Positions 1 to 64,000 of a stretch of 64,000 nt of DNA are shown piece after piece (the stretch's first letter is position 1; every line of letters starts with the position of its first letter). Under the pieces are notes generated by a model, which saw only the letters and a program-made list of their open reading frames with translations, was not told the origin of the DNA and did no database searches. The position numbers and the translations under genes were made by a program. Origin of the DNA: Longimonas halophila. Lineage in GTDB: Bacteria > Bacteroidota > Rhodothermia > Rhodothermales > Salinibacteraceae. The DNA lies in NCBI RefSeq assembly GCF_002554705.1, contig NZ_PDEP01000003.1:248001-312000 (forward strand), written 5' to 3'.

Positions 1-468
1 AGTAAACGCGTCGGCGGGAAAGGACTGGCGCGTGGCGGTGCCCTCGTCTTCGGTGTCGCCGCCGTACTGCGTGGTCTCGTCCTCGATGCCGTCGTCGTGG
101 CGATGATCGTGCTTCAGGCGCAGCCCGTCGTCGGTCTGGCTGATGATCCAGGTGCGGGAGCGATCCTCGCCCACATGAAAGGGGATGCGAATTTCGTCGT
201 CGAAGCACTGACGCACATGCATCACGAGAGTCGTATCTGCAAAGGTGTCGTCGCCCTCAGGCGCATCGAGCGCGGTGCCCGCAAATGCCTGTCCGCAAAG
301 CGATTCTAACGATGCCCAGAAGGCGTCCTGAGGCGACGCGGCAGCGGCAGACTCCGTAGCTGTAGTGTCGGAGATGGCATCGCTGTTCGGGAACGGTGTA
401 TCGCTGGCGCATCCGGCCCAACACAGCGCAGTAACGAGAACGATATAGCGGAGGTATGACATCAGCAT
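1..468 (-). CDS. putative lipoprotein, partial at window edge
   Basis: The frame is open from an ATG at 468 to base 1, giving 156 codons, and the C-terminus lies outside the window. An alternative ATG is two codons downstream. The N-terminus is a short hydrophobic signal ending in a lipobox (residues WAGC, Cys20), so the product should be lipidated and membrane-anchored. The rest is acidic and soluble (many D, E and T), with a run of H and D near the visible end. I do not recognise a family. It lies just upstream, on the same strand, of whatever follows beyond the left edge, and 30 bp downstream of the batC stop. Confidence 0.7.
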   Translation of the reverse strand, partial: MLMSYLRYIVLVTALCWAGCASDTPFPNSDAISDTTATESAAAASPQDAFWASLESLCGQAFAGTALDAPEGDDTFADTTLVMHVRQCFDDEIRIPFHVGEDRSRTWIISQTDDGLRLKHDHRHDDGIEDETTQYGGDTEDEGTATRQSFPADAFT

Positions 469-498
469 GGGGGAATGTGAGGTAGAGCCGCCTTCAGA

Positions 499-1167
499 TT
501 ACGGGCGGCGGACGGTGGATACGCTGTCCTGGTCAATGGCGACAATGGCACCCAGCCGTCCCATGAAGTCCTGATACGCCGCTACGGTTGAGTCTTCGGC
601 CAGGCCGTCTTGCAGCAACTCGAATGCAGTGGCATACTCGCGCTGAGCAGCCAGCGCCTCGGCCCGGCGTTTCAGGCGCTGGGCATAGTCCGACGGGTCG
701 ATGTCGGGGGCGGGGCGCGGTGCCGGAGCCGCTGCCTGCTGGCGTGCCAGCACTTCGTAGTTGTGGCGGGCGTCATCGTGGGCCGGGTCCAGGAGCAGCG
801 CAGCGCGGTAGTGCGCAAGGGCGGTTTCGGTATCGCCGGTGCGGGCGGCGTTGGTGGCCCGGTTGTAGCGGATGCGCACGCGCTCGACCGTGTCGCGGGC
901 GTATTCCTGTGCCACTGCAAACACCGAATCGGCCTGGGCATACGCTTCTTGTTGATACAGGGCCGCCGCCCAGTTGTGGTGCAGCGCCGCATAGCGGGTA
1001 CTATCGCGCGGGTCCGTCTGTGCAATGCCGGCCTGAAATGCGGCCTCGGCCTCCGCAAACGCACCGCGTTCGTATAGCGTGTTGCCGCGCCGCCCCTCCG
1101 AGTCTCCACTCGACGTCCAGAGCGCGCTCATCAATACCGGAAGGATTAGCCAGCGGAGGAGCGTCAT
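499..1167 (-). CDS. batC: BatC-like tetratricopeptide repeat protein
   Basis: 222 aa from the ATG at 1167, which overlaps the stop of the upstream VWA gene by 4 bp (ATGA). A longer frame exists upstream but would lie inside that gene. The N-terminus has one hydrophobic export segment (about residues 3-20). Residues about 25-135 hold TPR-type helical pairs (RGNTLYERGAFAEAEAAF; ALYQQEAYAQADSVF; RTGDTETALAHYRAALLLDP), with another A-rich pair near the C-terminus. In Bat clusters the TPR protein BatC is coded directly after BatB and is thought to form a periplasmic complex with the VWA proteins. Family identity comes from TPR content and position rather than from a diagnostic motif. Confidence 0.75.
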   Translation of the reverse strand: MTLLRWLILPVLMSALWTSSGDSEGRRGNTLYERGAFAEAEAAFQAGIAQTDPRDSTRYAALHHNWAAALYQQEAYAQADSVFAVAQEYARDTVERVRIRYNRATNAARTGDTETALAHYRAALLLDPAHDDARHNYEVLARQQAAAPAPRPAPDIDPSDYAQRLKRRAEALAAQREYATAFELLQDGLAEDSTVAAYQDFMGRLGAIVAIDQDSVSTVRRP

Positions 1168-2198
1168 GCGATTGCGGAGTTGGTAGCAAATACGGGGCGC
1201 GCCGGGTCCCACGCGGCGTCCACCAGAAGCAGCCCAAGCGCCAGTGCCAGCGGAATCCAAAAGCCTTCGTAGTACGTGTCAAAGCGCTCCACGCCAATGA
1301 GCGAGCGTTCCAGTCCGCGCAGATCGTCCACGAACGCGCTGAGGGAGCCGGTGGTGGGGCCCAGTTCGTAGTAACGTCCGGGCCCCGTGGGCAAGGCGCG
1401 CAGGGCTTCGTCGTTCAGGCGGGTCGTCACGATGGACCCGTTGTCTTCGCGCAGCCACTCGGTGCGGGTGCCGTTCTCGTTGTAGATGGGAACGCGGGCG
1501 CCGTCTTCGGTGCCAATACCCGCCGTGTACAGCGCAATCTCGTTGGATTGGGCCTGGACGCGAGCGGCCTCGACCTCGCTACCGTGAAACTCGCCATCGG
1601 AGAGGAGCAGCACGGCCTGTGCACGTGGGGGTGCATTAGGGTCGGTGGGCGTATCGCGGGCATCGAGCGCGTTTGTAGCAGCCTGCAGGGCCCCTTCTAC
1701 GTTTGAACCCGGCGCAGGCATGGAGGCGGGGTCGGCGGCATCCAGCAAGCTCCGCAGTGCGGCATAGTCGGTGGTGAGAGGCGCTTGCAGCAGACCGGTG
1801 CCTGCAAATACGACGAGCGCCACGCGATCGCCTGCCAGCTGGTTGAGCACATCGTGGAGTTCGCTGCGCGCGCGGTCCAGGCGAGTGGGGGCGATGTCTT
1901 CAGCCTGCATCGAACGCGACAGATCAAGCGCGACGACCAGGTCAAGGCCCCGCTGCTCCACCTCGCGCTCGGCCCCGCCCATCCGTGGACGCGCCAGCCC
2001 CAGCACAAGCAGCGCTACCGCAACGGTGACAACGGCGGCTTGCACGTGCCGCCGCCACCGCACCGTGGGACGAATATCTTCAGGGAGCCACCCGTGGGCA
2101 TACGCAGCACGTCGCTGCCGCTGCGCCCAGGCAAACAGCCCTACGACCACCGGCAGTCCCCCCAGCATCCAGATGTATTCGGGTGCGGCCCATTCCAT
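1164..2198 (-). CDS. batB: VWA-domain membrane protein, BatB-like
   Basis: 344 aa. Two N-terminal membrane segments (about 9-25 and 53-70), a von Willebrand factor A domain and a C-terminal membrane segment (about 312-330) give the standard BatA/BatB topology, with the VWA domain held between anchors. The MIDAS metal site is intact: DLSRS at residues 92-96 and an LLSDGE strand. An insert after it (NENGTRTEWLRED) resembles other BatB proteins. It is translationally coupled to the TPR gene downstream. Bat proteins are linked to aerotolerance and envelope stress in Bacteroidota and spirochaetes; the exact function is not established. The batA partner is 3.1 kb upstream. Confidence 0.85.
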   Translation of the reverse strand: MEWAAPEYIWMLGGLPVVVGLFAWAQRQRRAAYAHGWLPEDIRPTVRWRRHVQAAVVTVAVALLVLGLARPRMGGAEREVEQRGLDLVVALDLSRSMQAEDIAPTRLDRARSELHDVLNQLAGDRVALVVFAGTGLLQAPLTTDYAALRSLLDAADPASMPAPGSNVEGALQAATNALDARDTPTDPNAPPRAQAVLLLSDGEFHGSEVEAARVQAQSNEIALYTAGIGTEDGARVPIYNENGTRTEWLREDNGSIVTTRLNDEALRALPTGPGRYYELGPTTGSLSAFVDDLRGLERSLIGVERFDTYYEGFWIPLALALGLLLVDAAWDPARPVFATNSAIA

Positions 2199-2300
2199 AG
2201 CGCAGTTGGCATTGAGGCAGTAGCAGATGCATCCTACGCCTGGTGCGGCGGCGGGTTTGGGGCGTCGAGGCTTTGCAGATGAACGGAATTGGCATTCGTC

Positions 2301-2651
2301 TTATGCAGGATCCACAGTACTGAGCTTCCACCACACGGCGGGCAGAGCCAGTGGTGCGGCCAGGATGCATCCCAGCATCCAAAGCACTTTCTGGCGACGC
2401 GCCATTGCCTTCGTGTGTCCGATGCGCCATATGAAGTAAATCCACAGCGCAATGCTAACTCCTACACCGAGGCTGGCGACCCAGAATCCCCAGATAGGTC
2501 CAGCGTACAGCACGGGCGATATATCTCCCGCTGAAGTAACAGCGTGCAGGGCATCGGGATACCAAACCACAAACACCGCAGTAGCGACACTGCTGATCAA
2601 CGGCACAACGGAGAAGAGGCCAACCAGTAGTTGCGTACGAGACCTACTCAT
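2301..2651 (-). CDS. small membrane protein, unknown function
   Basis: 116 aa from the ATG at 2651 (MSRSRTQ...). An earlier in-frame ATG at 2774 would add a non-hydrophobic, unlikely leader. Three hydrophobic segments are visible: about 10-28, 42-68 (GPIWGFWVASLGVGVSIALW) and 83-104. Basic residues lie between segments 2 and 3 (HTKAMARRQK). The last two helices around W and P residues resemble small PLDc_N-like membrane proteins, but I cannot assign a family. It lies alone between the nitrilase and batB genes on the same strand. Confidence 0.6.
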   Translation of the reverse strand: MSRSRTQLLVGLFSVVPLISSVATAVFVVWYPDALHAVTSAGDISPVLYAGPIWGFWVASLGVGVSIALWIYFIWRIGHTKAMARRQKVLWMLGCILAAPLALPAVWWKLSTVDPA

Positions 2652-2849
2652 CACTCGGACAGATTGTATTTGGGTCGATAGGTGCGCTTTTATCCTCCAG
2701 CACACGACGCGACGCCCCACTGCCAGCCCAACTGGATTATCATCAATGAGAGCGAGCCCGAAAAGCAATCGCACACCTGCACACTGCGTTGCGGGGCCGT
2801 CTATATCACAAGCGGACGAGCACCCAAACGAGGAAACCCAGGATTATGC

Positions 2850-3695
2850 CTACGTCTCGGTTTGCTTTGATTTTGGCGCCACAGCACCATGCGCGTACTG
2901 ATCGGGACGCCGGTCCTTTAGAAATAGACGACGAGCCGGGGCTTTTGTGCATCGGTCCAGGTCAATGTGCGCATGAAGGATCGCGTCTTCACCACGCGGA
3001 GCCTGGTCTATGAGCTGCCCGAACGGGTCGGTAACGAACGAGCCGCCGTCGAAGGTGAGCACGTCTTCTTCGCCCACGCGATTGGCCAGTGCCATGAAGT
3101 AGCCGTTCTGGAAAGCGCCCACGCGCAGCTCCGCCTCGAACAGTCCGTCGGGCCACTCGCCTTCAGCTCCGGCCTGGGGCACAACGACCAGATCGGCTCC
3201 ACCAAGGGCGAGCGCACGCAGGTACTCGGGGTAATGGCGGTCGTAACAGATGGCCACGCCGATCTGCCCGGCAGCGGTGTCGTAGACAAGGGCCCCCGTA
3301 TCGCCAGGCGCGTAGTAGCCTTGCTCATAGAACCCGTCGTAGTCAGTGATGTGCATCATGCGGGTCATGCCGAGCAGCGTGCCATCAGCATCGATGACGG
3401 GCGAGGTGTCGAAGGCCCGGTTGCCGTCGCGTTCGTACAGGTTGAGCACCACGACCACGCCCCGGCGCGCGGCAGCGTCCTGGAACGCTTCGGTGGTGGG
3501 CCCAGGGATCGGCTCGGCCTTGTCGTGAGCATCGGACCCGGCCCGGTGTTGCGGGTAGAACGGTGTGAACGCCAGTTCGGGATACACCACACAGTCGGCT
3601 CCTGCATCGGCGGCGGCGTCGAGCGCACGCAGCCCCCGCTTCAGGTTGTCGTCCAGATCGGTGGTGGCGTGCTGCTGAACAAGGGCAAGATGCAT
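2850..3695 (-). CDS. carbon-nitrogen hydrolase (nitrilase superfamily)
   Basis: 281 aa from the ATG at 3695 (MHLALVQQHATTDLDDN), a normal length for the superfamily; a longer start at 3752 adds a non-conserved leader. The catalytic Glu is in VVYPELAFTPF and the nucleophilic Cys in GVAICYDRHYPEYLRALA. The C-terminus (RRLFLKDRRPDQYA) is typical of the N-carbamoylputrescine amidase/beta-alanine synthase-like branch. Substrates would be linear amides or carbamoyl amines in the cytosol. The segment that usually holds the catalytic Lys (RKxHIPD in amidases of this branch) reads RMMHITD, so the Lys position appears to be Met. Substrate unknown. Confidence 0.85.
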   Translation of the reverse strand: MHLALVQQHATTDLDDNLKRGLRALDAAADAGADCVVYPELAFTPFYPQHRAGSDAHDKAEPIPGPTTEAFQDAAARRGVVVVLNLYERDGNRAFDTSPVIDADGTLLGMTRMMHITDYDGFYEQGYYAPGDTGALVYDTAAGQIGVAICYDRHYPEYLRALALGGADLVVVPQAGAEGEWPDGLFEAELRVGAFQNGYFMALANRVGEEDVLTFDGGSFVTDPFGQLIDQAPRGEDAILHAHIDLDRCTKAPARRLFLKDRRPDQYAHGAVAPKSKQTET

Positions 3696-3810
3696 GGCAA
3701 TGGGGTGTGTGGGATGGGGTGCGCGAATCTCCGACGCACGAAATGACGCCAACTGTCAAGGTAGCGTCCGCACCGCAAACGGGCAACCATCCACACGGGG
3801 GAGCGCACAG

Positions 3811-4176
3811 CTACGCCTCCCGCAGAAACGCAATCGCCGCTTCGCGCTCGCTTATGGGGAAGCACTTCATCTCAATGCTTTTAAACACCTTGTCTTCAAG
3901 GGCCACCACCTTCGTGACCCACTTCTTGTCCGTCAGCACCGCGGCTTTGCGAATGTTGGAGATACCGACCTCGAACAGATACTTAAACTCTTCCACCAGC
4001 GCCCCCATCTCTACGCTTCCAAACGAGTCGATCTGTTCAAAGAGCACAATGGTGTCGTGTGCTTCTATCTTTTCGCGAGCATGATTGAGCACCGTCGTCA
4101 TCTCATCTTTCGTAATCGAACCCTCTACGCGAAACGCGAGCGCATCATCAATTCCAATGTCTATGAGGTCAATCAT
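3811..4176 (-). CDS. SpoIIAA/STAS-like protein
   Basis: 121 aa from the ATG at 4176 (MIDLIDIGIDDALAFRVEG). The frame extends to 4236 but without resemblance to the family. The pattern of a short N-terminal strand pair, then SITKDEMTTVLNHA, a DTIVLFEQIDSF strand, an EFKYLFE helix, KAAVLTDKKW and a C-terminal ISEREAAIAFL helix matches the SpoIIAA-like fold (formerly DUF3478), related to STAS domains and some lipid-binding CRAL-TRIO-like proteins. No phosphorylatable Ser typical of anti-anti-sigma factors is evident. Function in this organism is unknown; it is a monocistronic-looking gene in the block that splits the bat cluster. Confidence 0.7.
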   Translation of the reverse strand: MIDLIDIGIDDALAFRVEGSITKDEMTTVLNHAREKIEAHDTIVLFEQIDSFGSVEMGALVEEFKYLFEVGISNIRKAAVLTDKKWVTKVVALEDKVFKSIEMKCFPISEREAAIAFLREA

Positions 4177-4286
4177 GGCAAGCTGGGGGCTATGGGTGTG
4201 TCTGAAACGGTCATCAGGTAAGCGCTGGTCGTTCAAGGAAACAGCGCCGAATACTTTGAGTCAACGGGCAGAAGACCCGTGTCTTG

Positions 4287-4781
4287 CTACGCACTGCGGT
4301 GGCCAACGCCCCACCCGCCCAGAAAACCACTCACAAGTCCACCCAGTCCTGTCAATGCAGGAATCAGGACATCGGGTTGGTCTTGAAATAAAAACAGCAG
4401 GAGACCAAACAGAACTGCGATTACCAAAAACGCGAGGAAGTAGTACCGGCGATCGGCAGCCCGATCGGAAGACGCATTGTCTTGAGCCTGCTTCTGAAGT
4501 TCGTATTCACGCTCGTCATGATCAGCAGCCAAGTCCAGCAACTGCGTGATGTGTCCGCCTTCCATTTTCCGGTGGAGCGGGTTCGTCACAGGTCCCGTTC
4601 CCATCATAGCCATAAACTCGGATACAGCTTCCGGCTTGTGCTGCGATAGCTTTTCAATCGCCCCCTGAAGCTGTTCGGGATTTGCGTCCGGAGCACCTGG
4701 GTCGGTACTGGATTCAGATGTGCTGTCTGCCTGTGCTGACATGTCCGTGTTCTCGGACGTTTTATCTGCGTTCTCGCTCAT
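4287..4781 (-). CDS. hypothetical protein with C-terminal membrane hairpin
   Basis: 164 aa. The N-terminal third is polar and rich in S, T, E and D (about 1-45). A helical part follows (LQGAIEKLSQHKPEAVSEFM, then HITQLLDLAADHDEREYELQ), with two C-terminal hydrophobic segments (about 113-131 and 138-158, the second Gly-rich). The layout of a cytoplasmic helical region followed by a membrane hairpin resembles DUF2335-type small membrane proteins, but the match is weak. Its start overlaps the end of the upstream gene by 20 bp, so the two are probably co-expressed. Base composition is lower in GC than its neighbours. Confidence 0.6.
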   Translation of the reverse strand: MSENADKTSENTDMSAQADSTSESSTDPGAPDANPEQLQGAIEKLSQHKPEAVSEFMAMMGTGPVTNPLHRKMEGGHITQLLDLAADHDEREYELQKQAQDNASSDRAADRRYYFLAFLVIAVLFGLLLFLFQDQPDVLIPALTGLGGLVSGFLGGWGVGHRSA

Positions 4782-5202
4782 AACGATGATGGGAAGCCGC
4801 TAAAAACCATTTTGAATGGGACTCGCTAAAGAGGGTATTTACTATCTCCTCCATTCTTTTCTCTACGAAGTTAGACAGCGCATGCTGCAACACGCTTTCT
4901 GCCTCTTCTTCAGAAAGAATGCCTTGCTCGACCGCCTCAGCTACTGCCGACGTGAGACGGTTCAAGGCAGACAGTTCTCTCGCGGGCGATGCCTCTCCTG
5001 CACGTTGAGCTGGGGCCAGCATGCGAATGAGCTGCCCAGCCAGGTCCTGCTGATTCGTCTGTTCTTGCGACGATAATGTCTTTTGCCGCAACTCAGACGT
5101 CGTTTGCGCACGCTCGAATTGTTCACGACGCTCTTCAAGACCATCAGAGGCCGCTTCTTTTTCTGCTATGTTTTCCGAATGAGCCAACATTTCTGTATCC
5201 AT
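4762..5202 (-). CDS. hypothetical coiled-coil protein
   Basis: 146 aa, no membrane segment. Residues about 8-55 are strongly helical and charged (EKEAASDGLEERREQFERA), with coiled-coil character. A second helical part (about 75-120) holds EQGILSEEEAESVLQHALS. The C-terminus is basic (HHRYERERR). It overlaps the following membrane-protein gene by 20 bp, suggesting a two-gene unit whose products may interact, with a soluble helical protein and a membrane partner. I recognise no family. Composition is less GC-rich than the flanking bat genes. Confidence 0.55.
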   Translation of the reverse strand: MDTEMLAHSENIAEKEAASDGLEERREQFERAQTTSELRQKTLSSQEQTNQQDLAGQLIRMLAPAQRAGEASPARELSALNRLTSAVAEAVEQGILSEEEAESVLQHALSNFVEKRMEEIVNTLFSESHSKWFLAASHHRYERERR

Positions 5203-5321
5203 TTTATTTTGAGATCAGCTTGGCTCTTTTTTTTGGAACTATGAAATCAAGCTGCATGACTCATAACAATCTATGCGTCGGGAAGTTTTCGCTCCGATCC
5301 TTGCCCACCTGTGTGCCCTGC

Positions 5322-6284
5322 TCACGGCACGCGGCGCGCGGCGGTGGTGCGCAGCAGCGTATGCACCAGCACAAGAAACAGCGCGGCTCCGGCAAACCCG
5401 GCGAAGCGTTCGCTCACATCGGTGTAGGTGGTCGTCTCAATCTCGCCCTGCTCCATGCCTGCAATCTCGTTATAGATAGTGCGCAGCGCCTCAGTATCCG
5501 ACGCGCGGAAGTACTGCCCGCCGGTGCGCTCGGCCATCGCCGTCAGGGTGGATTCGTCCACTTCGTCGTCAGATTCCGGGTCGGCCTCGGGCTCGAAAGG
5601 GGCATCCTCAAAAGCCCCCACGCCAATCGTATACACGCGGATGCCCAGCACACGCGCAATCTCGGCAGCGGTTAGCGGATCGATCGAGCCGCGGTTGTTG
5701 CGTCCATCGGTGAGTAAGACTACGACGCGGCTGGGCGCCTCCGACTCGCGCAGCCGGTTGACGGAGGTGGCCAGCGCCGCCCCGATGGCTGTGCCCCGCT
5801 CAAACTGCCCCAGCCGCAGCGCCTCAATGGCATCGGTCAGGAATGCCCGGTCGGTGGTAAGCGGCGCTTGCGTAAAGGCGCGCCCGGCAAAGACCACCAG
5901 TCCCATGCGATCGTTGGGCCGCCCCTGTACAAAGTCGATGGCCACGGAGCGGGCCGCCTCGAATCGGTTTGGGGGGAAGTCGGCAGTGCGCATTGAGGTG
6001 GAGGCATCCAGCGCAAGCACCAGGTCGATGCCTTCGGTAGTGTCGACCTGCACGACGTCGTGCTGCTGCGGACGCGCCAGGGCCACGATGATAAGCGCCA
6101 GAGCGACGCCTCGCACCAGCGGAAGCGCCCGGCGCACCCACACGCGCCACGAGACACGCTCCGGCACGCCTGCCAGCGTGGGGACAGCCACCCCGTCTTC
6201 GTGTGGCCCTTGCCACCAGCGCCACACGGCCCACAACAGCAGCGCCACCAGTCCCCACAGCACCCACGGATATGCGAACGTCAT
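5322..6284 (-). CDS. batA: VWA-domain membrane protein, BatA-like
   Basis: 320 aa. Membrane segments are at about 6-22, 56-70 and near the C-terminus (FAGFAGAALFLVLVHTLL), flanking a VWA domain. The MIDAS motif DASTS is at 93-97, followed by the conserved FVQGRPNDRMGLVVFAG and LLTDGRNN strands, all intact, as in BatA. The ATG overlaps the stop of the upstream sirtuin gene by 4 bp, so the two are translationally coupled. In most Bat clusters batB follows batA directly; here it is 3.1 kb further on. Expected role: envelope-located complex linked to oxidative or aerotolerance functions. Confidence 0.88.
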   Translation of the reverse strand: MTFAYPWVLWGLVALLLWAVWRWWQGPHEDGVAVPTLAGVPERVSWRVWVRRALPLVRGVALALIIVALARPQQHDVVQVDTTEGIDLVLALDASTSMRTADFPPNRFEAARSVAIDFVQGRPNDRMGLVVFAGRAFTQAPLTTDRAFLTDAIEALRLGQFERGTAIGAALATSVNRLRESEAPSRVVVLLTDGRNNRGSIDPLTAAEIARVLGIRVYTIGVGAFEDAPFEPEADPESDDEVDESTLTAMAERTGGQYFRASDTEALRTIYNEIAGMEQGEIETTTYTDVSERFAGFAGAALFLVLVHTLLRTTAARRVP

Positions 6285-7048
6285 GCGGCGTCGGAGTTGA
6301 TGCGAGCGGCTACGGCCTCAACGAGTGCCGGGAGGGCCTCCCCCGCAGGCGCCTGCAGGTGCACATGCGCCTTGCCCGAGACCGCACTTGTGTCCGGGTT
6401 TATATCGGCCACGTACGCGCCATGGTCGAGTGCCTCCAGCGGCAGGTCGGCAGCAGGAAAGACCACCGCGCTGGTGCCTACGCACAGAAACACATCGGCA
6501 TCGCGGGCCCAGGAACTGGCAGAAGCAATGGCATCGGGCGGCAGGCGCTCGCCGAACCAGACCACGTCGGGCCGGATGAGCTCGCCACATTCGTCGCACC
6601 GCACCGGATCGGGATCATCGTCGTTGGCCACCGACGCGTCGAGCGTGTGCGATTCGCCGCAGTCGATGCAGTAGCTGCGGATGATGTTGCCGTGTAGCTC
6701 AATTACGCGTTCGGTGCCGGCTTCCTGATGCAGGTTGTCTACGTTCTGCGTGATGCATGCAAACCGGGGTACAAGCTGCTCCAGCCGCGTTAGGGCGCGG
6801 TGCCCCGCGTTCGGTGCGGCCTCTTCGATGGCTGCCTGCCGGTAGCGATACCAGCCCTGCACGAGCGTCGGGTTGTCAAGAAACGCCTCCACGTTGGCGA
6901 GCTCCTCGGGACTAAACTGCTCCCACAGCCCATCCGGATCGCGGAAGGTGGCAATGCCGCTTTCGGCACTTGCCCCGGCCCCGGTAAGCACCGCAACCGT
7001 TTTAGCAGCAGCCAGCGCATCGACCAGTTCGTCAGGTACAGACGTCAT
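6281..7048 (-). CDS. cobB: NAD-dependent protein deacylase, sirtuin (Sir2/CobB)
   Basis: 255 aa. All sirtuin motifs are present: GAGAS at 23-27 followed by SGIATFRD, QNVD at 101-104, catalytic His119 in ELHGN, a zinc ribbon with C127, C130, C151 and C154, and GTSAVVFPA for NAD binding. WYRYR at 66-70 supplies the Tyr-x-x-Arg pair (Y67, R70) that marks class III sirtuins able to remove succinyl and malonyl groups as well as acetyl. Cytosolic. It sits between the BatD-like gene and batA, overlapping batA by 4 bp, which is not a usual position for a sirtuin and suggests co-expression with the Bat complex. Confidence 0.93.
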   Translation of the reverse strand: MTSVPDELVDALAAAKTVAVLTGAGASAESGIATFRDPDGLWEQFSPEELANVEAFLDNPTLVQGWYRYRQAAIEEAAPNAGHRALTRLEQLVPRFACITQNVDNLHQEAGTERVIELHGNIIRSYCIDCGESHTLDASVANDDDPDPVRCDECGELIRPDVVWFGERLPPDAIASASSWARDADVFLCVGTSAVVFPAADLPLEALDHGAYVADINPDTSAVSGKAHVHLQAPAGEALPALVEAVAARINSDAA

Positions 7049-7068
7049 AAATGCATCGGGGTCAGTTT

Positions 7069-7233
7069 AAGAACCTGTTTTGATTTCTTATTTTGGGCTG
7101 CGAGCGGCGTCGCTGGGCTACAACGAGCCCCCGATCTCGGCCCGTAGCCCCGGCTACGAACCTCGATCGTGGTTCTCGTTTCGCTCCACCGGCGCTCGCT
7201 CTCGCCGTCAAACCAAAACCCAAACAGGTTCTT
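7069..7233. repeat. MITE-like element with 12-bp terminal inverted repeats
   Basis: The 165-bp segment begins with AAGAACCTGTTT (7069-7080) and ends with its exact reverse complement AAACAGGTTCTT (7222-7233). The similarity continues imperfectly inward (TTTTGG and GCGAGCG near the left end, CGCTCGC and CCAAAA near the right end), so the whole segment can fold back on itself. No protein is encoded. It fills the gap between the sirtuin gene and the BatD-like gene. This is the structure of a miniature inverted-repeat element; I found no second full copy in the window. Confidence 0.7.
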
Positions 7234-7261
7234 AGGGATGCGGAGCGCAGCGAGAGCCCGC

Positions 7262-8287
7262 CTATTCGGAGGCAGCATCAGGGGTTCTGTGGTCGGCACG
7301 GGGCGCGTTGGCGTCGTGGAGCGTCGCGCTGGCACGTGATTTGGCAGGTGGACTCAGGGCATGTTCTATCGCATCAACCGCCTGTTTCGTTTCTTGGAGC
7401 GCGGTACGGTTTGCAGCAGTGTCGGGGGAGGTATCGGCAAACTTGGCCAGATCAGCCAGCTCCAGCACCGCCTGGATACGTCCGGCTGCCTTCTGTGGCA
7501 CCTGCGGATGCTGCTCCAATGCATGTACAACTTCAGCCGAGGTGCGCTCACGTGCCGGTATGCCCAGCCGCTTGGCCAGGTAGGCCCGAAGCGCCTGCGT
7601 AAGCGCGGTGTAGAATATTTTGGCTTCGGCATTGGCCTCAGGCGGTGCAAGCGTGCTGAGCGTGGTGCAGGTTGCTTCGTAGATGGTGGCGGCTTCGTCG
7701 TTGGCAGCCTCTGCCTCCCCCCGACGCCGGTACCGCATGTAGCCCCACAGCGCCAGCGCCAGTAATGCCAGCACGAGTGCGCTTGCCGCCAGCCACTGGC
7801 TCCCCGTGTACGGAAACGGTGCCAGCGGCATCAGCGGCTGCATGGCGGTCGTGGTGTCGGCAGGTAACACGCTGGGCACGGGTATCGTGAAGGCATCGGA
7901 CCCGGCGATGGTCGTGTCCTCGCCCGTCACAACCCATGCAGGCAGCGCGGGGACCTCGGCTTCGTCAAGGGCAAACGTGGTTACGGTGTAGCCCACGCTG
8001 TCGATGCGTCCACCGGTGCGGGCGGCGCCCATGTACCGATAGCCGGGCGTGCCGCGCTCCAGCACCTCCAGATCGCCAAAGAGCGTAGGCCCGGTGTCGG
8101 CCTCCGGAAACGCGACCTCCGACCGAAACGAATGCTCCACCACCATCCACAGCGTGGTTTGCTCGCCGATACGCAGGCTGTCGGCCTCCACATACGCATC
8201 CACCTGAACCGGCTGGGCCTGACTTGCAGGCGGAAGTAAGGCCAGCCATCCAATCAGCACCAGAAGCCAGCAGCGCGTGCGAGTCAT
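7262..8287 (-). CDS. BatD-like exported protein with C-terminal membrane anchor
   Basis: 341 aa. A signal peptide (about 1-24, ending near ASQAQ) is followed by a beta-rich extracytoplasmic domain (PVQVDAYVEADSLRIGEQTT, an oxygen-tolerance BatD-type opening), one membrane segment at about 170-192, and a cytoplasmic C-terminal domain (FYTALTQALRAYLAKRLGIP) like that found in proteins coded beside DUF58/MoxR genes. It lies 24 bp downstream of the DUF58 gene. Expected partner of the VWA proteins in the envelope complex. Family named from architecture and context. Confidence 0.75.
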   Translation of the reverse strand: MTRTRCWLLVLIGWLALLPPASQAQPVQVDAYVEADSLRIGEQTTLWMVVEHSFRSEVAFPEADTGPTLFGDLEVLERGTPGYRYMGAARTGGRIDSVGYTVTTFALDEAEVPALPAWVVTGEDTTIAGSDAFTIPVPSVLPADTTTAMQPLMPLAPFPYTGSQWLAASALVLALLALALWGYMRYRRRGEAEAANDEAATIYEATCTTLSTLAPPEANAEAKIFYTALTQALRAYLAKRLGIPARERTSAEVVHALEQHPQVPQKAAGRIQAVLELADLAKFADTSPDTAANRTALQETKQAVDAIEHALSPPAKSRASATLHDANAPRADHRTPDAASE

Positions 8288-8311
8288 ACCAGGGGAGACG
8301 AAGGCAAACGG

Positions 8312-9196
8312 TTACGAGCGAGCATGGATGCGGCGCTGAAAGAAGCTGATGAGCGCCTCGGCAGTATCGCCCGCCGTGGAAAGCGGCAAGTAGCCCGCCT
8401 GCGCCTGACGAAGCGTGTTGGCTATGCGCGCATGCCGCTCCTGGGCTGCCTGCGCTACAGCGCGACGCGTAGCCGCATCGCGCGCATCGACCAGGCGGGT
8501 GGTTCCAGTTTCGGCGTCGGTAAGCGGGATCAGTCCGCCCCTTGGAAGCTCCGCCTCGCCGGGGTCGTGCACATGCATGCCGACCAGGTCGTGGCGGCGG
8601 CCCACCGCACGCAGCAGCGACGCATAGCCATCGTCCATGAAGTCGCTCACGAGCAGCACGGTCGCCGGACGCCGCATGCGAGCCAGCAGGTAGCGCAGCG
8701 GCACACGCAGGTCGGTGCCGCGCGATTGTGGCGTATGGCCAAGCAGCGTGCGCAGGCTGTGCAGCACGTGGCGCCGTGTGTTACGCGGCGGGCGCTGCAC
8801 CTCGATCCGGTCGGTAAACAGCAGTAGGCCAACCGCATCCTGATGGTGCAGCGCGCTAAATGCCACCAGGGCTGCGGCCTCGGTGGCCACTATGCGCTTC
8901 GTGGCCGCCCCGGTGCCAAAGGCTTGCGAGGCCGACACATCCACCGCTACGATAACGGTCTGCTCGCGCTCCTCCTCGAATACCTTCACATACGTGTCGT
9001 CCATGCGTGCCGACACGTTCCAATCGATCGCACGCACGTCATCGCCCCGTTGGTACGGACGCACCTCGGCAAACTCCAGGCCGCGCCCCTTGAAAGCCGA
9101 GCGGTAGGCCCCGCCAAACAGCGCCTCGACGCGGTGCCGCGCCCGAATCTCCAAGCGCTGCACGGCCTGCATCACCGCATCATCTATGCTGTTCAT
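8312..9196 (-). CDS. DUF58 domain protein of the MoxR/Bat cluster
   Basis: 294 aa. The family signature is clear: GLEFAEVRPYQRGDDVRAID followed by WNVSARMD and VFEEEREQTVIVAVDVSAS, with a VWA-like fold whose metal site begins at DVSAS. No membrane segment. In Bat operons a MoxR AAA ATPase gene usually precedes this one. None is visible upstream, where a divergent riboswitch and nrd genes follow, so moxR must be elsewhere. As first gene of this minus-strand cluster its promoter should lie in 9197-9500. Confidence 0.9.
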   Translation of the reverse strand: MNSIDDAVMQAVQRLEIRARHRVEALFGGAYRSAFKGRGLEFAEVRPYQRGDDVRAIDWNVSARMDDTYVKVFEEEREQTVIVAVDVSASQAFGTGAATKRIVATEAAALVAFSALHHQDAVGLLLFTDRIEVQRPPRNTRRHVLHSLRTLLGHTPQSRGTDLRVPLRYLLARMRRPATVLLVSDFMDDGYASLLRAVGRRHDLVGMHVHDPGEAELPRGGLIPLTDAETGTTRLVDARDAATRRAVAQAAQERHARIANTLRQAQAGYLPLSTAGDTAEALISFFQRRIHARS

Positions 9197-9499
9197 TGAG
9201 AAACTGGTTGCGCGAAATAAGCACGTGACTGATGTTCAGCAAATTGAATAGCGGGAACGAGGTTGGGTTCGCATCAATCCCGAACACCCATCCCAGATTT
9301 CTTGCAACACATACTGTGCGGTCTGCCTATCAAAGAGATCCAAACACACGATAGCCCCAGAGAGCTGAATCCTTACCGGGATTCGCAGACGTTACATTGC
9401 GGCCTTGAAAATATCTGCCATGCCTCGTACATAACATGCCACGTGTACAACACGTTGTGCAATGCAGGGCCCGCTGTGATGGCGTGGCCACTACGGCCT

Positions 9500-9685
9500 C
9501 TCTGCTTCCGTTGGCATCTGAAGCCGTAGCCTGGGGGGAAGACCGGTGCAACTCCGGCGCTGGCGCGCAGCGGTGATAGTCCGAATGCCCCCTGCATCGC
9601 CAATAGCATCCCATAGCCCCTGGCTGTGTGGCTTTTGTGCCCCAGCCTGCTCCACGCGTCCTGGAGACCGGTGGCACACCCTGTT
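9500..9685 (+). promoter_or_regulatory. cobalamin (AdoCbl) riboswitch upstream of nrdBA
   Basis: The conserved core is readable on the plus strand: AGCCTGGGGGGAAG leads into GGTGCAACTCC (9545-9555), then the GCTGGCGCGCAGCGGTGATAG arm and GTCCGAATGCC. About 70 bases later CTGGAGACCGG (9661-9671) matches the 3-prime conserved segment of B12 riboswitches. Boundaries are approximate because I could not fold it. It lies 230 bp before the nrdB start and faces it. B12 riboswitches are known to repress class I ribonucleotide reductase genes in some bacteria that also have a B12-dependent class II enzyme. The other parts of 9197-9916 show nothing else I can define. Confidence 0.9.
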
Positions 9686-9916
9686 GTTTTTCGTATCTAT
9701 GCGTCTGTTTGTGGTGCCCAGCCTGGGCGCTAACCCGTGCTTACTGCGGGCATACAGATGCGTGGTATGTGGTGGGAGACCGTCCCCCGCGCTACGAATA
9801 CGGCGGCTGTACACGTCTTGCAGTCGCTCATACGAACCGGGTGCTGCACTGACCCCTCTTCATGATGCGTGGCGTTCCCGAACCTCTTCGCTCACTTGTC
9901 GCTCGCTCCTGCCTGT

Positions 9917-10891
9917 ATGCCCCTGTTCGAGAAGCGCGTTAACCTGAAGCCCTATCAGTATCCCCATCTACTCAAGTTCAAAACGGCCATCCGACAGTCG
10001 TACTGGGTGCACGACGAGTTTAACTTTGAAGGCGACGTCCAGGACTTCCACGTCAACTGTACCGATGCCGAGCGCAGCGTCATCACCAGAACGATGCTCG
10101 CCATTGCGCAGATCGAGGTGTCGGTCAAGACGTTCTGGGCCGACATCTACAAGCGGCTGCCGGTGCCCGAAGTGGGCGCGGTGGGCATGACGTTTGCGGA
10201 GTCGGAGGTGCGCCACCTCGACGCGTACTCGCACCTGCTGGAGCTGCTTGGGCTCAACGACGCCTTCGAACAGGTGGAGGAGATTCCGGCCCTGCGCGAC
10301 CGCATTGCGTATCTCGAAGACACCTTGCAGGCCGCCGACAGCGCCGACAAGCGCGACTTTGCGCTCTCTATCTTGCTCTTCAGCATCTTTATTGAGCATG
10401 TGAGCCTGTTCAGCCAGTTCCTCATCATGCTCTCGTTCGACAAGTACGAGAAGCGGTTTAAGGGCGTGGCCAACGCGGTTGAAGCTACCTCGAAAGAGGA
10501 GCAGATCCACGGCCTCTTTGGTGTGGAGCTCATCAGCGTGATGCGTGAGGAGTACCCCGAGTGGTTCGGCACCGAGTTCGAAACCCGCGTGGTCGACGCC
10601 TGCCAAAAGGCCTACAGCGCCGAACAGAAGGTGCTCGACTGGATCTTCGAAGAAGGCGAACTCGACTTCCTTCCGCGCCCGGTCGTGGATGCGTTCCTGC
10701 GCGACAAGTTCAACGCGTCGCTCGACTACGTGGATGTCGACCCGCTCTTTGAGGTCGACGACGACCGGCTCTCTGAAACGCGCTGGTTCTACGAGGAGAT
10801 CTTGCTCACGAAGGGCAATGACTTCTTCTCGAAGCGCGGCACCAGCTACTCCAAAATGACCCAGAGCGTCAGCGGCGACGATCTCTTTTAG
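9917..10891 (+). CDS. nrdB: class I ribonucleotide reductase beta subunit
   Basis: 324 aa from the ATG at 9917 (MPLFEKRVNLKPYQYP); an upstream ATG at 9869 adds a non-conserved leader. The subunit houses the dimetal site and radical. Ligands visible by spacing: E67 (in AIAQIEVSVKTFW), E97 and H100 (SEVRH), E160 (FIEH), E195 and H198 (SKEEQIH). The radical Tyr position is filled (Y104, four residues after H100). The first ligand appears to be Glu, where classic class Ia has Asp. It is downstream of the B12 riboswitch and 136 bp upstream of nrdA. Makes deoxyribonucleotides with NrdA when cobalamin is limiting (inference from the riboswitch). Confidence 0.92.
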   Translation: MPLFEKRVNLKPYQYPHLLKFKTAIRQSYWVHDEFNFEGDVQDFHVNCTDAERSVITRTMLAIAQIEVSVKTFWADIYKRLPVPEVGAVGMTFAESEVRHLDAYSHLLELLGLNDAFEQVEEIPALRDRIAYLEDTLQAADSADKRDFALSILLFSIFIEHVSLFSQFLIMLSFDKYEKRFKGVANAVEATSKEEQIHGLFGVELISVMREEYPEWFGTEFETRVVDACQKAYSAEQKVLDWIFEEGELDFLPRPVVDAFLRDKFNASLDYVDVDPLFEVDDDRLSETRWFYEEILLTKGNDFFSKRGTSYSKMTQSVSGDDLF

Positions 10892-10922
10892 CGCCCGGCT
10901 CCGTCTGCACGCGTCTTTTTTC

Positions 10923-10954
10923 GCATCCCCCGGCGGGCTCGCTTAGGGGGATGC
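10923..10954 (+). other. stem-loop between nrdB and nrdA
   Basis: GCATCCCCC (10923-10931) pairs perfectly with GGGGGATGC (10946-10954) around a 14-base loop. No U-run follows on the plus strand, so it looks more like an mRNA processing or partial attenuation element between two co-transcribed genes than a terminator. Confidence 0.55.
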
Positions 10955-11027
10955 GCAGGTATGATGCCTCTCCGGCTGCATCGTACCATCCTCATGTGCC
11001 CCTATCTCTCTACACGACCTTGTGCTT

Positions 11028-12704
11028 ATGCCTACAACCAAAACGCGCCCGAAGCGCGCCCCCTTCGACTGGCTCAATGACGAAGCGCGCACGTTCCTGC
11101 GCCGCGGCTACCTGCTCGATGATACCGGCCCCGAAGAGCGCGTGCGCGCCATTGCCGACCGCGCCGAGGAGCTGCTCGGTATGCCCGGATTCGGCGATCG
11201 CTTCTTCGACTACATGAGCCGCGGCTACTACTCGCTCGCCTCGCCCGTGTGGGCCAACTTTGGCCTGGGACGCGGCCTGCCCATTAGCTGCTTCGGCTCC
11301 TACATTGACGACTCGATGGAGGCCATCCTCGACACCCATGCCGAGGTCGGCATGATGACGAAAGTCGGCGGCGGCACCAGCGGCTATTTTGGCGACATCC
11401 GCCCACGGGGCTCCGAGATCACCAACAACGGCACGTCGAACGGTACCTATCCGTTTGCACAACTCTTCGACAAGATCATCAACGTGGTCAGTCAGGGCGA
11501 AACGCGACGGGGCCACTTTGCCGGCTACATCGACATCGAACATCCCGATGTGGAGGAGTGGCTCAACATCCAAACCGAGGGCGACACCATCCAGACCATG
11601 TACTACGGCGTGGTGGTGGGCGACGACTGGATGCAACAGATGATCGATGGCGACGCCGAGAAGCGCGCGCTCTGGGCTAAGGTCATCGAGGCGCGCATGA
11701 ACCTGGGCATCCCGTACATTCTGTTTCGGGACAATGTCAATGAAAACAAGCCGCAGGTCTACAAAGACAAGGGCTATGAGATAAAGGCGAGTAACCTCTG
11801 CAGCGAAATCGCCCTGCCCTCCAACGCGAAGGAGAGCTTCGTCTGCTGCCTTTCGTCGATGAATGTGCTGCACTACGACGAGTGGAAAGACACCGATGCG
11901 GTGGAGACGCTCACCTTCTTTCTGGATGCGGTGATGCAGGAGTTCATCGACCGCGCGTCGGGCATTAAGCACATGGAGCGGGCCGTGCGGTTTGCCAAAC
12001 GCCACCGGGCTGTTGGCATCGGCATGCTGGGCTGGCACTCGTACCTGCAAGACAACATGATTCCCTTCGAATCTACCGAGGCCAACATGACCGGGGCCGA
12101 GGTGGCCAAGACCATCAAGGAACGCTCGTATGCCGCCTCGGGCGAGCTGGCCGATCGCTTTGGCGAGCCGGAGGTGCTCGAAGGCTATGGACGCCGCAAC
12201 ACCACCACCATGGCGGTGGCGCCCACGAAATCGAGCAGCTTCATTCTGGGGCAGGTGAGTCCCTCCATTGAGCCGATTAAGAGCAATTATTTTGTGCAAG
12301 ATCGGGCCAAGATGAAGGTGACATACAAGAATCCGCACCTGAAGGAGTTGCTGGCCGAGAAGGGCGCTGATACCGACGATATGTGGGAGAAGATTGCCCT
12401 GCGCGATGGCTCGGTGCAGCACCTCGACATCCTGTCGCAGCACGAGAAAGACGTGTTCAAGACGTTCAGCGAGATCGGACAGATGACGATCATCAACCAG
12501 GCGGCCAGTCGGCAGCAGCACATCGACCAGTCGCAGTCGCTGAACCTGGCGATTGATCCGGGCTCGGTGCCGGTGAAGGACATCAACACGCTGTACATTG
12601 AGGCGTGGCGCAAGGGCATCAAGTCGCTCTACTACCAGAACGGCGTCAACGCCGCGCAGAGCTTCTCGCGCGAGCTGCTCGAATGCCGCGCCTGCGAAGC
12701 GTAA
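11028..12704 (+). CDS. nrdA: class I ribonucleotide reductase alpha subunit
   Basis: 558 aa from the ATG at 11028 (MPTTKTRPKRAPFDWLN). It is the short form: the N-terminal ATP-cone is absent, so overall-activity regulation by ATP/dATP must be missing or carried elsewhere. Catalytic residues are in place: substrate-site Cys in PISCFG, the NLCSEI loop with the thiyl-radical Cys, the partner Cys in ESFVCCLSS, the radical-transfer Tyr pair in SLYYQNG, and a C-terminal CRAC redox pair. Converts ribonucleoside diphosphates to deoxy forms with NrdB. Co-transcribed from the riboswitch-controlled leader. Confidence 0.94.
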   Translation: MPTTKTRPKRAPFDWLNDEARTFLRRGYLLDDTGPEERVRAIADRAEELLGMPGFGDRFFDYMSRGYYSLASPVWANFGLGRGLPISCFGSYIDDSMEAILDTHAEVGMMTKVGGGTSGYFGDIRPRGSEITNNGTSNGTYPFAQLFDKIINVVSQGETRRGHFAGYIDIEHPDVEEWLNIQTEGDTIQTMYYGVVVGDDWMQQMIDGDAEKRALWAKVIEARMNLGIPYILFRDNVNENKPQVYKDKGYEIKASNLCSEIALPSNAKESFVCCLSSMNVLHYDEWKDTDAVETLTFFLDAVMQEFIDRASGIKHMERAVRFAKRHRAVGIGMLGWHSYLQDNMIPFESTEANMTGAEVAKTIKERSYAASGELADRFGEPEVLEGYGRRNTTTMAVAPTKSSSFILGQVSPSIEPIKSNYFVQDRAKMKVTYKNPHLKELLAEKGADTDDMWEKIALRDGSVQHLDILSQHEKDVFKTFSEIGQMTIINQAASRQQHIDQSQSLNLAIDPGSVPVKDINTLYIEAWRKGIKSLYYQNGVNAAQSFSRELLECRACEA

Positions 12705-12746
12705 CCGGTTGAGCGCGCCCCTTCGCCTCCAGATCACCACACACGG

Positions 12747-12780
12747 CCCCGCGGTCTCCTGTTGGAGATGCGCGGGGTTT
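12747..12780 (+). terminator. putative terminator after nrdA
   Basis: CCCCGCG and TCTCC (12747-12759) pair with GGAGA and CGCGGGG (12764-12777) around a TGTT loop, with a small bulge, followed by only TTT. The position 43 bp after the nrdA stop and the strong stem support termination; the weak U-run lowers confidence. Confidence 0.65.
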
Positions 12781-12891
12781 GGTGTACAGAGGGGGGCTCC
12801 GAATCCAAAAAAACACACGCCACGTGCAAATCAGCGTGCGCTGCTGCATATTGAGACCTCCTCTGTTTCTGTTGGATACGTACGCTGTGCC

Positions 12892-14409
12892 ATGCCCCTA
12901 TCGGATCTCAACCGCCGTTCGTTTCTGAAGCGTGCTGGGCTGCTCGGTGGAGCCGCCGGGTGGGCTGCCTTCACGCCAGGGTGTGCCAACGCAAGCGCCC
13001 CATCCGCTGGAGCGCGCACCGTTACCGGGCGCGTTACCGGTCCCGACGGCGGCGTGGCAGGCGTGCGCATCACCGACGGCCTCTCCGTGGTGCAGACCGA
13101 TGCCGACGGCGCGTTCACCCTTCCTGCAGATGCGCGGCAGCCGTTCGTGTACATGGCGGTGCCTGCCGGATACCGCATCCCCCAGCACGACACCGGCACG
13201 GCGCGCTTCTTCCAGCCGCTCACCGACGCCCCCGAGCAGACGGCCACGTTCGAGCTGGAGCGCTTACCGACCGACGACACACGCCATGCCTTCATCGTAC
13301 TGGCCGATCCGCAGACGCTGGATGCCCACGACATGAGCCGCTTTCATGCGGAAACCGTCCCGGCGGTGCAGTCCACCGTAGAAGCGCTGGGGGATACGCC
13401 GGTCTTTGGCGTCGGCAACGGCGACCTCATGTTCGACGACCTCACGCTCTTTCCTGAGTATGAACGTGCCGTAGAGCGCATGGGCATGCCATTCTTTCAG
13501 GTGGTCGGTAACCACGACCTCAACTTCGAGAGCCCGGCGCACCGAGGATCGTACCAGACGTTCCGCGACCACTTTGGCCCCGGCTATTATGCCTTTGACC
13601 GCGGCGATGTGCATTACGTAGTGCTGAATAACGTGTACTGGCCCGGCCAAGACGGCTTTGGGCGCGCTACCGACTCGTATCTGGGCCATGTGCCCGACCG
13701 GCAGCTATTCTGGCTCGCGAACGACCTGGCCACCGTCTCGCCCGACCAGCCCGTTGTGGTGTTCACTCACATCCCAATGCTGAGCACGCTCTACGAACGG
13801 CGCGGCACCGACCGCCCGTCCCCGCGCAACATGACCGTGAACCGGGCGGCGCTCCATCGGATGCTGGAACCGTTTGCAGAAGCCCACATCATCACCGGGC
13901 ATACCCACGAAACCGAGCATCGCTATCCCGCAAATGTGCACGAACATGTGATGGGCGCGGCCTCGGGCGCGTGGTGGACCGGTCCCATTGGCCGCGATGG
14001 CACCCCGCCCGGCTACGGCGTCTACGAAGTCGATGGCACCGCCCTTTCGTGGCGCTACCAGTCGACTGACTACGACGCCACCCACCAGATGCATCTGTAC
14101 GCACCGGGCACCGACCCCGAGCGTCCCGACGCGCTCATCGCCAACGTGTGGGATGCCGACGACGCATGGCGCATCATCTGGTACGAGGACGGCGTCGAGC
14201 AAGGCCCGATGGAGGCATACGTGGGCACCGATCCGCAGGCGGAGGCGCTGTACCGCGGCGACGATCAGCCCGAGCGCCATCCGTGGGTGTCGCCGGTGCC
14301 TACGGCGCATCTGTATGCCGCCACGCCCTCGCCCACAGCCTCCGAAGTCACCGTAGAGGCCACCGACCGCTTTGGACGCACCTATACCGAGACGCTTGCG
14401 CTTAGGTAA
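12892..14409 (+). CDS. Tat-exported calcineurin-like phosphoesterase
   Basis: 505 aa from the ATG at 12892. A twin-arginine signal (NRRSFLKRAGLLGGAAG) ends near FTPGCANA, so it is exported folded, possibly with lipidation at Cys30. A carboxypeptidase-like beta domain (VTGRVTGPDGGVAGVRITDG) precedes the metallophosphatase core: LADPQ, GNGD, GNHD, THIP and GHTHE supply the dimetal ligands. A C-terminal domain (about 395-505) resembles MetallophosC. The order N-domain, phosphoesterase, C-domain is typical of exported Bacteroidota phosphoesterases. Substrate unknown; probably phosphate or nucleotide scavenging. Confidence 0.88.
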   Translation: MPLSDLNRRSFLKRAGLLGGAAGWAAFTPGCANASAPSAGARTVTGRVTGPDGGVAGVRITDGLSVVQTDADGAFTLPADARQPFVYMAVPAGYRIPQHDTGTARFFQPLTDAPEQTATFELERLPTDDTRHAFIVLADPQTLDAHDMSRFHAETVPAVQSTVEALGDTPVFGVGNGDLMFDDLTLFPEYERAVERMGMPFFQVVGNHDLNFESPAHRGSYQTFRDHFGPGYYAFDRGDVHYVVLNNVYWPGQDGFGRATDSYLGHVPDRQLFWLANDLATVSPDQPVVVFTHIPMLSTLYERRGTDRPSPRNMTVNRAALHRMLEPFAEAHIITGHTHETEHRYPANVHEHVMGAASGAWWTGPIGRDGTPPGYGVYEVDGTALSWRYQSTDYDATHQMHLYAPGTDPERPDALIANVWDADDAWRIIWYEDGVEQGPMEAYVGTDPQAEALYRGDDQPERHPWVSPVPTAHLYAATPSPTASEVTVEATDRFGRTYTETLALR

Positions 14410-14469
14410 AGCAAAAAAGTTAGACCTGCTCCTTGAGGACCTACGCAGTTGCAACGCTCACATGGGTAT

Positions 14470-14541
14470 CTCGTCGCGAGGCTCTGCCTCGTGACGCAGT
14501 CGTTTAGGGGCACAACCGGCATGACCCTTCGGGCCCCTCTG
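14470..14541 (+). repeat. dispersed repeat copy that truncates vapC
   Basis: The segment starts with CTCGTCGCGAGGC (14470-14482), one base different from CTCGTCGCAAGGC found at the ends of repeats at 25471, 28853 and 29251. Its other part, GGGGCACAACCGGCATGACC (from 14507) through GGGCCCCTCTGC (to 14542), matches in reverse complement the segment at 29211-29241. The repeat begins exactly where the PIN-domain reading frame loses homology. Confidence 0.7.
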
Positions 14542-14656
14542 CACGCGTAACCACCGATATGAACGCGTCTCCGTGTACAGATTGGAGATACGCTGTGGCA
14601 TCGCCTTGGTCGTTGAAATGATCTATCAGGATTACCGAGTCAAGTAGCACGCTCAT
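14504..14656 (-). pseudogene. vapC: truncated VapC-type PIN toxin
   Basis: 50 codons from the ATG at 14656, which overlaps the antitoxin stop by 4 bp (ATGA), the usual toxin-antitoxin coupling. The protein starts like a PIN ribonuclease (MSVLLDSVILIDHFND, ..., AFISVVTRAE), keeping the first catalytic Asp (D6) and the Glu (E40). It then runs into unrelated residues (GPEGSCRLCP) and stops. About 80-90 residues holding the remaining catalytic Asp residues are missing. The break coincides with a dispersed repeat, so the toxin was inactivated by insertion or recombination at that repeat. 14410-14503 holds nothing else. Confidence 0.85.
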
Positions 14657-14919
14657 TTGTCTTCCCCCTCATCTGCCCCCCACTCCTCCCACGGATCAAG
14701 CCACTCGGCGCGAATGCGCCGCTGATATTCGAGTCCGTCGCCCCCTTTCCAAATGCCGCGGGAATCTTTTAGAAGACGTTTGAGCTCAGCACAACGCGGA
14801 CTCGGCGTAGTATCTTCCACCTTCAACTGCTCCTCGATAGCAAGCCAGTCATCGTAATCGATCTGGACGGCCACCGGATTCATGTTTTCGTCGGTTACAA
14901 TGCGCTTTGAGATCGTCAT
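14653..14919 (-). CDS. vapB: antitoxin of a broken VapBC-type pair
   Basis: 88 aa from the ATG at 14919 (MTISKRIVTDENMNPVAVQI). Upstream in-frame codons to 14973 are not conserved in type. The N-terminal strand followed by VAVQIDYDDWLAIEEQLK resembles antitoxins that pair with PIN toxins. The acidic C-terminus (WLDPWEEWGADEGEDK) would wrap the toxin. It is intact although its toxin is truncated, so it may now be a solitary regulator or be decaying. Family assignment rests on the overlapping toxin remnant. Confidence 0.7.
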   Translation of the reverse strand: MTISKRIVTDENMNPVAVQIDYDDWLAIEEQLKVEDTTPSPRCAELKRLLKDSRGIWKGGDGLEYQRRIRAEWLDPWEEWGADEGEDK

Positions 14920-15020
14920 GGCAGCACGGGCTTTTTGCATGCATTGCGGGATACGAATACGCCCCGCATCCACCGAAAGTTTACACAGCGTGTGGTGAGC
15001 ACGTCTCAGAATCGGCGGTG

Positions 15021-15425
15021 CTATGCAAGCGCGGGGGCCAGTGCCTGTATGAGCATGTGGGCATCCGCCAGGCGGGCGCGGGCGGTGGCGTCATTGGGGA
15101 CGCCCGGTCCAAATGCCTGGTCGGTGTACAGTGCCACCACGCCGTGGTCACCGAGCGCGTCGAGCATGCGGGCGCGGTCGTGTGGGGCGTTCTTCTCGGG
15201 CCAGTCGATCTGCCCCGCCAGATAGGCTACGTCGTGGCTGGCGGGCGGCGGCGCTTCGTGCTGATGGCGATACACTGCTTTGAGTGCTTTCTCAACGGCG
15301 AGGTGCGCCAGTACCGCCGCATGCCGCGCGAAGCCGCCCTGAAGCAGATGCTCGGCCGCCCGCAAGTCGCACTGCGCCTGCCTCCACCAGGTGTCGGCTG
15401 AGGCATCCAGATGAATGGTAGACAT
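15021..15425 (-). CDS. HEPN domain protein
   Basis: 134 aa from the ATG at 15425. The HEPN pattern is clear: WWRQAQCDLRAAEHLLQGG, then HAAVLAHLAVEKALKAVYRH, then VAYLAGQ and C-terminal helices. HEPN proteins are helical and often RNases or partners of nucleotidyltransferases (MNT) in toxin-antitoxin systems. No MNT gene is adjacent; it follows the alpha/beta hydrolase by 10 bp and lies 100 bp before the broken vapBC. It may be a non-catalytic nucleotide-binding HEPN rather than a toxin. Confidence 0.8.
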   Translation of the reverse strand: MSTIHLDASADTWWRQAQCDLRAAEHLLQGGFARHAAVLAHLAVEKALKAVYRHQHEAPPPASHDVAYLAGQIDWPEKNAPHDRARMLDALGDHGVVALYTDQAFGPGVPNDATARARLADAHMLIQALAPALA

Positions 15426-15435
15426 GGGGGCTGTG

Positions 15436-16863
15436 CTACTCGTCAGAAGAACGCTCCAGAATCCACGTAGCGATGCGGTTGAGCACATCGGGGGCGATGG
15501 TCTCCTCAATCTGGGCATATTCGCTGGGCGCCCCCGTGTCGGCAGTCTGAAAGAGGTGATTCAGTTCGTTGAGGACCACTACGTCGTAGGTGGAGGTAGG
15601 GGCCGTGCGCAAAGCGGATTCGAGCGGCTCAGCATTCAGCGCTGGACGTACCTGCTGGTCGCGCTCACCAAGGAGCGCGAGGACCGGCTGGGTAAGCTGC
15701 TGCAGGTCGGAGGCCGGGTCGTACCGCACAAAGAAACGGAACCACGGATCTGTCAGGTTACGGATTTCGCGGTCGACCATATCGCCTTGACTCATGCCGC
15801 TCGTTTCGGCGATGAGCGCACGCAGATCGCGAGCAATGGCCGTTGAGTCGTCCTCTTGCTTCACGATGTCGAAGACGCGCTGCTGCGTGTCCAGTTGCGC
15901 CTCTACGCGAGGGCCCTGTGCACCGGCGCGCTCGGCGCTGGCAGCAAGCTGATCGCTCAGAACAGCATCGCCAGGTACGCCCGGACTGCCCACGAGCACA
16001 AGCACATCGACCAGGTCGGGGTAGCGTGCGCCCAGGTATCCCGCAATAAGCCCGCCCTCGCTGTGCCCTACAATGCCAACGCGCTCGGCATCGACTTCGG
16101 AGCGGTCTTCCAGGTAGGTAAGTGCGCCACGCACGTCGTCGGCGAGCATGGGCGTGGTGGCGCCTTGCAACGTGCTCTCGGATTCGCCCTGCCCGCGCTC
16201 GTCGTAGCGCAAGACCGCGATGCCTTGCCGCGTGAGGTAGTCGGCGAGCACGGTGAGCGTCTCATGACCTGCGGTTTCGCCGGTGCGCGTGTGTGGACCG
16301 GAGCCTGACACCAGCACCACGGCGGGCACGGGCGCCTCGGCCTCGGGATGCGAAAACGTACCGGCCAGCGTGTGCCCCTCGGTCGCGGTGGAAAAGGTCA
16401 CGTCTTCGGTCGCGTACGGGAACGGGGCCTCGGGCTGCTGCGGACGATTCACCTGCGAGGGCGTGTCGGTGCGCGCCAGTGTAAGCTCAGGTTCAATCCC
16501 GCCCTGAATCCAGGTGCCCTGCACGGTGTCGGGGGCGGTGCGCACGCCTTCGTAGCGCCCGGCAATGGACGGTACGGCGAGCGTGAGGCTATCGCCCGTC
16601 GCGGTGATGTCGTCCAGCGAAATGCCCGACGCGCCCTGGTCGGGGCTATCCATGGTGCCGGTGAAGCCGCTGTCGGTGCGGTCGAGGTGCAGCACCACGC
16701 GCAGCTCGGTGCCGGACACACGCAACGTACCCTCCCAGCTTCCGACCCACGCCGTGTCGGACGGCGACGTGTCGGGGCCCGACTGGGCATGCAGGGGGAA
16801 GCTCAGGCCTCCGCCTCCAAGAAGGGCAGCGAACAAGGTAGCAACCAGCAAACGCGTTGACAT
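15436..16863 (-). CDS. secreted alpha/beta hydrolase
   Basis: 475 aa from the ATG at 16863. Signal peptide about 1-27 (cleaved near PLHAQS). An N-terminal beta domain (about 38-140, WVGSWEGTLRVSG...) is followed by an alpha/beta hydrolase: oxyanion region LVSGSGPHTR, nucleophile Ser268 in GHSEGG, acid in LGERDQQV, His in LNELNHLFQ. This arrangement is common in periplasmic or outer-membrane esterases and peptidase-like hydrolases of Bacteroidota. The substrate cannot be read from sequence. It probably shares a transcript with the HEPN gene. Confidence 0.87.
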   Translation of the reverse strand: MSTRLLVATLFAALLGGGGLSFPLHAQSGPDTSPSDTAWVGSWEGTLRVSGTELRVVLHLDRTDSGFTGTMDSPDQGASGISLDDITATGDSLTLAVPSIAGRYEGVRTAPDTVQGTWIQGGIEPELTLARTDTPSQVNRPQQPEAPFPYATEDVTFSTATEGHTLAGTFSHPEAEAPVPAVVLVSGSGPHTRTGETAGHETLTVLADYLTRQGIAVLRYDERGQGESESTLQGATTPMLADDVRGALTYLEDRSEVDAERVGIVGHSEGGLIAGYLGARYPDLVDVLVLVGSPGVPGDAVLSDQLAASAERAGAQGPRVEAQLDTQQRVFDIVKQEDDSTAIARDLRALIAETSGMSQGDMVDREIRNLTDPWFRFFVRYDPASDLQQLTQPVLALLGERDQQVRPALNAEPLESALRTAPTSTYDVVVLNELNHLFQTADTGAPSEYAQIEETIAPDVLNRIATWILERSSDE

Positions 16864-16929
16864 AACGATGGGGGACAAGCAAAGCAAAACGCATCCACCT
16901 GTAACGGACCGGCGTAGCGCAAGTGCCGG

Positions 16930-18012
16930 TTAGGCCGACGTGTTGAGCTCAGCGGGGCTGCTTTCGAGCACCACCCCCGGCTCCAGCGGGCGGATGTACA
17001 CGTCGTCGCCGGGCTGGAAGGAGAAGCGGTTGGAGGTGTGCACGAGGTATTCGCTGCTGTCGCAGGCCACGCGGTAGGTGATGTCGTGCCCCTTGAACGC
17101 GCGGTCGATGACGGTGCCCGGCGTGCAGCCGTCGGGGTCGGGCACGTTCTGCGGCGCGGCCAGCGTGAGGTGCTCTGGGCGCAGCGATACGAGCACGCGC
17201 CCCGAGGCCGGACGGTTCAGCGGCAGGCGTCCGATGGGCGTGTCGGCTTCGGTGCCGTCGGCATCAGACATAAGCAGGTTGGTGCGGCCCAGGAACTGCG
17301 CCACGAAGAGCGTGCGGGGCTGGTAGTAGACCTCCTCGGGCGTGCCCACCTGCTCGATGCGTCCGCGCCGCATGACGGCCACGCGGTCGGCAAAGGAGAG
17401 CGCCTCTTCCTGATCATGCGTGACGAGGACGGCGCTTAGTCCGTTATCTTTAAGGAGCGTGCGCACCTCCTGGCGCGTGGTTTGGCGCAGCAGAGCATCG
17501 AGATTGGAGAAGGGTTCGTCGAGCAGTAGCAGCTCGGGCTTGGGCGCGAGGGCGCGGGCCAGCGCCACGCGCTGTTGCTGTCCGCCCGACAGGTGATGCG
17601 GCGTGCGATCGGCATATCCCTGCAGGCCGACCATCTGGAGCGCTTTGCGGGCACGGCCTTCCTTGTCGGGCAGGTCGGTGTGATAGCGGAGGCCGAACAT
17701 CACGTTTTTGAGCACGCTCAGATGCGGAAAGAGCGCGTAGTCCTGAAAGACGAGGCCGATGCCGCGGCGCTCGGCAGGCACGTGGGTGTGGCGGTTAGCC
17801 AGGATGCGATCGCGCATTTCGACGGATCCGGCAGAGAGGCGCTCGAATCCGGCAATGCAGCGCAGCATCGTGGTTTTTCCGCATCCGCTGGGCCCGAGCA
17901 CAGCGAGGATTTCGCCATCGGCCACCTGAAACGAGACCTGGTCCACCGCGGGCGGTCCCTCGGCGGTGTACGACTTTGTGATGCCGTCAACGGTAAGAAT
18001 GGGATCAGTCAT
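16930..18012 (-). CDS. fbpC: iron(III) ABC importer, ATP-binding protein
   Basis: 360 aa. Walker A GPSGCGKT (about 40-47), Q-loop VFQDYALFPHL, signature LSGGQQQR, Walker B LLLLDEP and switch His in VTHDQEEA are all intact. A C-terminal regulatory domain (about 240-360, VSLRPEHLTLA) is of the FbpC/TOBE type that binds the substrate ion or anions. It energises the permease coded immediately upstream (gap 61 bp). Last gene of an FbpA-FbpB-FbpC set. Confidence 0.9.
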   Translation of the reverse strand: MTDPILTVDGITKSYTAEGPPAVDQVSFQVADGEILAVLGPSGCGKTTMLRCIAGFERLSAGSVEMRDRILANRHTHVPAERRGIGLVFQDYALFPHLSVLKNVMFGLRYHTDLPDKEGRARKALQMVGLQGYADRTPHHLSGGQQQRVALARALAPKPELLLLDEPFSNLDALLRQTTRQEVRTLLKDNGLSAVLVTHDQEEALSFADRVAVMRRGRIEQVGTPEEVYYQPRTLFVAQFLGRTNLLMSDADGTEADTPIGRLPLNRPASGRVLVSLRPEHLTLAAPQNVPDPDGCTPGTVIDRAFKGHDITYRVACDSSEYLVHTSNRFSFQPGDDVYIRPLEPGVVLESSPAELNTSA

Positions 18013-18073
18013 AACCAGCGCGCGGCCTGTACGGCTTAGCGGCTACACAAAAGAAAGCGGCCAGTAGATGTTG

Positions 18074-19693
18074 TTACGACATGGGAGCAGCGTGCGTTTG
18101 ACGGCTCGTTGTTTTTTCGCGAACGAGCAACAGGCCCACAAACAGGGCCGAAAAGCCCATGATGGCCAGTGCGTACGGTGCAGCATCCGCGAACATAGCT
18201 TCATTGGCATAGCTCCACACGTTCAGTGCAAGCGGGTCGAACCCCAGCGGAGAGAGCAGAAAGGTGAGCGGCAGTTCTTTCATCGCCGAAAGGAAGACGA
18301 ACGCCACACTTACAATGAGACCCGGACGCAAGAGTGGAAGCGTCACGCTCGCGAAGGCGTGCAGCGGCGTGCGTCCGAGCGAGCGGGCCGCTTCTTCGAT
18401 GTTGGGCGGGGCCTGGTAGAGCGCGCTACGGATGGGCCCAACGGCCTCGGCCATAAAGTGCAGCGCGTAGGCCACCACGAGCAATCCGAGCGTCTGGTAC
18501 GCGAAGGGCAGGACCTGCAGCGTAAACACGATGAGCGCCAGCGCAAAGGCGAGCGGCGGCGTGGCGTAGCCCAGATACGCGATGCGCTCCAGCCCTGCCG
18601 TAAGTTGCGAGGGCATGCGCACGCTCAGATATGCCACCGGCAGCGCCAGACTGGCCGCCAGGAAAGCAGCAGGCGCTGAGGCCGAGAACGAATCCCAGAG
18701 CGCCGTGCCAAGTCCGCCCCACGGCACGCCGGTTTGTGCAGCCGAGGCCATCCAGTACACGACAGTGCCTGCTGGAATGACCACCGACGTCAGCGCAATA
18801 AACCCGACCCCCCCGTAGGCGGGCCCGGTCCATGCCCCGAGGGAAACAGGCGTGGCCGGACGTCCGGTGCCTGTGCCGGTGCGGTGGTAGAGCAGGCCCT
18901 TGAGCAGACGGGCTTCCAGCACGAGCACCGCGATGGTAAGCGCCAGCAGCATCAGCGCCAGGCAGGCGGCGTAGATGCGGTCGTACGAGGCGGTGTACTG
19001 GAGATAGAGCGCATAGCTGAACGTCTCAAAGCGCATCAGCGACACAACGCCGAAATCGCCCAACACGTGCAGCCCCACGAGCAGTCCGCCCGCCAGGAGC
19101 GCGGGGCGCAGCTGCGGCAGCACCACGCGCCAGAACACTTGGTGGCGCGGATAGCCCAGCGCCTGGGCCGACTCCTCGATCGCCGGATCGAGCCCCAGGA
19201 GCGCGGTACGCAGGTTTAGGAAGAGATACGGAAATGTGCCCAGGCTAAGCGCCGCCCAGGCGCCCCAGTAGCCGTGCAGCCGGTCGATGGGCAGCCCCAC
19301 AACCTGGTTAAGCACGCCCTGACTGCCCGTAGCCCCAAGGAGTGCGTAGGCCATCACGTATCCAGGAATGGCCAGGGGCAGCACGCCCAGCCACGTCATG
19401 ATGCGCGTGCCCGGCAGGGTGGTACGTGCTGTGAGCCACGCCAGGGGAAACGCCAGCAGCATGGTGCCCACGAGTACGCCCCCGGTAAGCGCAACCGTAT
19501 TCCAGAGCAGTTCCAGCGTCCGCATCCGCACAACAAGGCGGTACAGTACGTCGGGGTCGGCCTGGGCGGCTCGCACCAAGAGGTAGGCCAGCGGGATGAG
19601 CACCCCAACGACCACAAGCGCGACCGGCACCAGAAGGTACCACCGGTCGCGCAAGTGATCGCGCCAGAACGTTATCCAGCGAGTGGGGAGCAC
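18074..19693 (-). CDS. fbpB: iron(III) ABC importer, fused permease
   Basis: 539 aa with about 12 hydrophobic segments in two homologous halves. Each half has an EAA-type coupling loop (IEESAQALGYPRHQVFWRVV followed by LPQLRP; IEEAARSLGRTPLHAFASVT followed by LPLLRP). This is the duplicated permease of ferric-iron importers. It contacts FbpC in the cytoplasm and receives iron from the FbpA lipoprotein. 36 bp downstream of fbpA and 61 bp upstream of fbpC. Confidence 0.9.
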   Translation of the reverse strand: MLPTRWITFWRDHLRDRWYLLVPVALVVVGVLIPLAYLLVRAAQADPDVLYRLVVRMRTLELLWNTVALTGGVLVGTMLLAFPLAWLTARTTLPGTRIMTWLGVLPLAIPGYVMAYALLGATGSQGVLNQVVGLPIDRLHGYWGAWAALSLGTFPYLFLNLRTALLGLDPAIEESAQALGYPRHQVFWRVVLPQLRPALLAGGLLVGLHVLGDFGVVSLMRFETFSYALYLQYTASYDRIYAACLALMLLALTIAVLVLEARLLKGLLYHRTGTGTGRPATPVSLGAWTGPAYGGVGFIALTSVVIPAGTVVYWMASAAQTGVPWGGLGTALWDSFSASAPAAFLAASLALPVAYLSVRMPSQLTAGLERIAYLGYATPPLAFALALIVFTLQVLPFAYQTLGLLVVAYALHFMAEAVGPIRSALYQAPPNIEEAARSLGRTPLHAFASVTLPLLRPGLIVSVAFVFLSAMKELPLTFLLSPLGFDPLALNVWSYANEAMFADAAPYALAIMGFSALFVGLLLVREKTTSRQTHAAPMS

Positions 19694-19729
19694 AGTGTGT
19701 TTGGTTCACCAACAGAAAGAGCCCCTTGG

Positions 19730-20806
19730 CTACAGCAGTCCCTGGTTGCGCAGCAGGTCGAGCGTGCCATCGATGTTGCGGAGCTGCTCCAGATCGAATT
19801 CGGGACTGGTTTGCAGGGCTTCGTCAACAGGCAGCATGTACGAGGGCACGTCAATGCCGTTCACAACCGGGTACTCATTCACCGTTTCTGCGGCAAAGGT
19901 TTGCGCATCGGTATTTAGCAGGAAGCGGAGGAAGTCGTGTCCGGCTTCGGGTGCAGTGCTGGTTTGAAGCACACCGGCTCCAGTCACGAGCGCCAGGTTG
20001 CCCACGTCGCCATCGGCAAACCGGTGAATCGCGATGGGGGCCTCGGGATCAATGGTCGATTCATCGTCGACTTTGGCGTCGCCATACCGCTTACGCAGCA
20101 CGTAGTAGTGGTTGGTCAGCCCGGCGTCAATCTCTTCAGCGGCAAGGGCCTCAACAAGCGGCGTATTCGAGGTATAGCTGTTGGGATCGAGATTGGCCTC
20201 CACATCTGCCAGCCACGTTGCAGCAGACGCCGAGTCCTCTACCACGCGCAGGGCGGTTACGAAGTCTTGGAAGCTGGAGTAGGCAGGCGTCCACCCAAAG
20301 CGGCCCTCAAGATTGGACTGCGCAGGCAGGTCAAGCACCGAACTCGGCAGGTCTTCCGGGTCTACGCGGTCGGTGTTGTAGGCCAGAACGCGAAACCGAG
20401 CCGTGACGGGCGTCCACTGGGCATTGCTGGGCACAAAATAGTCGGCCATGCCGAGCAGGTCGTCGGGCAGGTCGGTCAGGCGGCCCTCTTCGGCCGCGTT
20501 GCCCAGTGCGCCGGTGGTGTTGGCCCAAAACACATCGGCGGGACTCTGGTCGCCCTCTTCGGCCAGCGCGGCCAGCAGTTGGGCGTCGGAGCCGTAGCGC
20601 ACGCGCACTTCGCGGTCGGTTTGCTCGCGGTACATCTCCACGAGCGGCTCCACAAGCGCCTGGCTGCGTCCGGTATAGATGACGAGTTCGTCGCTCTCTG
20701 CATCGGTGGTGTCGGCGTCGTCACCGGTGCCACAGCCCATGAGCGCCATGCTGCTCAGCAGCACGGCACCCAATACACTCCACACCGTCCATGTCTTATT
20801 GATCAT
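19730..20806 (-). CDS. fbpA: iron(III) ABC importer, substrate-binding lipoprotein
   Basis: 358 aa. Lipoprotein signal with lipobox LMGC (Cys25), then an acidic linker and a class II periplasmic binding fold starting ELVIYTGRSQALVEPLVEMY. The adjacent Tyr pair in LTNHYYVLRKRYGD matches the phenolate ligands that bind ferric iron in FbpA. C-terminal FDLEQLRNIDGTLDLL closes the fold. First gene of the operon, so regulation should act in 20807-20935, where a perfect 17-bp palindrome lies. Confidence 0.9.
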   Translation of the reverse strand: MINKTWTVWSVLGAVLLSSMALMGCGTGDDADTTDAESDELVIYTGRSQALVEPLVEMYREQTDREVRVRYGSDAQLLAALAEEGDQSPADVFWANTTGALGNAAEEGRLTDLPDDLLGMADYFVPSNAQWTPVTARFRVLAYNTDRVDPEDLPSSVLDLPAQSNLEGRFGWTPAYSSFQDFVTALRVVEDSASAATWLADVEANLDPNSYTSNTPLVEALAAEEIDAGLTNHYYVLRKRYGDAKVDDESTIDPEAPIAIHRFADGDVGNLALVTGAGVLQTSTAPEAGHDFLRFLLNTDAQTFAAETVNEYPVVNGIDVPSYMLPVDEALQTSPEFDLEQLRNIDGTLDLLRNQGLL

Positions 20807-20838
20807 TGGTAGGGTTGGATTATCGAAAAGATCAGTTG

Positions 20839-20855
20839 TTTAGATCTATTCTAAA
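20839..20855. promoter_or_regulatory. candidate iron-regulator operator upstream of fbpA
   Basis: TTTAGA (20839-20844) and TCTAAA (20850-20855) form a perfect inverted repeat around TCTAT, 33 bp before the fbpA start. TTAG/CTAA half-sites occur in DtxR/IdeR-type boxes. The identity of the regulator is an inference. Confidence 0.45.
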
Positions 20856-20935
20856 GAGACAGAACGGCATAAGACAGCCGCGCTCTTCCCTCGGGCCCAA
20901 TTTGGGCGAATTTCCATACGGGCGCCGGGCTGGCT

Positions 20936-21370
20936 TTAGGGGCTTTCATCGCTTTCGTAGAGCCGGATGCCGAGCACTGCGCCCAGCCCCGCAGCTACGC
21001 AGCCCCCGAACACGTCGAAGAGAATTTGCACCGTGTAGTAGTTGTATCCCCATGCCTCCTGAAATTCGTAGATAAGCGCATCGCTGGGGGGCTGCATGAA
21101 CGATGGCGCCGGGTCGAAAAACACGCCCATGATAACGAGTACGAGCAGCACAAACTGCCGCGTAACGCCCACAATGAGCCCGGTAATGATGCCCATCCGA
21201 GCGCCTTCGGTGCGCGGGATGGCGCGTCCTGAGGCGGGCTTCCAAAGGCGGATGAGCAATACACCTGCCGCGAAGGATCCGACGAAGCGGAGAACCATCG
21301 CATCCACAAAAATAAGGAGAAGGCCAAGGGAGGCACCGGAGACAAATGCGGCGCGACGTTCACTGGTCAT
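20936..21370 (-). CDS. small integral membrane protein
   Basis: 144 aa from the ATG at 21370 (MTSERRAAFVSGASLGLLLI); longer starts add a non-hydrophobic, unlikely leader. Four hydrophobic segments at about 8-24, 27-42, 58-80 and 110-134, with Gly-rich helices of the DUF4199/YIP-like kind but no diagnostic motif. The third and fourth are separated by a polar loop (DPAPSFMQPPSDALIYEFQE). Stands alone between fbpA and the zinc protease. Function unknown. Confidence 0.65.
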   Translation of the reverse strand: MTSERRAAFVSGASLGLLLIFVDAMVLRFVGSFAAGVLLIRLWKPASGRAIPRTEGARMGIITGLIVGVTRQFVLLVLVIMGVFFDPAPSFMQPPSDALIYEFQEAWGYNYYTVQILFDVFGGCVAAGLGAVLGIRLYESDESP

Positions 21371-21572
21371 GTGGGGTGGGGCTTGTGCAGAAGATGGAGC
21401 ATCGATAACAAACAAGATGCATTCTTCAAATGCGAATGCACAGCGCATCAGATCGTAACCGATGTGCGATGGATGGAGTAGAATGGACGTGTGGGCGTGT
21501 CGAAGGATGGCTGGAAAGAAGAAGGTGTGGGTACTCTTTTGCACCTCCACACGTCCGCACCTCCTCACCTAA

Positions 21573-24036
21573 CTACAATGCCTGGTCAATGCGCTCCAGG
21601 ATGCCCTCAAGATGAATGCGAGTCATGCGGTCGGATACGTCGGCATCCAGCGCCTCGGTGATCTCGTCGCGCAGGAGCCGGAGCTGATCGCGCACCAGCG
21701 GGCGGATGTCGGACTGGCTGATGTGCAGGTCGGCATTGAGCGGTGGATTGTCATTGCTGCCTACACGCAGATTGCCGGAGGCGGGCGGCTCCCAGTGGTC
21801 GGCCTCGGCATCGTGCAGCAGGTGGTGGGCCTGCTCCAGGTACGCGCGCTGCATGTTGCGCCGATACGTGTCGATGGCTGCGCCCTGCTGCACCTCGCGC
21901 CAGACCATTGCCCGCGCGTCGTCGAGCATGTCGGCGGGGAGGTAGGTGTCCTCCCCAAGGAATGCCTCGTGCTCAATCATGCGAGCCAGGCGGGCGTGGT
22001 TGAGCAGGCGTTGCACGGCCAGCTCCTGGTAGGCGCGGATGCGCTCCACCGCACCTGCGTGCTCGATACGACGCAGCAGATCCATATCGAGCGCCCACTC
22101 AGGCGTCTGCAAAACATGCTCATCGATGAAGTCCATCGCCTTCTGCTGATACTCGGCCTCAATGGGCGTGTAGACCCAGCCCTCTTCGCCGTAGCGCTTA
22201 TGATGCGTCCACGACCCGCCTACAGCCGAGGCCGCATGCTGCGCGTAGCGATTCCACTGCGTCAGGTTCTGCAGGTAGTGCGTCTCCAGCTCGTAGTAGT
22301 CGTCGCCCTCATCGAGCACCCAGTCCATCAGGTTTGTGGTCGCGGTGCGCAGGTTGCGCATGCCGTACTCGGCGGCTTCGATGGGATCATCCGAGATGCC
22401 CTCTGTCATCCGGTACGGGTCCCATTCTTCATCCATGCCAAACTGGGCGGTGGCCGACCGGAACCACGGGTCGTCGGCCCGCTCCACGATCCATTCGTTC
22501 AGGGTGTCAAACTCGTCTTCGGGCGTGGTGGCCTCGGGAATCGGGCGGTAGCCCCACATGATGGCAAACTCATCCCACACGCCGGCGCGCCGCTCCGGCG
22601 AGACGCCATCGCCCGGCTGGGCCACGTAGTTGTAGCGCGTGCGTCCAACCGACGAGGCCGAGTGCCCGCGTTCCTCCACAAAAGTGGGACTGCGAAGCGA
22701 ATCAACCGGATACACGAAGTTGGCGCGCTGGTTGTGCGGCAGGCCCAGTGCGTGGGCCATCTCGTGCGAGACGACATAGCGCAGCGCCTCGCCCAGGTCT
22801 TCTTCGGCCAGCTCGTCGGTCTGGAACTCCGGGTTTGCGGTGGCCACCTGCGAGATGAGCCACCAGCGCAGCCGCTCGTCGAGGCCCTCGTATATGTTCA
22901 TGTGGGCGCGGATGACCTCGCCGGAGCGCGGGTCGACTACATCGCCCCCGGCGTTGGCCGAGCGCACAGGCGTGGCCACATGGCGAATGACGTTATAGCG
23001 CGCATCCAACAGACTAAACTCGGGGTCCTCCGCTTCGGTGGGGGCCACTTTTACATCGAGTGCGTTCTTGAATCCGGCTTTTTCGAAGGCATCGTCCCAC
23101 TCCATGATGCCCGCTTTGTAGTAAGGAATCCACCGTTCGGGTGTGGCCGGATCGATGTACCACACGATGGGCTCCTTGGGCTCCACAAGCTCGCCTCGCT
23201 CAAACGCCTCCATGTCGCTGGGCTCCAGCCGAAAGCGCCGCAGGTATTGCACGGGACGCACGCCCTGGAAGTCGCGTGAGTAGTCGGTCTGGGTGACGGT
23301 GATGTACGTGACGCGCTCGTCGGCCAGGCGCGGCATCATCGGCTCCTCGGGCAGCAGAATCATCGAGTGGTTGATGGCGAAGGAGACGGTGCCGCCGCGC
23401 TCGTTCGACGGGGGATTCGCAGCGTCGTACGAGCGCACCGCACGGATCTCGATGTTCTCGGGGAAGCTGCGCGTCCATTCGAGCCAGCTGCGGTCGCGGG
23501 CATAGCTGCGCACTTCCATTTCGGAGCGCTGCCACTCGGGTAGCGAAAACGATGGATGGTCGCCCATGTACAGATCCGTCACGTCGATGACCGACGCCCC
23601 GTTGCGCGTCAGTTCAACCGGGAAGCTGGCAATGACGGGCGCAAAGTTCGAGTTCTGCACGGCCTGATGCACGTTGTCGCTTTCGTTGGCAGTGGTGCTG
23701 TGCGACTGGGTGCGCAGGTAGATGTGATTGCCCCGCGCTTCCCACTGCACCACCATGTTCTGGTTGAGGCGTCCGCCCCCGTTGGCGAGTCCGTCTTGGG
23801 CCTGGGCGTAGCGGCTCATCACAGCCATGTCGCGCCCCAGCAGGGAATCGGGAATCTCGAACAGGATGCGGTCGTCCAGTTCGTACACCGTGAAGAGCCC
23901 CTCCTCGGCCTCGGCCCCGCGCAGGTCGGCGTTGGTCAGGGCTTGCGCGTTGACGCTGTGCGGATGCAGCCCCCCCCCCGGCAAGTCCGAGCATGAGTAG
24001 CAGGAACGCTGTAGCGTGTCGTATCCAGTAGACCAT
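21573..24036 (-). CDS. DUF5117-type zinc metalloprotease, frameshifted in its signal peptide
   Basis: The mature protein is read in one frame from about 23970 down to 21573. It contains the DUF5117 opening (VYELDDRILFEIPDS), a DUF4953-type core and the zinc site HEMAHALGLPHN (HExxHxxGxxH, about residue 420). The signal peptide, MVYWIRHATAFLLLMLGL from the ATG at 24036, is in a different frame. The frames meet at a run of ten G (23970-23979, C on the plus strand). Removing one G, or adding two, gives a continuous protein of about 820 aa with cleavage near VNA-QA. It is either a sequencing error or a slippage-prone switch. Exported protease of unknown substrate. Confidence 0.85.
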
Positions 24037-24248
24037 GATGCCAAAACGATGAGAGGCGGGGATGACAAAACACATTGTTCACAATCACGCGATTGCATCC
24101 GCCAAACGCAATGGATTGATGCCGAGGAGCGCCCATTCGTGACACGGAACTGTGTAACGCGTGCAGGGCGGGTTCCTACTGTAACAAAACAGTGAACCGC
24201 GCATTTGACGGACATGCATATACCCTATCGTTTTCCGAACCGAGCACC

Positions 24249-25376
24249 GTGAAGCATTTTCTTGCCCTTCTCTGTTGTCTGTGTCTGAGCGGCAGTCTGG
24301 TTTCAACGGCGGATGCACAGCGCATCGCCAAGTACGGCGCTGATTTCCTGGCGGGCGGCGTGGATGCCCGTGCCCTGGGTATGGGCGGCGCGTACGTGGC
24401 ACACGCCGAGGAGGTGAGCGCCGGCTACTGGAATCCAGCCGGACTGAGCCACCTTACGCATCCCGAACTGTCGTACATGCATGTGGAGCGCTTTGCCGGG
24501 GCGGTGTCGTTCGACTATGCCGCCGGCGCACTGCCCATTAGCGACCGCTCGGCGCTGGGCCTATCTGTCTTTCGAAGCGGTGTGAACGACATTGTGAACA
24601 CGCTGAATGCGTGGGATCCGAACCCAGTGGTAGGCCCGCCCCGCCCACGACCGAACTACGAGAGCCTCATCACCACGTTTTCGGCAGCCGACTGGGCGCT
24701 GTTCGTCAGCTACAGCCGCACGCTGAGCGACGACTGGTCGGTGGGCGTCAACTTTAAGGGCATCCGCCGCACTATTGGCGATTTTGCGGATGCGTGGGGT
24801 TACAGCATGGATGTGGGCGCGCAGTGGCGCTCGGAGCGCTACCGCCTGGGCGTCACGGTGCAAGACCTCTCGACCATGCTGCAGAGCTGGAGCATCAACG
24901 AATCCGCCTTTGCGATTGACGACGTAGATCCGGATACGGGCGATCCGTTTACTTTTGAGAAGGTGTTCGGCCAGGACCTGCCTACCGGCGGCACTGCGCT
25001 GGTCCTCCCGGTGGTGCGGCTCGGCTCGGGCGCCGTCTGGCCGGTGGGTCGGCACTCGGTCACGCTCGGGCTGGATACGGACATCGCGTTCGACGGCCAG
25101 CAGGCATTTGCGCCGAACATTGGCGATGTGTCGTTTCATCCGCGGGTGGGCGGGGCGTTCTCGTATGCGGGCGTGGCGGAACTGCGCGCGGGCATCAGCC
25201 GCGTGCAAACGGGCGACGACATCGGCCTCGACATCACGCCCTCCATTGGCGCCGGACTCACGCTGAATCAGGTGGCGCTGGACGTCAGTTTTGGCGACTT
25301 TGCCGGGCTCACCGCGCAGGACCTGGGCTATTCGTATCGCATCTCGGCCCGCGTACGGTTTGAGCCGCCGGAGTGA
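24249..25376 (+). CDS. PorV/UPF0164-like outer-membrane beta-barrel protein
   Basis: 375 aa using GTG at 24249, which begins a good signal peptide (VKHFLALLCCLCLSGSL, cleaved near STADAQ). An ATG at 24192 would add a 19-residue polar leader. After cleavage comes RIAKYGADFLAGGVDARALG and MGGAYVAHAEEVSAGYWNPA, the typical opening of UPF0164/PorV outer-membrane proteins (FadL superfamily), then alternating beta strands to a C-terminus ending RVRFEPPE. PorV-type proteins serve in type IX secretion; others are generic barrels. Divergent from the protease gene, 212 bp apart. Confidence 0.78.
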   Translation: MKHFLALLCCLCLSGSLVSTADAQRIAKYGADFLAGGVDARALGMGGAYVAHAEEVSAGYWNPAGLSHLTHPELSYMHVERFAGAVSFDYAAGALPISDRSALGLSVFRSGVNDIVNTLNAWDPNPVVGPPRPRPNYESLITTFSAADWALFVSYSRTLSDDWSVGVNFKGIRRTIGDFADAWGYSMDVGAQWRSERYRLGVTVQDLSTMLQSWSINESAFAIDDVDPDTGDPFTFEKVFGQDLPTGGTALVLPVVRLGSGAVWPVGRHSVTLGLDTDIAFDGQQAFAPNIGDVSFHPRVGGAFSYAGVAELRAGISRVQTGDDIGLDITPSIGAGLTLNQVALDVSFGDFAGLTAQDLGYSYRISARVRFEPPE

Positions 25377-25470
25377 GATGGGGGTGGAGGGATGGACGGA
25401 TGGATGATAGAAACGCTGGGGACGTCCGCTCAACCGAGGGCTTGGCGCAGTTGTGGACCACACACGTCAC

Positions 25471-25656
25471 CTCGTCGCAAGGCTCTGTGATACTGTGAGA
25501 TTACCCATAGGACCTGGCACCGACGGTCCCCCGTCGGTGTGCAATGGCAGCGGACGCTCCTGCGTCCGACCCGCAGCGTCGCATCTATTCTGTTATGTCT
25601 TTGTTGGGGACGCAAGCGATGCCGATAGCGTTCAGTAAAAGTTACCCGGTTATAGG
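25471..25656 (+). repeat. dispersed repeat, copy A, with two hairpins
   Basis: About 186 bp similar end to end to the reverse complement of 28666-28853. It starts CTCGTCGCAAGGC and ends GTTACCCGGTTATAGG. It contains two perfect hairpins: CACCGACGGTCCCCCGTCGGTG (25518-25539, 22 bp) and CGGACGCTCCTGCGTCCG (25551-25568). It occupies the middle of the 434-bp gap 25377-25810. The remaining gap holds only a GGGGATGC/GCATCCCC stem (25747-25794) just before recG. Confidence 0.75.
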
Positions 25657-25810
25657 CGCTCTGCACACCGCCATGCAGCACACAACCATTGCCTGCTGCA
25701 TCCATTCGCGTGTGGCCGCTTTCTACGCGGCATCCACGAACCTGTAGGGGATGCATCCGGTTTGCGCGGGTGACCGTTTGTCTGTCGCATCCCCCTGAAC
25801 ACACCAGCCC

Positions 25811-27910
25811 ATGAACACCGACATTCTGGAGCGCGAGGTGCAGTATCTGAAGGGCGTGGGGCCGAAGCGCGCCGATGCCTGGGCGGAAGCCCACGGCGTG
25901 CGCACCGTGCACGACATGCTGCATTTCTACCCGCGTCGTTACCTCGACCGCTCCACCACCACCGGCGTGCGCGATCTGCGCGAGGGCGACGCCGCCACTG
26001 TGATGGGCACCGTGCAGTCGGGCAACGTGGTGCCGGGCAAAAGCAATAAGCGCTTCGAGTTGATCCTTGAGGATGCCGAGGGCCAGCGCATGAAGGGCGT
26101 CTGGTTTCAGGGGCTCTGGTGGATTCGCAACACGTTCGAGGTCGGCGAGCGCGTGGCCCTGCACGGCACGGTGCAGAAGTACGGACGCTGGTTCTCGATG
26201 ACGCATCCCGACTTCGACCGCCTGAGCGACGAGGCCGCCGCCCTCGACACCGGGCGCATTGTGGGGCTGTATCCGGGCGGACAGGCTATGGAGGCGGTGG
26301 GCCTCACCAGCCGCTCCATTCGGCGCATCATCTACCGCTTCTTTAAGGAGCACGGCCTGAAGCTGGGCGAGCCGCTCCCCGACTGGATGACCGAGCAGTA
26401 CGGCCTGATGGAGGGCCGCGTGGCGTTGCGCGCCATTCACTTCCCCAAAAGTCAGGAGGAGCGCGCGCAGGCGGTGCAGCGCCTCAAGTTCGAGGAGCTG
26501 TTCTACATCCAGCTGCTACTGGCCATCACGCGGCACGAGCGGCAGGAGATCGCGGGCCCCACGTTCGATCCTCCGGGTTCGCTCACCACGCAGTTTGCAA
26601 CAGACGTGCTGCCGTTTGAGCTTACGGAGGCCCAGAAGCGCGCCGTGCGCGAGATCGTAGCCGACACGCAGACCGGCATCCAGATGAACCGCCTCGTGCA
26701 GGGCGATGTGGGCAGCGGCAAAACCGTCGTCGCGGTGCTCGCTATCTTGCAGGCGTACGACAGCGGCTACCAGAGCGCCTTCATGGCACCAACCGAGATT
26801 CTGGCCGAGCAGCACGCCAACAGCCTCGCCGAGTATCTGGCGCCGCTCGACCTGCAGCCCACGCTCCTCACCGGCAGTCAGTCTAAGACCGAACGCGAGG
26901 CGGCCCTCGCATCCGTGGCGGAGGGCGCAACGCCCGTGGCCGTGGGCACGCACGCGCTCATCCAGGACAACGTAGCGTTCGACCGCCTGGGGCTGGCCGT
27001 GGTCGATGAGCAGCACCGTTTTGGCGTGATGCAGCGCGCGGAGATGTTCGAGAAGGGCGATCGTCCGCACATGCTGCTCATGACCGCCACGCCCATCCCG
27101 CGCTCCCTGGCCATGACGCTCTACGGCGATCTCGACGTCTCCAAAATCGATGAGATGCCTGCCGGGCGCAAGCCCGTAACCACGGTCATGCGTCGCGAGA
27201 AGCAACGCGATGATGTGTACGCGTTCATCCGCGAGCGCCTGCAGGCGGGCGAGCAGGCCTACGTGGTGTATCCGCTTGTGGAAGAGAGCGAAAAGCTCGA
27301 CCTCAAAGATGCCGAAAGCGGCTATGCCACGCTGCAAGCCCAGTTTCCAGACTTCAATGTTGGACTCGTACACGGACGCATGGCCTCCGACGAAAAAGAC
27401 CGTACCATGCGCGCCTTTAAAGCGGGCGAGCTCGACATTCTCGTGTCCACCACCGTCATCGAGGTGGGCGTGGATGTACCGGGCGCAACCATTATGCTCA
27501 TTGAGCACGCCGAGCGGTTTGGACTCAGCCAGTTGCATCAGCTGCGCGGACGCGTGGGCCGCAGCGATCAGCAGAGCTACTGCATCCTCATGGCCGGCTA
27601 TAAGCAATCGGCCGAGGCCAAGCAGCGCCTGGCGGCCATGACGCGCACCACCGACGGCTTCGAGATTAGCGAAGAGGACCTGCGCATCCGCGGGGCCGGC
27701 GACTTCTTCGGCACGCGCCAGAGCGGCATGCCCGAACTGAAGCTGGCCGACATCACCGAAGACACCGACGCCCTCGAAACCGCCCGCAACGCCGCCACCG
27801 CCCTCATCACCCGCGACCCCGAGCTTTCCGACGAGGCCCACGCGGCGCTCCGCACCTACTTCGACCGCTACTACGCCGACCAGTCCATGGGCTTCTTGCG
27901 CGTCGGGTAG
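25811..27910 (+). CDS. recG: ATP-dependent DNA helicase RecG
   Basis: 699 aa, full length. N-terminal helical part and wedge/OB domain (GVGPKRADAWAEAHGV; VMGTVQSGNVV), then the SF2 motor: Walker A GDVGSGKT (about 297-304), DEQHRFG (about 399), TATPIPRSLAMTLYGDLD, TTVIEVGVDVPGA and the motif VI arginine finger in QLRGRVGRSDQQSYC. A C-terminal segment continues to the TRG-like region (EISEEDLRIRGAGDFFGTRQ). Remodels stalled replication forks and Holliday junctions. Confidence 0.97.
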   Translation: MNTDILEREVQYLKGVGPKRADAWAEAHGVRTVHDMLHFYPRRYLDRSTTTGVRDLREGDAATVMGTVQSGNVVPGKSNKRFELILEDAEGQRMKGVWFQGLWWIRNTFEVGERVALHGTVQKYGRWFSMTHPDFDRLSDEAAALDTGRIVGLYPGGQAMEAVGLTSRSIRRIIYRFFKEHGLKLGEPLPDWMTEQYGLMEGRVALRAIHFPKSQEERAQAVQRLKFEELFYIQLLLAITRHERQEIAGPTFDPPGSLTTQFATDVLPFELTEAQKRAVREIVADTQTGIQMNRLVQGDVGSGKTVVAVLAILQAYDSGYQSAFMAPTEILAEQHANSLAEYLAPLDLQPTLLTGSQSKTEREAALASVAEGATPVAVGTHALIQDNVAFDRLGLAVVDEQHRFGVMQRAEMFEKGDRPHMLLMTATPIPRSLAMTLYGDLDVSKIDEMPAGRKPVTTVMRREKQRDDVYAFIRERLQAGEQAYVVYPLVEESEKLDLKDAESGYATLQAQFPDFNVGLVHGRMASDEKDRTMRAFKAGELDILVSTTVIEVGVDVPGATIMLIEHAERFGLSQLHQLRGRVGRSDQQSYCILMAGYKQSAEAKQRLAAMTRTTDGFEISEEDLRIRGAGDFFGTRQSGMPELKLADITEDTDALETARNAATALITRDPELSDEAHAALRTYFDRYYADQSMGFLRVG

Positions 27911-28045
27911 ACCACACTTCGTGTAAGCACATCCCTGATTCTTGCGTCCGGAATGCCCCGATTTTGGAAGTGCTTCGGGATCCCCATTGCTGCATCGAGG
28001 GTTTTGTTTGTTCACCTACGTTCGCATCAACCTACGGTGACGACC

Positions 28046-28333
28046 ATGCCCGAAGAAACCCTGTTCGAAACAGAGCACACGTCCACGCGCGCCGAAGCCG
28101 CCGCCTACCTGCGCGCCCTCGCCGACAAGCTCGATGCCGATGGCACCGTGCACCTGTCCGGCGGCCCCAACACGCTTGACCTGACGATCCCCGAGCGCTT
28201 CGAGTTCGAGGTGAAGGCTGAGCGCGAAACGTCGCGCTCCGGCGGTACTCCCGAGCTGAGCCTGGAACTGGAGTTTGAGTGGAAGGAAGGGGCCGAAACC
28301 GAAGCTGGGGGCGGCACCCTCGAAATTACGTAG
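28046..28333 (+). CDS. amphi-Trp domain protein
   Basis: 95 aa from the ATG at 28046 (MPEETLFETEHTSTRAEAAA). A helix TRAEAAAYLRALADKLDADG is followed by acidic, alternating beta strands (LTIPERFEFEVKAERE, LSLELEFEWKEG). This is the amphi-Trp layout of small acidic proteins that are frequent in halophilic archaea and Salinibacter-like bacteria. Function is not established. It follows recG by 136 bp. Confidence 0.75.
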   Translation: MPEETLFETEHTSTRAEAAAYLRALADKLDADGTVHLSGGPNTLDLTIPERFEFEVKAERETSRSGGTPELSLELEFEWKEGAETEAGGGTLEIT

Positions 28334-28665
28334 AAGGAAAAACAGAGGACCCGTGCTCGCCCGTCTATGCATCCGCGCCTCGCACGTGCGGATGCGATGC
28401 CACGGGCGAGCCGGGCGTCTTGGGATAGTAGGTCTTGCGTTCCAACGAACACACCGTCCGCATCCCCACTTCTTCGCCTCGGCTGTCCGTCTTGTCTGCT
28501 TGCCCGTTTCTCTGCGTGCATCTCCGTCGTGGCATCCTGCCAATCATCGTTCGGTAGGTCCGCAGGCCAGTCGGGCGGGGCAGAGCCCCTAAAAAGTGCG
28601 TCGCAAGGCAATATAAGGTTCTGAGATTAGCCGCCGCACGCTGCGACGCTCGCCCACAGAGATTT

Positions 28666-28853
28666 CCCATAGCCGGGTAACTTGTGCCGAAGGCTATCTG
28701 CACCGCTTGTGTCCCCAACGGAACAATATGCCCGAATAGGTTCGAGGCTGCTGGTCGGACGCAGGAGCGTCCTCTGCCCCATCGCACCGACGGGGGAGCG
28801 TCGGTGCCAGGTCTTTTGATGAATCTTACAATCGTACAAGGCCTTGCGACGAG
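28666..28853 (-). repeat. dispersed repeat, copy B
   Basis: Reverse complement of copy A at 25471-25656: it starts CTCGTCGCAAGGC (ending at 28853), keeps GACCTGGCACCGACG, TTGGGGAC and AAGTTACCCGG at matching spacing, and carries the equivalent hairpins GGACGCAGGAGCGTCC (28757-28772) and CACCGACGGGGGAGCGTCGGTG (28785-28806). Confidence 0.75.
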
Positions 28854-28918
28854 CGTATGCAAAGAATCCTGTGCCGGGGCCCGCTTGCATCCTCAGCGGT
28901 CACCCTCGGCGGTCTGTG

Positions 28919-28968
28919 CGTATCCACCCCTCAGCCGCTGGCGCGACAGCTCCCCTCTCCAGGGGAGC
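28919..28968 (+). repeat. 50-bp dispersed repeat
   Basis: CGTATCCACCCCTCAG, then CCGCTGGCGCGACAG, then CTCCCCTCTCCAGGGGAGC. The same unit with a few changes is present in reverse orientation at 51874-51922. The last part is a hairpin (GCTCCCCT/AGGGGAGC). Confidence 0.7.
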
Positions 28969-29289
28969 GGGGTGGGGCTTGTCTTTTGCTCCTCGCACTT
29001 CAAGATCATCCTGACGACTGTGGAGGACAGATCTCAACGCCTACCTCGCAACGTTGGGCACGACCTTCGGTGGAGAGCGCTGGATCCCGGATCAAGTCCG
29101 GGATGACGTGACCTGAAAGACGCTCCCTTCGCTGGGGCCGGCTTGCCTCCCCAACAAAAGGACGGGGCAGAATCCCACGGGGCAGAGCCCCTGAAGAGTG
29201 CGTTGCAAGGCAGAGGGGCCGCAGGTCATGCTGGTTGTGCCTTGCGACGAGCGGGCATTCAGGGGTTGACAGAGCACTACGGTAAGCAC

Positions 29290-31854
29290 TTACCCCGTCG
29301 CGATGCCGTGGGCGAACGCCTCGGGCAGTGCCTTGCGCACCAGTGCGCGCACTTCGCTCACGCGGGCGCATCCGACCGCCTCTTTGGCCAGCGTCTTCAT
29401 CTCGTCATGGCGCAGCGCGCGGACGAGTGCTTTGGTGCCCGGCACCGCCCCTGGATTCACGCTCAGGCTCGACACGCCCAGTCCCAGCAGCAGCGGAATC
29501 GCCATAGGCTGCGCAGCGGCCTCGCCGCACACGCTCACGGGCACATCGCCCGCTTGCTGCACGGTGCGCTGAATGAGGCGCAGCACCGGCGGATGCAGCA
29601 CATCCGCGAGCGCCGACAGGTCGGCATGGCCTCGGTCGGCCGCCATCACGTACTGCACCAGGTCGTTCGTGCCAATGCTGAAGAAGTCCACCTGCGGCGC
29701 CAGGTCCTCAGCCGCCAGCGCACTGGCCGGCGTCTCAATCATGATGCCCACGGGCAGCCGCTCGGCGTGGGGCGTACCCGCGTTGGCCAGCGCCGTCCGG
29801 GCAGTTTCGAGATGCTGCAGGGCCTCTTCGACTTCGTCCGGCGTAGCCACCATCGGCAGCAGCAAGCGCACCGGATGCGCCGCGCCCGCACGGAGCAGCG
29901 CGCGCAGTTGGGTTTGGAAGAGCTCGGGGTGGCGCAGCAGCACGCGAATCCCCCGAACGCCCAAGAACGGGTTCGCCTCGTCTGGAAACGACAGATACGG
30001 CAGCGGCTTGTCGCCCCCGGCGTCGAGGACGCGGATGGTAACAGGCTTGGTGAAGGGCTTGACGGCAGCCTTCAACGCCGTGACCTGGTCGTTTTCGGAG
30101 GGCGGCTCCTCCGCATCCCCAAACAGAAACTCGGTGCGCAAGAGGCCCACGCCCTCGGCCCCGCGTGCGGCAGCTTCGCGGGCATCGCCGGGCTGACTCA
30201 CATTGGCTTGTACCGTAATGGCAATGCCGTCGGCAGTGATAGCAGGCTCTTGCGCGGCCTCGCGATGCGCCTGGGCCTGCTCGGCAGCGGCTCTGCGCGC
30301 GGCCTGAAGCTGCTCCACCTGCTCAGGCACCGGTTCGATCCATACGCGTCCGGCAGCGCCATCCAGGCCCAGCGGAGTGCCGTCGTCAACCGACTGAAGC
30401 GCCGTGCCCACGCCGAACACAGTGGGAATGCCCTGCCCGCGCAGCAAGATAGCGTTGTGCGCGGTGGGGCTGCCACCGGTGCACACGACGCCCTGCACAT
30501 GGTCGGGGTTGAGATGCGGCACGACCGAGGGCGGCAGCGTATCGGCTACGAGGATGCAGGGATCGTCGGGCAGCGAAAGCGCATCGGCGGGTTCGTCGAG
30601 CAGCTCCAGGATAACGCGGCGTCCCACATCGCGCACATCGGCGGCGCGGGCTTGCAGGTAGTCGTCGTCGAGAGCGGCGTAGCGCTCGGCCAGTGCTTCG
30701 GTGGCGCCGTGCCAGGCGCGGGCGGCGGGCTCCCCCTCGTTGGTGATGCGGCGGCGGGCTTCGCTGAGCAGCTCGTCATCGTCTAAGAGCAGCGCCTGCG
30801 CATCCAGGATACCGGCAGCCGACGCGTTGCCCGAGGCATCGGATTCCAGTTCGCCCTGTACGGAGGCCAGCACCACGCGCAGGCCATCCCAGATCTCTTC
30901 GGGCGGGGCGGTCTGCGCAGTGGGTAGCTCGGGCAGCGCCGCGCTGAAGCGAGCCGCCGGGGCCACCGCCGTGCCCGCCTGCACGGGAATGCCCTGCACT
31001 GCGCCCTCGGGCAGTTTGGCGGACTGTGGTGGTTCGGGTGTTGCGGATGCGGCGGGGTCAGGTGTTGCAGGTTCAGGGGCAGCCTCGGTCTCCCCAAACC
31101 CATCGCGGATGAGGGTGGTGAGCGCCTCCAGGGCGTCAGCAGCGTCGGGGCCGTGGGCCGAAAGCTGGATACGATCGCCCTGCCGCGCCCCCAGCGTAGA
31201 CACCGACGAGATGCTCGTAGCCGACACCGGCGCGTGGTCATCGCCCTCACGCGAAAGGGTAATCGCGGCATCGTATTGCCCAGCGGTGCGCACCAGTTGG
31301 GCCGCCGGACGTGCATGCAGTCCGTGCGGATTCACCAGTTCGGCAACCGCGGTTTGAGCCGCTCCAGATGATTCGGCACCAGGCTCGTCATCGGCGGGCG
31401 TGTGTACGTCGGGGGTGCCGGTGGGCGAGGGCGCGTCGGCGTCGGTATCGCCCACGTGGCGCTGCTTTTGGGCGAGGGCGTTCATGGCTTCGCGCACCAC
31501 GTCGTCAACCGGGCTGCCCATGCTGGCCTGGATGGCCGCTGCCATAGCGCCCTCTACAAAGGGCGCGGACAGCAGGCGCGTGCGGGCGCGCGTTTCTTCG
31601 GGCAGCAGGTCGAGTGCGGTGTCGGTGCTTAGGAGGGCGCTGCCCATATCGCCCAGCACGAGCACGCCGTCGGGGCTGTCGACGGATTCGATGGCCTGCA
31701 TGATGGCTACGGCGTCGGTGCCAAAGGCGGTGCCGTCGTCGCCCGACCCGGCAGCAACGGAAATTTGCACGTCGTCGTCGGCCATTTCACGAATGAGGGG
31801 GAGGAGCGCATCCGCCAGGGCCTGGCTGTGCGATACGAGAACGAGGCTTACCAT
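29290..31854 (-). CDS. dhaM: dihydroxyacetone kinase phosphotransfer protein DhaM with complete enzyme I
   Basis: 854 aa. Three PTS modules are fused: an EIIA-Man-like DhaM domain (phospho-His9 in LVSHSQALADAL; GMxSxSxD-type region GDMGSALLSTD), an HPr domain (His about 177 in NPHGLHARPAA) and enzyme I (His in GGSPTAHNAILLRG, about 460) with the PEP-binding barrel (LLRTEFLF; LDAGGDKPLPYL; TNDLVQY; VSVCGEAAA) complete to the C-terminus. Proline/Ala-rich linkers join them. It moves phosphate from PEP to DhaL-ADP, and the chain is self-contained. E. coli DhaM carries only a truncated enzyme I. Last gene of the glycerol/DHA cluster. Confidence 0.92.
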   Translation of the reverse strand: MVSLVLVSHSQALADALLPLIREMADDDVQISVAAGSGDDGTAFGTDAVAIMQAIESVDSPDGVLVLGDMGSALLSTDTALDLLPEETRARTRLLSAPFVEGAMAAAIQASMGSPVDDVVREAMNALAQKQRHVGDTDADAPSPTGTPDVHTPADDEPGAESSGAAQTAVAELVNPHGLHARPAAQLVRTAGQYDAAITLSREGDDHAPVSATSISSVSTLGARQGDRIQLSAHGPDAADALEALTTLIRDGFGETEAAPEPATPDPAASATPEPPQSAKLPEGAVQGIPVQAGTAVAPAARFSAALPELPTAQTAPPEEIWDGLRVVLASVQGELESDASGNASAAGILDAQALLLDDDELLSEARRRITNEGEPAARAWHGATEALAERYAALDDDYLQARAADVRDVGRRVILELLDEPADALSLPDDPCILVADTLPPSVVPHLNPDHVQGVVCTGGSPTAHNAILLRGQGIPTVFGVGTALQSVDDGTPLGLDGAAGRVWIEPVPEQVEQLQAARRAAAEQAQAHREAAQEPAITADGIAITVQANVSQPGDAREAAARGAEGVGLLRTEFLFGDAEEPPSENDQVTALKAAVKPFTKPVTIRVLDAGGDKPLPYLSFPDEANPFLGVRGIRVLLRHPELFQTQLRALLRAGAAHPVRLLLPMVATPDEVEEALQHLETARTALANAGTPHAERLPVGIMIETPASALAAEDLAPQVDFFSIGTNDLVQYVMAADRGHADLSALADVLHPPVLRLIQRTVQQAGDVPVSVCGEAAAQPMAIPLLLGLGVSSLSVNPGAVPGTKALVRALRHDEMKTLAKEAVGCARVSEVRALVRKALPEAFAHGIATG

Positions 31855-32102
31855 AATGGTGCAGTGCGATTACCCAGCAGGATGGATGTGGCCCCTGCGT
31901 GTGGGCAGGGCACCGGGGCGGTGATAGCGCGGCTTCTGCGCTGTGTTCGTATATGGTGGATGCGAACTTGTTACCACGCACAACGCCCCGTTTGCGTACC
32001 CGGCTTGTTTCCTACAAGTTCGGGAGGGGTGTTTGTGGAGGCCAAGCTTTTGCTTTCCCCTTTATACTTGTCTTCATACTATTTATGCGCGGGCTCTGAG
32101 CG

Positions 32103-32126
32103 AGAACATGACCTGAAACAGGTTCT
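32103..32126 (-). other. hairpin at the dhaL stop codon
   Basis: AGAAC...CCTG on one arm pairs with CAGG...GTTCT on the other (32103-32126), overlapping the dhaL stop. It lacks a U-run. 31855-32102 between dhaL and dhaM has no gene and may hold an internal promoter. Confidence 0.4.
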
Positions 32127-32757
32127 ATGCGCGATCGCTCCAGGCCGTAGCGGCGGCGTCGAGGAGGTAGTATGTGGAGGTGGCTCCGGGGTCTTGGTGG
32201 CCTTTACTACGCTCGCCCAGGTAGCTGGCGCGTCCCTTGCGCGCTTCGAGCGGCGTGGTGGCTTCCATGCCCTTTTTTGCGGCGTTGGCTGCTTGCTGAA
32301 TGGCTTCGGAAAGCGGCGTTCCGTTTTCAGCGGCGTCTTCGAGGGCTTCTACGGCCGGCAAGAGCGCGTCGACCATTGTTTTGTCGTTGGGCTCGGCTTT
32401 GCCGCGGCGCTGCACGCCGTTGAGTCCGGCGCGGAAGAGCGCAGCCACTTCGGGCGTGCCCAGTTCCTCATGCTCGGCGGTGGTTTTGCCTGCATCCATG
32501 AAGAGCGTGCCGTAGAGCGGGCCGCTGGCCCCGCCGGTTTTGGAGATGAGTGCCATGGCCACGGTGCGCATGGTATCACTCATGCTGGCGTCGTCATCGA
32601 TCTGGTCGACGGCGTGCGAAAGACCACGGTTCATGTTTTGGCCGTGATCACCGTCGCCAATCGCGGAGTCGAGCTTGGTGAGGTAGGCGCGCTCTTCGGC
32701 TACGCGGTCGGCAAAGGCGCGAATCCAGGCGTGCAGGTCGGGGGCAGTCAAGGGCAT
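32125..32757 (-). CDS. dhaL: dihydroxyacetone kinase, ADP-binding subunit DhaL
   Basis: 210 aa from the ATG at 32757 (MPLTAPDLHAWIRAFADRVA), the usual length for DhaL; the frame extends upstream without homology. The Mg-ADP site is present: AIGDGDHGQNMNRG supplies the three Asp ligands and GGASGPLYGTLF the nucleotide loop. DPGATSTYYLL at the C-terminus is also typical. In PTS-dependent kinases the bound ADP acts as cofactor and is rephosphorylated by DhaM. 91 bp after dhaK. Confidence 0.93.
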   Translation of the reverse strand: MPLTAPDLHAWIRAFADRVAEERAYLTKLDSAIGDGDHGQNMNRGLSHAVDQIDDDASMSDTMRTVAMALISKTGGASGPLYGTLFMDAGKTTAEHEELGTPEVAALFRAGLNGVQRRGKAEPNDKTMVDALLPAVEALEDAAENGTPLSEAIQQAANAAKKGMEATTPLEARKGRASYLGERSKGHQDPGATSTYYLLDAAATAWSDRA

Positions 32758-32848
32758 AAGCAGGGGTATCGATTGGAAGAACAGACGCCGCAGCGCGCGG
32801 GGCGCTGCGGCATGAGGACATACTGGTATGGGACGGCAGGCTGCCGGG

Positions 32849-33850
32849 TTACGCGCCCCAGCGCATGCCGGGGGTGTGGACGGGCGCATCCCACAGCTCC
32901 ACGATATCGTCGTCGGCGCGCATCATGGTGATGGAGAGGCCCGCCATTTCGAGACTGGTGATGTACGGCCCTACCAGATTGCGCACCACGCGCAGTCCGT
33001 GCTGCTCGGCGAGTTCGGCGGCCTTGCGGTACGCCAGGTAGACCTCAATGAGCGGTGTGCCACCCATGCTGTTGACAAACAGGATGACATCGTCGCCGTC
33101 TTTAAACGGCAGATCTTCAACGATGGGCGTCATGAGGCGCTCTACGATTTGATCGGCAGGCTCGACCTCCATGCGCTTGCGTCCGGGCTCGCCGTGGATG
33201 CCAATGCCGATCTCCATCTCGTCCTCGCCCAGATCAAACGTAGGCTCGCCTGCGGTGGGCACGGTACACGAGGTCAGCGCCATGCCCATGCTGCGCACAT
33301 TGTCGTTGCAGCGTGTGCAAAGCGCTTCCAAATCGTCGAGCGAATAGCCCTTGTCAGCAGCCGCGCCACAGATCTTCTCGATGAGCACCGTACCGCCCAC
33401 GCCGCGGCGTCCGGCGGTGTAGGTGCTGTCCTCAACGGCCACGTCGTCGTCGATGACCACGCTGCGCACATCGATGCCTCCGGATTCGGCCATTTCCTCG
33501 GCCATCTCGAAGTTCATCACATCGCCGGTGTAATTCTTGACGATGTGGAGCACGCCTGCGCCCGCATCAATGGCTTCGGTGGCGGCTTGCATCTGGTCGG
33601 GCGTTGGACTGGTGAAGACCTCGCCCGGACAGGCGGCATCGAGCATGCCGCGACCTACGAATCCGTTATGCATAGGCTCGTGGCCGCTTCCGCCGCCTGA
33701 GAGCAGGCCGACCTTGCCGTCGGGCACGCCATCGGCGCGGACGACGTAGGTCGGGTCGAAGTGGACGGTGAGCAGGTCGGGGTGAGCCGCCGCCATCCCT
33801 TCGAGGGCTTCGCGGACTACATCATCGGGGTTGTTGATGAGCTTTTTCAT
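32849..33850 (-). CDS. dhaK: dihydroxyacetone kinase, substrate-binding subunit DhaK
   Basis: 333 aa from the ATG at 33850 ([20 protein letters not shown]). [19 protein letters not shown] binds the substrate, and [10 protein letters not shown] holds the His (about 215) that forms a hemiaminal with dihydroxyacetone. [14 protein letters not shown] and SMGGTPLIE are also family-typical. Makes DHA phosphate, which enters glycolysis. Cytosolic, with DhaL and DhaM coded downstream. Confidence 0.94.
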
Positions 33851-33998
33851 AGCGTTCGTGTAGATTATAGAGGGAAAGCAACAGCGGGAATGTAACCACC
33901 AAACCGCCACCCGCCTGTTACAACGGGGGCGATTCGGGGTGGCAGGGCATATGCTGGACAAAATATGCCGCGCCAAGTGGGTGAACCGGATCCAGGCG

Positions 33999-35006
33999 TT
34001 AAACGACCCAGCTGGCCGATCCAAAGATACCAGCGAAGTAGAGCAGCGCAATGAGCAGCGTGCCAAACGTAATGGCGGCTGCGGGTGGATCCACGTGCGT
34101 GTCGCCGTGGGCGTAGAAGATGCGCTGGAAGAACTCGCCGAAGAGTGCACAGATTACGCCGAATGCGCCTCCAATAATGAGCGCTGTGGTAGGCCCCACC
34201 CCGGCGAAGACGGCATCGCCGGATGCCATAACGGCAAGGGCCGCGGTGCTTGCGGGGAGCGTAATGTGGTGCGTAACTGGGATTTTTTCAACACCCAGGT
34301 TCAGGAAGAGAAGTGTAGCGGCACTAATACCGAAGGCAAGAAACGGGCTTTCGGTCTGGATAGCGGTGAACGCTCCCAAGAGTCCAGCAACAAGCCCGAT
34401 GAAGGCGACGCCGCTCCACTTGTACTGGTGGGGAAGCCAGGGCTCGGTGGCTGGGCGGTCGGTCACGTCTTTCACTTGATCGGAGACAGCGCCTGCGCCA
34501 TCGGGCTTGTTCTCATCGCGCTCGAAGGGTCCCATGTCGAGCACGCCACTGCCGCGCACTTTACCAATAATGCTGTATCCCATGAACGCACGGTGCAAGA
34601 GTGCAGACACCACGACGGTAATAGCAATGGTATCGAGCGGAAGCGAAGCGGCTACGGCCCCTTGCTGGATAAGCAGGCCCAGAATCCCGAAGAGCCCACC
34701 AACGGCCAATACATCGACCTTTGTGCCAAAGGCATAGGTGATATTTTTGGCTTCATGGTAGCCGTTGCCCGTATCCATGTAGCCTTTCTTTGCAGCGTAG
34801 GCCGCCGCCGCAGCACCTCCAGCAAACGAAATATGCGGGCCGAAGAACGCACCGAATCCAACCTGTCCAGTCACGCCAGAGAGCCCTCCGGCCTCTCCAG
34901 CAATAACCATAAATCCTGTAAATATAAATGCAGGCAGTGCACCGATAGCCGCCCCGAAGGCGCCCCCGGCGAAGGCTGCAATGATGAGGAAGACGTCGAT
35001 ATCCAT
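33999..35006 (-). CDS. uncharacterised permease, probable glycerol or dihydroxyacetone transporter
   Basis: 335 aa with 8-9 hydrophobic, Gly/Ala-rich segments in two blocks. The segments are separated by a cytoplasmic-looking polar loop of about 50 residues ([20 protein letters not shown] ... HQYKW). The first helices carry [16 protein letters not shown] and the tail [21 protein letters not shown] do not recognise a named transporter family; I recall similar proteins in haloarchaea near DHA kinase genes, but cannot confirm this. Location between the porin and dhaK in a glycerol/DHA cluster that lacks glpF makes it the candidate inner-membrane carrier. That function is inference only. Confidence 0.75.
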
Positions 35007-35126
35007 AATAGTGTGGGGATAGATAGGTGAGTGTAGCGCAACGAGGCGCTGCGACGCGTGCCAGCCGCAGCGAAATAGCGTGGGGACGGTCTTACAGCAA
35101 ACAGCCGGTCTTTCTTATGCGCGGTG

Positions 35127-35189
35127 GCCGTGGAACGCCGGTTCAGTAGTCTCGCACGAGAGGCTCCCGAAACTACTGCGCCCCACGGC
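35127..35189 (-). other. nested stem-loop between porin and permease genes
   Basis: GCCGTGG (35127-35133) pairs with CCACGGC (35183-35189), and inside it CAGTAGT (35144-35150) pairs with ACTACTG (35172-35178). It lies 41 bp after the porin stop and before the permease start, so it may stabilise or partly end the upstream message. Confidence 0.5.
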
Positions 35190-35229
35190 TCCCCGCGCAC
35201 GGGAAAAGAATCGGTACCCCAAGGGGGGT

Positions 35230-36411
35230 TTAGAAGGTAATCTGCGCGCCCAAGATGAACGCGTTGTAGTCAGCCTGTGCGTCGGACTGGAAGTCCTGGA
35301 ACTCAGCCATGAGCGTGAGCTGGTCGGTGGCCATGTAGCGGGCAAAACCCATGAGCAGCTGGTTGGTGTTCTCGGGTACGCCGCCCACATCGGTCGACGT
35401 TTCGTCGTGCGACCCTTCGCCATAGCTGCCGCCGAGTACGAAGCCGCCAAAGTCGTAGGTGGCTTCGCCGTACCACTGCGTGCCATCGGCCTCGGCCTGA
35501 TCAAGTCCACTTCCGCTGTCGAGCCCGAGCCCGATGAGTCCGTCGGAGCCGATGCTCTGCGTCTGCGAGAATGCGCCGCGCAGCCCAAAGCCACCAGCGC
35601 TCAGGCTGGCGCCAACGTCCCAGCCGTTGATGCTGTAGCTGAAGTCTTGGGGGATCACATCGACGTTCTGATAGAGCCCGCCGACCCACAGGTCGAGCGT
35701 GCCGCCTTCAAACTCGGCCAGGTAGTTGGCTTGTCCTTCAAAGCGGGGTGTGGTGGTTTCAATTGCCTGATTAGGTGCGCCACCTGGCTTTTCCGGGTTG
35801 ATCAGACCCAGCTTCAGCGAGAAGCCGTCCAGGTTGGGCGTGGTGTAGGTGATGCGCGGGTTGAAGTTGGCATAGGTGTAGCCGGTGCCAATGCGCCCGA
35901 GCGTGGCATCGGCGGCATCGGGGCCACCAAAGCGACCGACCCCCATGGCACTGCCCTGATCGGCAATAGCACTGCCGCCAAAAATACCGAAGCCCTTGCC
36001 GATGTTGAATGTGCCAAAGTCGCCCGACACCGCGATGTCAGCGACACGTCCTTCAAACAAACCGTCATTCTGCACGCTTGCCCCTTGCAGGTGATGGTTA
36101 ATCTGAAAGGTGGCCGACACGTTGACGCCGTTTTGTTCGGGGGCGTTAACGGAAAAGGTAATGTTGCCCGGGTTGAAGCCCGACTGGATGCGCGTAGCGA
36201 ATTGATTTTCGCCATCTGACCGGGCGCCCTCATGGCCTGAGGCGTTCAAAAACACAGGGATAGCGCCCGCAACGCCGAAGTTCCACCCGTCGTCGGTGTC
36301 CATGGAAATAGACTGTGCCTGCGCATCCGACACGGCGAGCGTTCCGAAGAGCAGGACCACGCCAAATAGCGCAGCAGTTGCATAGTGCGAGATCTTTCGT
36401 ATCGGTTTCAT
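35230..36411 (-). CDS. outer-membrane porin of the glycerol/DHA cluster
   Basis: 393 aa from the ATG at 36411 (MKPIRKISHYATAALFGVVL). The signal peptide ends near SDAQAQ. The mature part is a series of amphipathic strands (FGTFNIGKGFGIF; GTGYTYANFNPRITYTTP; TQWYGEATYDFGGFVLGGSY; LTLMAEFQDFQSD) and ends in Phe (FILGAQITF), the outer-membrane insertion signal. It is of the Gram-negative porin_4 type. Placed between glpD and the permease, it probably lets glycerol or DHA cross the outer membrane. Confidence 0.82.
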   Translation of the reverse strand: MKPIRKISHYATAALFGVVLLFGTLAVSDAQAQSISMDTDDGWNFGVAGAIPVFLNASGHEGARSDGENQFATRIQSGFNPGNITFSVNAPEQNGVNVSATFQINHHLQGASVQNDGLFEGRVADIAVSGDFGTFNIGKGFGIFGGSAIADQGSAMGVGRFGGPDAADATLGRIGTGYTYANFNPRITYTTPNLDGFSLKLGLINPEKPGGAPNQAIETTTPRFEGQANYLAEFEGGTLDLWVGGLYQNVDVIPQDFSYSINGWDVGASLSAGGFGLRGAFSQTQSIGSDGLIGLGLDSGSGLDQAEADGTQWYGEATYDFGGFVLGGSYGEGSHDETSTDVGGVPENTNQLLMGFARYMATDQLTLMAEFQDFQSDAQADYNAFILGAQITF

Positions 36412-36517
36412 CGCGTATTGGGTTGGATTAGGGTACAAAAGCGGGGTTCAAAATCAGGCAGTTCAGCAGCGCTTGCCTTCTTTCCAGCAAACACTGCTGA
36501 CGACCTGAGACTCGAGA

Positions 36518-38092
36518 TTAGGTAGGCATCTTGTAACCGTTCGCCACTTCGGTGAAGGCTTCGACCTGCTCATCCTGCCAGGCCTGGTCCTGCCCCATCT
36601 CGTTGGCCATGAGTTCAGCTACCTTCGGCGCAATGTCGATGCTGGCTTGTGCGTCGAGCAAGAGCGAGCGCGTGCGACGTGACAGAATGTCCTCGACCGA
36701 GCGCGCCATTTCGTGGCGTACGCCCCACACAACTTGCACTGCCCGCACGGGCAGACGCTCATCGAGCTGCTCGTTGAGCTCGGGGTTTTCGCGGACCAGC
36801 CCCTTCAATGCAGGAGCATCGGATCCATACTTGCTGAAGTCGCCAAACTGCTCGGCATGCTCATGCCACCCGTGGATGTGCAGGTCGGCAGTGACCGACG
36901 GGCGCTCTTCGACGTTTGCGAGCGTGGCTGCCTGGTCAATCGTGTCTTCGGCCATCTGGCGGTAGGTGGTCCACTTCCCGCCCGAGATGGTGACGAGCCC
37001 GTTGTTCGAGATGTGCAGCACATGGTCGCGCGAAATCTCGGAGGTGTCGCCCGAGCCCGGATTCGTAGGATCAGTAACAAGCGGACGAATGCCAGCAAAC
37101 ACGGAGAGTACGTCGTCCGGTGTCGGGTCTTTGGTCAGGTAGCGACCGGCGTGCTCGACCAGAAAGTCGAGTTCTTTCTGCATGGGCACTGGCTCCATTT
37201 CGGGGCCGTCGACCTCCTCGTCGGTTGTGCCTACCACCACGCGATCGTTCCACGGAATGGCAAAGAGCACGCGCCCATCATCGGTCTTGGGGATCATGAT
37301 GGCGGCTTCGCCCGGCAAGAAGGAGCGATCGAGCACAATGTGTGTGCCCTGGGCCGGGCGCAGCGTGTTGCTCACCGTAGGATCGTCCATCTTGCGGATG
37401 CTATCCGTAAAGATACCGGTGGCGTTGATGACAGCGCGCGCTTCGATGTTCATGGTGGTGCCGGTTTCCTGGCACTCAGCCACTACGCCATTTACGTAGC
37501 CGTCGTCAGCCTTCAGCAGGTCGGTCACCTTCATGTAGTTGAGGGCGGTACCGCCTTGCTCTACGAAGGTCTGCGCCATGTTGACGGCCAGGCGCGCATC
37601 GTCGAACTGTCCATCGTAGTAGATCACGCCACCTCGCAAGCCTTTCGGCTCAATGGTCGGCAGATGTTCGAGGGTTTCGTCGAGACTAAGGTGCTTTGAG
37701 CGCCCAAAGTTTTGGCGCCCGGCCAGCATGTCGTATACCTTCATGCCGATGCCGTAGAACGGGCCCTCCCACCAGTCATAGTTTGGCACGACAAACGCCA
37801 GGTTGTGCACCAGGTGAGGTGCATTTTTCTGGAGACGTCCGCGTTCTTTGAGGGCTTCGAGCACCAGGGAAATGTTGCCCTGTTGCAGATACCGCACGCC
37901 GCCGTGCACCAGCTTGGTAGAACGGCTGGAAGTGGCTTTGGCAAAGTCGTGCTGCTCCAGCAACAGGGTGTCGTATCCACGGGCAGCAGCCTCGATGGCT
38001 GTACCCAGCCCGGTGGCTCCTCCACCAATCACGATAAAGTCCCACGGACCGTCGTGCGCATTCAGCGCTTGTTGTCCAGCGTCACGTTGCAT
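36518..38092 (-). CDS. glpD: aerobic glycerol-3-phosphate dehydrogenase
   Basis: 524 aa. The FAD-binding dinucleotide fold is at about 18-45 (DFIVIGGGATGLGTAIEAAA; LLLEQHDFAKATSSRSTKLV), followed by HGGVRYLQQG, AINATGIFTDS, LPGEAAIMIPKTDDGRVLFA and IPWNDRVVVGTTDEEV, all typical of GlpD/GlpA. A C-terminal DAO_C domain covers about 390-500. Oxidises glycerol 3-phosphate to DHAP and passes electrons to quinone at the inner membrane. Follows glpK by 104 bp, with a stem-loop between. Confidence 0.95.
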   Translation of the reverse strand: MQRDAGQQALNAHDGPWDFIVIGGGATGLGTAIEAAARGYDTLLLEQHDFAKATSSRSTKLVHGGVRYLQQGNISLVLEALKERGRLQKNAPHLVHNLAFVVPNYDWWEGPFYGIGMKVYDMLAGRQNFGRSKHLSLDETLEHLPTIEPKGLRGGVIYYDGQFDDARLAVNMAQTFVEQGGTALNYMKVTDLLKADDGYVNGVVAECQETGTTMNIEARAVINATGIFTDSIRKMDDPTVSNTLRPAQGTHIVLDRSFLPGEAAIMIPKTDDGRVLFAIPWNDRVVVGTTDEEVDGPEMEPVPMQKELDFLVEHAGRYLTKDPTPDDVLSVFAGIRPLVTDPTNPGSGDTSEISRDHVLHISNNGLVTISGGKWTTYRQMAEDTIDQAATLANVEERPSVTADLHIHGWHEHAEQFGDFSKYGSDAPALKGLVRENPELNEQLDERLPVRAVQVVWGVRHEMARSVEDILSRRTRSLLLDAQASIDIAPKVAELMANEMGQDQAWQDEQVEAFTEVANGYKMPT

Positions 38093-38127
38093 AGGTCAGT
38101 GTCGTTAAGCGAAAAAACGTAGTGTTG

Positions 38128-38184
38128 ACGTGGCAGGCAAGGAGCCCGGCCGCAGGCTAAAGATGCCGGGCCCCCGCGCCACGT
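38128..38184 (-). other. intercistronic stem-loop between glpK and glpD
   Basis: Outer stem ACGTGGC (38128-38134) with GCCACGT (38178-38184); inner stem GCCCGGC (38144-38150) with GCCGGGC (38165-38171). There is no U-run. It could separate expression of glpD (upstream in the direction of transcription is glpK). Confidence 0.5.
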
Positions 38185-38196
38185 TGTCTGTGCGCG

Positions 38197-39714
38197 TTAA
38201 GCGTCAACTTTGGCCGGGCGAGCTGCCGGACCGGTCCATGCTTTGGCACGGTCAAGCGCTTTGCGCCAGCCTTCGCGCAGCTCTCCGACGAGCTCTGGCT
38301 CCATCGAGGGCGTGAAGCGACGGTCTTCTTTCCACTGCTTCGCGATGTCTTCCTGGCTATTCCAGTAGCCCACGGCGAGTCCGGCCAGGTAGGCCGCGCC
38401 GAGTGCAGTCGTCTCCGTCACTTCGGGGCGGATGACCGGCACTTGCATGATATCGGACTGGAACTGTAGCAGCAGGTCGTTGGCGGCGGCACCGCCATCC
38501 ACGCGCAGTTCTTTCGTTTCGATGCCCGAGTCGGCCTCCATCGCCTCGATGACATCGACGACCTGGTAGGCAATGCCCTCCAGCGCTGCACGAGCGATAT
38601 GCCCGTCGGTTACGCCGCGTGTGATGCCGGCAATCGTGCCACGGGCATACTGGTCCCAATGCGGAGCACCGAGTCCTGAGAATGCGGGTACCACGTACAC
38701 ACCGCCGTTGTCTTCGACGCTACGCGCAAGCGCTTCCACCTCGGCCGAAGAGTCAATGATGCCGAGTCCGTCGCGTAGCCACTGCACGACCGCGCCCGCA
38801 ATGAAGATGCTCCCTTCAAGCGCGTAGGTCACCTCGCCGTCAATCTCCGCAGCGATGGTTGTGAGCAGGCGGTTTTCGGAATGAACCGCTTCGGTACCGG
38901 TGTGCTGCAGCATGAAGGCGCCGGTGCCATACGTGTTTTTACTCATGCCGCTCTTGGTACACATCTGCCCAAAGAGCGCAGCCTGCTGATCGCCCGCAAT
39001 ACCTGCAATGGGAATGTCGCCAGTAAGCACGCCGTTGTGGACGTGGCCGTAGACTTCGCTGCAAGAGCGCACCTCGGGGAGCATGCTGTGCGGCACGTCG
39101 AGAATATCGAGCAGTTCGTCGTCCCACTCGCTCTCTCGGATATTGTAGAGAAGGGTACGACTGGCATTGGTGGCATCAGTGATGTGCTGACCGCCGCGCG
39201 TGAGCTTCCACACGAGCCAACTGTCGATCGTACCGAACGCGAGGTGCCCTGCCTCTGCTTTTTGGCGAGCCCCTTCTACGTTGTCGAGGATCTACTTGAC
39301 TTTCGTGCCTGAGAAATAGGCATCGATGATAAGCCCCGTCTTTTCCTGGAAGAGATCAATACCGACCTCGTCTTTCAACGTGTCGCACATCTCGGACGTG
39401 CGGCGGTCCTGCCAGACAATGGCGTTGTAGACCGGCTCGCCGGTGCGACGATCCCACACTACGGTGGTTTCGCGCTGGTTGGTAATGCCAATCGCTTCAA
39501 TGTCATCTGAAGAAATACCGGTGCGGCTAAGCACCTCGGCGGCTACGCCCACCTGCGACGACCAGATCTCGCTGGGGTCGTGCTCTACCCATCCGGGTTT
39601 CGGAAAGATCTGCTCGAACTCTTTCTGGGCTGTGCCTTCAATCTGCCCATTTCGATTGAAAATGATGGCACGCGAGCTCGTCGTGCCCTGGTCAAATGCG
39701 AGAATGTATCCCAT
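38197..39714 (-). pseudogene. glpK: glycerol kinase interrupted by an in-frame TAG
   Basis: From the ATG at 39714 to the stop at 38197 a single frame encodes a glycerol kinase of normal length (about 505 codons). The frame is broken only by TAG at 39292-39294. The context is [18 protein letters not shown], where family members have Trp (KVKWILDN), so one G-to-A change (TGG to TAG) explains it. The rest is intact: [51 protein letters not shown] and [15 protein letters not shown]. If real, the kinase yields a 140-residue fragment, unless read through or restarted at 39213. It is the first gene of the glycerol cluster. Confidence 0.88.
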
Positions 39715-39820
39715 TACGATCACCTGCTGTTCGTATCAAAACGTTTCGTTTCCTTTCGGATCGACAATCACACAATAGGGCGTGGAAGCGCTTTTGTCAA
39801 CATTTGCTTAACCCTTAATT

Positions 39821-39836
39821 GTTACGTTATCGCAAC
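39821..39836. promoter_or_regulatory. candidate GlpR operator in the glpK-glpR intergenic region
   Basis: GTTACGTTATCGCAAC is a near-palindrome (GTT.CG....CG.AAC) resembling glp operators with TGTTCG/CGAACA half-sites. In the same divergent region the 11-mer GGAAGCGCTTT occurs twice (39784-39794 and 39899-39909), a second candidate operator pair. No experimental support. Confidence 0.4.
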
Positions 39837-39952
39837 GCGAGGGGTATTGGATCACAGACTCCTTCCATTTGTAGGCGCACGAGGTGCTTTTTATAGCCGG
39901 AAGCGCTTTCTTTCTACGGATCTGTTTTCTCGGACTACAGCCTTATCCCCTC

Positions 39953-40729
39953 ATGCCCGACAAAAATCATGGCCCTGCTGAACGCGAGGTGATCATCCTA
40001 CAGCGTCTCAAAGAGCATGGATACGTAACGGTATCGGACCTGAGCGAGCGTCTGGACGTCTCGGAGGTTACAGTTCGTAAGGATCTCCAAAAACTCGAAA
40101 GTCGCAACTTACTCCATCGCACGTATGGCGGTGCAAATGTGCGCGACCCGTACGTGCGCGATCGTCCGCTCGATGAAAAAGTTACCCAGTTCACCGAGGA
40201 AAAACGTCGTATTGGTAAGGCCGCTGCCAACTTGGTGGCCGCCCGCGACTCGATCATCCTTGCATCGGGTACGACCATGACGCAGGTGGCGCGCCATCTG
40301 CGCGACAAGTCGGAACTCACAGTGATTACCAGCGCAATGAACGTTGCGCTTGAAGTCGCTCATCTTCAGGATGTGGAGGTACTTATGCTTGGCGGCATGG
40401 TGCGCCGCACCTCAAAATCGGTGGTGGGTCCCTACGCTCAGGAGATGATGAAGGAATACGCATGCGACAAGCTCTTCCTTGGTGTCGACGGGTTTGACCT
40501 TGACCACGGCTTAACGACAGCCAATGCCCCCGAGGCTCATCTCAACCAGTATATGATTCGTGCAGCACAGCGCGTGATCATCGTAACAGACTCCAGCAAA
40601 TTCGGGCGCCGTAGCCTCCGTCGCATCTGCGGGCTTGATGCCGTGCACCGCGTCATTACTGATGCTTCTGTCGATGACCACATTGTCAGTCATCTTAAGG
40701 AGCAAGGCCTCTATGTGGATGTGGTGTAA
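39953..40729 (+). CDS. glpR: DeoR-family transcriptional regulator, GlpR-like
   Basis: 258 aa from the ATG at 39953 (MPDKNHGPAEREVIILQRLK); the frame runs upstream without homology. The N-terminal winged helix is typical (YVTVSDLSERLDVSEVTVRK, DLQKLE, LLHRTYGGA). The C-terminal sugar-phosphate sensor domain is also present (ILASGTTMTQVARHL; LGVDGFDLDHGLTTANAPEA; VTDSSKFG). Divergent from glpK. Likely represses the glycerol/DHA cluster and responds to glycerol 3-phosphate or a related phosphate. Confidence 0.88.
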   Translation: MPDKNHGPAEREVIILQRLKEHGYVTVSDLSERLDVSEVTVRKDLQKLESRNLLHRTYGGANVRDPYVRDRPLDEKVTQFTEEKRRIGKAAANLVAARDSIILASGTTMTQVARHLRDKSELTVITSAMNVALEVAHLQDVEVLMLGGMVRRTSKSVVGPYAQEMMKEYACDKLFLGVDGFDLDHGLTTANAPEAHLNQYMIRAAQRVIIVTDSSKFGRRSLRRICGLDAVHRVITDASVDDHIVSHLKEQGLYVDVV

Positions 40730-41242
40730 GGCAGAGGTCGTGTAGATCTGCTGTATGTCGTTTCATCTGCTCGCATTGAGAGCAGTACGTCACGCTTTTT
40801 CATTTTCACAGCCCCTCTACCTCACCCTATTTGTTTAATTTAAGTGAATATGCATCATATAAACTGGTGGGACACCTACACAATGGCATCACATGATGAT
40901 TATGTGCATACTCATTACATGGATTAGAGATTACGTAACACATAGGGTAATATTCACCACTTTGTGATCCGCATTCGTATCCATTCAGATGTATACCTTG
41001 GTGAATCGGGTGCGCAGATAGAGCACACCCGGTATAGCCTCCCTAACAAGGCTGCTCCGCCCCGATAGTCCTACGGCTGAGCTATTGCCACAGAGATTTT
41101 CAAAATAGTATGCACCATGAGCAGCGTTGGACAACGATAGCCATTGGGGCTTGGAAGCTTTGAAGGCGCGCCGTCTCGGTATTTAACCAGTACACTCCCT
41201 GCCTGCTCTTCACGACTTTCCGCTGCTCGAACGCGTTCTGCC
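40730..41242. other. AT-rich 513-bp intergenic region before the integrase-like gene
   Basis: No gene found. From about 40790 to 41000 the DNA is clearly lower in GC than the surroundings. It contains an 8-bp inverted repeat (GTGAATAT 40843-40850, ATATTCAC 40953-40960) and a CGGGTG/CACCCG stem (about 41008-41032). A GTTRRRY-type heptamer GTTGGAC is at 41126-41132, about 110 bp before the integrase-like start. Might be a remnant of an att/promoter region; nothing conclusive. Confidence 0.5.
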
Positions 41243-42130
41243 ATGAACTTGTCAACATCTACTGTAATGCCAGAAGCTCTTGCAGACCCTTCTCCCCACG
41301 CTCAGACATCACGCAACGAATCTTCTGAAGCACTCGCTGTACCTGCACCAGACACCGATGCGCTCTCTACGCCTGCCATCGCGCTCGCCCAACTTAACCG
41401 CGCACCTGGACTCAGCGAGCGGAAGCGCATGTTGTATGGCACCTGGATTCAAGGCTATCTTGACTATTTGAAACGCCAGTGCTTGGGAGCACCGCGCCCA
41501 GCATATGTAAAACGCTTCCTCACCCAGATTCGCGACAGTCCCCACTCCGACGAATCCACCTATCAGGGCGCGGCAGAGGCGCTGGTTTTTTATCACGAGC
41601 GTCTACTACGCCAAACCGTCTGCGGCGATGGCTATCGCCTGGCCACGCTTACCGACAAAGAAAAGCGCAAGATTGTATCGCAACTGAACGGGCCTGAGCG
41701 TGTGCTGGCCCTTGTTGTATGTTACACCGATCTGAATCTGAAAGAAGCGCTGCGCTTGCGGGTGGGGGATGTCGAAATCTCGAAGCGCACCATTCTCGTG
41801 TCGAGTTCGACGGGCTGCGCGGATCGTAGTGTCTCGTTTCCAGAGTCGCTGCAAGAGCCTCTTCGCAAGCAGCGCTCCTACGTACGCGATCTGCATGACC
41901 ATGATCTTGCAGATGGATACGGCACCGTCGACGTGCCCGACGAGGTTGTGCGCCAGTTTCCGTGGGCCTCGAAGCAGTTTGTATGGCAGTATCTCTTTCC
42001 GGCTGACAAGCGCACGCTCGATATCCGCGCAGGCACCGAGCGGCGCTACCCGATGACCCCCGATGCCCTCCTTGATGCCATCGGGTCTTCCGATGCCCCC
42101 CTCACGCGCGCCTTCCGCCCTTTACAGTGA
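41243..42130 (+). CDS. integron-integrase-like protein without catalytic residues
   Basis: 295 aa from the ATG at 41243. After a variable N-terminus (about 1-50), the N-terminal SAM-like domain aligns with IntI (YGTWIQGYLDYLKRQCLGAP; YQGAAEALVFYHERLLRQ). The catalytic-domain start aligns too (RVLALVVCYTDLNLKEALRL), as does the IntI-specific region (DLADGYGTVDVPDEVVRQFP; WASKQFVWQYLFPADKRTLD; ERRYPMTPDALLDAI). But the box I Arg is Asn165 (TDLN where IntI has TGxR) and the beta-hairpin Lys is lost (STGCADR for GKGSKDR). The frame stops before the HxxR, His and Tyr elements. It is therefore unlikely to recombine DNA; it may bind DNA or be decaying. Confidence 0.82.
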   Translation: MNLSTSTVMPEALADPSPHAQTSRNESSEALAVPAPDTDALSTPAIALAQLNRAPGLSERKRMLYGTWIQGYLDYLKRQCLGAPRPAYVKRFLTQIRDSPHSDESTYQGAAEALVFYHERLLRQTVCGDGYRLATLTDKEKRKIVSQLNGPERVLALVVCYTDLNLKEALRLRVGDVEISKRTILVSSSTGCADRSVSFPESLQEPLRKQRSYVRDLHDHDLADGYGTVDVPDEVVRQFPWASKQFVWQYLFPADKRTLDIRAGTERRYPMTPDALLDAIGSSDAPLTRAFRPLQ

Positions 42131-42157
42131 AGCGCCTGCGATAATGTATAAAGTACG

Positions 42158-42185
42158 AGCACCACAGGGGACTTCGTCCGGTGCT
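42158..42185. terminator. weak bidirectional terminator candidate
   Basis: AGCACC (42158-42163) pairs with GGTGCT (42180-42185) in the 90-bp gap between two convergent genes. Short stem, no clear U-run. Confidence 0.35.
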
Positions 42186-42220
42186 TGCTCTCGCGTGCAA
42201 ATCAACACCCAACCAGATTC

Positions 42221-42946
42221 TTACATGTCGTTGCGCGGACGCAATGGGCGCACGACCACTTCGGAGATAAGATGGTTTTCAGGCGCCTTCAGCACATGCA
42301 TAGCTGTGGCAGCCACATCTTCGGCCCGCAGGGGGTTATCAGTCATGTCAGCGCCTGCGCGCTCAAAAAAGTCTGTTTCTATAGATCCGGGATAGAGGCA
42401 CGATACACGAATCCCTGCGCCTCGCACTTCCTTCATCAGCGCCTGGCTGAATCCGCGCACACCAAACTTACTGGCGTTGTACGCAGAGATGTTGGGATTG
42501 CCAATCAGCCCGGCAATCGATGCGATGTTGACGATGTGTCCGCCAAATCCCTTATCCTCGTTCTGAGCCCGCATCATGGGTACCGCCGCCCGCGTGCACA
42601 GGTACAGTCCACGCAAATTGGTATCGTGCTGCACATCCCAGTCTTCCACAGCCATCTCATCGATCGGGCCAAAGCGGCCCAGGCCTGCATTGTTTATGAG
42701 GATGTCAAGGCGTCCGGCTTCCTCCTGAATCGTCTCGAACACTGCGTCAATGGCGTCCTGGTCGCGCACATCGGCAGTACACGGAATGAAGGCATCGCCA
42801 TACGTATCGTGCAGCGCTTGCAGGCGCTCGGTGCTACGTGCAAGTCCGAAGACCTGCACCCCCGCCTCAATAAGCTGCACACTAATTTCTTGCCCCAGTC
42901 CGGAGCTGGCTCCGGTAACAAGGGCCACTGCATTGGTAAGAGTCAT
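42221..42946 (-). CDS. short-chain dehydrogenase/reductase
   Basis: 241 aa from the ATG at 42946 (MTLTNAVALVTGASSGLGQE). Cofactor loop TGASSGLG, NNAG, catalytic Ser in NIASIAG and the YxxxK pair in SAYNASKFG are all present. The Arg in FGLARSTERL suggests preference for NADP (inference). It looks like a classical SDR of the 3-oxoacyl-ACP reductase-like group, and the substrate cannot be told. Convergent with the integrase-like gene. Confidence 0.9.
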   Translation of the reverse strand: MTLTNAVALVTGASSGLGQEISVQLIEAGVQVFGLARSTERLQALHDTYGDAFIPCTADVRDQDAIDAVFETIQEEAGRLDILINNAGLGRFGPIDEMAVEDWDVQHDTNLRGLYLCTRAAVPMMRAQNEDKGFGGHIVNIASIAGLIGNPNISAYNASKFGVRGFSQALMKEVRGAGIRVSCLYPGSIETDFFERAGADMTDNPLRAEDVAATAMHVLKAPENHLISEVVVRPLRPRNDM

Positions 42947-43159
42947 AGGCGTTGTCGCTCTGTGTTTGCGAATTACGAATACAAGGGCATGCATCTAACC
43001 TGCAGCACCCTGTTTGGCATGGCGTCTGTACCCTGCGCTTCTGCGTAGATGCCATATAAGCAAATGCCATACAAAATGCGCAGCCCCAACGACAGCACTA
43101 CTGCCGTTGATCGCTGCGCATGCAAAGCGTGACGCAACAGTCACAGATTCCCGAGTTTG

Positions 43160-43996
43160 CTACTCATTCACCGTGACATTGGTTACCGTCCTACGCACCG
43201 GCTCCCCACTCATCATCGCCTGCATCTGTGCAAACTGATCGCCCATACGCTCTTCCATCATCTGGCGCTGCTCAGGCGGCATCTGTTCCATCTGCGCCTC
43301 CATCTGCGCACGCATCTGCTGCATACGCTGGCGCTGCTCTTCGGGCATCTGCTCCATCATGTCGTTGCTCATCTCAGTGACAAACGGATACACCAGCCCG
43401 TCGATGGTACGGTAGTCGCGAAAGTCAACTTGAAACGTAATGGGACCGTCAATCTGAAACGGCGCGCCTTCCATTGCGTCTTCAGGCAGTACGGCATTGA
43501 ACAGGAAGCGTGCAGGCATCAGGTTGTCGGTACGCAAGTAGAAGCGCATCGACTCCAGTCCTTGAAACTCCTGTCCTTCCATGCTGGCATACGATTCCAG
43601 ACGGCGCGGGTCCTCTACAAAGAGCACATGCGTCTCCACGCCATCAATCGACTCGGTGCCCTCATACACGGCCTCTTCCTTCAGGCCTTCGAGATACGAC
43701 TCATCCAGAAAGCCCATCACAGGCATGTCATCAGCGCTGGCCGGGCCGCTGGCGTTGCTTATGCGGTAGATGTAGCGTCCATTCTCCTCTTCCCGCTCGT
43801 AGCGGTTGGTCTCGCCCTCGGTTTCTACCGTAAATGAGCGGATGTCTTGTGCCATCTCCTGGTGTGCAGCATCGGCCTCGTCAATAATGCTGGATGCTGA
43901 TTGCGCCCATGTTGGTGCTCCTATCTGAGCAGTAGCCAAACACAAAAGCAGGCTAACCCCAATCGTGCGGAGTGCCATGCGAACTGAATAGGTCAT
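43160..43996 (-). CDS. periplasmic LolA-like protein with Met/Gln-rich tail
   Basis: 278 aa (ATG at 43996; another in-frame ATG at 43978 gives an equally good signal peptide). The signal ends near PTWAQS. The body (RSFTVETEGETNRYE; YRISNASGPASADD; VETHVLFVEDPRR; FYLRTDNLMPARFLF; ITFQVDFRDYRTIDGLVYPF) has the half-barrel strand pattern of outer-membrane lipoprotein-sorting proteins. The C-terminal 70 residues are an unusual charged helix rich in M, Q and E (MPEEQRQRMQQMRAQM), probably coiled coil. Function unknown, likely envelope. Confidence 0.7.
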   Translation of the reverse strand: MTYSVRMALRTIGVSLLLCLATAQIGAPTWAQSASSIIDEADAAHQEMAQDIRSFTVETEGETNRYEREEENGRYIYRISNASGPASADDMPVMGFLDESYLEGLKEEAVYEGTESIDGVETHVLFVEDPRRLESYASMEGQEFQGLESMRFYLRTDNLMPARFLFNAVLPEDAMEGAPFQIDGPITFQVDFRDYRTIDGLVYPFVTEMSNDMMEQMPEEQRQRMQQMRAQMEAQMEQMPPEQRQMMEERMGDQFAQMQAMMSGEPVRRTVTNVTVNE

Positions 43997-44164
43997 CGTA
44001 TTTCGTGGGTTGAGTCAAAAGGGAGGCGAACAACATTCACTACGTCATGCGGAATATACGGGCAAGCGTGGACATATCGTATCCACAGTGCATTACAGAG
44101 GCGCATGTATCGATTGTTTTTTCGGTAGCGGCAACGCTAAGTGATGGAGGCAATAGGCCAGTAG

Positions 44165-44237
44165 CCGGAGACGGGGAGCGCCGCCCGGCGCGGACGTCTC
44201 CGGCATGGTTGACAGGAGCGAACGGGGGACCGTTCGC
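44165..44237. repeat. paired hairpin repeat upstream of trmH
   Basis: Hairpin 1: CCGGAGACG (44165-44173) with CGTCTCCGG (44195-44203), containing an inner GCGCC/GGCGC stem. Hairpin 2: GCGAACGGGGGACCGTTCGC (44218-44237), followed by CCCCAGG. Hairpin 2 has the same GGGGGA core as those at 25518, 28785 and 56422. The rest of the 307-bp gap 43997-44303 shows nothing else. Confidence 0.65.
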
Positions 44238-44303
44238 CCCAGGAAAGATTTTTATCAGGGGAGTTATCATTTAACGTTTATCCACTACTTTTTTCTACCG
44301 CCT

Positions 44304-45101
44304 ATGCCTGAGTCTACCCCACCGGAAGCGCGTAATGCAATGCATCGGCTCATTGGGCCCGATGCAGCGCCCGATCATCTGCCGCGCCCCGACGCGCCCA
44401 ACGCACCGCTGCAGGTGGGCGACTATACGCTGGCACCAAGCCGCGTCATCGACCTGTTGCGCCCCTTTATGCGGGACCGCCGCCTGAACGGCATCCGCGA
44501 GATCGTAGCCAAACGCACGCGCACCGTGGTGCCTGTTATCGAGGGCGTGGTCAATACCGGCAACGTAAGCGCCGTTATGCGCTCGACCGAGGCCATGGGC
44601 TATCAGGATCTACACGTCATTGCCACCGGCGGGCGCTACAAGCATTCCGAGCGCACCGCCAAAGGCGCACAGCGCTGGCTGGATGTGCATCAGTGGGACG
44701 CTCCCGTGCCGTGTGTCGAGCATCTTCAGGAGCGTGGCTACCGCGTGGCAGCTATGTATCTGGATGACGAGGCGGTGCCCATTGCCTCCCTCGACTTTAC
44801 CACGCCCACCGCACTCGTCTTCGGCAACGAACGCGACGGCGTGTCCGAGGCGCTCCGCGATGCCGCCGACATCTCCTGCATCATCCCCATGGATGGCTTT
44901 ACCGAGAGCTTTAACATCTCGGTAGCGGCGGCGGTGGGGCTCTACCACGCGCGCCACGACCGCATGCAGCGTCAAGGCACGCATGCTGACCTCTCGGAGG
45001 CCGAGCAGATCCGCCTCACCGCACGTCTCTGCATGCGCAGCGTTACGAAAGCCGATTCGGTGCTGCAGCGCGTGCTGCGTGAGCAGGGCGAAATGCCCTA
45101 A
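44304..45101 (+). CDS. trmH: tRNA (guanosine-2-prime-O-)-methyltransferase, TrmH family
   Basis: 265 aa from the ATG at 44304 (MPESTPPEARNAMHRLIGPD). SPOUT-fold motifs are complete: motif 1 VVPVIEGVVNTGNVSAVMRS, motif 2 LVFGNERDGVSE and motif 3 IPMDGFTESFNISVAAAVG. RRLNGIREIVAKRT before motif 1 and the C-terminal helical extension are typical of TrmH, which methylates G18 in the tRNA D-loop. SpoU-type rRNA methylases are the alternative. Monocistronic. Confidence 0.87.
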   Translation: MPESTPPEARNAMHRLIGPDAAPDHLPRPDAPNAPLQVGDYTLAPSRVIDLLRPFMRDRRLNGIREIVAKRTRTVVPVIEGVVNTGNVSAVMRSTEAMGYQDLHVIATGGRYKHSERTAKGAQRWLDVHQWDAPVPCVEHLQERGYRVAAMYLDDEAVPIASLDFTTPTALVFGNERDGVSEALRDAADISCIIPMDGFTESFNISVAAAVGLYHARHDRMQRQGTHADLSEAEQIRLTARLCMRSVTKADSVLQRVLREQGEMP

Positions 45102-45215
45102 CCAGGGGCCAGCTATCGGAATCGGTATTTCCTGCACCGTGCCCACGGAATCTTCACGACGCTGCTGCGTACATGTAGCCCTACGGAGTCCTTTTTTGAT
45201 TGCCGAACGCGCCCC

Positions 45216-45758
45216 ATGCCTGCTCCCGATGTTGACGCGCCACGTGCGCCCGCAGAATCGCTGTCTGAAGCAGCGTCCGCTGAAGACGCACGCTCTGAAT
45301 CCACCAGCACCTACGAACAAGAACGCGGCAAGCCCTTGCCCAGCTTAAATCACGGTCATCTTCAGTTTCTCCTTTCTCTCGCTTTTGGCCCACATCGCGA
45401 CGAGTACACCGTTGCCAGCGAACTGACACTCCAGCTGGGCGATGTCCGCCTGACACCCGACCTGTGCGTGTTTCGGAAGCGCAAGATCACATTTGCGCAC
45501 GACACCACCCGGGTTAGCGAGCCGCCGCTTTTAGCTGTGGAGATCGTAAGCCCGTCGCAGAGCACACAAGACGTAGCCGACAAAATTCACGACATGCTGG
45601 ACGCTGGCGTAGAATCGTGCTGGCTCGTGCAACCGGCCATGCAAACCATCACCGTGTACACCGACAGCGCCAAGCCGCGCACGCTGGACCGCGGGACGCT
45701 TACCGACCCGGCCACCGACATTGAGGTGGATGTGGACGAACTCTTCTCAGGTGAGTGA
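45216..45758 (+). CDS. Uma2-family endonuclease-like protein
   Basis: 180 aa. N-terminal 35 residues are Ala/Ser/Glu-rich and probably disordered. The rest has the restriction-endonuclease-like Uma2 (DUF820) pattern: HLQFLLSLAFGPHRDEYTVA, LTPDLCVFRKR, LLAVEIVSPSQSTQDV, then KIHDMLDAGVESCWLVQP. The PD, E and following residues could form the metal site. The family is abundant in cyanobacteria and Rhodothermota; cellular role unknown. 38 bp upstream of the methyltransferase gene. Confidence 0.85.
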   Translation: MPAPDVDAPRAPAESLSEAASAEDARSESTSTYEQERGKPLPSLNHGHLQFLLSLAFGPHRDEYTVASELTLQLGDVRLTPDLCVFRKRKITFAHDTTRVSEPPLLAVEIVSPSQSTQDVADKIHDMLDAGVESCWLVQPAMQTITVYTDSAKPRTLDRGTLTDPATDIEVDVDELFSGE

Positions 45759-45796
45759 TACCAACCGCATCCCTCTACCTTACCTACTTCCTTTAC

Positions 45797-46414
45797 ATGG
45801 ATCCCTCGTTCTGGAACAGCCGCTTCGACCGCGATCATTTTGTGTATGGCACTGCGCCTAATCATTTTATAGCTACGCAGCAAGACCGCCTGGCGCCGGG
45901 CACCACGGTGCTCGACCTGGCCGGAGGCGAAGGGCGCAACGCAGTGTATCTGGCGGCCCACGGGTGCGAGGTTACGCTGCTCGACTATTCGGCCACCGCC
46001 CTCCAGAAGGCCGAGCGGCTGGCCGCCGAACAGAACACCTCGCTTGACACCATCCACGCCGACCTAACGACCTGGACACCCAACCGCACCTGGCAGGCCC
46101 TCGTAGCCACGTATGTGCATCTGCCGGTGCAGTGGCAGCCACGGTTGTACGAGATGATGCAAGCCAGCCTGGCCCCCGGCGGTACCCTCATCGCCGAGTG
46201 GTTCCGGCCCGAACAACGCACCGACGGCTACACCAGCGGCGGCCCGCCCGACGTCGAAATGATGGTCACCGCCCAGGAACTGCGCGACGCCTTTCCCGAA
46301 TCCGGTATCGAGCTGCTCACCGAGCTCGTCGTATCGCTCAACGAAGGCCCCGGCCATAGCGGCCAAGCAGCGGTGGTGCGCCTCATCTGGACGAAGCCCG
46401 AGAGTACCACGTAA
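45797..46414 (+). CDS. class I SAM-dependent methyltransferase
   Basis: 205 aa from the ATG at 45797 (MDPSFWNSRFDRDHFVYGTA); the frame extends upstream to 45755. Motif I VLDLAGGEGRNAVYLAAHG, acidic motif II VTLLDYSATALQKAERL, and LAPGGTLIAEWFRPEQ are typical of TehB/UbiE-like small methyltransferases. The opening WNSRFDRDHFVYGTAPN is seen in tellurite-resistance-type members. Substrate unknown. Confidence 0.85.
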   Translation: MDPSFWNSRFDRDHFVYGTAPNHFIATQQDRLAPGTTVLDLAGGEGRNAVYLAAHGCEVTLLDYSATALQKAERLAAEQNTSLDTIHADLTTWTPNRTWQALVATYVHLPVQWQPRLYEMMQASLAPGGTLIAEWFRPEQRTDGYTSGGPPDVEMMVTAQELRDAFPESGIELLTELVVSLNEGPGHSGQAAVVRLIWTKPESTT

Positions 46415-46547
46415 CGTGTGCGCCCCCCGCTGTACGGTCCAATTTCCCGATTCCGCAGTGCGCGGAACTGTCTTCTCTGTACGTGTTGTAACGCGGTGTA
46501 TGCCCAATGCCTCGTCATCCTACGTGCCTAACTTTATCGATTACCTT

Positions 46548-47381
46548 ATGATTACCTTCACGCGCCGCTTGAGCGCTCTTGCGCTCGTACTTGCTGGACT
46601 TCTGATATTCGCCGGATGCGGAGGCGATGCCCCCGAGTCTGATAACGGCGACGATGCCAACACCGTCACCCTCGAAGCGGGCGAGCGAGCCCCTGCCATC
46701 GACGGGGCTATGGCCCGCTTCGAAGTGCCTGAATCAGAAGCTGTGCTTGAGCCTGGTGAGGTGAACGTCGAGGTCGCGGTTGAAAACTTCACGCCCGGCG
46801 AGCAGACCGAGGTACCGCGCCGCGAGCAGCTGGCCAACTCAGGTAACGGGCAGCACACGCACATTATCCTAAACAATGACCCGTACTTTGCCAACTACAA
46901 TGCCGAGGACGAACCTTTTAGCCTGGGTGAACTGGAGCCCGGCGCCTACTCCGCATTCGTCTTCCCGAGCCGCTCGTTCCACGAAAGCGTGAAAAGCGAA
47001 GACGCGTTCGACGTTGTGAACTTCTACGTGGGCGAAGACGCCGAGGGCGCGGACTTCCCGCTTGAAGAGGGCGAACCCAGCATCATCTACAGCCGCCCGA
47101 AAGGCACGTACAGCGGTGCCGATGCCGAACGCATTATGCTCGACTTCTACCTCTACAATGTGGAGCTGAGCGAAGATGGATACCGCGCGCACTACACCAT
47201 CGAAGAAGAGGGATCTGATGAGCCAGTCGCCGAGCTCACGATGGATGAGTGGACGCCCGCCTTCGTAGAGGGCCTCGACAGCGGCACGTACACGTTCACA
47301 CTCGAACTGCTCGACGAAAACGACGAGCGCGTGCCAGGTACCTTCAACTACACCGAACGCGAAGTCGAAGTGGAGCGGTAA
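46548..47381 (+). CDS. lipoprotein of unknown function
   Basis: 277 aa from the ATG at 46548. Signal with lipobox FAGC (Cys24), then an acidic spacer (DAPESDNGDDAN). The globular part has beta strands in two similar-looking blocks (LEPGEVNVEVAVENFTPGEQ ... HTHIILNNDPYFANY; IMLDFYLYNVELSEDGYRAH ... GTYTFTLELLDENDERVPGT), as in tandem Ig-like or YtkA-like domains. HTHIILNNDPY is the most distinctive motif. Likely periplasm-facing. No known family recognised. Confidence 0.75.
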   Translation: MITFTRRLSALALVLAGLLIFAGCGGDAPESDNGDDANTVTLEAGERAPAIDGAMARFEVPESEAVLEPGEVNVEVAVENFTPGEQTEVPRREQLANSGNGQHTHIILNNDPYFANYNAEDEPFSLGELEPGAYSAFVFPSRSFHESVKSEDAFDVVNFYVGEDAEGADFPLEEGEPSIIYSRPKGTYSGADAERIMLDFYLYNVELSEDGYRAHYTIEEEGSDEPVAELTMDEWTPAFVEGLDSGTYTFTLELLDENDERVPGTFNYTEREVEVER

Positions 47382-47409
47382 CCGCTGCCTCTTTCCATCA
47401 CAATAGACA

Positions 47410-47453
47410 AGCCCCTCGCATCCTCCTGCTAATTCAGAGGGATGCGAGGGGCT
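47410..47453. terminator. bidirectional rho-independent terminator
   Basis: A perfect 14-bp stem (AGCCCCTCGCATCC, 47410-47423, with GGATGCGAGGGGCT, 47440-47453) with T-rich sequence after it (GTTCATTTTT). It sits between convergent genes ending at 47381 and 47502 and can serve both. Confidence 0.9.
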
Positions 47454-47501
47454 GTTCATTTTTACGCCTGGATGTGGCACACGTGATGCAGCACCAAAGC
47501 G

Positions 47502-50420
47502 TTAGCGCACCACCGTGATACGCTGCGTCTCGACCATCTCATCGCTCTCCACGCGCAAGAAGTAGGTTCCACTCGACAGACGGCTGACGTCCACCTGCAT
47601 CGTGCTCCGTCCAGCTGCCATCTCGCGGGGCGCCGACCGCACCTGCCGTCCCAGGATGTCATATACGGACACCGTGACTTGCTGGGCGTTGGGCGAAGCG
47701 TATGGCACAGTCACGCGGTCGTGCGCCGGATTCGGGTATCCCTCTCGGATATGCAGTGCGTCGACAGTGCGAACGATGGTTTCTGCCTCCGAAAGCGTTA
47801 CGTGTCCATTGGTGTCTACCTGGCGCAATCGATAGCGGAGCGTGTCGGCGGTGGATGGTACGTCTGCATCCACAAAATGATAGGACTGGGGCGTTTCGGT
47901 CGTACCCGCACCCTCTATGCGTCCGGTGGTTGTCCACGAGCGTGCGCCGTCTGCCCCTGTCGTACGCCGCTGCACATCGAAGCGTGCGTTGTTCGTCTCG
48001 GATGCGGTAGCCCAGGAAAGCTGTACCTCATTTTGGTTGAGCTGTGCGTCGAAGCGGGTGAGCTCCACCGGAAGCACGCCCTCGGTGTTTTCAAACCAGG
48101 CGATTTCTTCGCGCCCGGTTGAGACCGACAACACATCGGTCTGGCTGTCCCCATTGATGTCCGCTGCAAACACGTCCTGCGCACCTTGCACGAAGCGACC
48201 CTTGTCAGAGGTGGTAATGACTTGTTGTGCGGTGAACGCTCCACCTGTATTTTCAAACCAGGCCACCGTGTCATCGCCGCGCGATGCGGAAAGCAGATCG
48301 GGCTGGCTATCGCCATTCACATCTGCAGTGTGCACCGCCTGGGGGCTTTCAATCGCTGTGGTGATTTCGGACTGCGCCCCAAAGCCGCTGCCCGCACCAA
48401 TCTGGTTCTCGTACCAGGCAAGTCCGTCGAAATTAAATCCGCGAGAGGCCAGCACAAGATCCTGATCGGCGTCTCCATCAACAGGTGAGGCGTTAATGTC
48501 GCTAAGTTCGCCGCCAACATCGCTGTCGATCTCGTTCTCGCTGGAGAAGCTCCCGGCACCGTCGGTGTTTTCGAACCAGGCGAGGGTAAACGGATCAGTG
48601 CCGTATCCAATCACCACGTCAGGGGCTCCGCCATTCAGGTCGGCCACTTCCAGGGCGGTAAGGTTAGACACGTTGCTGGCAATGGTCTGCGCGGCTCCAA
48701 ATCCACTGCCGTCGCTAATCTGATTTTCGTACCAGACGAGCGTGAACGAGAAACTCCCATATGCAGCAACAAGATCGAGATCGCCGTCTCCATCCAGATC
48801 GACTGCTTCGAGCAGGCTTACCTCGTTGGGAGCGTCAATGACCTGCACCGCGCCAAAGCCGTCGGCATCGGCCCCGCTCTCGCCCACCTGATTCTCGTAC
48901 CAGGTGATTCGTCCCGTAGCCGATCTCCCTCCAGATGCTACGACCGCGTCTGGCTTATCGTCATTGTTGAGGTCTGCGGCAAGGGCTACTTCCGGACTCC
49001 GCGCGTTGTTGGCGATCACATTTTGTGAGGAAAAGGCCCCGCTTCCGTCCGTGTTTTCGTACCAGCTCACCTTGTTGTCATCGCGCGATGCCACGAGCAC
49101 ATCGGTTGCCATATCGGCATTGAGATCCGTGGCGACAACAGATTGGGGGAGCAGGACATCGGGCCAGATGTTGACCGGCTGGGGCGGTCCGTATCCGCTT
49201 CCGGTGTTCTCGTACCATGCAATTCTATCGTCGGATTCGGTGGCCGAAAGCAACTCCAAGTCCGAGCCGCCGTCTACGTTGGCCGTTGCCAGGTCGCGTG
49301 GCGTGAGCAGGGACGTTGTAATTACCTGCTCGCTGCCGAACCCGTCGCTATCGGCGCCCGCCTCGCCCACCTGACTTTCGTGCCAAACGATGCGATCATC
49401 TCCGGCAGACGTATTCTGAATCCCGGCAAACACATCTTCTTTGCCATCGCCGTCGGCATCAGCCACGGCAACAGTTTGGGCTGCTGCTCCGAATCCAAAT
49501 GACTGGATAGCCGTCTGGCTCCCAAAAGCGCCTCCTGAGTTTTCATACCAGACGACGTCTCCATCTGCGGAAGCCGCCACGTCCAGATCGCCGTCGTCAT
49601 CCACATCGCCCGCTGCTATTCCGCCTACCTCAAGCGGGGTGGCAATGCTTGTCTGGCTGCCAAAGCTGCCCCCCGTGTTTTCGTGCCAGGCAATCTGGCC
49701 AAGCGCTGCATAGATGACATCGGGGTTGGCATTCCCACTCACGTCGGCCATTACGATAGCGGTGGGATCTGTCGCCTCGGAGAGGGATGCGATGGTCGTA
49801 GCCGTCCCAAAATCATTGCCGCCTTCGCCAATCTGACTTTCAAACCAGATGATACCGCTGTCGCTTGTGCCGAGCACAACATCGGCTTTGCCATCCCCAC
49901 TGAGCTCTGCTGCGGCAACAGCATAGACTTTTCCATGCGCTGTAGTAATTGTCTGGGCCGGACCGAACCCATCGGCATCGGACCCGCTTTCGCCGATCTG
50001 ATTTTCGTACCACACGGCACGTTCTTCGGCGCTGGGCGCGGCTACGACATCCAGGTCGCCGTCGCCATCAACATCGGCCGCGTACATGGGCTGGCTGTTG
50101 AAGTCCGCATCCAGCGGCAGCGCATCGTCAATGACCTGCTGCTCACCGTATCCGCTGCCCGTGTTTTCGTACCAAGCCAGCTTCTCGTCAAACTTGGAGG
50201 CCGATAACACGTCGGGGGCACCATCGCCGTCCAGGTCGGCTTCGTGCATGGCTGTAGGCTCACAGGTGGTGCACGGCTGATTGATGGGCTGTGCAGGAAT
50301 CTGGGCCATGGCAGGCATACCGCCCAACAGAAGCGCTGTTAGCCCCAGTAAGGCCCCCTGCCACCGTGCGGAATGCGCTGTACACATGCAAACGAGAGAT
50401 CGTAGAAATGTACACATCAT
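47502..50420 (-). CDS. secreted FG-GAP/VCBS repeat protein with Por-type sorting domain
   Basis: 972 aa (ATG at 50420; 50387 also possible). Signal peptide ends near GGMPAMAQ. The bulk (about 45-830) is a dozen or more FG-GAP repeats, each with a calcium loop such as DLDGDGAPDV, DVDGDGDLDVV or DLNNDDKPDAV, and a WYENTGSGYG strand; they should form one or two beta-propellers. A fibronectin-like domain follows (LTRFDAQLNQNEVQLSWATA). The tail is a C-terminal sorting domain (YPNPAHDRVTVPY; DILGRQVRS; SSGTYFLRVE). Such tails direct type IX secretion or surface anchoring. Probably an extracellular adhesin or binding protein. Confidence 0.9.
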   Translation of the reverse strand: MMCTFLRSLVCMCTAHSARWQGALLGLTALLLGGMPAMAQIPAQPINQPCTTCEPTAMHEADLDGDGAPDVLSASKFDEKLAWYENTGSGYGEQQVIDDALPLDADFNSQPMYAADVDGDGDLDVVAAPSAEERAVWYENQIGESGSDADGFGPAQTITTAHGKVYAVAAAELSGDGKADVVLGTSDSGIIWFESQIGEGGNDFGTATTIASLSEATDPTAIVMADVSGNANPDVIYAALGQIAWHENTGGSFGSQTSIATPLEVGGIAAGDVDDDGDLDVAASADGDVVWYENSGGAFGSQTAIQSFGFGAAAQTVAVADADGDGKEDVFAGIQNTSAGDDRIVWHESQVGEAGADSDGFGSEQVITTSLLTPRDLATANVDGGSDLELLSATESDDRIAWYENTGSGYGPPQPVNIWPDVLLPQSVVATDLNADMATDVLVASRDDNKVSWYENTDGSGAFSSQNVIANNARSPEVALAADLNNDDKPDAVVASGGRSATGRITWYENQVGESGADADGFGAVQVIDAPNEVSLLEAVDLDGDGDLDLVAAYGSFSFTLVWYENQISDGSGFGAAQTIASNVSNLTALEVADLNGGAPDVVIGYGTDPFTLAWFENTDGAGSFSSENEIDSDVGGELSDINASPVDGDADQDLVLASRGFNFDGLAWYENQIGAGSGFGAQSEITTAIESPQAVHTADVNGDSQPDLLSASRGDDTVAWFENTGGAFTAQQVITTSDKGRFVQGAQDVFAADINGDSQTDVLSVSTGREEIAWFENTEGVLPVELTRFDAQLNQNEVQLSWATASETNNARFDVQRRTTGADGARSWTTTGRIEGAGTTETPQSYHFVDADVPSTADTLRYRLRQVDTNGHVTLSEAETIVRTVDALHIREGYPNPAHDRVTVPYASPNAQQVTVSVYDILGRQVRSAPREMAAGRSTMQVDVSRLSSGTYFLRVESDEMVETQRITVVR

Positions 50421-50740
50421 AGCAGGCTATCCTCTAATGAATAGAGCGCGTTGTGAAGCATGCAGGAACAGCCTATCAATCCCTATCATCGGTTTTGCGA
50501 CATTCTTTGTTGTAGATGCGTCATGTCGGATTCACAACACAGCCTGTCGAACTTGAGACAGGACTGCTGTGGATGCATCATGATCGGTTTGCGTGTTGGC
50601 GTTCAGCCCCTGGCATCCCCCAACGGCATCCCCTAACGCCAACACAGCCAACGCGCTGTAACGGTAGCTTGCGTAAGCGCCACTACCTAAGTGCCACTAT
50701 ACGACGCGTGCTGCCCCGTTCACCATCGCGCTGTGTTGCC
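50421..50740. other. 320-bp divergent intergenic region
   Basis: It separates the start of the FG-GAP gene from the DUF3179 gene. I see no RNA gene. A CCCCTGGCATCCCCCAACGG stretch followed by CATCCCCTAACGC gives an imperfect tandem repeat at about 50607-50641. Promoters for both genes should be here. Confidence 0.4.
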
Positions 50741-51778
50741 ATGTTGTCTTCTCGTGCCGTCTTTGTATCCGCTGCCGGACTTCTGTCAAGCCTCGGCCTC
50801 TATCTGCTCACCACCGAGGCTCCCTCTCCAGCGCCCGACCCCGCACTCCCGCTGGCCGATACGCCGTACGTACTGCATCACGACCTGTCGGCGTACACCG
50901 ACTTCATGATGTCGGGCGGGCCGCCGCCCGACGGCATTCCCGCTATCGACGACCCGCAGTTCGTGGATGCCGATGGTGCCAATCTCGACGACGGCGATAT
51001 GATCATCGGGTTTATGCATAACGGCGAGGCGCGCGCCTATCCCCAGAACATTCTGGTACACCACGAAATCGTCAACGACGCCGTGGGTGGGCTCAACGTG
51101 GCTGTCACCTACTGCCCACTAACCGCTACCGCACAAGGGTTTAAGCGCGGGGATACGACACTGGGCGTCTCCGGGCAGCTGCTGAATAGCAACCTTGTGA
51201 TGTTTGACCGCGACACCGAGAGCTACTTCTCGCAGATCGCAGCCACCGGCCTCACCGGCACCCATTCCGGCGCCACCCTCGACGAGGTCAACCTGATCTG
51301 GACCACCTGGGGCCAGTGGCGTGCCGAGCATCCCGATACGCGCGTCCTGAGCGACAACACCGGCCACCTGCGCAACTACAGCAACGACCCATACGGACGC
51401 TACAATCCGCGCGGTGGCTACTACGATGCACGCGAGGTCATCTTTCCGCTCATGCACGAGTCCGACGCTCACCATCCCAAAGACATGGTCGTGGGGGCTC
51501 GCACCGACGAAGAGAGCGTGCATTTCGTGCTCGACGACTTGCAATCGGACCGTGTGCAGCAGACCGGGCGCTTCGTAGCCGTGTACGACGATCGCTTCAA
51601 CACCGGGCACATCTACGAGGCCGATGCGCTGCCCGACATAACGCCCACGGAAAACAATCGCTACGAGATCGACGGCAAAACCTATGCGCCCGACGCCCTA
51701 CCGCTCGACGCGCTCGTATCGGTGGAGGCTTTCTTCTTCGCCTGGAATGCGTTCTACCCCAACAGCAATACAGTATAG
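50741..51778 (+). CDS. DUF3179 domain exported protein
   Basis: 345 aa from the ATG at 50741. An N-terminal hydrophobic segment (VSAAGLLSSLGLYLL) exports or anchors it. The DUF3179 signature is evident: GIPAIDDPQFVDADGANLDD, IIGFMHNGEARAYPQNILVH, HEIVND, VTYCPLTATAQGF, LLNSNLVMFDRDTESYFSQI and the KDMVVGARTDEESVHFVLDD region. The Cys in YCPLT is conserved. Family function is unknown; the proteins are frequent in haloarchaea and marine bacteria. Confidence 0.88.
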   Translation: MLSSRAVFVSAAGLLSSLGLYLLTTEAPSPAPDPALPLADTPYVLHHDLSAYTDFMMSGGPPPDGIPAIDDPQFVDADGANLDDGDMIIGFMHNGEARAYPQNILVHHEIVNDAVGGLNVAVTYCPLTATAQGFKRGDTTLGVSGQLLNSNLVMFDRDTESYFSQIAATGLTGTHSGATLDEVNLIWTTWGQWRAEHPDTRVLSDNTGHLRNYSNDPYGRYNPRGGYYDAREVIFPLMHESDAHHPKDMVVGARTDEESVHFVLDDLQSDRVQQTGRFVAVYDDRFNTGHIYEADALPDITPTENNRYEIDGKTYAPDALPLDALVSVEAFFFAWNAFYPNSNTV

Positions 51779-51873
51779 CGCTCTATCGTCGGGATACGAA
51801 AGTTGCTTCTGCATGCAACGGTCGTACCTATTTAGCGCAGGGGAAGACAGATGGAAGCACGTCGCCCGAAGTT

Positions 51874-51922
51874 GCTCCCCTGGAGAGGGGAGCTGTCGCG
51901 TAGCGACTGAGGGGTGGATACG
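51874..51922 (-). repeat. 49-bp dispersed repeat, second copy
   Basis: The reverse complement reads CGTATCCACCCCTCAG, TCGCTACGCGACAG, CTCCCCTCTCCAGGGGAGC, matching 28919-28968 with few differences. It lies in the 260-bp gap between the DUF3179 gene and the next membrane-protein gene. Confidence 0.7.
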
Positions 51923-52038
51923 GAGCATCCTTGACGCTCGTGCCGAATGGCTCACGTCCCGGACAGCAGATCGCCGGGGATGCGGATATCCCGAGCAGTG
52001 CGTTCCCGCTACCCAGTCATCTAACTGACGCGAATACC

Positions 52039-52599
52039 ATGAGAAACGCCTGGCGCACGCTCATCACCCTGCTTCGCGTGGCCCGCTACCGGCGCATTGC
52101 GCTGGGCATTGGGACCGTGTACCTGGTGCTGTTTCTGGTTGCACTGCGCGACATCACGCTTGGGGGCAGCGGCGTGCGGTTTGCCACGGTGGAATGGACA
52201 CGCATGTTCAGCCCTACGAGCCCCTTTACCTTCGAGGCCATTGCTCGGCTTACGCTGCCCGGCGTTACCGTGCTCATTGCGCCGCTGAACATCCTGGTGG
52301 GCGGTGTGCTCTCGCTCCTCGCCGCCCTCAACCTGATGGTGACGTACGTAGCCTACAATCAGCCAAGCGCGTGCAGCTTCAACCGCTCGACCGGCGTGCT
52401 GGCCAGTCTGCCGGCGCTCCTGGCCGGTGGCGCCTGTTGCGCTCCCGCCATCGTGCTCATTCTTGGACTGCAAGTGTCGTCGCTCTTCATCACCGCGTTT
52501 CAGGTGCTCATTCCGGTTGCAGCGGTGCTGCTGCTCATCACCCTCAAGCTGATCCTGGACCGCACCCACCCCGAACGGCTTTCTTTGATGGATGCGTAG
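52039..52599 (+). CDS. integral membrane protein with Cys-Cys motif
   Basis: 186 aa from the ATG at 52039 (MRNAWRTLITLLRVARYRRI). Hydrophobic segments at about 22-38, 70-103, 120-142 and 146-170. The distinctive motif is LLAGGACCAPAIVLILGLQV within a membrane helix, plus YNQPSACSFNRSTGVLASLP before it. Paired Cys followed by AP in a membrane helix occurs in uncharacterised proteins linked to metals or thioredoxin-like systems. No family can be named with confidence. Convergent with pyrC, 8 bp apart. Confidence 0.65.
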   Translation: MRNAWRTLITLLRVARYRRIALGIGTVYLVLFLVALRDITLGGSGVRFATVEWTRMFSPTSPFTFEAIARLTLPGVTVLIAPLNILVGGVLSLLAALNLMVTYVAYNQPSACSFNRSTGVLASLPALLAGGACCAPAIVLILGLQVSSLFITAFQVLIPVAAVLLLITLKLILDRTHPERLSLMDA

Positions 52600-52607
52600 C
52601 GCGGTCG

Positions 52608-53936
52608 CTATCGAGCGGGCACCGCATCGCACGCCACCCACTGGCCGTTGCGATAGATGCCGTGGGCTTTGCCAACAAGCTCGGTATCCACAAACGGCGT
52701 ATTCTGGCTCTTCGAGCGGATGTGTCCCTCGGTGAACGTCCACCGTGTGTCGGGATCGAACACCGTGAGGTTGGCGGGGGCGCCCGGTTCAAACGTGGGC
52801 GCGGGCAGGCGTAGGATGCGACGCGGCGCCACCGTGAGCGCCTGCACCGCCTGCATCAGTGAGCATACCCCGGGCGCCAACAGGTGGCGGCCCACGAGTC
52901 CCCAGGCGGTTTCCAGGCCCAGAATGCCGTTAGGCGCTTCGGGGAACGGCACATCCTTTTCGTGGGGCGCATGCGGCGCGTGGTCGGTGCAGATCGCATC
53001 GATGGTGCCGTCAGCCAGGCCCGCTTTCAGGGCCGATACGTCTGCGGCGCTGCGGAGCGGCGGGTGCATCTTCGTATGCGTGGAGAGCCCCGATGCCTCC
53101 ACCGCGTCGTCGGTCAGCGCCAAATGGTGCGTGCAGACCTCGGCGGTGACCTCGATGCCGTCGGATTTGGCGCGCCGCACCAGCTCCACCCCGCGAGCGG
53201 TGGCGATGTGCGCTACGTGGACGTGTCCGCCTGTAAGGCGCGCCAGCTCAATGTCGCGCGCAATCATCACGTCTTCGGAGCAGGCCGGAATGCCGGGCAT
53301 CCCCAGCCGCGTAGCCACCGCGCCCTCGTGCATGTGACCATCGGGATTCAGCGACGGCTCCTCCATGTGGTTGATGATGGGCACGTCGAGCATGGTGCTG
53401 TATTCGAGCGCCCGGCGCATGAGTCCGGCGTTGTGCACGGGCGCGCCGTCATCGCTGAACGCTACGGCGCCTTCCTCGGCCATGCTTGCCATCTCGGCCA
53501 GGGTTTTGCCGGCGCGCTCCTTCGAGACGCATCCAATGGGGTGGACTGCAACCGGCCCCTCTTCAGCGCGGTGCTTTACGAATCCGACTGACGCCCGCGT
53601 GTCGAGCGGCGGATTCGTGTTGGGCATGCAAGCCACCTCTGTGAATCCGCCAAACGCCGCAGCGCGCGTGCCCGAAGCAATAGTTTCCTTGTGCTCAAAG
53701 CCCGGTTCGCGCAGATGCACATGCATATCCATCCAGCCCGGCGAAATGTGCTGTCCCGAGCAGTCGATGCGTGGCACCGCGTCGCTCACGTCGGCATCGA
53801 GGTCGGCAGCTACCGTGTCGATGTGCCCGTTGCGGATGAGCACATCGGCGCGGGTGGCGGTTTCGGCGTACGGGTCGATGACCGTGCCGCCGTGAAGCAG
53901 CACGTTGGGGCGCGATTCAGCGTAGTCGGCAGGCAT
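52608..53936 (-). CDS. pyrC: dihydroorotase
   Basis: 442 aa from the ATG at 53936 (MPADYAESRPNVLLHGGTVI); the frame runs further upstream without homology. Amidohydrolase metal site: H72 and H74 in MDMHVHLREPG, then ACMPNTNPPLDT, AFSDDGAPV, IINHMEEPSL, HVAHIATARGVE and the late Asp in CTDHAPHAPHEK. It is of the class I type (PyrC of Gram-positives, also called type I). Closes carbamoyl aspartate to dihydroorotate in pyrimidine synthesis. Allantoinase is the main alternative; HLREPGFEHKETI favours dihydroorotase. Confidence 0.9.
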   Translation of the reverse strand: MPADYAESRPNVLLHGGTVIDPYAETATRADVLIRNGHIDTVAADLDADVSDAVPRIDCSGQHISPGWMDMHVHLREPGFEHKETIASGTRAAAFGGFTEVACMPNTNPPLDTRASVGFVKHRAEEGPVAVHPIGCVSKERAGKTLAEMASMAEEGAVAFSDDGAPVHNAGLMRRALEYSTMLDVPIINHMEEPSLNPDGHMHEGAVATRLGMPGIPACSEDVMIARDIELARLTGGHVHVAHIATARGVELVRRAKSDGIEVTAEVCTHHLALTDDAVEASGLSTHTKMHPPLRSAADVSALKAGLADGTIDAICTDHAPHAPHEKDVPFPEAPNGILGLETAWGLVGRHLLAPGVCSLMQAVQALTVAPRRILRLPAPTFEPGAPANLTVFDPDTRWTFTEGHIRSKSQNTPFVDTELVGKAHGIYRNGQWVACDAVPAR

Positions 53937-54194
53937 GGCAGAACGGGGGCAGATCAGAGGATGCGAAGGACGTACGCAAGATAGAAGGCACTTCGGTAGA
54001 ATGCGACGTGCAGGCCACAGTACCCCAATGATCCGTCGATGAAGATCGCCAGCTTTCGTGTTCTCACACGCACATAACAGGCTCGTTGCACGCTTCGGCG
54101 TAACGCAACGGGGGGGCGGCGTACAAAGAAAGTGCGCATGCGAGAGACCTCGCGGCGTGCTTCGTATTCTACACACCGATACGACCTTCCTGAT

Positions 54195-54707
54195 ATGGCA
54201 ACCTCCACTGTAGACCGTGCCGACGCCGTTCGCGACGCGGCTAAAGACGCGTTTGGCTTCGTTCCGAATCTCATCGACGAACTGGCATCAGAGAACCCCG
54301 CCGTTGCCGAGACCTACCTGAAAGCCAACGGCCACCTGAGCAACGGCGTGCTCAGTCCCGCCGAGCAGCAGCTTGTCATCCTTACGATTTCGGGATACAA
54401 CGACTGCCACTACTGCACCAAAGCCCACGGTGCTGCCGGTGCACAAGCCGGACTCGACGCCGATGTGATCGAAGAACTGGTGGACGGCGGCCTGCCCAGC
54501 GAAGGGCGACAGCGCCTGCTGGCCCGGGCTACCAAGCGCCTCTTGGGCAAGCGCGGCTGGCTCAGCGACGAAGACCGCGCCGAGTTCGAAGAGGCCGGCC
54601 TCACCACAGCGGAACTGTACGAAATCGTGGGCCTGATCGGCGTAAAAACAATCAGCAACTACGTGAACCACCTGGCCGGAACGCCGGTTGACCCGCAGTT
54701 TCAGTAA
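54195..54707 (+). CDS. AhpD-like/carboxymuconolactone decarboxylase family protein
   Basis: 170 aa from the ATG at 54195 (MATSTVDRADAVRDAAKDAF). The redox motif C71-H-Y-C74 with H78 (NDCHYCTKAHGAA) is that of AhpD-type peroxidase-related proteins. LSPAEQQLVILTISGYND before it and ELYEIVGLIGVKTISNYVNH after it fit the CMD fold. Expected role: thiol-based peroxide defence or reductase. Transcribed toward the first 64-bp terminator repeat. Confidence 0.88.
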   Translation: MATSTVDRADAVRDAAKDAFGFVPNLIDELASENPAVAETYLKANGHLSNGVLSPAEQQLVILTISGYNDCHYCTKAHGAAGAQAGLDADVIEELVDGGLPSEGRQRLLARATKRLLGKRGWLSDEDRAEFEEAGLTTAELYEIVGLIGVKTISNYVNHLAGTPVDPQFQ

Positions 54708-54780
54708 AGAGCTATCTGCAACGCAGGATCAAGTAGAAACAACGTCCTGAATCCTCGTCGTCTCTATCCTGCCCACCATC

Positions 54781-54844
54781 GCAGAGACGACGACAGCGCC
54801 CCATGCAGCGCGCCCGTACGCGTCGCTGTGTGGGGCGTTTTTTT
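54781..54844 (+). repeat. 64-bp direct repeat 1, containing a terminator
   Basis: Contains a hairpin (CGCCCCATGCAGCG 54797-54810 with CGCTGTGTGGGGCG 54824-54837, two mismatches) and a T7 run: the natural terminator of the AhpD-like gene. It is repeated at 55771-55834 with 61 of 64 bases identical (differences at offsets 15, 43 and 58). Confidence 0.88.
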
Positions 54845-54873
54845 GTTAGACGACGTGTCGTGCTGTAATGTAG

Positions 54874-55029
54874 GGAAGCCGGTTTGAACCTCGATTAGGT
54901 GGTTACCATACCTTCTCGGGTGCTAACATCACGACATATCTGGAAAACAGCGGACAATTAGAAACAGCGCAGCATATCGCCAAGCATGATTCAGCCACCA
55001 CAACGAAACTGTACGACTGGCATAACTAA
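54874..55029 (+). pseudogene. C-terminal remnant of a tyrosine recombinase
   Basis: An open frame with no start codon of its own ends at TAA 55027-55029. It reads HTFSGANITTYLENS, then GQLETAQHIAKHDSATTTKL, then YDWHN. This is the C-terminal box of integrases that typically read HTFRATGITAYLENGG...HESPRTTKLYD. The box II His is at 54907, its Arg is Ser here, the second His is present (AKHD) and the catalytic Tyr is in KLYD. Everything upstream of the box is gone. It lies 30 bp inside direct repeat 1, directly before the orphan gene, and marks a decayed integrated element. Confidence 0.85.
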
Positions 55030-55062
55030 CGCACGTAGCAAGAAAAAAGAGCACATTCAGAT

Positions 55063-55719
55063 ATGAGTGATGATCCTTCAGCAGTCAATGAGCAGAGTAT
55101 CATCCTTTACAATCAAGAGGTGCCTCAAGATGTACGCTCTAAACTTGAAGATGAATTAAGAGACACGATACACGTAGATCGTTCTCAAACGATCTACATG
55201 ATGTCGCAAACTGTGCCCGAGTTGGTTCAAATTGTCTTGGATGCAGTAACTTGGAAGAATGGACTCGGGACGGCTGCAGCCATTTTCTTTAAGTCATATT
55301 TAGAAAAGATAGGCAGTATAGCAGCTGAATCGAGTTGGAAACAAAGCAGCGCTATTGCAAAAGTTCTGAAAGAAAACTCTGTCGAAGCAATAGAAAGCTT
55401 TGTTGATGCAATTATAGGAGCCAAGAAATCTCTTTCCCCTAACTGTCGGTTCATGATCGGTTTACCGTATCCCGAAGGCTATCGTGGGACATTACTGCGA
55501 ATAGAAGCTGACAACAGAGAAGAAATCGCAATAGTTTTGGCTCTGTTCGTTGCACAAGTACAAAGGATTCAAGACCGGCTCTCAGAAGAGGTTGACGAAG
55601 AGAATGTCGCAGTTGGTATTAGCCTCAAATTAAACGAAGATGGAGATTTCGTCGCTACTTGGTATGATCGTGAACAGCAGTATCACGAGATAATGATATC
55701 AAACTCGTTGATGAAATAG
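55063..55719 (+). CDS. AT-rich orphan gene inside the terminator-flanked island
   Basis: 218 aa. Base and codon use (many AAA, GAA, AAT, ATA) differ sharply from the GC-rich surroundings, a sign of recent transfer. The protein is acidic and soluble or peripherally membrane-associated. A helical first half (RSKLEDELRDTIHVDR; ELVQIVLDAVTWKNG) includes a moderately hydrophobic stretch (LGTAAAIFFKSYLEKIGSIA). A C-terminal strand region follows (AVGISLKLNEDGDFVATWYD). I recognise no family. It is the only intact cargo between the two 64-bp repeats, and the second repeat supplies its terminator. Confidence 0.85.
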   Translation: MSDDPSAVNEQSIILYNQEVPQDVRSKLEDELRDTIHVDRSQTIYMMSQTVPELVQIVLDAVTWKNGLGTAAAIFFKSYLEKIGSIAAESSWKQSSAIAKVLKENSVEAIESFVDAIIGAKKSLSPNCRFMIGLPYPEGYRGTLLRIEADNREEIAIVLALFVAQVQRIQDRLSEEVDEENVAVGISLKLNEDGDFVATWYDREQQYHEIMISNSLMK

Positions 55720-55770
55720 CGAGCCAAATCTCGTAGGAGAGTCCATCTACTCGTATGTCGGCTCAGCCAG

Positions 55771-55834
55771 GCAGAGACGACGACTGCGCCCCATGCAGCG
55801 CGCCCGTACGCGGCGCTGTGTGGGGCGCTTTTTT
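55771..55834 (+). repeat. 64-bp direct repeat 2, containing a terminator
   Basis: Near-identical copy (61 of 64) of 54781-54844, including the hairpin and T-run. It ends transcription of the orphan gene. The copies are 990 bp apart, start to start, and bound the recombinase remnant and the orphan gene. Confidence 0.88.
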
Positions 55835-55877
55835 GATTTGAAGAGATGCTGCACCGTGCAGTTGGTCCACCGTGCTG

Positions 55878-56225
55878 CTATGCCCAATCGATAGCGGCCT
55901 CGTTCAGGATGCCATCCAGCTCAATCATGGTGGCGGCCCCGCCAATGAGTGTGGCCAGGGCGCGCATCTCGTCGGTGTTGAGGACGAGGACGGGCTGCTT
56001 GGTGCATGGCACGCGCAGTTGCCAGCGACAGCCGCTGGAGCATTCGCATCCGGCCACCGACCCCGACAACGCATGCAGCTTCTGGTGCACCTGCTGCAGG
56101 CCCTCGGTGCTCATGGCCAGCTGCACATCATCGAACGTGACGTGCACGTGACCCTCGTCGGCGTAGGCCACATGGCCGCGCTCGGTTTCGAAAAGCGTAG
56201 ACGTGTCAAACGAAGCGGACTGCAT
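55878..56225 (-). CDS. small Cys-rich hypothetical protein
   Basis: 115 aa, no signal peptide or membrane segment. Two alpha/beta-looking halves (ERGHVAYADEGHVHVTFDDV; VLVLNTDEMRALATLIGGAA) flank a cysteine cluster (AGCECSSGCRWQLRVPCTK) with four Cys that may bind a metal. The layout resembles small DUF6686-like proteins of Bacteroidota, but the match is uncertain. Stands alone beside the island; convergent with its second terminator repeat. Confidence 0.6.
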   Translation of the reverse strand: MQSASFDTSTLFETERGHVAYADEGHVHVTFDDVQLAMSTEGLQQVHQKLHALSGSVAGCECSSGCRWQLRVPCTKQPVLVLNTDEMRALATLIGGAATMIELDGILNEAAIDWA

Positions 56226-56396
56226 AACGCGCTAAAGGTACGTTGGAGCGGACAAAGACGCACCTATTTAGATCGAGTCCAAACTTGCAAGGTTTCATGA
56301 CCTTCGCTTCCCCCTTAACAATGTTTTGTGAACCCGCTATCAACAACAGCGCGCCCGCAGCTATTCCGCTACGAGCGCGTGTCTATTCTACGCAAC

Positions 56397-56443
56397 GACG
56401 CAGGAGCGTCCTTGTCTACACGTCCGACGGGGGACCGTCGGAC
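56397..56443. repeat. paired hairpin repeat
   Basis: GACGCAGGAGCGTC (56397-56410) and GTCCGACGGGGGACCGTCGGAC (56422-56443, 22 bp) are two perfect hairpins in the same order and spacing as those in the repeats at 28757-28806. The rest of the 312-bp gap 56226-56537 shows nothing definable. Confidence 0.7.
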
Positions 56444-56537
56444 GCAGATGATGTTTGTGGTTGTCTGTCAATCAGGCACAATTGCGTAGCAGCGAACCCA
56501 CTACCCGTTTCTGTACGGATACAACGCACGGAGGCAT

Positions 56538-57110
56538 CTATTCTTGCACCGTCAAGTCGATGAGGGCAGTGTCGTCGTCGGAGTGATTGTCGTGCCAGAG
56601 CAGGAAGCGCACCTGCGTGGTCCCGGCGCTCTGCGGATACACATGCACGTGGTCGCCGTGGAAGAGCTCGCCTTCCTCGCCATACAGCGCCGCGGCCTCG
56701 CCCTCAAATTCGATTTCGCCGGAGCTGTCGAAAAAGATCACATCTTGGGGGGCAGCATTGTCGACGGCGTATTGCGCTTCAAACTCGCCGCCTTCTTCGA
56801 GCGTGATTTCATCGCCGTCCTCATCGAACATGCGGATGGTCCACACGGGGTGGTCGCCACCGTCATCGAGCGGAACAGTGAGTTCGTCGACGTTCCAGCC
56901 GTCTTCGTCGGTCCAGGTGGCTATAGGCGTGCCCGTACCATCGCGGGTTTCGAGTTCGACACGGTCGATTCGGAGCAACTCGCCATCGTGATCGTCGTGG
57001 TCATCATCGTCGTCGCTGCCGACAATAGAGTCGCAAGCGCTGCCTACAATAAGAAGTAGGGCCAGCGCCAGCAGCGATCCGAGTTTTGCTAACGGTGTGT
57101 TCGTTTTCAT
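56538..57110 (-). CDS. Asp/His-rich lipoprotein linked to TonB receptors
   Basis: 190 aa. Lipobox GSAC (Cys26), followed by a striking acidic and His tract (DSIVGSDDDDDHDDHDGELL) that could bind divalent metal. The rest is an acidic beta-rich domain (RVELETRDGTGTPIATWTDE; VWTIRMFDEDGDEITLEEGG) with a second His cluster (LFHGDHVHVYPQSAG; LLWHDNHSDDD). It is 34 bp downstream of a TonB-dependent receptor gene and presumably works with it at the outer membrane. Metal binding is an inference from composition. Confidence 0.8.
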   Translation of the reverse strand: MKTNTPLAKLGSLLALALLLIVGSACDSIVGSDDDDDHDDHDGELLRIDRVELETRDGTGTPIATWTDEDGWNVDELTVPLDDGGDHPVWTIRMFDEDGDEITLEEGGEFEAQYAVDNAAPQDVIFFDSSGEIEFEGEAAALYGEEGELFHGDHVHVYPQSAGTTQVRFLLWHDNHSDDDTALIDLTVQE

Positions 57111-57144
57111 AACTGATTGGGTTGGGTTGTGAACAGATGCCGCG

Positions 57145-59511
57145 TCAAAACTGGACGCGATACGTGAGGCTGATATTGCGGCCCGGTTGCGGGGCCACGT
57201 CTTTGATGCGCGACGTGTGGTCGCGCCAGGTGCTGTCGGTCAGGTTCTGGCTTTGCAGGGTGATGCGATGCTGCGTGCCGTGCGTCGCGAAGGCGGCGCC
57301 AACCCCGCCGCGCCACAGCACGTAGCCGTCGGTCGGCGGCTGCGGACGCTCGGCAGTGCCGCCGCGCTGTACGGGATCGGGCACGCGGGTTTGGTCGGCG
57401 GTCCACCTCATGCCAAGGTGCCCAAAGAAGCGCGCGCCGTCGTAGCGCAGTTCGGCATCGGTGGTGAGCGGGGGGATGAAGGGCAGCGGATTATCATCGG
57501 CGCGCCGCGTGGCCCGCACGTAGCTGGCGGTGACATCGGCAATGAGATTGGGGACAGCCTCGTACTGCACGCGCCCTTCGCCGCCCCAGAAGGTGGCGTC
57601 GGCGTTTTCGGCTTCGAAGACCGGCGTGATGCGTCCCAGATCGCCCTCGCGATCCACAAACACGGTGAGTCCGGTGGGCGCGTAGAAAATGTAGTCGTTG
57701 ACGCGGTTGACATAGGCGGCGGCCTCAACCTCCAGACGCGGGGTGTTGCCCCGCACAAACAGGTCGAGTCCATGCCCGATTTCAGATTTGAGGTCGGGTG
57801 TGCCAATGTCGAACGAGAAGTCGGCCAGGTGCGGGCCGTCGGAGTACATCTCCTCGATGGAGGGGCTGCGGAAGGAGCGTGACAGGCTGGTGCCGACGGT
57901 CCACGCGTCGGACACGTTGTAGAGCGCGGCCAGCGAGCCGGAGGCGTTGGCAAAGGTGCGGTTCGATACTGACTTGATGATGCGCTCCCCCTCCCGCGTG
58001 CGAACCCGGATGTCGCGTTGGTCGGGCGTGGATGTTTCGGTGTAGTCGAAGCGCGCGCCCAGTTGCAGGCGCACGGCACGGTATCCCACCTCCTCGTAGG
58101 CAAAGGCCGCCACCGTGCCGCTTCGGCCTGAGCGCGTGCCCGGCGATACGCCGCCCGATTCGAGGTCGCGCCCGTACCACGACAGGCCCATCGCGCCTTC
58201 CAGGCGGAGTCCGTGGGGCGCGTGGGTGTGGCGCACGGTCAGGTTCATTTCGCCAGAGGTCTGCTCGAAGCGCGTGCCAATGATGTCGGACGCATCGGTG
58301 CGGCGGCGCTCGATCTCGGTGTGGTCGTAGCGGATCAGATTCGCATCCCACTCGACACGGTCGAAGACGCCCAGGAGCGGGCGGTCGTAGACGATGCGCA
58401 GGCGGCCCGTTTCGCGCGTGGCCTCGATGTCGACGCCGCCGGGGTGCGCGCCCGGAATCAGTTCGCCGTTGAACGTGCCGGGCACGCCATACGCGGTATC
58501 GTAGTAGCGATACGACGCCCCCACCAGGCCCCAGGCGGGCAGCCAGCTACCGCCGAAACTGCCGTTGAGCACGGTTTGGTCGGTAGACGGCAGATCGCCC
58601 TGCGGGGTGCGCGTGTCTTGGGCGTTGCGCAGGCTGAGTTCGCCACGCAGCGCCAGCGGTCCGACCGGTGCCTCCACCGTTGCTCCGCCTGCAAGCCCGT
58701 CGTTGACGGAGGTCGCCTGCGTGGTGACCATGCCGGTGATTTCGTTGGGCCGGGTGCGTGGGATGTCGTTCCGAATGACGTTCACCACCCCGCCCAGCGC
58801 CTGCGAGCCGTAGAGGAGTCCGGCGGGGCCACGAATGACCTCGATCTGCTCGGCGGTCAGCGGCTCCATCATCACGCCGTGGTCGGCGGTGGTCTGGTAG
58901 AGATCGCCGGTGCGCTGGCCGTCTTCGAGCATGAGCACGCGGTCGCCGCCCATGCCACGAATGGAGGGGCGCGCCGCACCGGGACCGTTGTACTGCATGG
59001 CGAAGCCCGGCACGCGCTGCAGCGTTTCGGGGATGCTGCTGCCCAGTTGCTGATGAAGCTCCTCGCCCGCCAGTGCGGTGATGGGGCGGTACACCTCGGC
59101 GGTCGTGCGCTCGCGCAGAGCGCCGGTGACCACGACATCAGGAAGGCCCACGCGCTGCGGACGCAGGTCGATGGCCAGCGTGATTGTTTCGTCTGAGGCC
59201 ATCTCGACGGACTGGCGATGCGGGGCGTACCCCACAAAACGCACCTCGATCTCGTACGCGCCGGGCGCCACATTGCGAAACGTGAACCGACCCTCGGCAT
59301 CGGTGGCCTGCCCACGGCCGGTGGGGCTGAGTTGCACCGTAGCGCCGGGTAGGGGACTGTCGGTTGTGCGATCCACCACCACACCCGAGAGCGTGCCTCT
59401 CGTCTCCTGCATCGTTATATGGGAGGATGCAAGGCATTCTGCATTTCCCCCAACCCATACCGCGCTCCATAGCAGCCCGACAAGGGCCACATGTTGCATC
59501 ATTCGTTGCAT
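57145..59511 (-). CDS. TonB-dependent outer-membrane receptor 1
   Basis: 788 aa. Signal peptide about 1-28. A carboxypeptidase-like domain comes first (GTLSGVVVDRTTDSPLPGAT; NVAPGAYEIEVRFVGY). The plug domain follows (LQRVPGFAMQYNGPGAARPS, IRGMGGDRVLMLEDG, VIRGPAGLLYGSQALGGVVN). A 22-strand-type barrel ends in Phe (ISLTYRVQF). The TonB-box region is around RPQRVGLPDVVVTGAL. Second receptor of two tandem cassettes; the neighbouring His-rich proteins suggest a metal or metal-chelate as substrate. Confidence 0.92.
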   Translation of the reverse strand: MQRMMQHVALVGLLWSAVWVGGNAECLASSHITMQETRGTLSGVVVDRTTDSPLPGATVQLSPTGRGQATDAEGRFTFRNVAPGAYEIEVRFVGYAPHRQSVEMASDETITLAIDLRPQRVGLPDVVVTGALRERTTAEVYRPITALAGEELHQQLGSSIPETLQRVPGFAMQYNGPGAARPSIRGMGGDRVLMLEDGQRTGDLYQTTADHGVMMEPLTAEQIEVIRGPAGLLYGSQALGGVVNVIRNDIPRTRPNEITGMVTTQATSVNDGLAGGATVEAPVGPLALRGELSLRNAQDTRTPQGDLPSTDQTVLNGSFGGSWLPAWGLVGASYRYYDTAYGVPGTFNGELIPGAHPGGVDIEATRETGRLRIVYDRPLLGVFDRVEWDANLIRYDHTEIERRRTDASDIIGTRFEQTSGEMNLTVRHTHAPHGLRLEGAMGLSWYGRDLESGGVSPGTRSGRSGTVAAFAYEEVGYRAVRLQLGARFDYTETSTPDQRDIRVRTREGERIIKSVSNRTFANASGSLAALYNVSDAWTVGTSLSRSFRSPSIEEMYSDGPHLADFSFDIGTPDLKSEIGHGLDLFVRGNTPRLEVEAAAYVNRVNDYIFYAPTGLTVFVDREGDLGRITPVFEAENADATFWGGEGRVQYEAVPNLIADVTASYVRATRRADDNPLPFIPPLTTDAELRYDGARFFGHLGMRWTADQTRVPDPVQRGGTAERPQPPTDGYVLWRGGVGAAFATHGTQHRITLQSQNLTDSTWRDHTSRIKDVAPQPGRNISLTYRVQF

Positions 59512-59640
59512 ACATCACCGCTTTAGCAACCCGCGCTGCGCGCTATTCGCAGAGCCGCGGGTTCGTTGTTGCACGTCTGTTGAGTCCGGAAGGCTCAGAG
59601 CGCTCCCAGAGTAGACCATTCCTGACGGGAATGGCTGCGA

Positions 59641-59958
59641 TCAGGCATGCGGTGGACCACGAATGACGTGATGCCCGGCGAGATGCAGGTGCGGCGATGC
59701 AGGCGCGATGCCTTCCCATGCCCGAATGTGAAGCGTGGGCGTGGGCGCGGCGAGGCTTGCGGCGTGGGCCGAGTGAAATACCGCCTCGCACAGCGTACAG
59801 TCGATGCTGCTATCGGCATCGCTCTGCGTGACGTGCGTGTGCGTGGCGGTGGCGGCCCCGCGAGCATGATGCACGGCGTGTACGGCGGGCACCAGTACGC
59901 CGCCGACTACGAAGGTAGCCAGAAGCACCACTGCCGCAATGTGCCGCCACGTGTGCAT
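59641..59958 (-). CDS. small secreted His-rich CxxC protein, cassette 2
   Basis: 105 aa from the ATG at 59958 (MHTWRHIAAVVLLATFVVGG). Signal peptide about 1-25. The mature part starts VHAVHHARGAATATHTHVTQ and contains DCTLCEAVFHSAHAAS, a CxxC pair with many His. The C-terminus is again His-rich (HLHLAGHHVIRG). It resembles DUF2946-like proteins that accompany copper or zinc genes, and is a paralogue of the protein coded at 62665-63024. It precedes TonB receptor 1 by 129 bp. Confidence 0.78.
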   Translation of the reverse strand: MHTWRHIAAVVLLATFVVGGVLVPAVHAVHHARGAATATHTHVTQSDADSSIDCTLCEAVFHSAHAASLAAPTPTLHIRAWEGIAPASPHLHLAGHHVIRGPPHA

Positions 59959-60021
59959 GGGTGTGCGTATTTGTGTGTGTTCTAACATCCGGCAGAATGA
60001 TGCCGGGGCGCCTCGGTTCCA

Positions 60022-60057
60022 CCTGCGCTGGGGCTTTCTTGGGTAGTCCAGCGCAGG
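60022..60057. terminator. strong hairpin after TonB receptor 2
   Basis: CCTGCGCTGG (60022-60031) pairs perfectly with CCAGCGCAGG (60048-60057). It lies 15 bp beyond the receptor stop on the minus strand. No U-run, so efficiency is uncertain. Confidence 0.5.
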
Positions 60058-60071
60058 CCAAGCGGACGCCC

Positions 60072-62510
60072 CTAAAACGACGTAGACACGCCAAACCGGA
60101 CATTACGCCCCGCCGAGAGCGCATAGCCTTTGTAGGTGTCGAGGAAGTCGCGGTAGGTGGTGTCGAACACGTTGTCGACGCCAACCGAGAGTGTGAGCGG
60201 CACGCCGATGCCGGTGCGCAGCGTGCCCTGCGCTTCCGCGTTGACTACGGTATAGGCTTGCGTAGACGCTGTGCCGAAGGGTGGCCCGAAGTCGCCGTCA
60301 AACTGCGAGAACGGCTCAAAGCGCCCGGCGGCGTCTTTGTCGAGGGCGTGCTTCACGGTGATCTCTACGCTCGGGTTGCGGAATCGGTCGGTGCCGCGGG
60401 GCACCCAGCGCGCAAAACCCGAAACGGTGTTGGATGGAAGCAGCGGCAGGTCGCCATCGCCGCCGTTGGTGCCTAAGCCGGTGCCGGTGCCTCCGAGAAT
60501 GGCCGTGCTGCCGCCCACCTGCAGCCACGGCTGTACACTCGTTTCAATGGTCGCCTCGATGCCCGGAATGACGGCATCGGTCTGCGCCGCAGCGTATATG
60601 GGCAGCCCGCTCCCAGCGTTGGTATCGCCGGTGTTTTGCAGGTAGATGTAGTTCGAGATGGCGTTGACGTATCCGGTAAGCTCGGCCGTTATGCGGTCGC
60701 GGCGCACACGGAACGACAGATCGGCGCTGTAGGAGCGCTCGGGGTCCAGGTCGGGGTTACCCACCTGAAACGCGGCAACGCCTCCGTGCACACCGCTGGC
60801 ATATAGCTCAAAGACGCTGGGCGCGCGGAACCCGGCCCCCAGGTTTGTGGCCAGCGCCATGCCGTTGCCCAGTGCGTAGTTGGCGCCCGCCGAGCCCGAG
60901 AGCGTGGTGTACGTATTTTCGAGCTGGTCTGGGTCCTGGGTACGCTGGTTCGGAACGGCCTCAATAGTGCGCAGGTCAACGCGTCCGCCCAGCGACAGGG
61001 TGAGCGCATCGAACTCGGCGTCCTCGAAGACAAAGAGTCCGGCATTCCAGGTACGGGCTGAGGGTTGCAGTTCGGCGGGGCCACGCGTGTCGGCGTCCTG
61101 GTGCTGCACCTCGACGCCGATGGTGCCGCTCAGTGGACCCACAGGCGGATGCACAAGCTCCAGGCGTCCGGTGTAGATGTCGGTTTTCAGGTCCAGAGGG
61201 TAGTCGAATCCACCCAGTCCGCCGTTGTCGCGAATCGTGGCAAGCGTCACATCGCCGCTGCCGGGTGCGGACTGCCGGATGGAGCGCTGCCAGCTTAAGC
61301 GTGGTTTGAGCACCAGATCCCCTGCGGTGAGCGTGCCCTTCAGCAGCACGTTGCTGTGCTCCAGGTTCTGCCCGACGCCGTCGGGGGGATTGTTGACATT
61401 CCCCTGGGGCCCGCCGGTGGGCAGCGCAAAGTTGTGGGCATTTTGCCAGTAGTCACCGTGCAGCTGCAGGCTCCCAAAGTCGCCCTGCACGCCGACCTGT
61501 CCGTAAGCGCTCCACTGCTCAAAGTTGGTGAAGGGCACCTCGCCGGTGTACTTCGGATCGCCAAACGTGCCGCCATTGCCCGTTTCAAAGAAGGTCGGCG
61601 CATCCGGTGCGTGGTAGTTGCCCGCCACGCGCCGCTCGGCCCCTACACGCCAGCCGACATTGCCTTGGGCCACCTGCAGGTCGATGGATCCGGCACGCTC
61701 GTTGTTGTTGGTGTAGTACTGGGTGGATGCGGAGCCCTCGGCCTCCACCTGGCCTGAACTGGACGTGGGGGCGGGCTTGCTGATGACATTGATGGCGCCG
61801 CCCAGCGCATCCGAGCCATACAGGATGCTGCTTACGCCGCGCACCACCTCCACGCGCTCGGCTTCGCTGGCGTTGGTGGTGGGAAAGTGACGTACGCCGA
61901 ACTGGTAGAACTCTTGGGCCACCCCGTCTTTGAGCAGCTTCACACGGTTGCCACTCAGTCCGCGCAGCACCGGCTTGCCTGCTTGCGAGCCCGTCTTGAT
62001 GGAGGAGACCCCGCGCACGTTGTCTTGCAGCAGGTCGCCGAGGGCGGCCCCGCGCTGCGACTCCAACTCTTGCAGCCCCATCACATCAACGCTCTGGGGC
62101 GCGCGAAGCGTGCTGCGCGCCCGGGCCGTGCCAGTCACGGTTACACCGTCTACCTCCAGTACGCGCGTCTGCAAGGTGGCGTCTACCGTCGTGGTTTCGC
62201 CTGCGGTGACCTGCACCTCGCGGACTACAGTGCGATAGCCCACAAACCGAAACTCCAGCAGGTGCTCGCCGGTCGGCAGGCCGTCAATTTCGTAGGTGCC
62301 GTCAGCGTCGGTCGTGGTGCCGCGCTGCAGCGTGAGGTCAACGATTTGGACGTCGGGGAGCGGCTCCCCTTCATCGTCAACCACCGTACCAGCTACGGTG
62401 CCGCGGTTGGTCTGCGGAGCGTTGGCCTGGCTCCATGCCGTTAGCGGCGTGCCCGCCATGAAAAGAAGCAATACACATGCGTGTCGTACAATAGAGCGAA
62501 TCATACCCAT
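60072..62510 (-). CDS. TonB-dependent outer-membrane receptor 2
   Basis: 812 aa. Signal peptide ends near TAWSQA. A carboxypeptidase-like domain (GTVAGTVVDDEGEPLPDVQI) is followed by the plug (LQDNVRGVSSIKTGSQAGKP; VLRGLSGNRVKLLKDGVAQE; VVRGVSSILYGSDALGGAIN) and a barrel ending in Phe (NVRFGVSTSF). The FYQFGVRHFPTTNASE stretch after the plug start resembles zinc and metal receptors of the ZnuD type (recalled, not searched). First receptor of the two cassettes. Confidence 0.92.
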   Translation of the reverse strand: MGMIRSIVRHACVLLLFMAGTPLTAWSQANAPQTNRGTVAGTVVDDEGEPLPDVQIVDLTLQRGTTTDADGTYEIDGLPTGEHLLEFRFVGYRTVVREVQVTAGETTTVDATLQTRVLEVDGVTVTGTARARSTLRAPQSVDVMGLQELESQRGAALGDLLQDNVRGVSSIKTGSQAGKPVLRGLSGNRVKLLKDGVAQEFYQFGVRHFPTTNASEAERVEVVRGVSSILYGSDALGGAINVISKPAPTSSSGQVEAEGSASTQYYTNNNERAGSIDLQVAQGNVGWRVGAERRVAGNYHAPDAPTFFETGNGGTFGDPKYTGEVPFTNFEQWSAYGQVGVQGDFGSLQLHGDYWQNAHNFALPTGGPQGNVNNPPDGVGQNLEHSNVLLKGTLTAGDLVLKPRLSWQRSIRQSAPGSGDVTLATIRDNGGLGGFDYPLDLKTDIYTGRLELVHPPVGPLSGTIGVEVQHQDADTRGPAELQPSARTWNAGLFVFEDAEFDALTLSLGGRVDLRTIEAVPNQRTQDPDQLENTYTTLSGSAGANYALGNGMALATNLGAGFRAPSVFELYASGVHGGVAAFQVGNPDLDPERSYSADLSFRVRRDRITAELTGYVNAISNYIYLQNTGDTNAGSGLPIYAAAQTDAVIPGIEATIETSVQPWLQVGGSTAILGGTGTGLGTNGGDGDLPLLPSNTVSGFARWVPRGTDRFRNPSVEITVKHALDKDAAGRFEPFSQFDGDFGPPFGTASTQAYTVVNAEAQGTLRTGIGVPLTLSVGVDNVFDTTYRDFLDTYKGYALSAGRNVRFGVSTSF

Positions 62511-62664
62511 ACCAATCAGAATACCCAGACAAGCGACCCATGATCATAGACAGTGGGGCGCGCCGTCTTAACAGCACAGGCAAGCGTGGGGGGATGCAAC
62601 ATGGCTTTCGCCAAGCTACAGGTACATCACAGAATGCGATGCATGCAGCATGCGTGCCCGATCG

Positions 62665-63024
62665 TTAAGCATGCGCGCGGGCATGGGGCGGGCCGCGGGT
62701 AGGAGGAGGCAGAACCGCGCTGTGCGATCCAGATGTGGGTTGCACAGGCACCGTGACGAGGCGAACCCCGTAGGCATGCACAACCGGGCTGCGCAACGGC
62801 GGTACGGCATGAACAACCGCGCTGCACAGTGTACAGTCGACATCGGCATGGGATGTGTCCGTGGTCCACCGTGCCGGAACGGCCTCGCACTGTGGTACCC
62901 CATGATGGCCTTGGTGCGACCCCGCACTGGCATGATGCGCCGCATGTACGCTGGGCGCAATGATGCCTCCCATCACAAACAGCGCCAGAAGCGCGGCGGC
63001 TGCTATGTGACGCGAAGTGACCAT
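62665..63024 (-). CDS. small secreted His-rich CxxC protein, cassette 1
   Basis: 119 aa from the ATG at 63024 (MVTSRHIAAAALLALFVMGG). Signal peptide about 1-27. The mature part starts VHAAHHASAGSHQGHHGVPQ and holds DVDCTLCSAVVHAVPPL. The same order of His stretch, DCTLC motif and Pro/His tail as the protein at 59641-59958 shows they are paralogues. It precedes TonB receptor 2 by 154 bp and is the first gene of the metal-related cluster, divergent from the NUDIX gene. Likely a periplasmic metal-binding or sensing accessory (inference). Confidence 0.78.
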   Translation of the reverse strand: MVTSRHIAAAALLALFVMGGIIAPSVHAAHHASAGSHQGHHGVPQCEAVPARWTTDTSHADVDCTLCSAVVHAVPPLRSPVVHAYGVRLVTVPVQPTSGSHSAVLPPPTRGPPHARAHA

Positions 63025-63149
63025 GGGTGTGCAGTGCGTGTGTATTGGCTTGAGACACTCCACTGAATGAACCCTTGGCCATCCTGTTCCGCTGTGTTTT
63101 TGGATGCGGGAGCGCTATCTACGTATTGCAACCACACGTTCCAGACGAC

Positions 63150-63674
63150 ATGAATCCCCCGGACGAGCTTCCTGAAGGTCGCAAACCGCACTCCGCCACC
63201 ACACGATCGGTCTCAGTGCGCGTGGTGGATGTGTATCCGTACCGGATACAGCGTGATACGCCTGAACTTTTGGTGCTCCGCCGATCGGACCAGGCATCGT
63301 ACGCGGGCACCTGGCGGATGGTGGGCGGCACAATGGAAGCGGACGAAACGGCCTGGCAGGCTGCGCTGCGCGAGCTTCGGGAAGAGACGGGCCTTGTGCC
63401 TGAGCAGTTCTGGGCGCTGCCCTCGCTCAACCACTTCTATGAGTGGCAGCACGACCGCATCAATTTGATTCCGGCGTTTGCCGCAGCGGTCAGCGGCCCA
63501 CCTACGCTTAACCACGAGCACGATGGCTGGGCCTGGGTATCGGTGGGCGAGGCCGAGCAGCGACTGCAGTGGCCCGAACAGCAGCGCCTGGCCCGGCTGG
63601 TCGCGTCGATGTGCGCGCAGGGCGTGCCTAAAGCGCTGCAGATTCCTGTGGATGCAGCATCCCACACGACATAG
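63150..63674 (+). CDS. NUDIX hydrolase
   Basis: 174 aa from the ATG at 63150 (MNPPDELPEGRKPHSATTRS); an upstream ATG at 63075 adds a non-conserved leader. The Nudix box is complete: GGTMEADETAWQAALREL followed by REETGL (Gx5Ex7REUxEExGU). VDVYPYRIQRDTPELLVLRR precedes it, and the tail has EHDGWAWVSVGEAEQRL. Small cytosolic nucleotide-pyrophosphate hydrolase, close in pattern to dihydroneopterin triphosphate/dATP pyrophosphatases. Substrate not certain. Confidence 0.9.
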   Translation: MNPPDELPEGRKPHSATTRSVSVRVVDVYPYRIQRDTPELLVLRRSDQASYAGTWRMVGGTMEADETAWQAALRELREETGLVPEQFWALPSLNHFYEWQHDRINLIPAFAAAVSGPPTLNHEHDGWAWVSVGEAEQRLQWPEQQRLARLVASMCAQGVPKALQIPVDAASHTT

Positions 63675-63684
63675 CTCCATGCAG

Positions 63685-63719
63685 CAGCGGCTCGCCAGCG
63701 TAATGCCAGCGAGCCGCTG
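63685..63719. terminator. putative terminator between NUDIX gene and the next gene
   Basis: CAGCGGCTCGC (63685-63695) pairs perfectly with GCGAGCCGCTG (63709-63719), 11 bp after the NUDIX stop, followed by ATTATG only. Position supports a role for it. Confidence 0.6.
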
Positions 63720-63814
63720 ATTATGGGCGCCGGTACCAACCAAGCGCGCCCGTTCATTATGTGATTTTGCCGTGATACGCCTTCCATCTCCCTGCTGTGC
63801 GGCATCCTCATGGC

Positions 63815-64000
63815 CTACTGAAACAGCGCGGGAATGGGCGTCGTGGTGGACACGCTCGACGCCGAGGGGGTCACCTGTTGGGTTGAGGCCGGCGTCTGGG
63901 CCGTCTGTGTGCTGGTATCGGTGGTCGTCAGGCTGGCATACAGTCCCAGCGCCATGATCGCGAAGATAACCAGCGATCCGGCCAGGCGGAACCGGTTGTA
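63815..64000 (-). CDS. C-terminal part of a membrane protein, partial at window edge
   Basis: 62 codons are visible from the right edge to TAG at 63815. One hydrophobic segment (GSLVIFAIMALGLYASL) is followed by a Thr/Ser/Pro/Gln-rich tail (TDTSTQTAQTPASTQQVTPS). The tail is low-complexity and probably outside the membrane. Not recognised; the start lies outside the window. Confidence 0.55.
   Translation of the reverse strand, partial: YNRFRLAGSLVIFAIMALGLYASLTTTDTSTQTAQTPASTQQVTPSASSVSTTTPIPALFQ

What the first reader, a model, noticed from the sequence alone, without database searches (positions are those of the whole stretch)
54781..55834. About 1-kb island bounded by 64-bp terminator direct repeats, with a recombinase tail and an AT-rich orphan gene
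Two near-identical terminators (61/64 bases) lie 990 bp apart in direct orientation. Between them are the C-terminal box of a tyrosine recombinase (HTFS...KLYD) and one intact gene whose composition is foreign to the region. The first repeat is the terminator of the AhpD-like gene. The layout fits an element that integrated at a rho-independent terminator and regenerated it at the other end, then lost most of its integrase. Terminators as attachment sites are uncommon, and the cargo has no recognisable family.
Basis: partly seen in the sequence, partly recalled or inferred. Interest (0 to 1): 0.8.

Follow-up and report, generated by a model that had tools for sequence, protein, structure and literature searches.

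The report
Foreign gene wedged between duplicated terminators
In this bacterium a foreign-looking 1-kb stretch holding one intact gene and a broken recombinase sits between two near-identical copies of a predicted gene-end stop signal where a close relative has only one; it likely arrived on a plasmid-like element, is probably stuck there now, and looks like a mildly unusual case of ordinary gene acquisition.

Summary
The repeats (54781-54845, 55771-55835) are 62/65 identical and are the only two copies found in the own assembly. The one same-genus relative available has the same gene order with one terminator and no insert. The enclosed DNA is the most AT-rich of the window (cargo GC 0.42 against 0.616). 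The 218-aa cargo belongs to a tiny unnamed family: three other members, on short contigs, none confirmed in any genome searched. The recombinase remnant is cut at both ends and has lost a catalytic arginine. Its clade occurs mainly on plasmids (253 plasmid against 3 phage records), and its genes tend to lie near a dif-like ATAA-N6-TTAT palindrome; none was found in the window. So nothing shows that this enzyme recognised the terminator. I favour a plasmid-like circle, carrying a related lineage's AhpD 3' end and terminator, that recombined into the chromosomal terminator and then shrank. Terminator-specific integration by a lost enzyme is the main rival. No close relative of the recombinase is left in the assembly, so the insert is predicted to be immobile.

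The parts
54192..54707 (+). AhpD-like (carboxymuconolactone decarboxylase family) gene whose terminator is duplicated
   Evidence: Pfam CMD E 1.7e-10; 97% identical protein in the relative L032
54755..54793 (.). 11-bp perfect inverted repeat (54755-54765 with 54783-54793) spanning the left edge of the first repeat; read as native host sequence
   Evidence: read directly; a 7-bp counterpart is read in the relative; absent before the second repeat
54781..54845 (+). first terminator repeat (L)
54874..55029 (+). tyrosine recombinase remnant: open frame of 51 codons; similarity to intact enzymes about 54883-55017; both ends missing, HxxR reads HTFS
55063..55719 (+). 218-aa cargo gene, GC 0.42, small unnamed family
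55720..55770 (.). stretch before the second repeat; its end resembles the flank of the relative's single terminator (inferred second version of the AhpD 3' region)
   Evidence: R against relative, last 20 bases: 1 of 2000 shuffles as good; last 60: 1 of 2000
55771..55835 (+). second terminator repeat (R)
   Evidence: flank to its right matches the relative
55878..56225 (-). convergent 115-aa ORF on the far side, colinear with the relative

Best explanation
This is an insertion of about 1 kb of AT-rich DNA behind an AhpD-like gene, flanked by two 95%-identical predicted terminator copies where a same-genus relative has one, and it was likely left by a plasmid-like circle that recombined into that terminator and then shrank. 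Shown: the insertion relative to one genome, the two copies, the foreign composition, the broken recombinase of a mainly plasmid-borne clade, and the intact cargo ORF. Inferred: the circle carried a related lineage's AhpD 3' flank plus terminator; a single crossover within the shared terminator would leave one host-element hybrid copy at each end, so that the AhpD gene would still be terminated by the left copy and the cargo by the right one; later deletions would have removed the replication genes and most of the recombinase. Predicted: the insert cannot excise by an enzyme of its own, and RecA-dependent loss between the 65-bp repeats would be rare. What the cargo does is not settled; my weak guess is an accessory function of a plasmid or other mobile element.
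For: One terminator and no insert at the colinear locus of the relative. Right of R is host (0 of 2000 shuffles), right of L is not (397 of 2000); the last 40 bases left of L resemble the relative (7 of 2000) and so do the last 20 left of R (1 of 2000), while L and R flanks do not resemble each other (258-301 of 2000), as expected if R's left flank is a second version of the same region brought by the insert. Recombinase clade: 253 plasmid against 3 phage records; the remnant alone 128 against 3. Among the fetched plasmid loci some hold ParA, partition or toxin-antitoxin genes beside the recombinase. Only 30% and 28% identical recombinases in the own genome. AT-rich cargo.
Against: No replication, partition or transfer gene is left in the insert. 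No plasmid record carries the cargo (query P0004), the insert or the terminator region. The closest recombinases (82% over 38 aa in G055; G071, G074) are in draft genomes whose contigs I did not show to be plasmids, and the three phage records match the remnant at 62%, as well as the best plasmids do. A 65-bp (at most about 115-bp) homology is short for RecA. The flank tests could also be read as breakpoints about 20 bp upstream of both copies: L's last 20 bases do not resemble the relative (448 of 2000), in which case the crossover was not in the terminator. The empty-site comparison does not tell which copy is older (146 against 147 matches).
Confidence: 0.45

Rival explanations
1. A site-specific integrative element used the terminator itself as its attachment site; the 65-bp repeats are its left and right attachment sites, and the enzyme that did it, not necessarily the one whose tail remains, is lost.
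For: Sharp 65-bp near-identity, only two copies, empty site in the relative, recombinase remnant close to the left repeat. A precedent is proposed in Neisseriaceae, where an ICE's attP seems adapted to DNA uptake sequences that pair up as terminators (PMC7371117, passages).
Against: The remnant's clade is mainly plasmid-borne and tends to lie near dif-like palindromes; none of the direct repeats listed for five intact loci flanks the recombinase gene (repeats of 24 bases or more; 5 of 6 families shown for L139). Of seven intact loci, a hairpin-plus-T-run lies within 320 bases downstream in two, one strong and one weak, so terminators next to these genes are not the rule but not absent either.
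Confidence: 0.3
2. Foreign DNA entered by one-sided recombination: homology at the terminator at one end, an illegitimate join at the other, or template switching during repair that copied the terminator twice.
For: The left breakpoint can be read about 20 bp upstream of L (L's last 20 bases: 448 of 2000 shuffles as good; last 40: 7 of 2000). The process is described, also in E. coli during conjugation at 3x10^-10 per recipient (PMC3240628, abstract).
Against: It does not by itself explain two near-identical 65-bp copies in direct orientation; it leaves the recombinase remnant as coincidence.
Confidence: 0.17
3. Assembly error: a chimeric contig or a falsely doubled terminator.
For: Single draft assembly; the contig was not checked with reads.
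Against: Outer flanks are colinear with the relative on both sides; the copies differ at three positions and share no exact run longer than 27 bases (positions).
Confidence: 0.04

Closest known systems
Decayed integrative element / genomic islet bounded by direct repeats
   Same: Foreign composition, direct repeats at both ends, recombinase remnant near one end, empty site in a relative
   Different: Repeats are an intrinsic terminator; the recombinase remnant belongs to a mainly plasmid-borne clade with another kind of site nearby
Xer-like tyrosine recombinases linked to a dif-like site (XerS/difSL, XerH/difH; PMC2731167 and PMC3325230, listings and abstract starts)
   Same: The remnant's clade scores as XerC/XerD-like (NCBIfam, below cut-offs), and many of its genes lie near a palindromic 11-6-11 site
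   Different: Here only a catalytically dead fragment and no site
Neisserial ICE with a terminator-like DNA uptake sequence as attachment site (PMC7371117, passages)
   Same: Insertion at an inverted repeat at a transcription end
   Different: There an element with an intact attP was shown by PCR; here no intact integrase and no excision test
Integron gene cassette
   Same: One gene plus a structured repeat, about 1 kb per unit
   Different: No integron integrase in the insert, no array, hairpin is a plain terminator

Membership tests
Integrative element with attL/attR | Near-identical direct repeats at both ends | tested here: met
   62/65, only two copies
Integrative element with attL/attR | Empty site with one copy in a relative | tested here: met
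   One relative, L032; n = 1, G001 is probably the same assembly
Integrative element with attL/attR | Intact integrase inside | tested here: not met
   51-codon remnant, HTFS in place of HxxR, both ends missing (motif recalled)
Integrative element with attL/attR | The repeat is the recognition site of the element's own recombinase | tested here: inconclusive
   Clade genes tend to lie near dif-like palindromes instead; no biochemical test
Integrative element with attL/attR | Precise excision as a circle | not testable with these tools
   Needs DNA of the organism or reads
Plasmid-type tyrosine recombinase | Sequence membership of the remnant in the clade | tested here: met
   Tail 82% to G055 over 38 aa; 128 plasmid records at E <= 1e-3
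Plasmid-type tyrosine recombinase | dif-like palindrome near the gene | tested here: not met
   GATAA-N6-TTATC with up to 1 mismatch: 0 in the window; no ATAA-N6-TTAT palindrome in 54500-56000
Integron gene cassette | Integron integrase close by | tested here: not met
   Only the remnant lies inside; its intact relative scores 44.1 bits on TIGR02249 against a cut-off of 265; the rest of the genome was not searched for one
Integron gene cassette | attC-type core GTTRRRY at the repeat edge (recalled) | tested here: inconclusive
   L runs on as G/TTAGAC, which fits; R as G/ATTTGA, which does not
pdif module | dif-like sites at both ends | tested here: not met
Terminator-targeting group II intron or insertion sequence | Intron RNA, reverse transcriptase or transposase inside the insert | tested here: not met
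   Only the remnant and a cargo without Pfam match; 0 Rfam matches at E <= 1 in 54000-57000

The most novel reading that the evidence does not exclude
Gene-plus-terminator units are a mobile cassette type of their own: intrinsic terminators serve as the recombination sites, and single orphan genes such as this 218-aa family are dropped in behind host genes as terminator-bounded cassettes, mobilised by an enzyme supplied in trans.
Probability: 0.06. Interest if true: 0.8.

Novelty: new member of a known kind. Interest (0 to 1): 0.3.

Why it matters
If terminators serve as landing sites, foreign genes can be added behind host genes without breaking anything and come with a stop signal of their own. 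This locus is a small, clean case: one relative with an empty site, one cargo, two repeats. It also warns that a recombinase tail beside a repeat is not proof of site-specific integration: here the tail belongs to a mainly plasmid-borne clade whose genes tend to lie near dif-like palindromes. The cargo is a small protein family that no library used here names.

Tried and rejected
Dispersed repeat: rejected, 2 real copies among 27 rows in the own genome. The 65-bp unit searched in 27 genomes of the family: besides the own genome only short matches in G075 (27 query bases) and G072 (21), and no hit in the same-genus genome G001, whose terminator is too diverged for that search and was found by position and alignment instead.

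Cargo in genomes: own only among 395 of the phylum; in 244 of the class one further weak match with a stop inside (G531, E 9.2e-4), not counted as a relative; in 114 of the order, with P0002, four weak matches at E 0.013-0.09. No relative in IMG/VR, phages with P0002, plasmids with P0004; no DNA match of the insert or the terminator region in plasmids; no terminator match in IMG/VR for a pattern covering L, R and the relative.

Protein libraries for the cargo family: Pfam none for the cargo and P0002, DUF2262 at E 0.083 for P0003; best NCBIfam E 0.043, PADLOC none, best PHROG E 0.11; PDB sequences best E 0.88.

Empty sites for related intact recombinases: not obtained. G055's region gave only short matches in 3 of 5 genomes and none in its genus mate; for G071 all 13 genomes of the genus matched, by my reading through paralogous genes at about 70%.

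The idea that the 980-base contig of P0001 reflects assembly breaks at the repeats was dropped: the repeats share no exact run longer than 27 bases.

Full report
What is there. The two repeats are real: 54781-54845 and 55771-55835, 62 of 65 bases identical, 990 apart. Each folds as a strong terminator-like hairpin with a T run. In the own genome (3.73 Mb, 35 contigs, 92.4% complete) the search listed 27 rows; 2 are the repeats, the other 25 match 26 query bases or fewer at E 0.26 or worse. Between them lie the remnant of a tyrosine recombinase (open frame 54874-55029) and one intact 218-aa ORF (55063-55719). The ORF has GC 0.42 (third codon position 0.39), against 0.616 for the window and 0.73 at the third position of the AhpD-like gene; the lowest-GC 650-base windows of the 64 kb are here.

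Empty site. The closest relative, a MAG contig titled uncultured Rhodothermaceae bacterium (CAJXLX010000055.1, L032), encodes the AhpD-like protein at 97% and is colinear on both sides: window 54061-54710 matches L032 5869-6519, and window 55756-58913 matches L032 6715-9885. Between these the relative has 195 bases, with one terminator at 6730-6792 and no insert. The same-genus genome G001 gives the same alignment values (L030) and is probably the same assembly, so this is one relative, not two. Neither the remnant nor the cargo was found in G001.

Breakpoints. To the right of R the sequence is host (0 of 2000 mononucleotide shuffles as similar to the relative); to the right of L it is not (397 of 2000). 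To the left, R's last 20 bases match the relative (1 of 2000) and so do its last 40 and 60 (6 and 1). L's last 20 do not (448), its last 40 and 60 do (7 and 9). L and R do not match each other there (258-301) (nine left-side comparisons, uncorrected). L carries an 11-bp perfect inverted repeat (54755-54765 with 54783-54793) that has a 7-bp counterpart in the relative and none before R (read). I read L's flank as native and R's flank as a second version of the same AhpD 3' region, brought by the insert. The other reading, breakpoints about 20 bp left of both copies, is not excluded. L and R are closer to each other (62/65) than to the relative (53/65 and 54/65), so the duplication is young or has been homogenised.

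The recombinase. The 44-aa tail finds recombinases in 11 of 114 genomes of the order at E <= 0.001, own genome included; the best other match is 82% over 38 aa in G055. The remnant's frame opens mid-protein, its HxxR box reads HTFS, and after KLYD it ends in WHN and a stop where intact relatives run on for 16 residues (motif recalled). An intact relative finds 253 of 72,556 plasmid records and 3 of 50,697 phage records at E <= 1e-20; the remnant alone finds 128 and 3 at E <= 1e-3. The three phage records match the remnant at 62%, as well as the best plasmids do. I fetched 12 plasmid loci, 11 from the rows and one. In 8 of 12 a near-perfect 28-bp palindrome with the centre ATAA-N6-TTAT lies within 1.5 kb upstream of the gene; L187 has one 1.7 kb upstream, L190 one with weaker arms, L191 and L193 none. 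Shuffles give 6.1 palindromes of any centre for the 12 loci together against 17 seen, so the shared centre is the telling feature. Of six chromosomal members two have a clear one (G071 C123, perfect; G071 C92), two a weaker one (G022, G055), G074 only the centre, G047 none. This resembles Xer-like enzymes linked to a dif-like site. No such site was found in the window. The remnant therefore points to a plasmid-type source, not to an integrase acting on a terminator; its closest relatives, though, lie on draft contigs whose nature I did not establish. In the own genome the nearest enzymes are 30% and 28% identical.

The cargo. The protein searches gave four members: P0001 (100% in the table, one residue different when read), P0002 (59%), P0003 (50%) and P0004 (45%); the last three bear the source tag lgn, which I take to be Logan assemblies (recalled), on contigs of 1,038-1,471 bases. 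Even length and shared blocks such as YNQEV, VPEL, IGLP and GTLL argue for a real protein family under constraint. No library names it and no confident structure was predicted. Promoter-like sites around the locus do not exceed chance (2 against 1.8).

Mechanism. The best-supported account is a plasmid-like circle that carried a related lineage's AhpD 3' flank and terminator, recombined with the chromosomal terminator and was then eroded. Shown: insertion relative to one genome, duplication, foreign composition, plasmid-type remnant. Inferred: the circle, the crossover, the deletions. Terminator-specific integration by a lost enzyme is the main rival; a related idea is proposed for a neisserial ICE (PMC7371117, passages). 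One-sided illegitimate recombination is the third (PMC3240628, abstract).

Literature. The listings of paper searches showed no paper on a terminator-bounded single-gene insert in this group; each listing was read only as far as shown and the library holds open-licence papers only, so this is not proof of absence. SGI1's second attachment site lies in the sodB-purR intergenic region (PMC2297512, passages); the word terminator does not occur in that paper.

Noticed in passing
plasmid loci L185, L186, L188, L189, L192, L194, L195, L196; genome loci L137, L138, L119, L136: A mainly plasmid-borne tyrosine recombinase clade tends to have a dif-like palindrome (11-bp arms, centre ATAA-N6-TTAT) upstream of its gene; it looks like a self-contained single-recombinase resolution system.
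   Followed up: partly
L205 (own genome C1:513500-519000): Another Xer-like recombinase of this genome (371-aa ORF, 30% to the clade) has a near-palindromic ATAA-N6-TTAT site just upstream.
   Followed up: no
window 55172-55199: A 28-bp near-perfect palindrome (11-6-11, one mismatch, centre not ATAA/TTAT) lies inside the cargo ORF.
   Followed up: no
window 40301-41400: Second most AT-rich stretch of the window (650-base windows at GC 0.47-0.50), possibly another acquired segment.
   Followed up: no
L136:17262-17439: G055 seems to carry a second, partial copy of its recombinase gene about 7 kb from the intact one (repeats of 88-90%), so pieces of this gene may be left behind elsewhere too.
   Followed up: no
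L032:6540-6610: The relative's AhpD 3' region holds about 140 extra bases, including a TGTCATTTTGAGC...AAAAATCTCC stretch that looks like a dispersed repeat (impression by eye).
   Followed up: no
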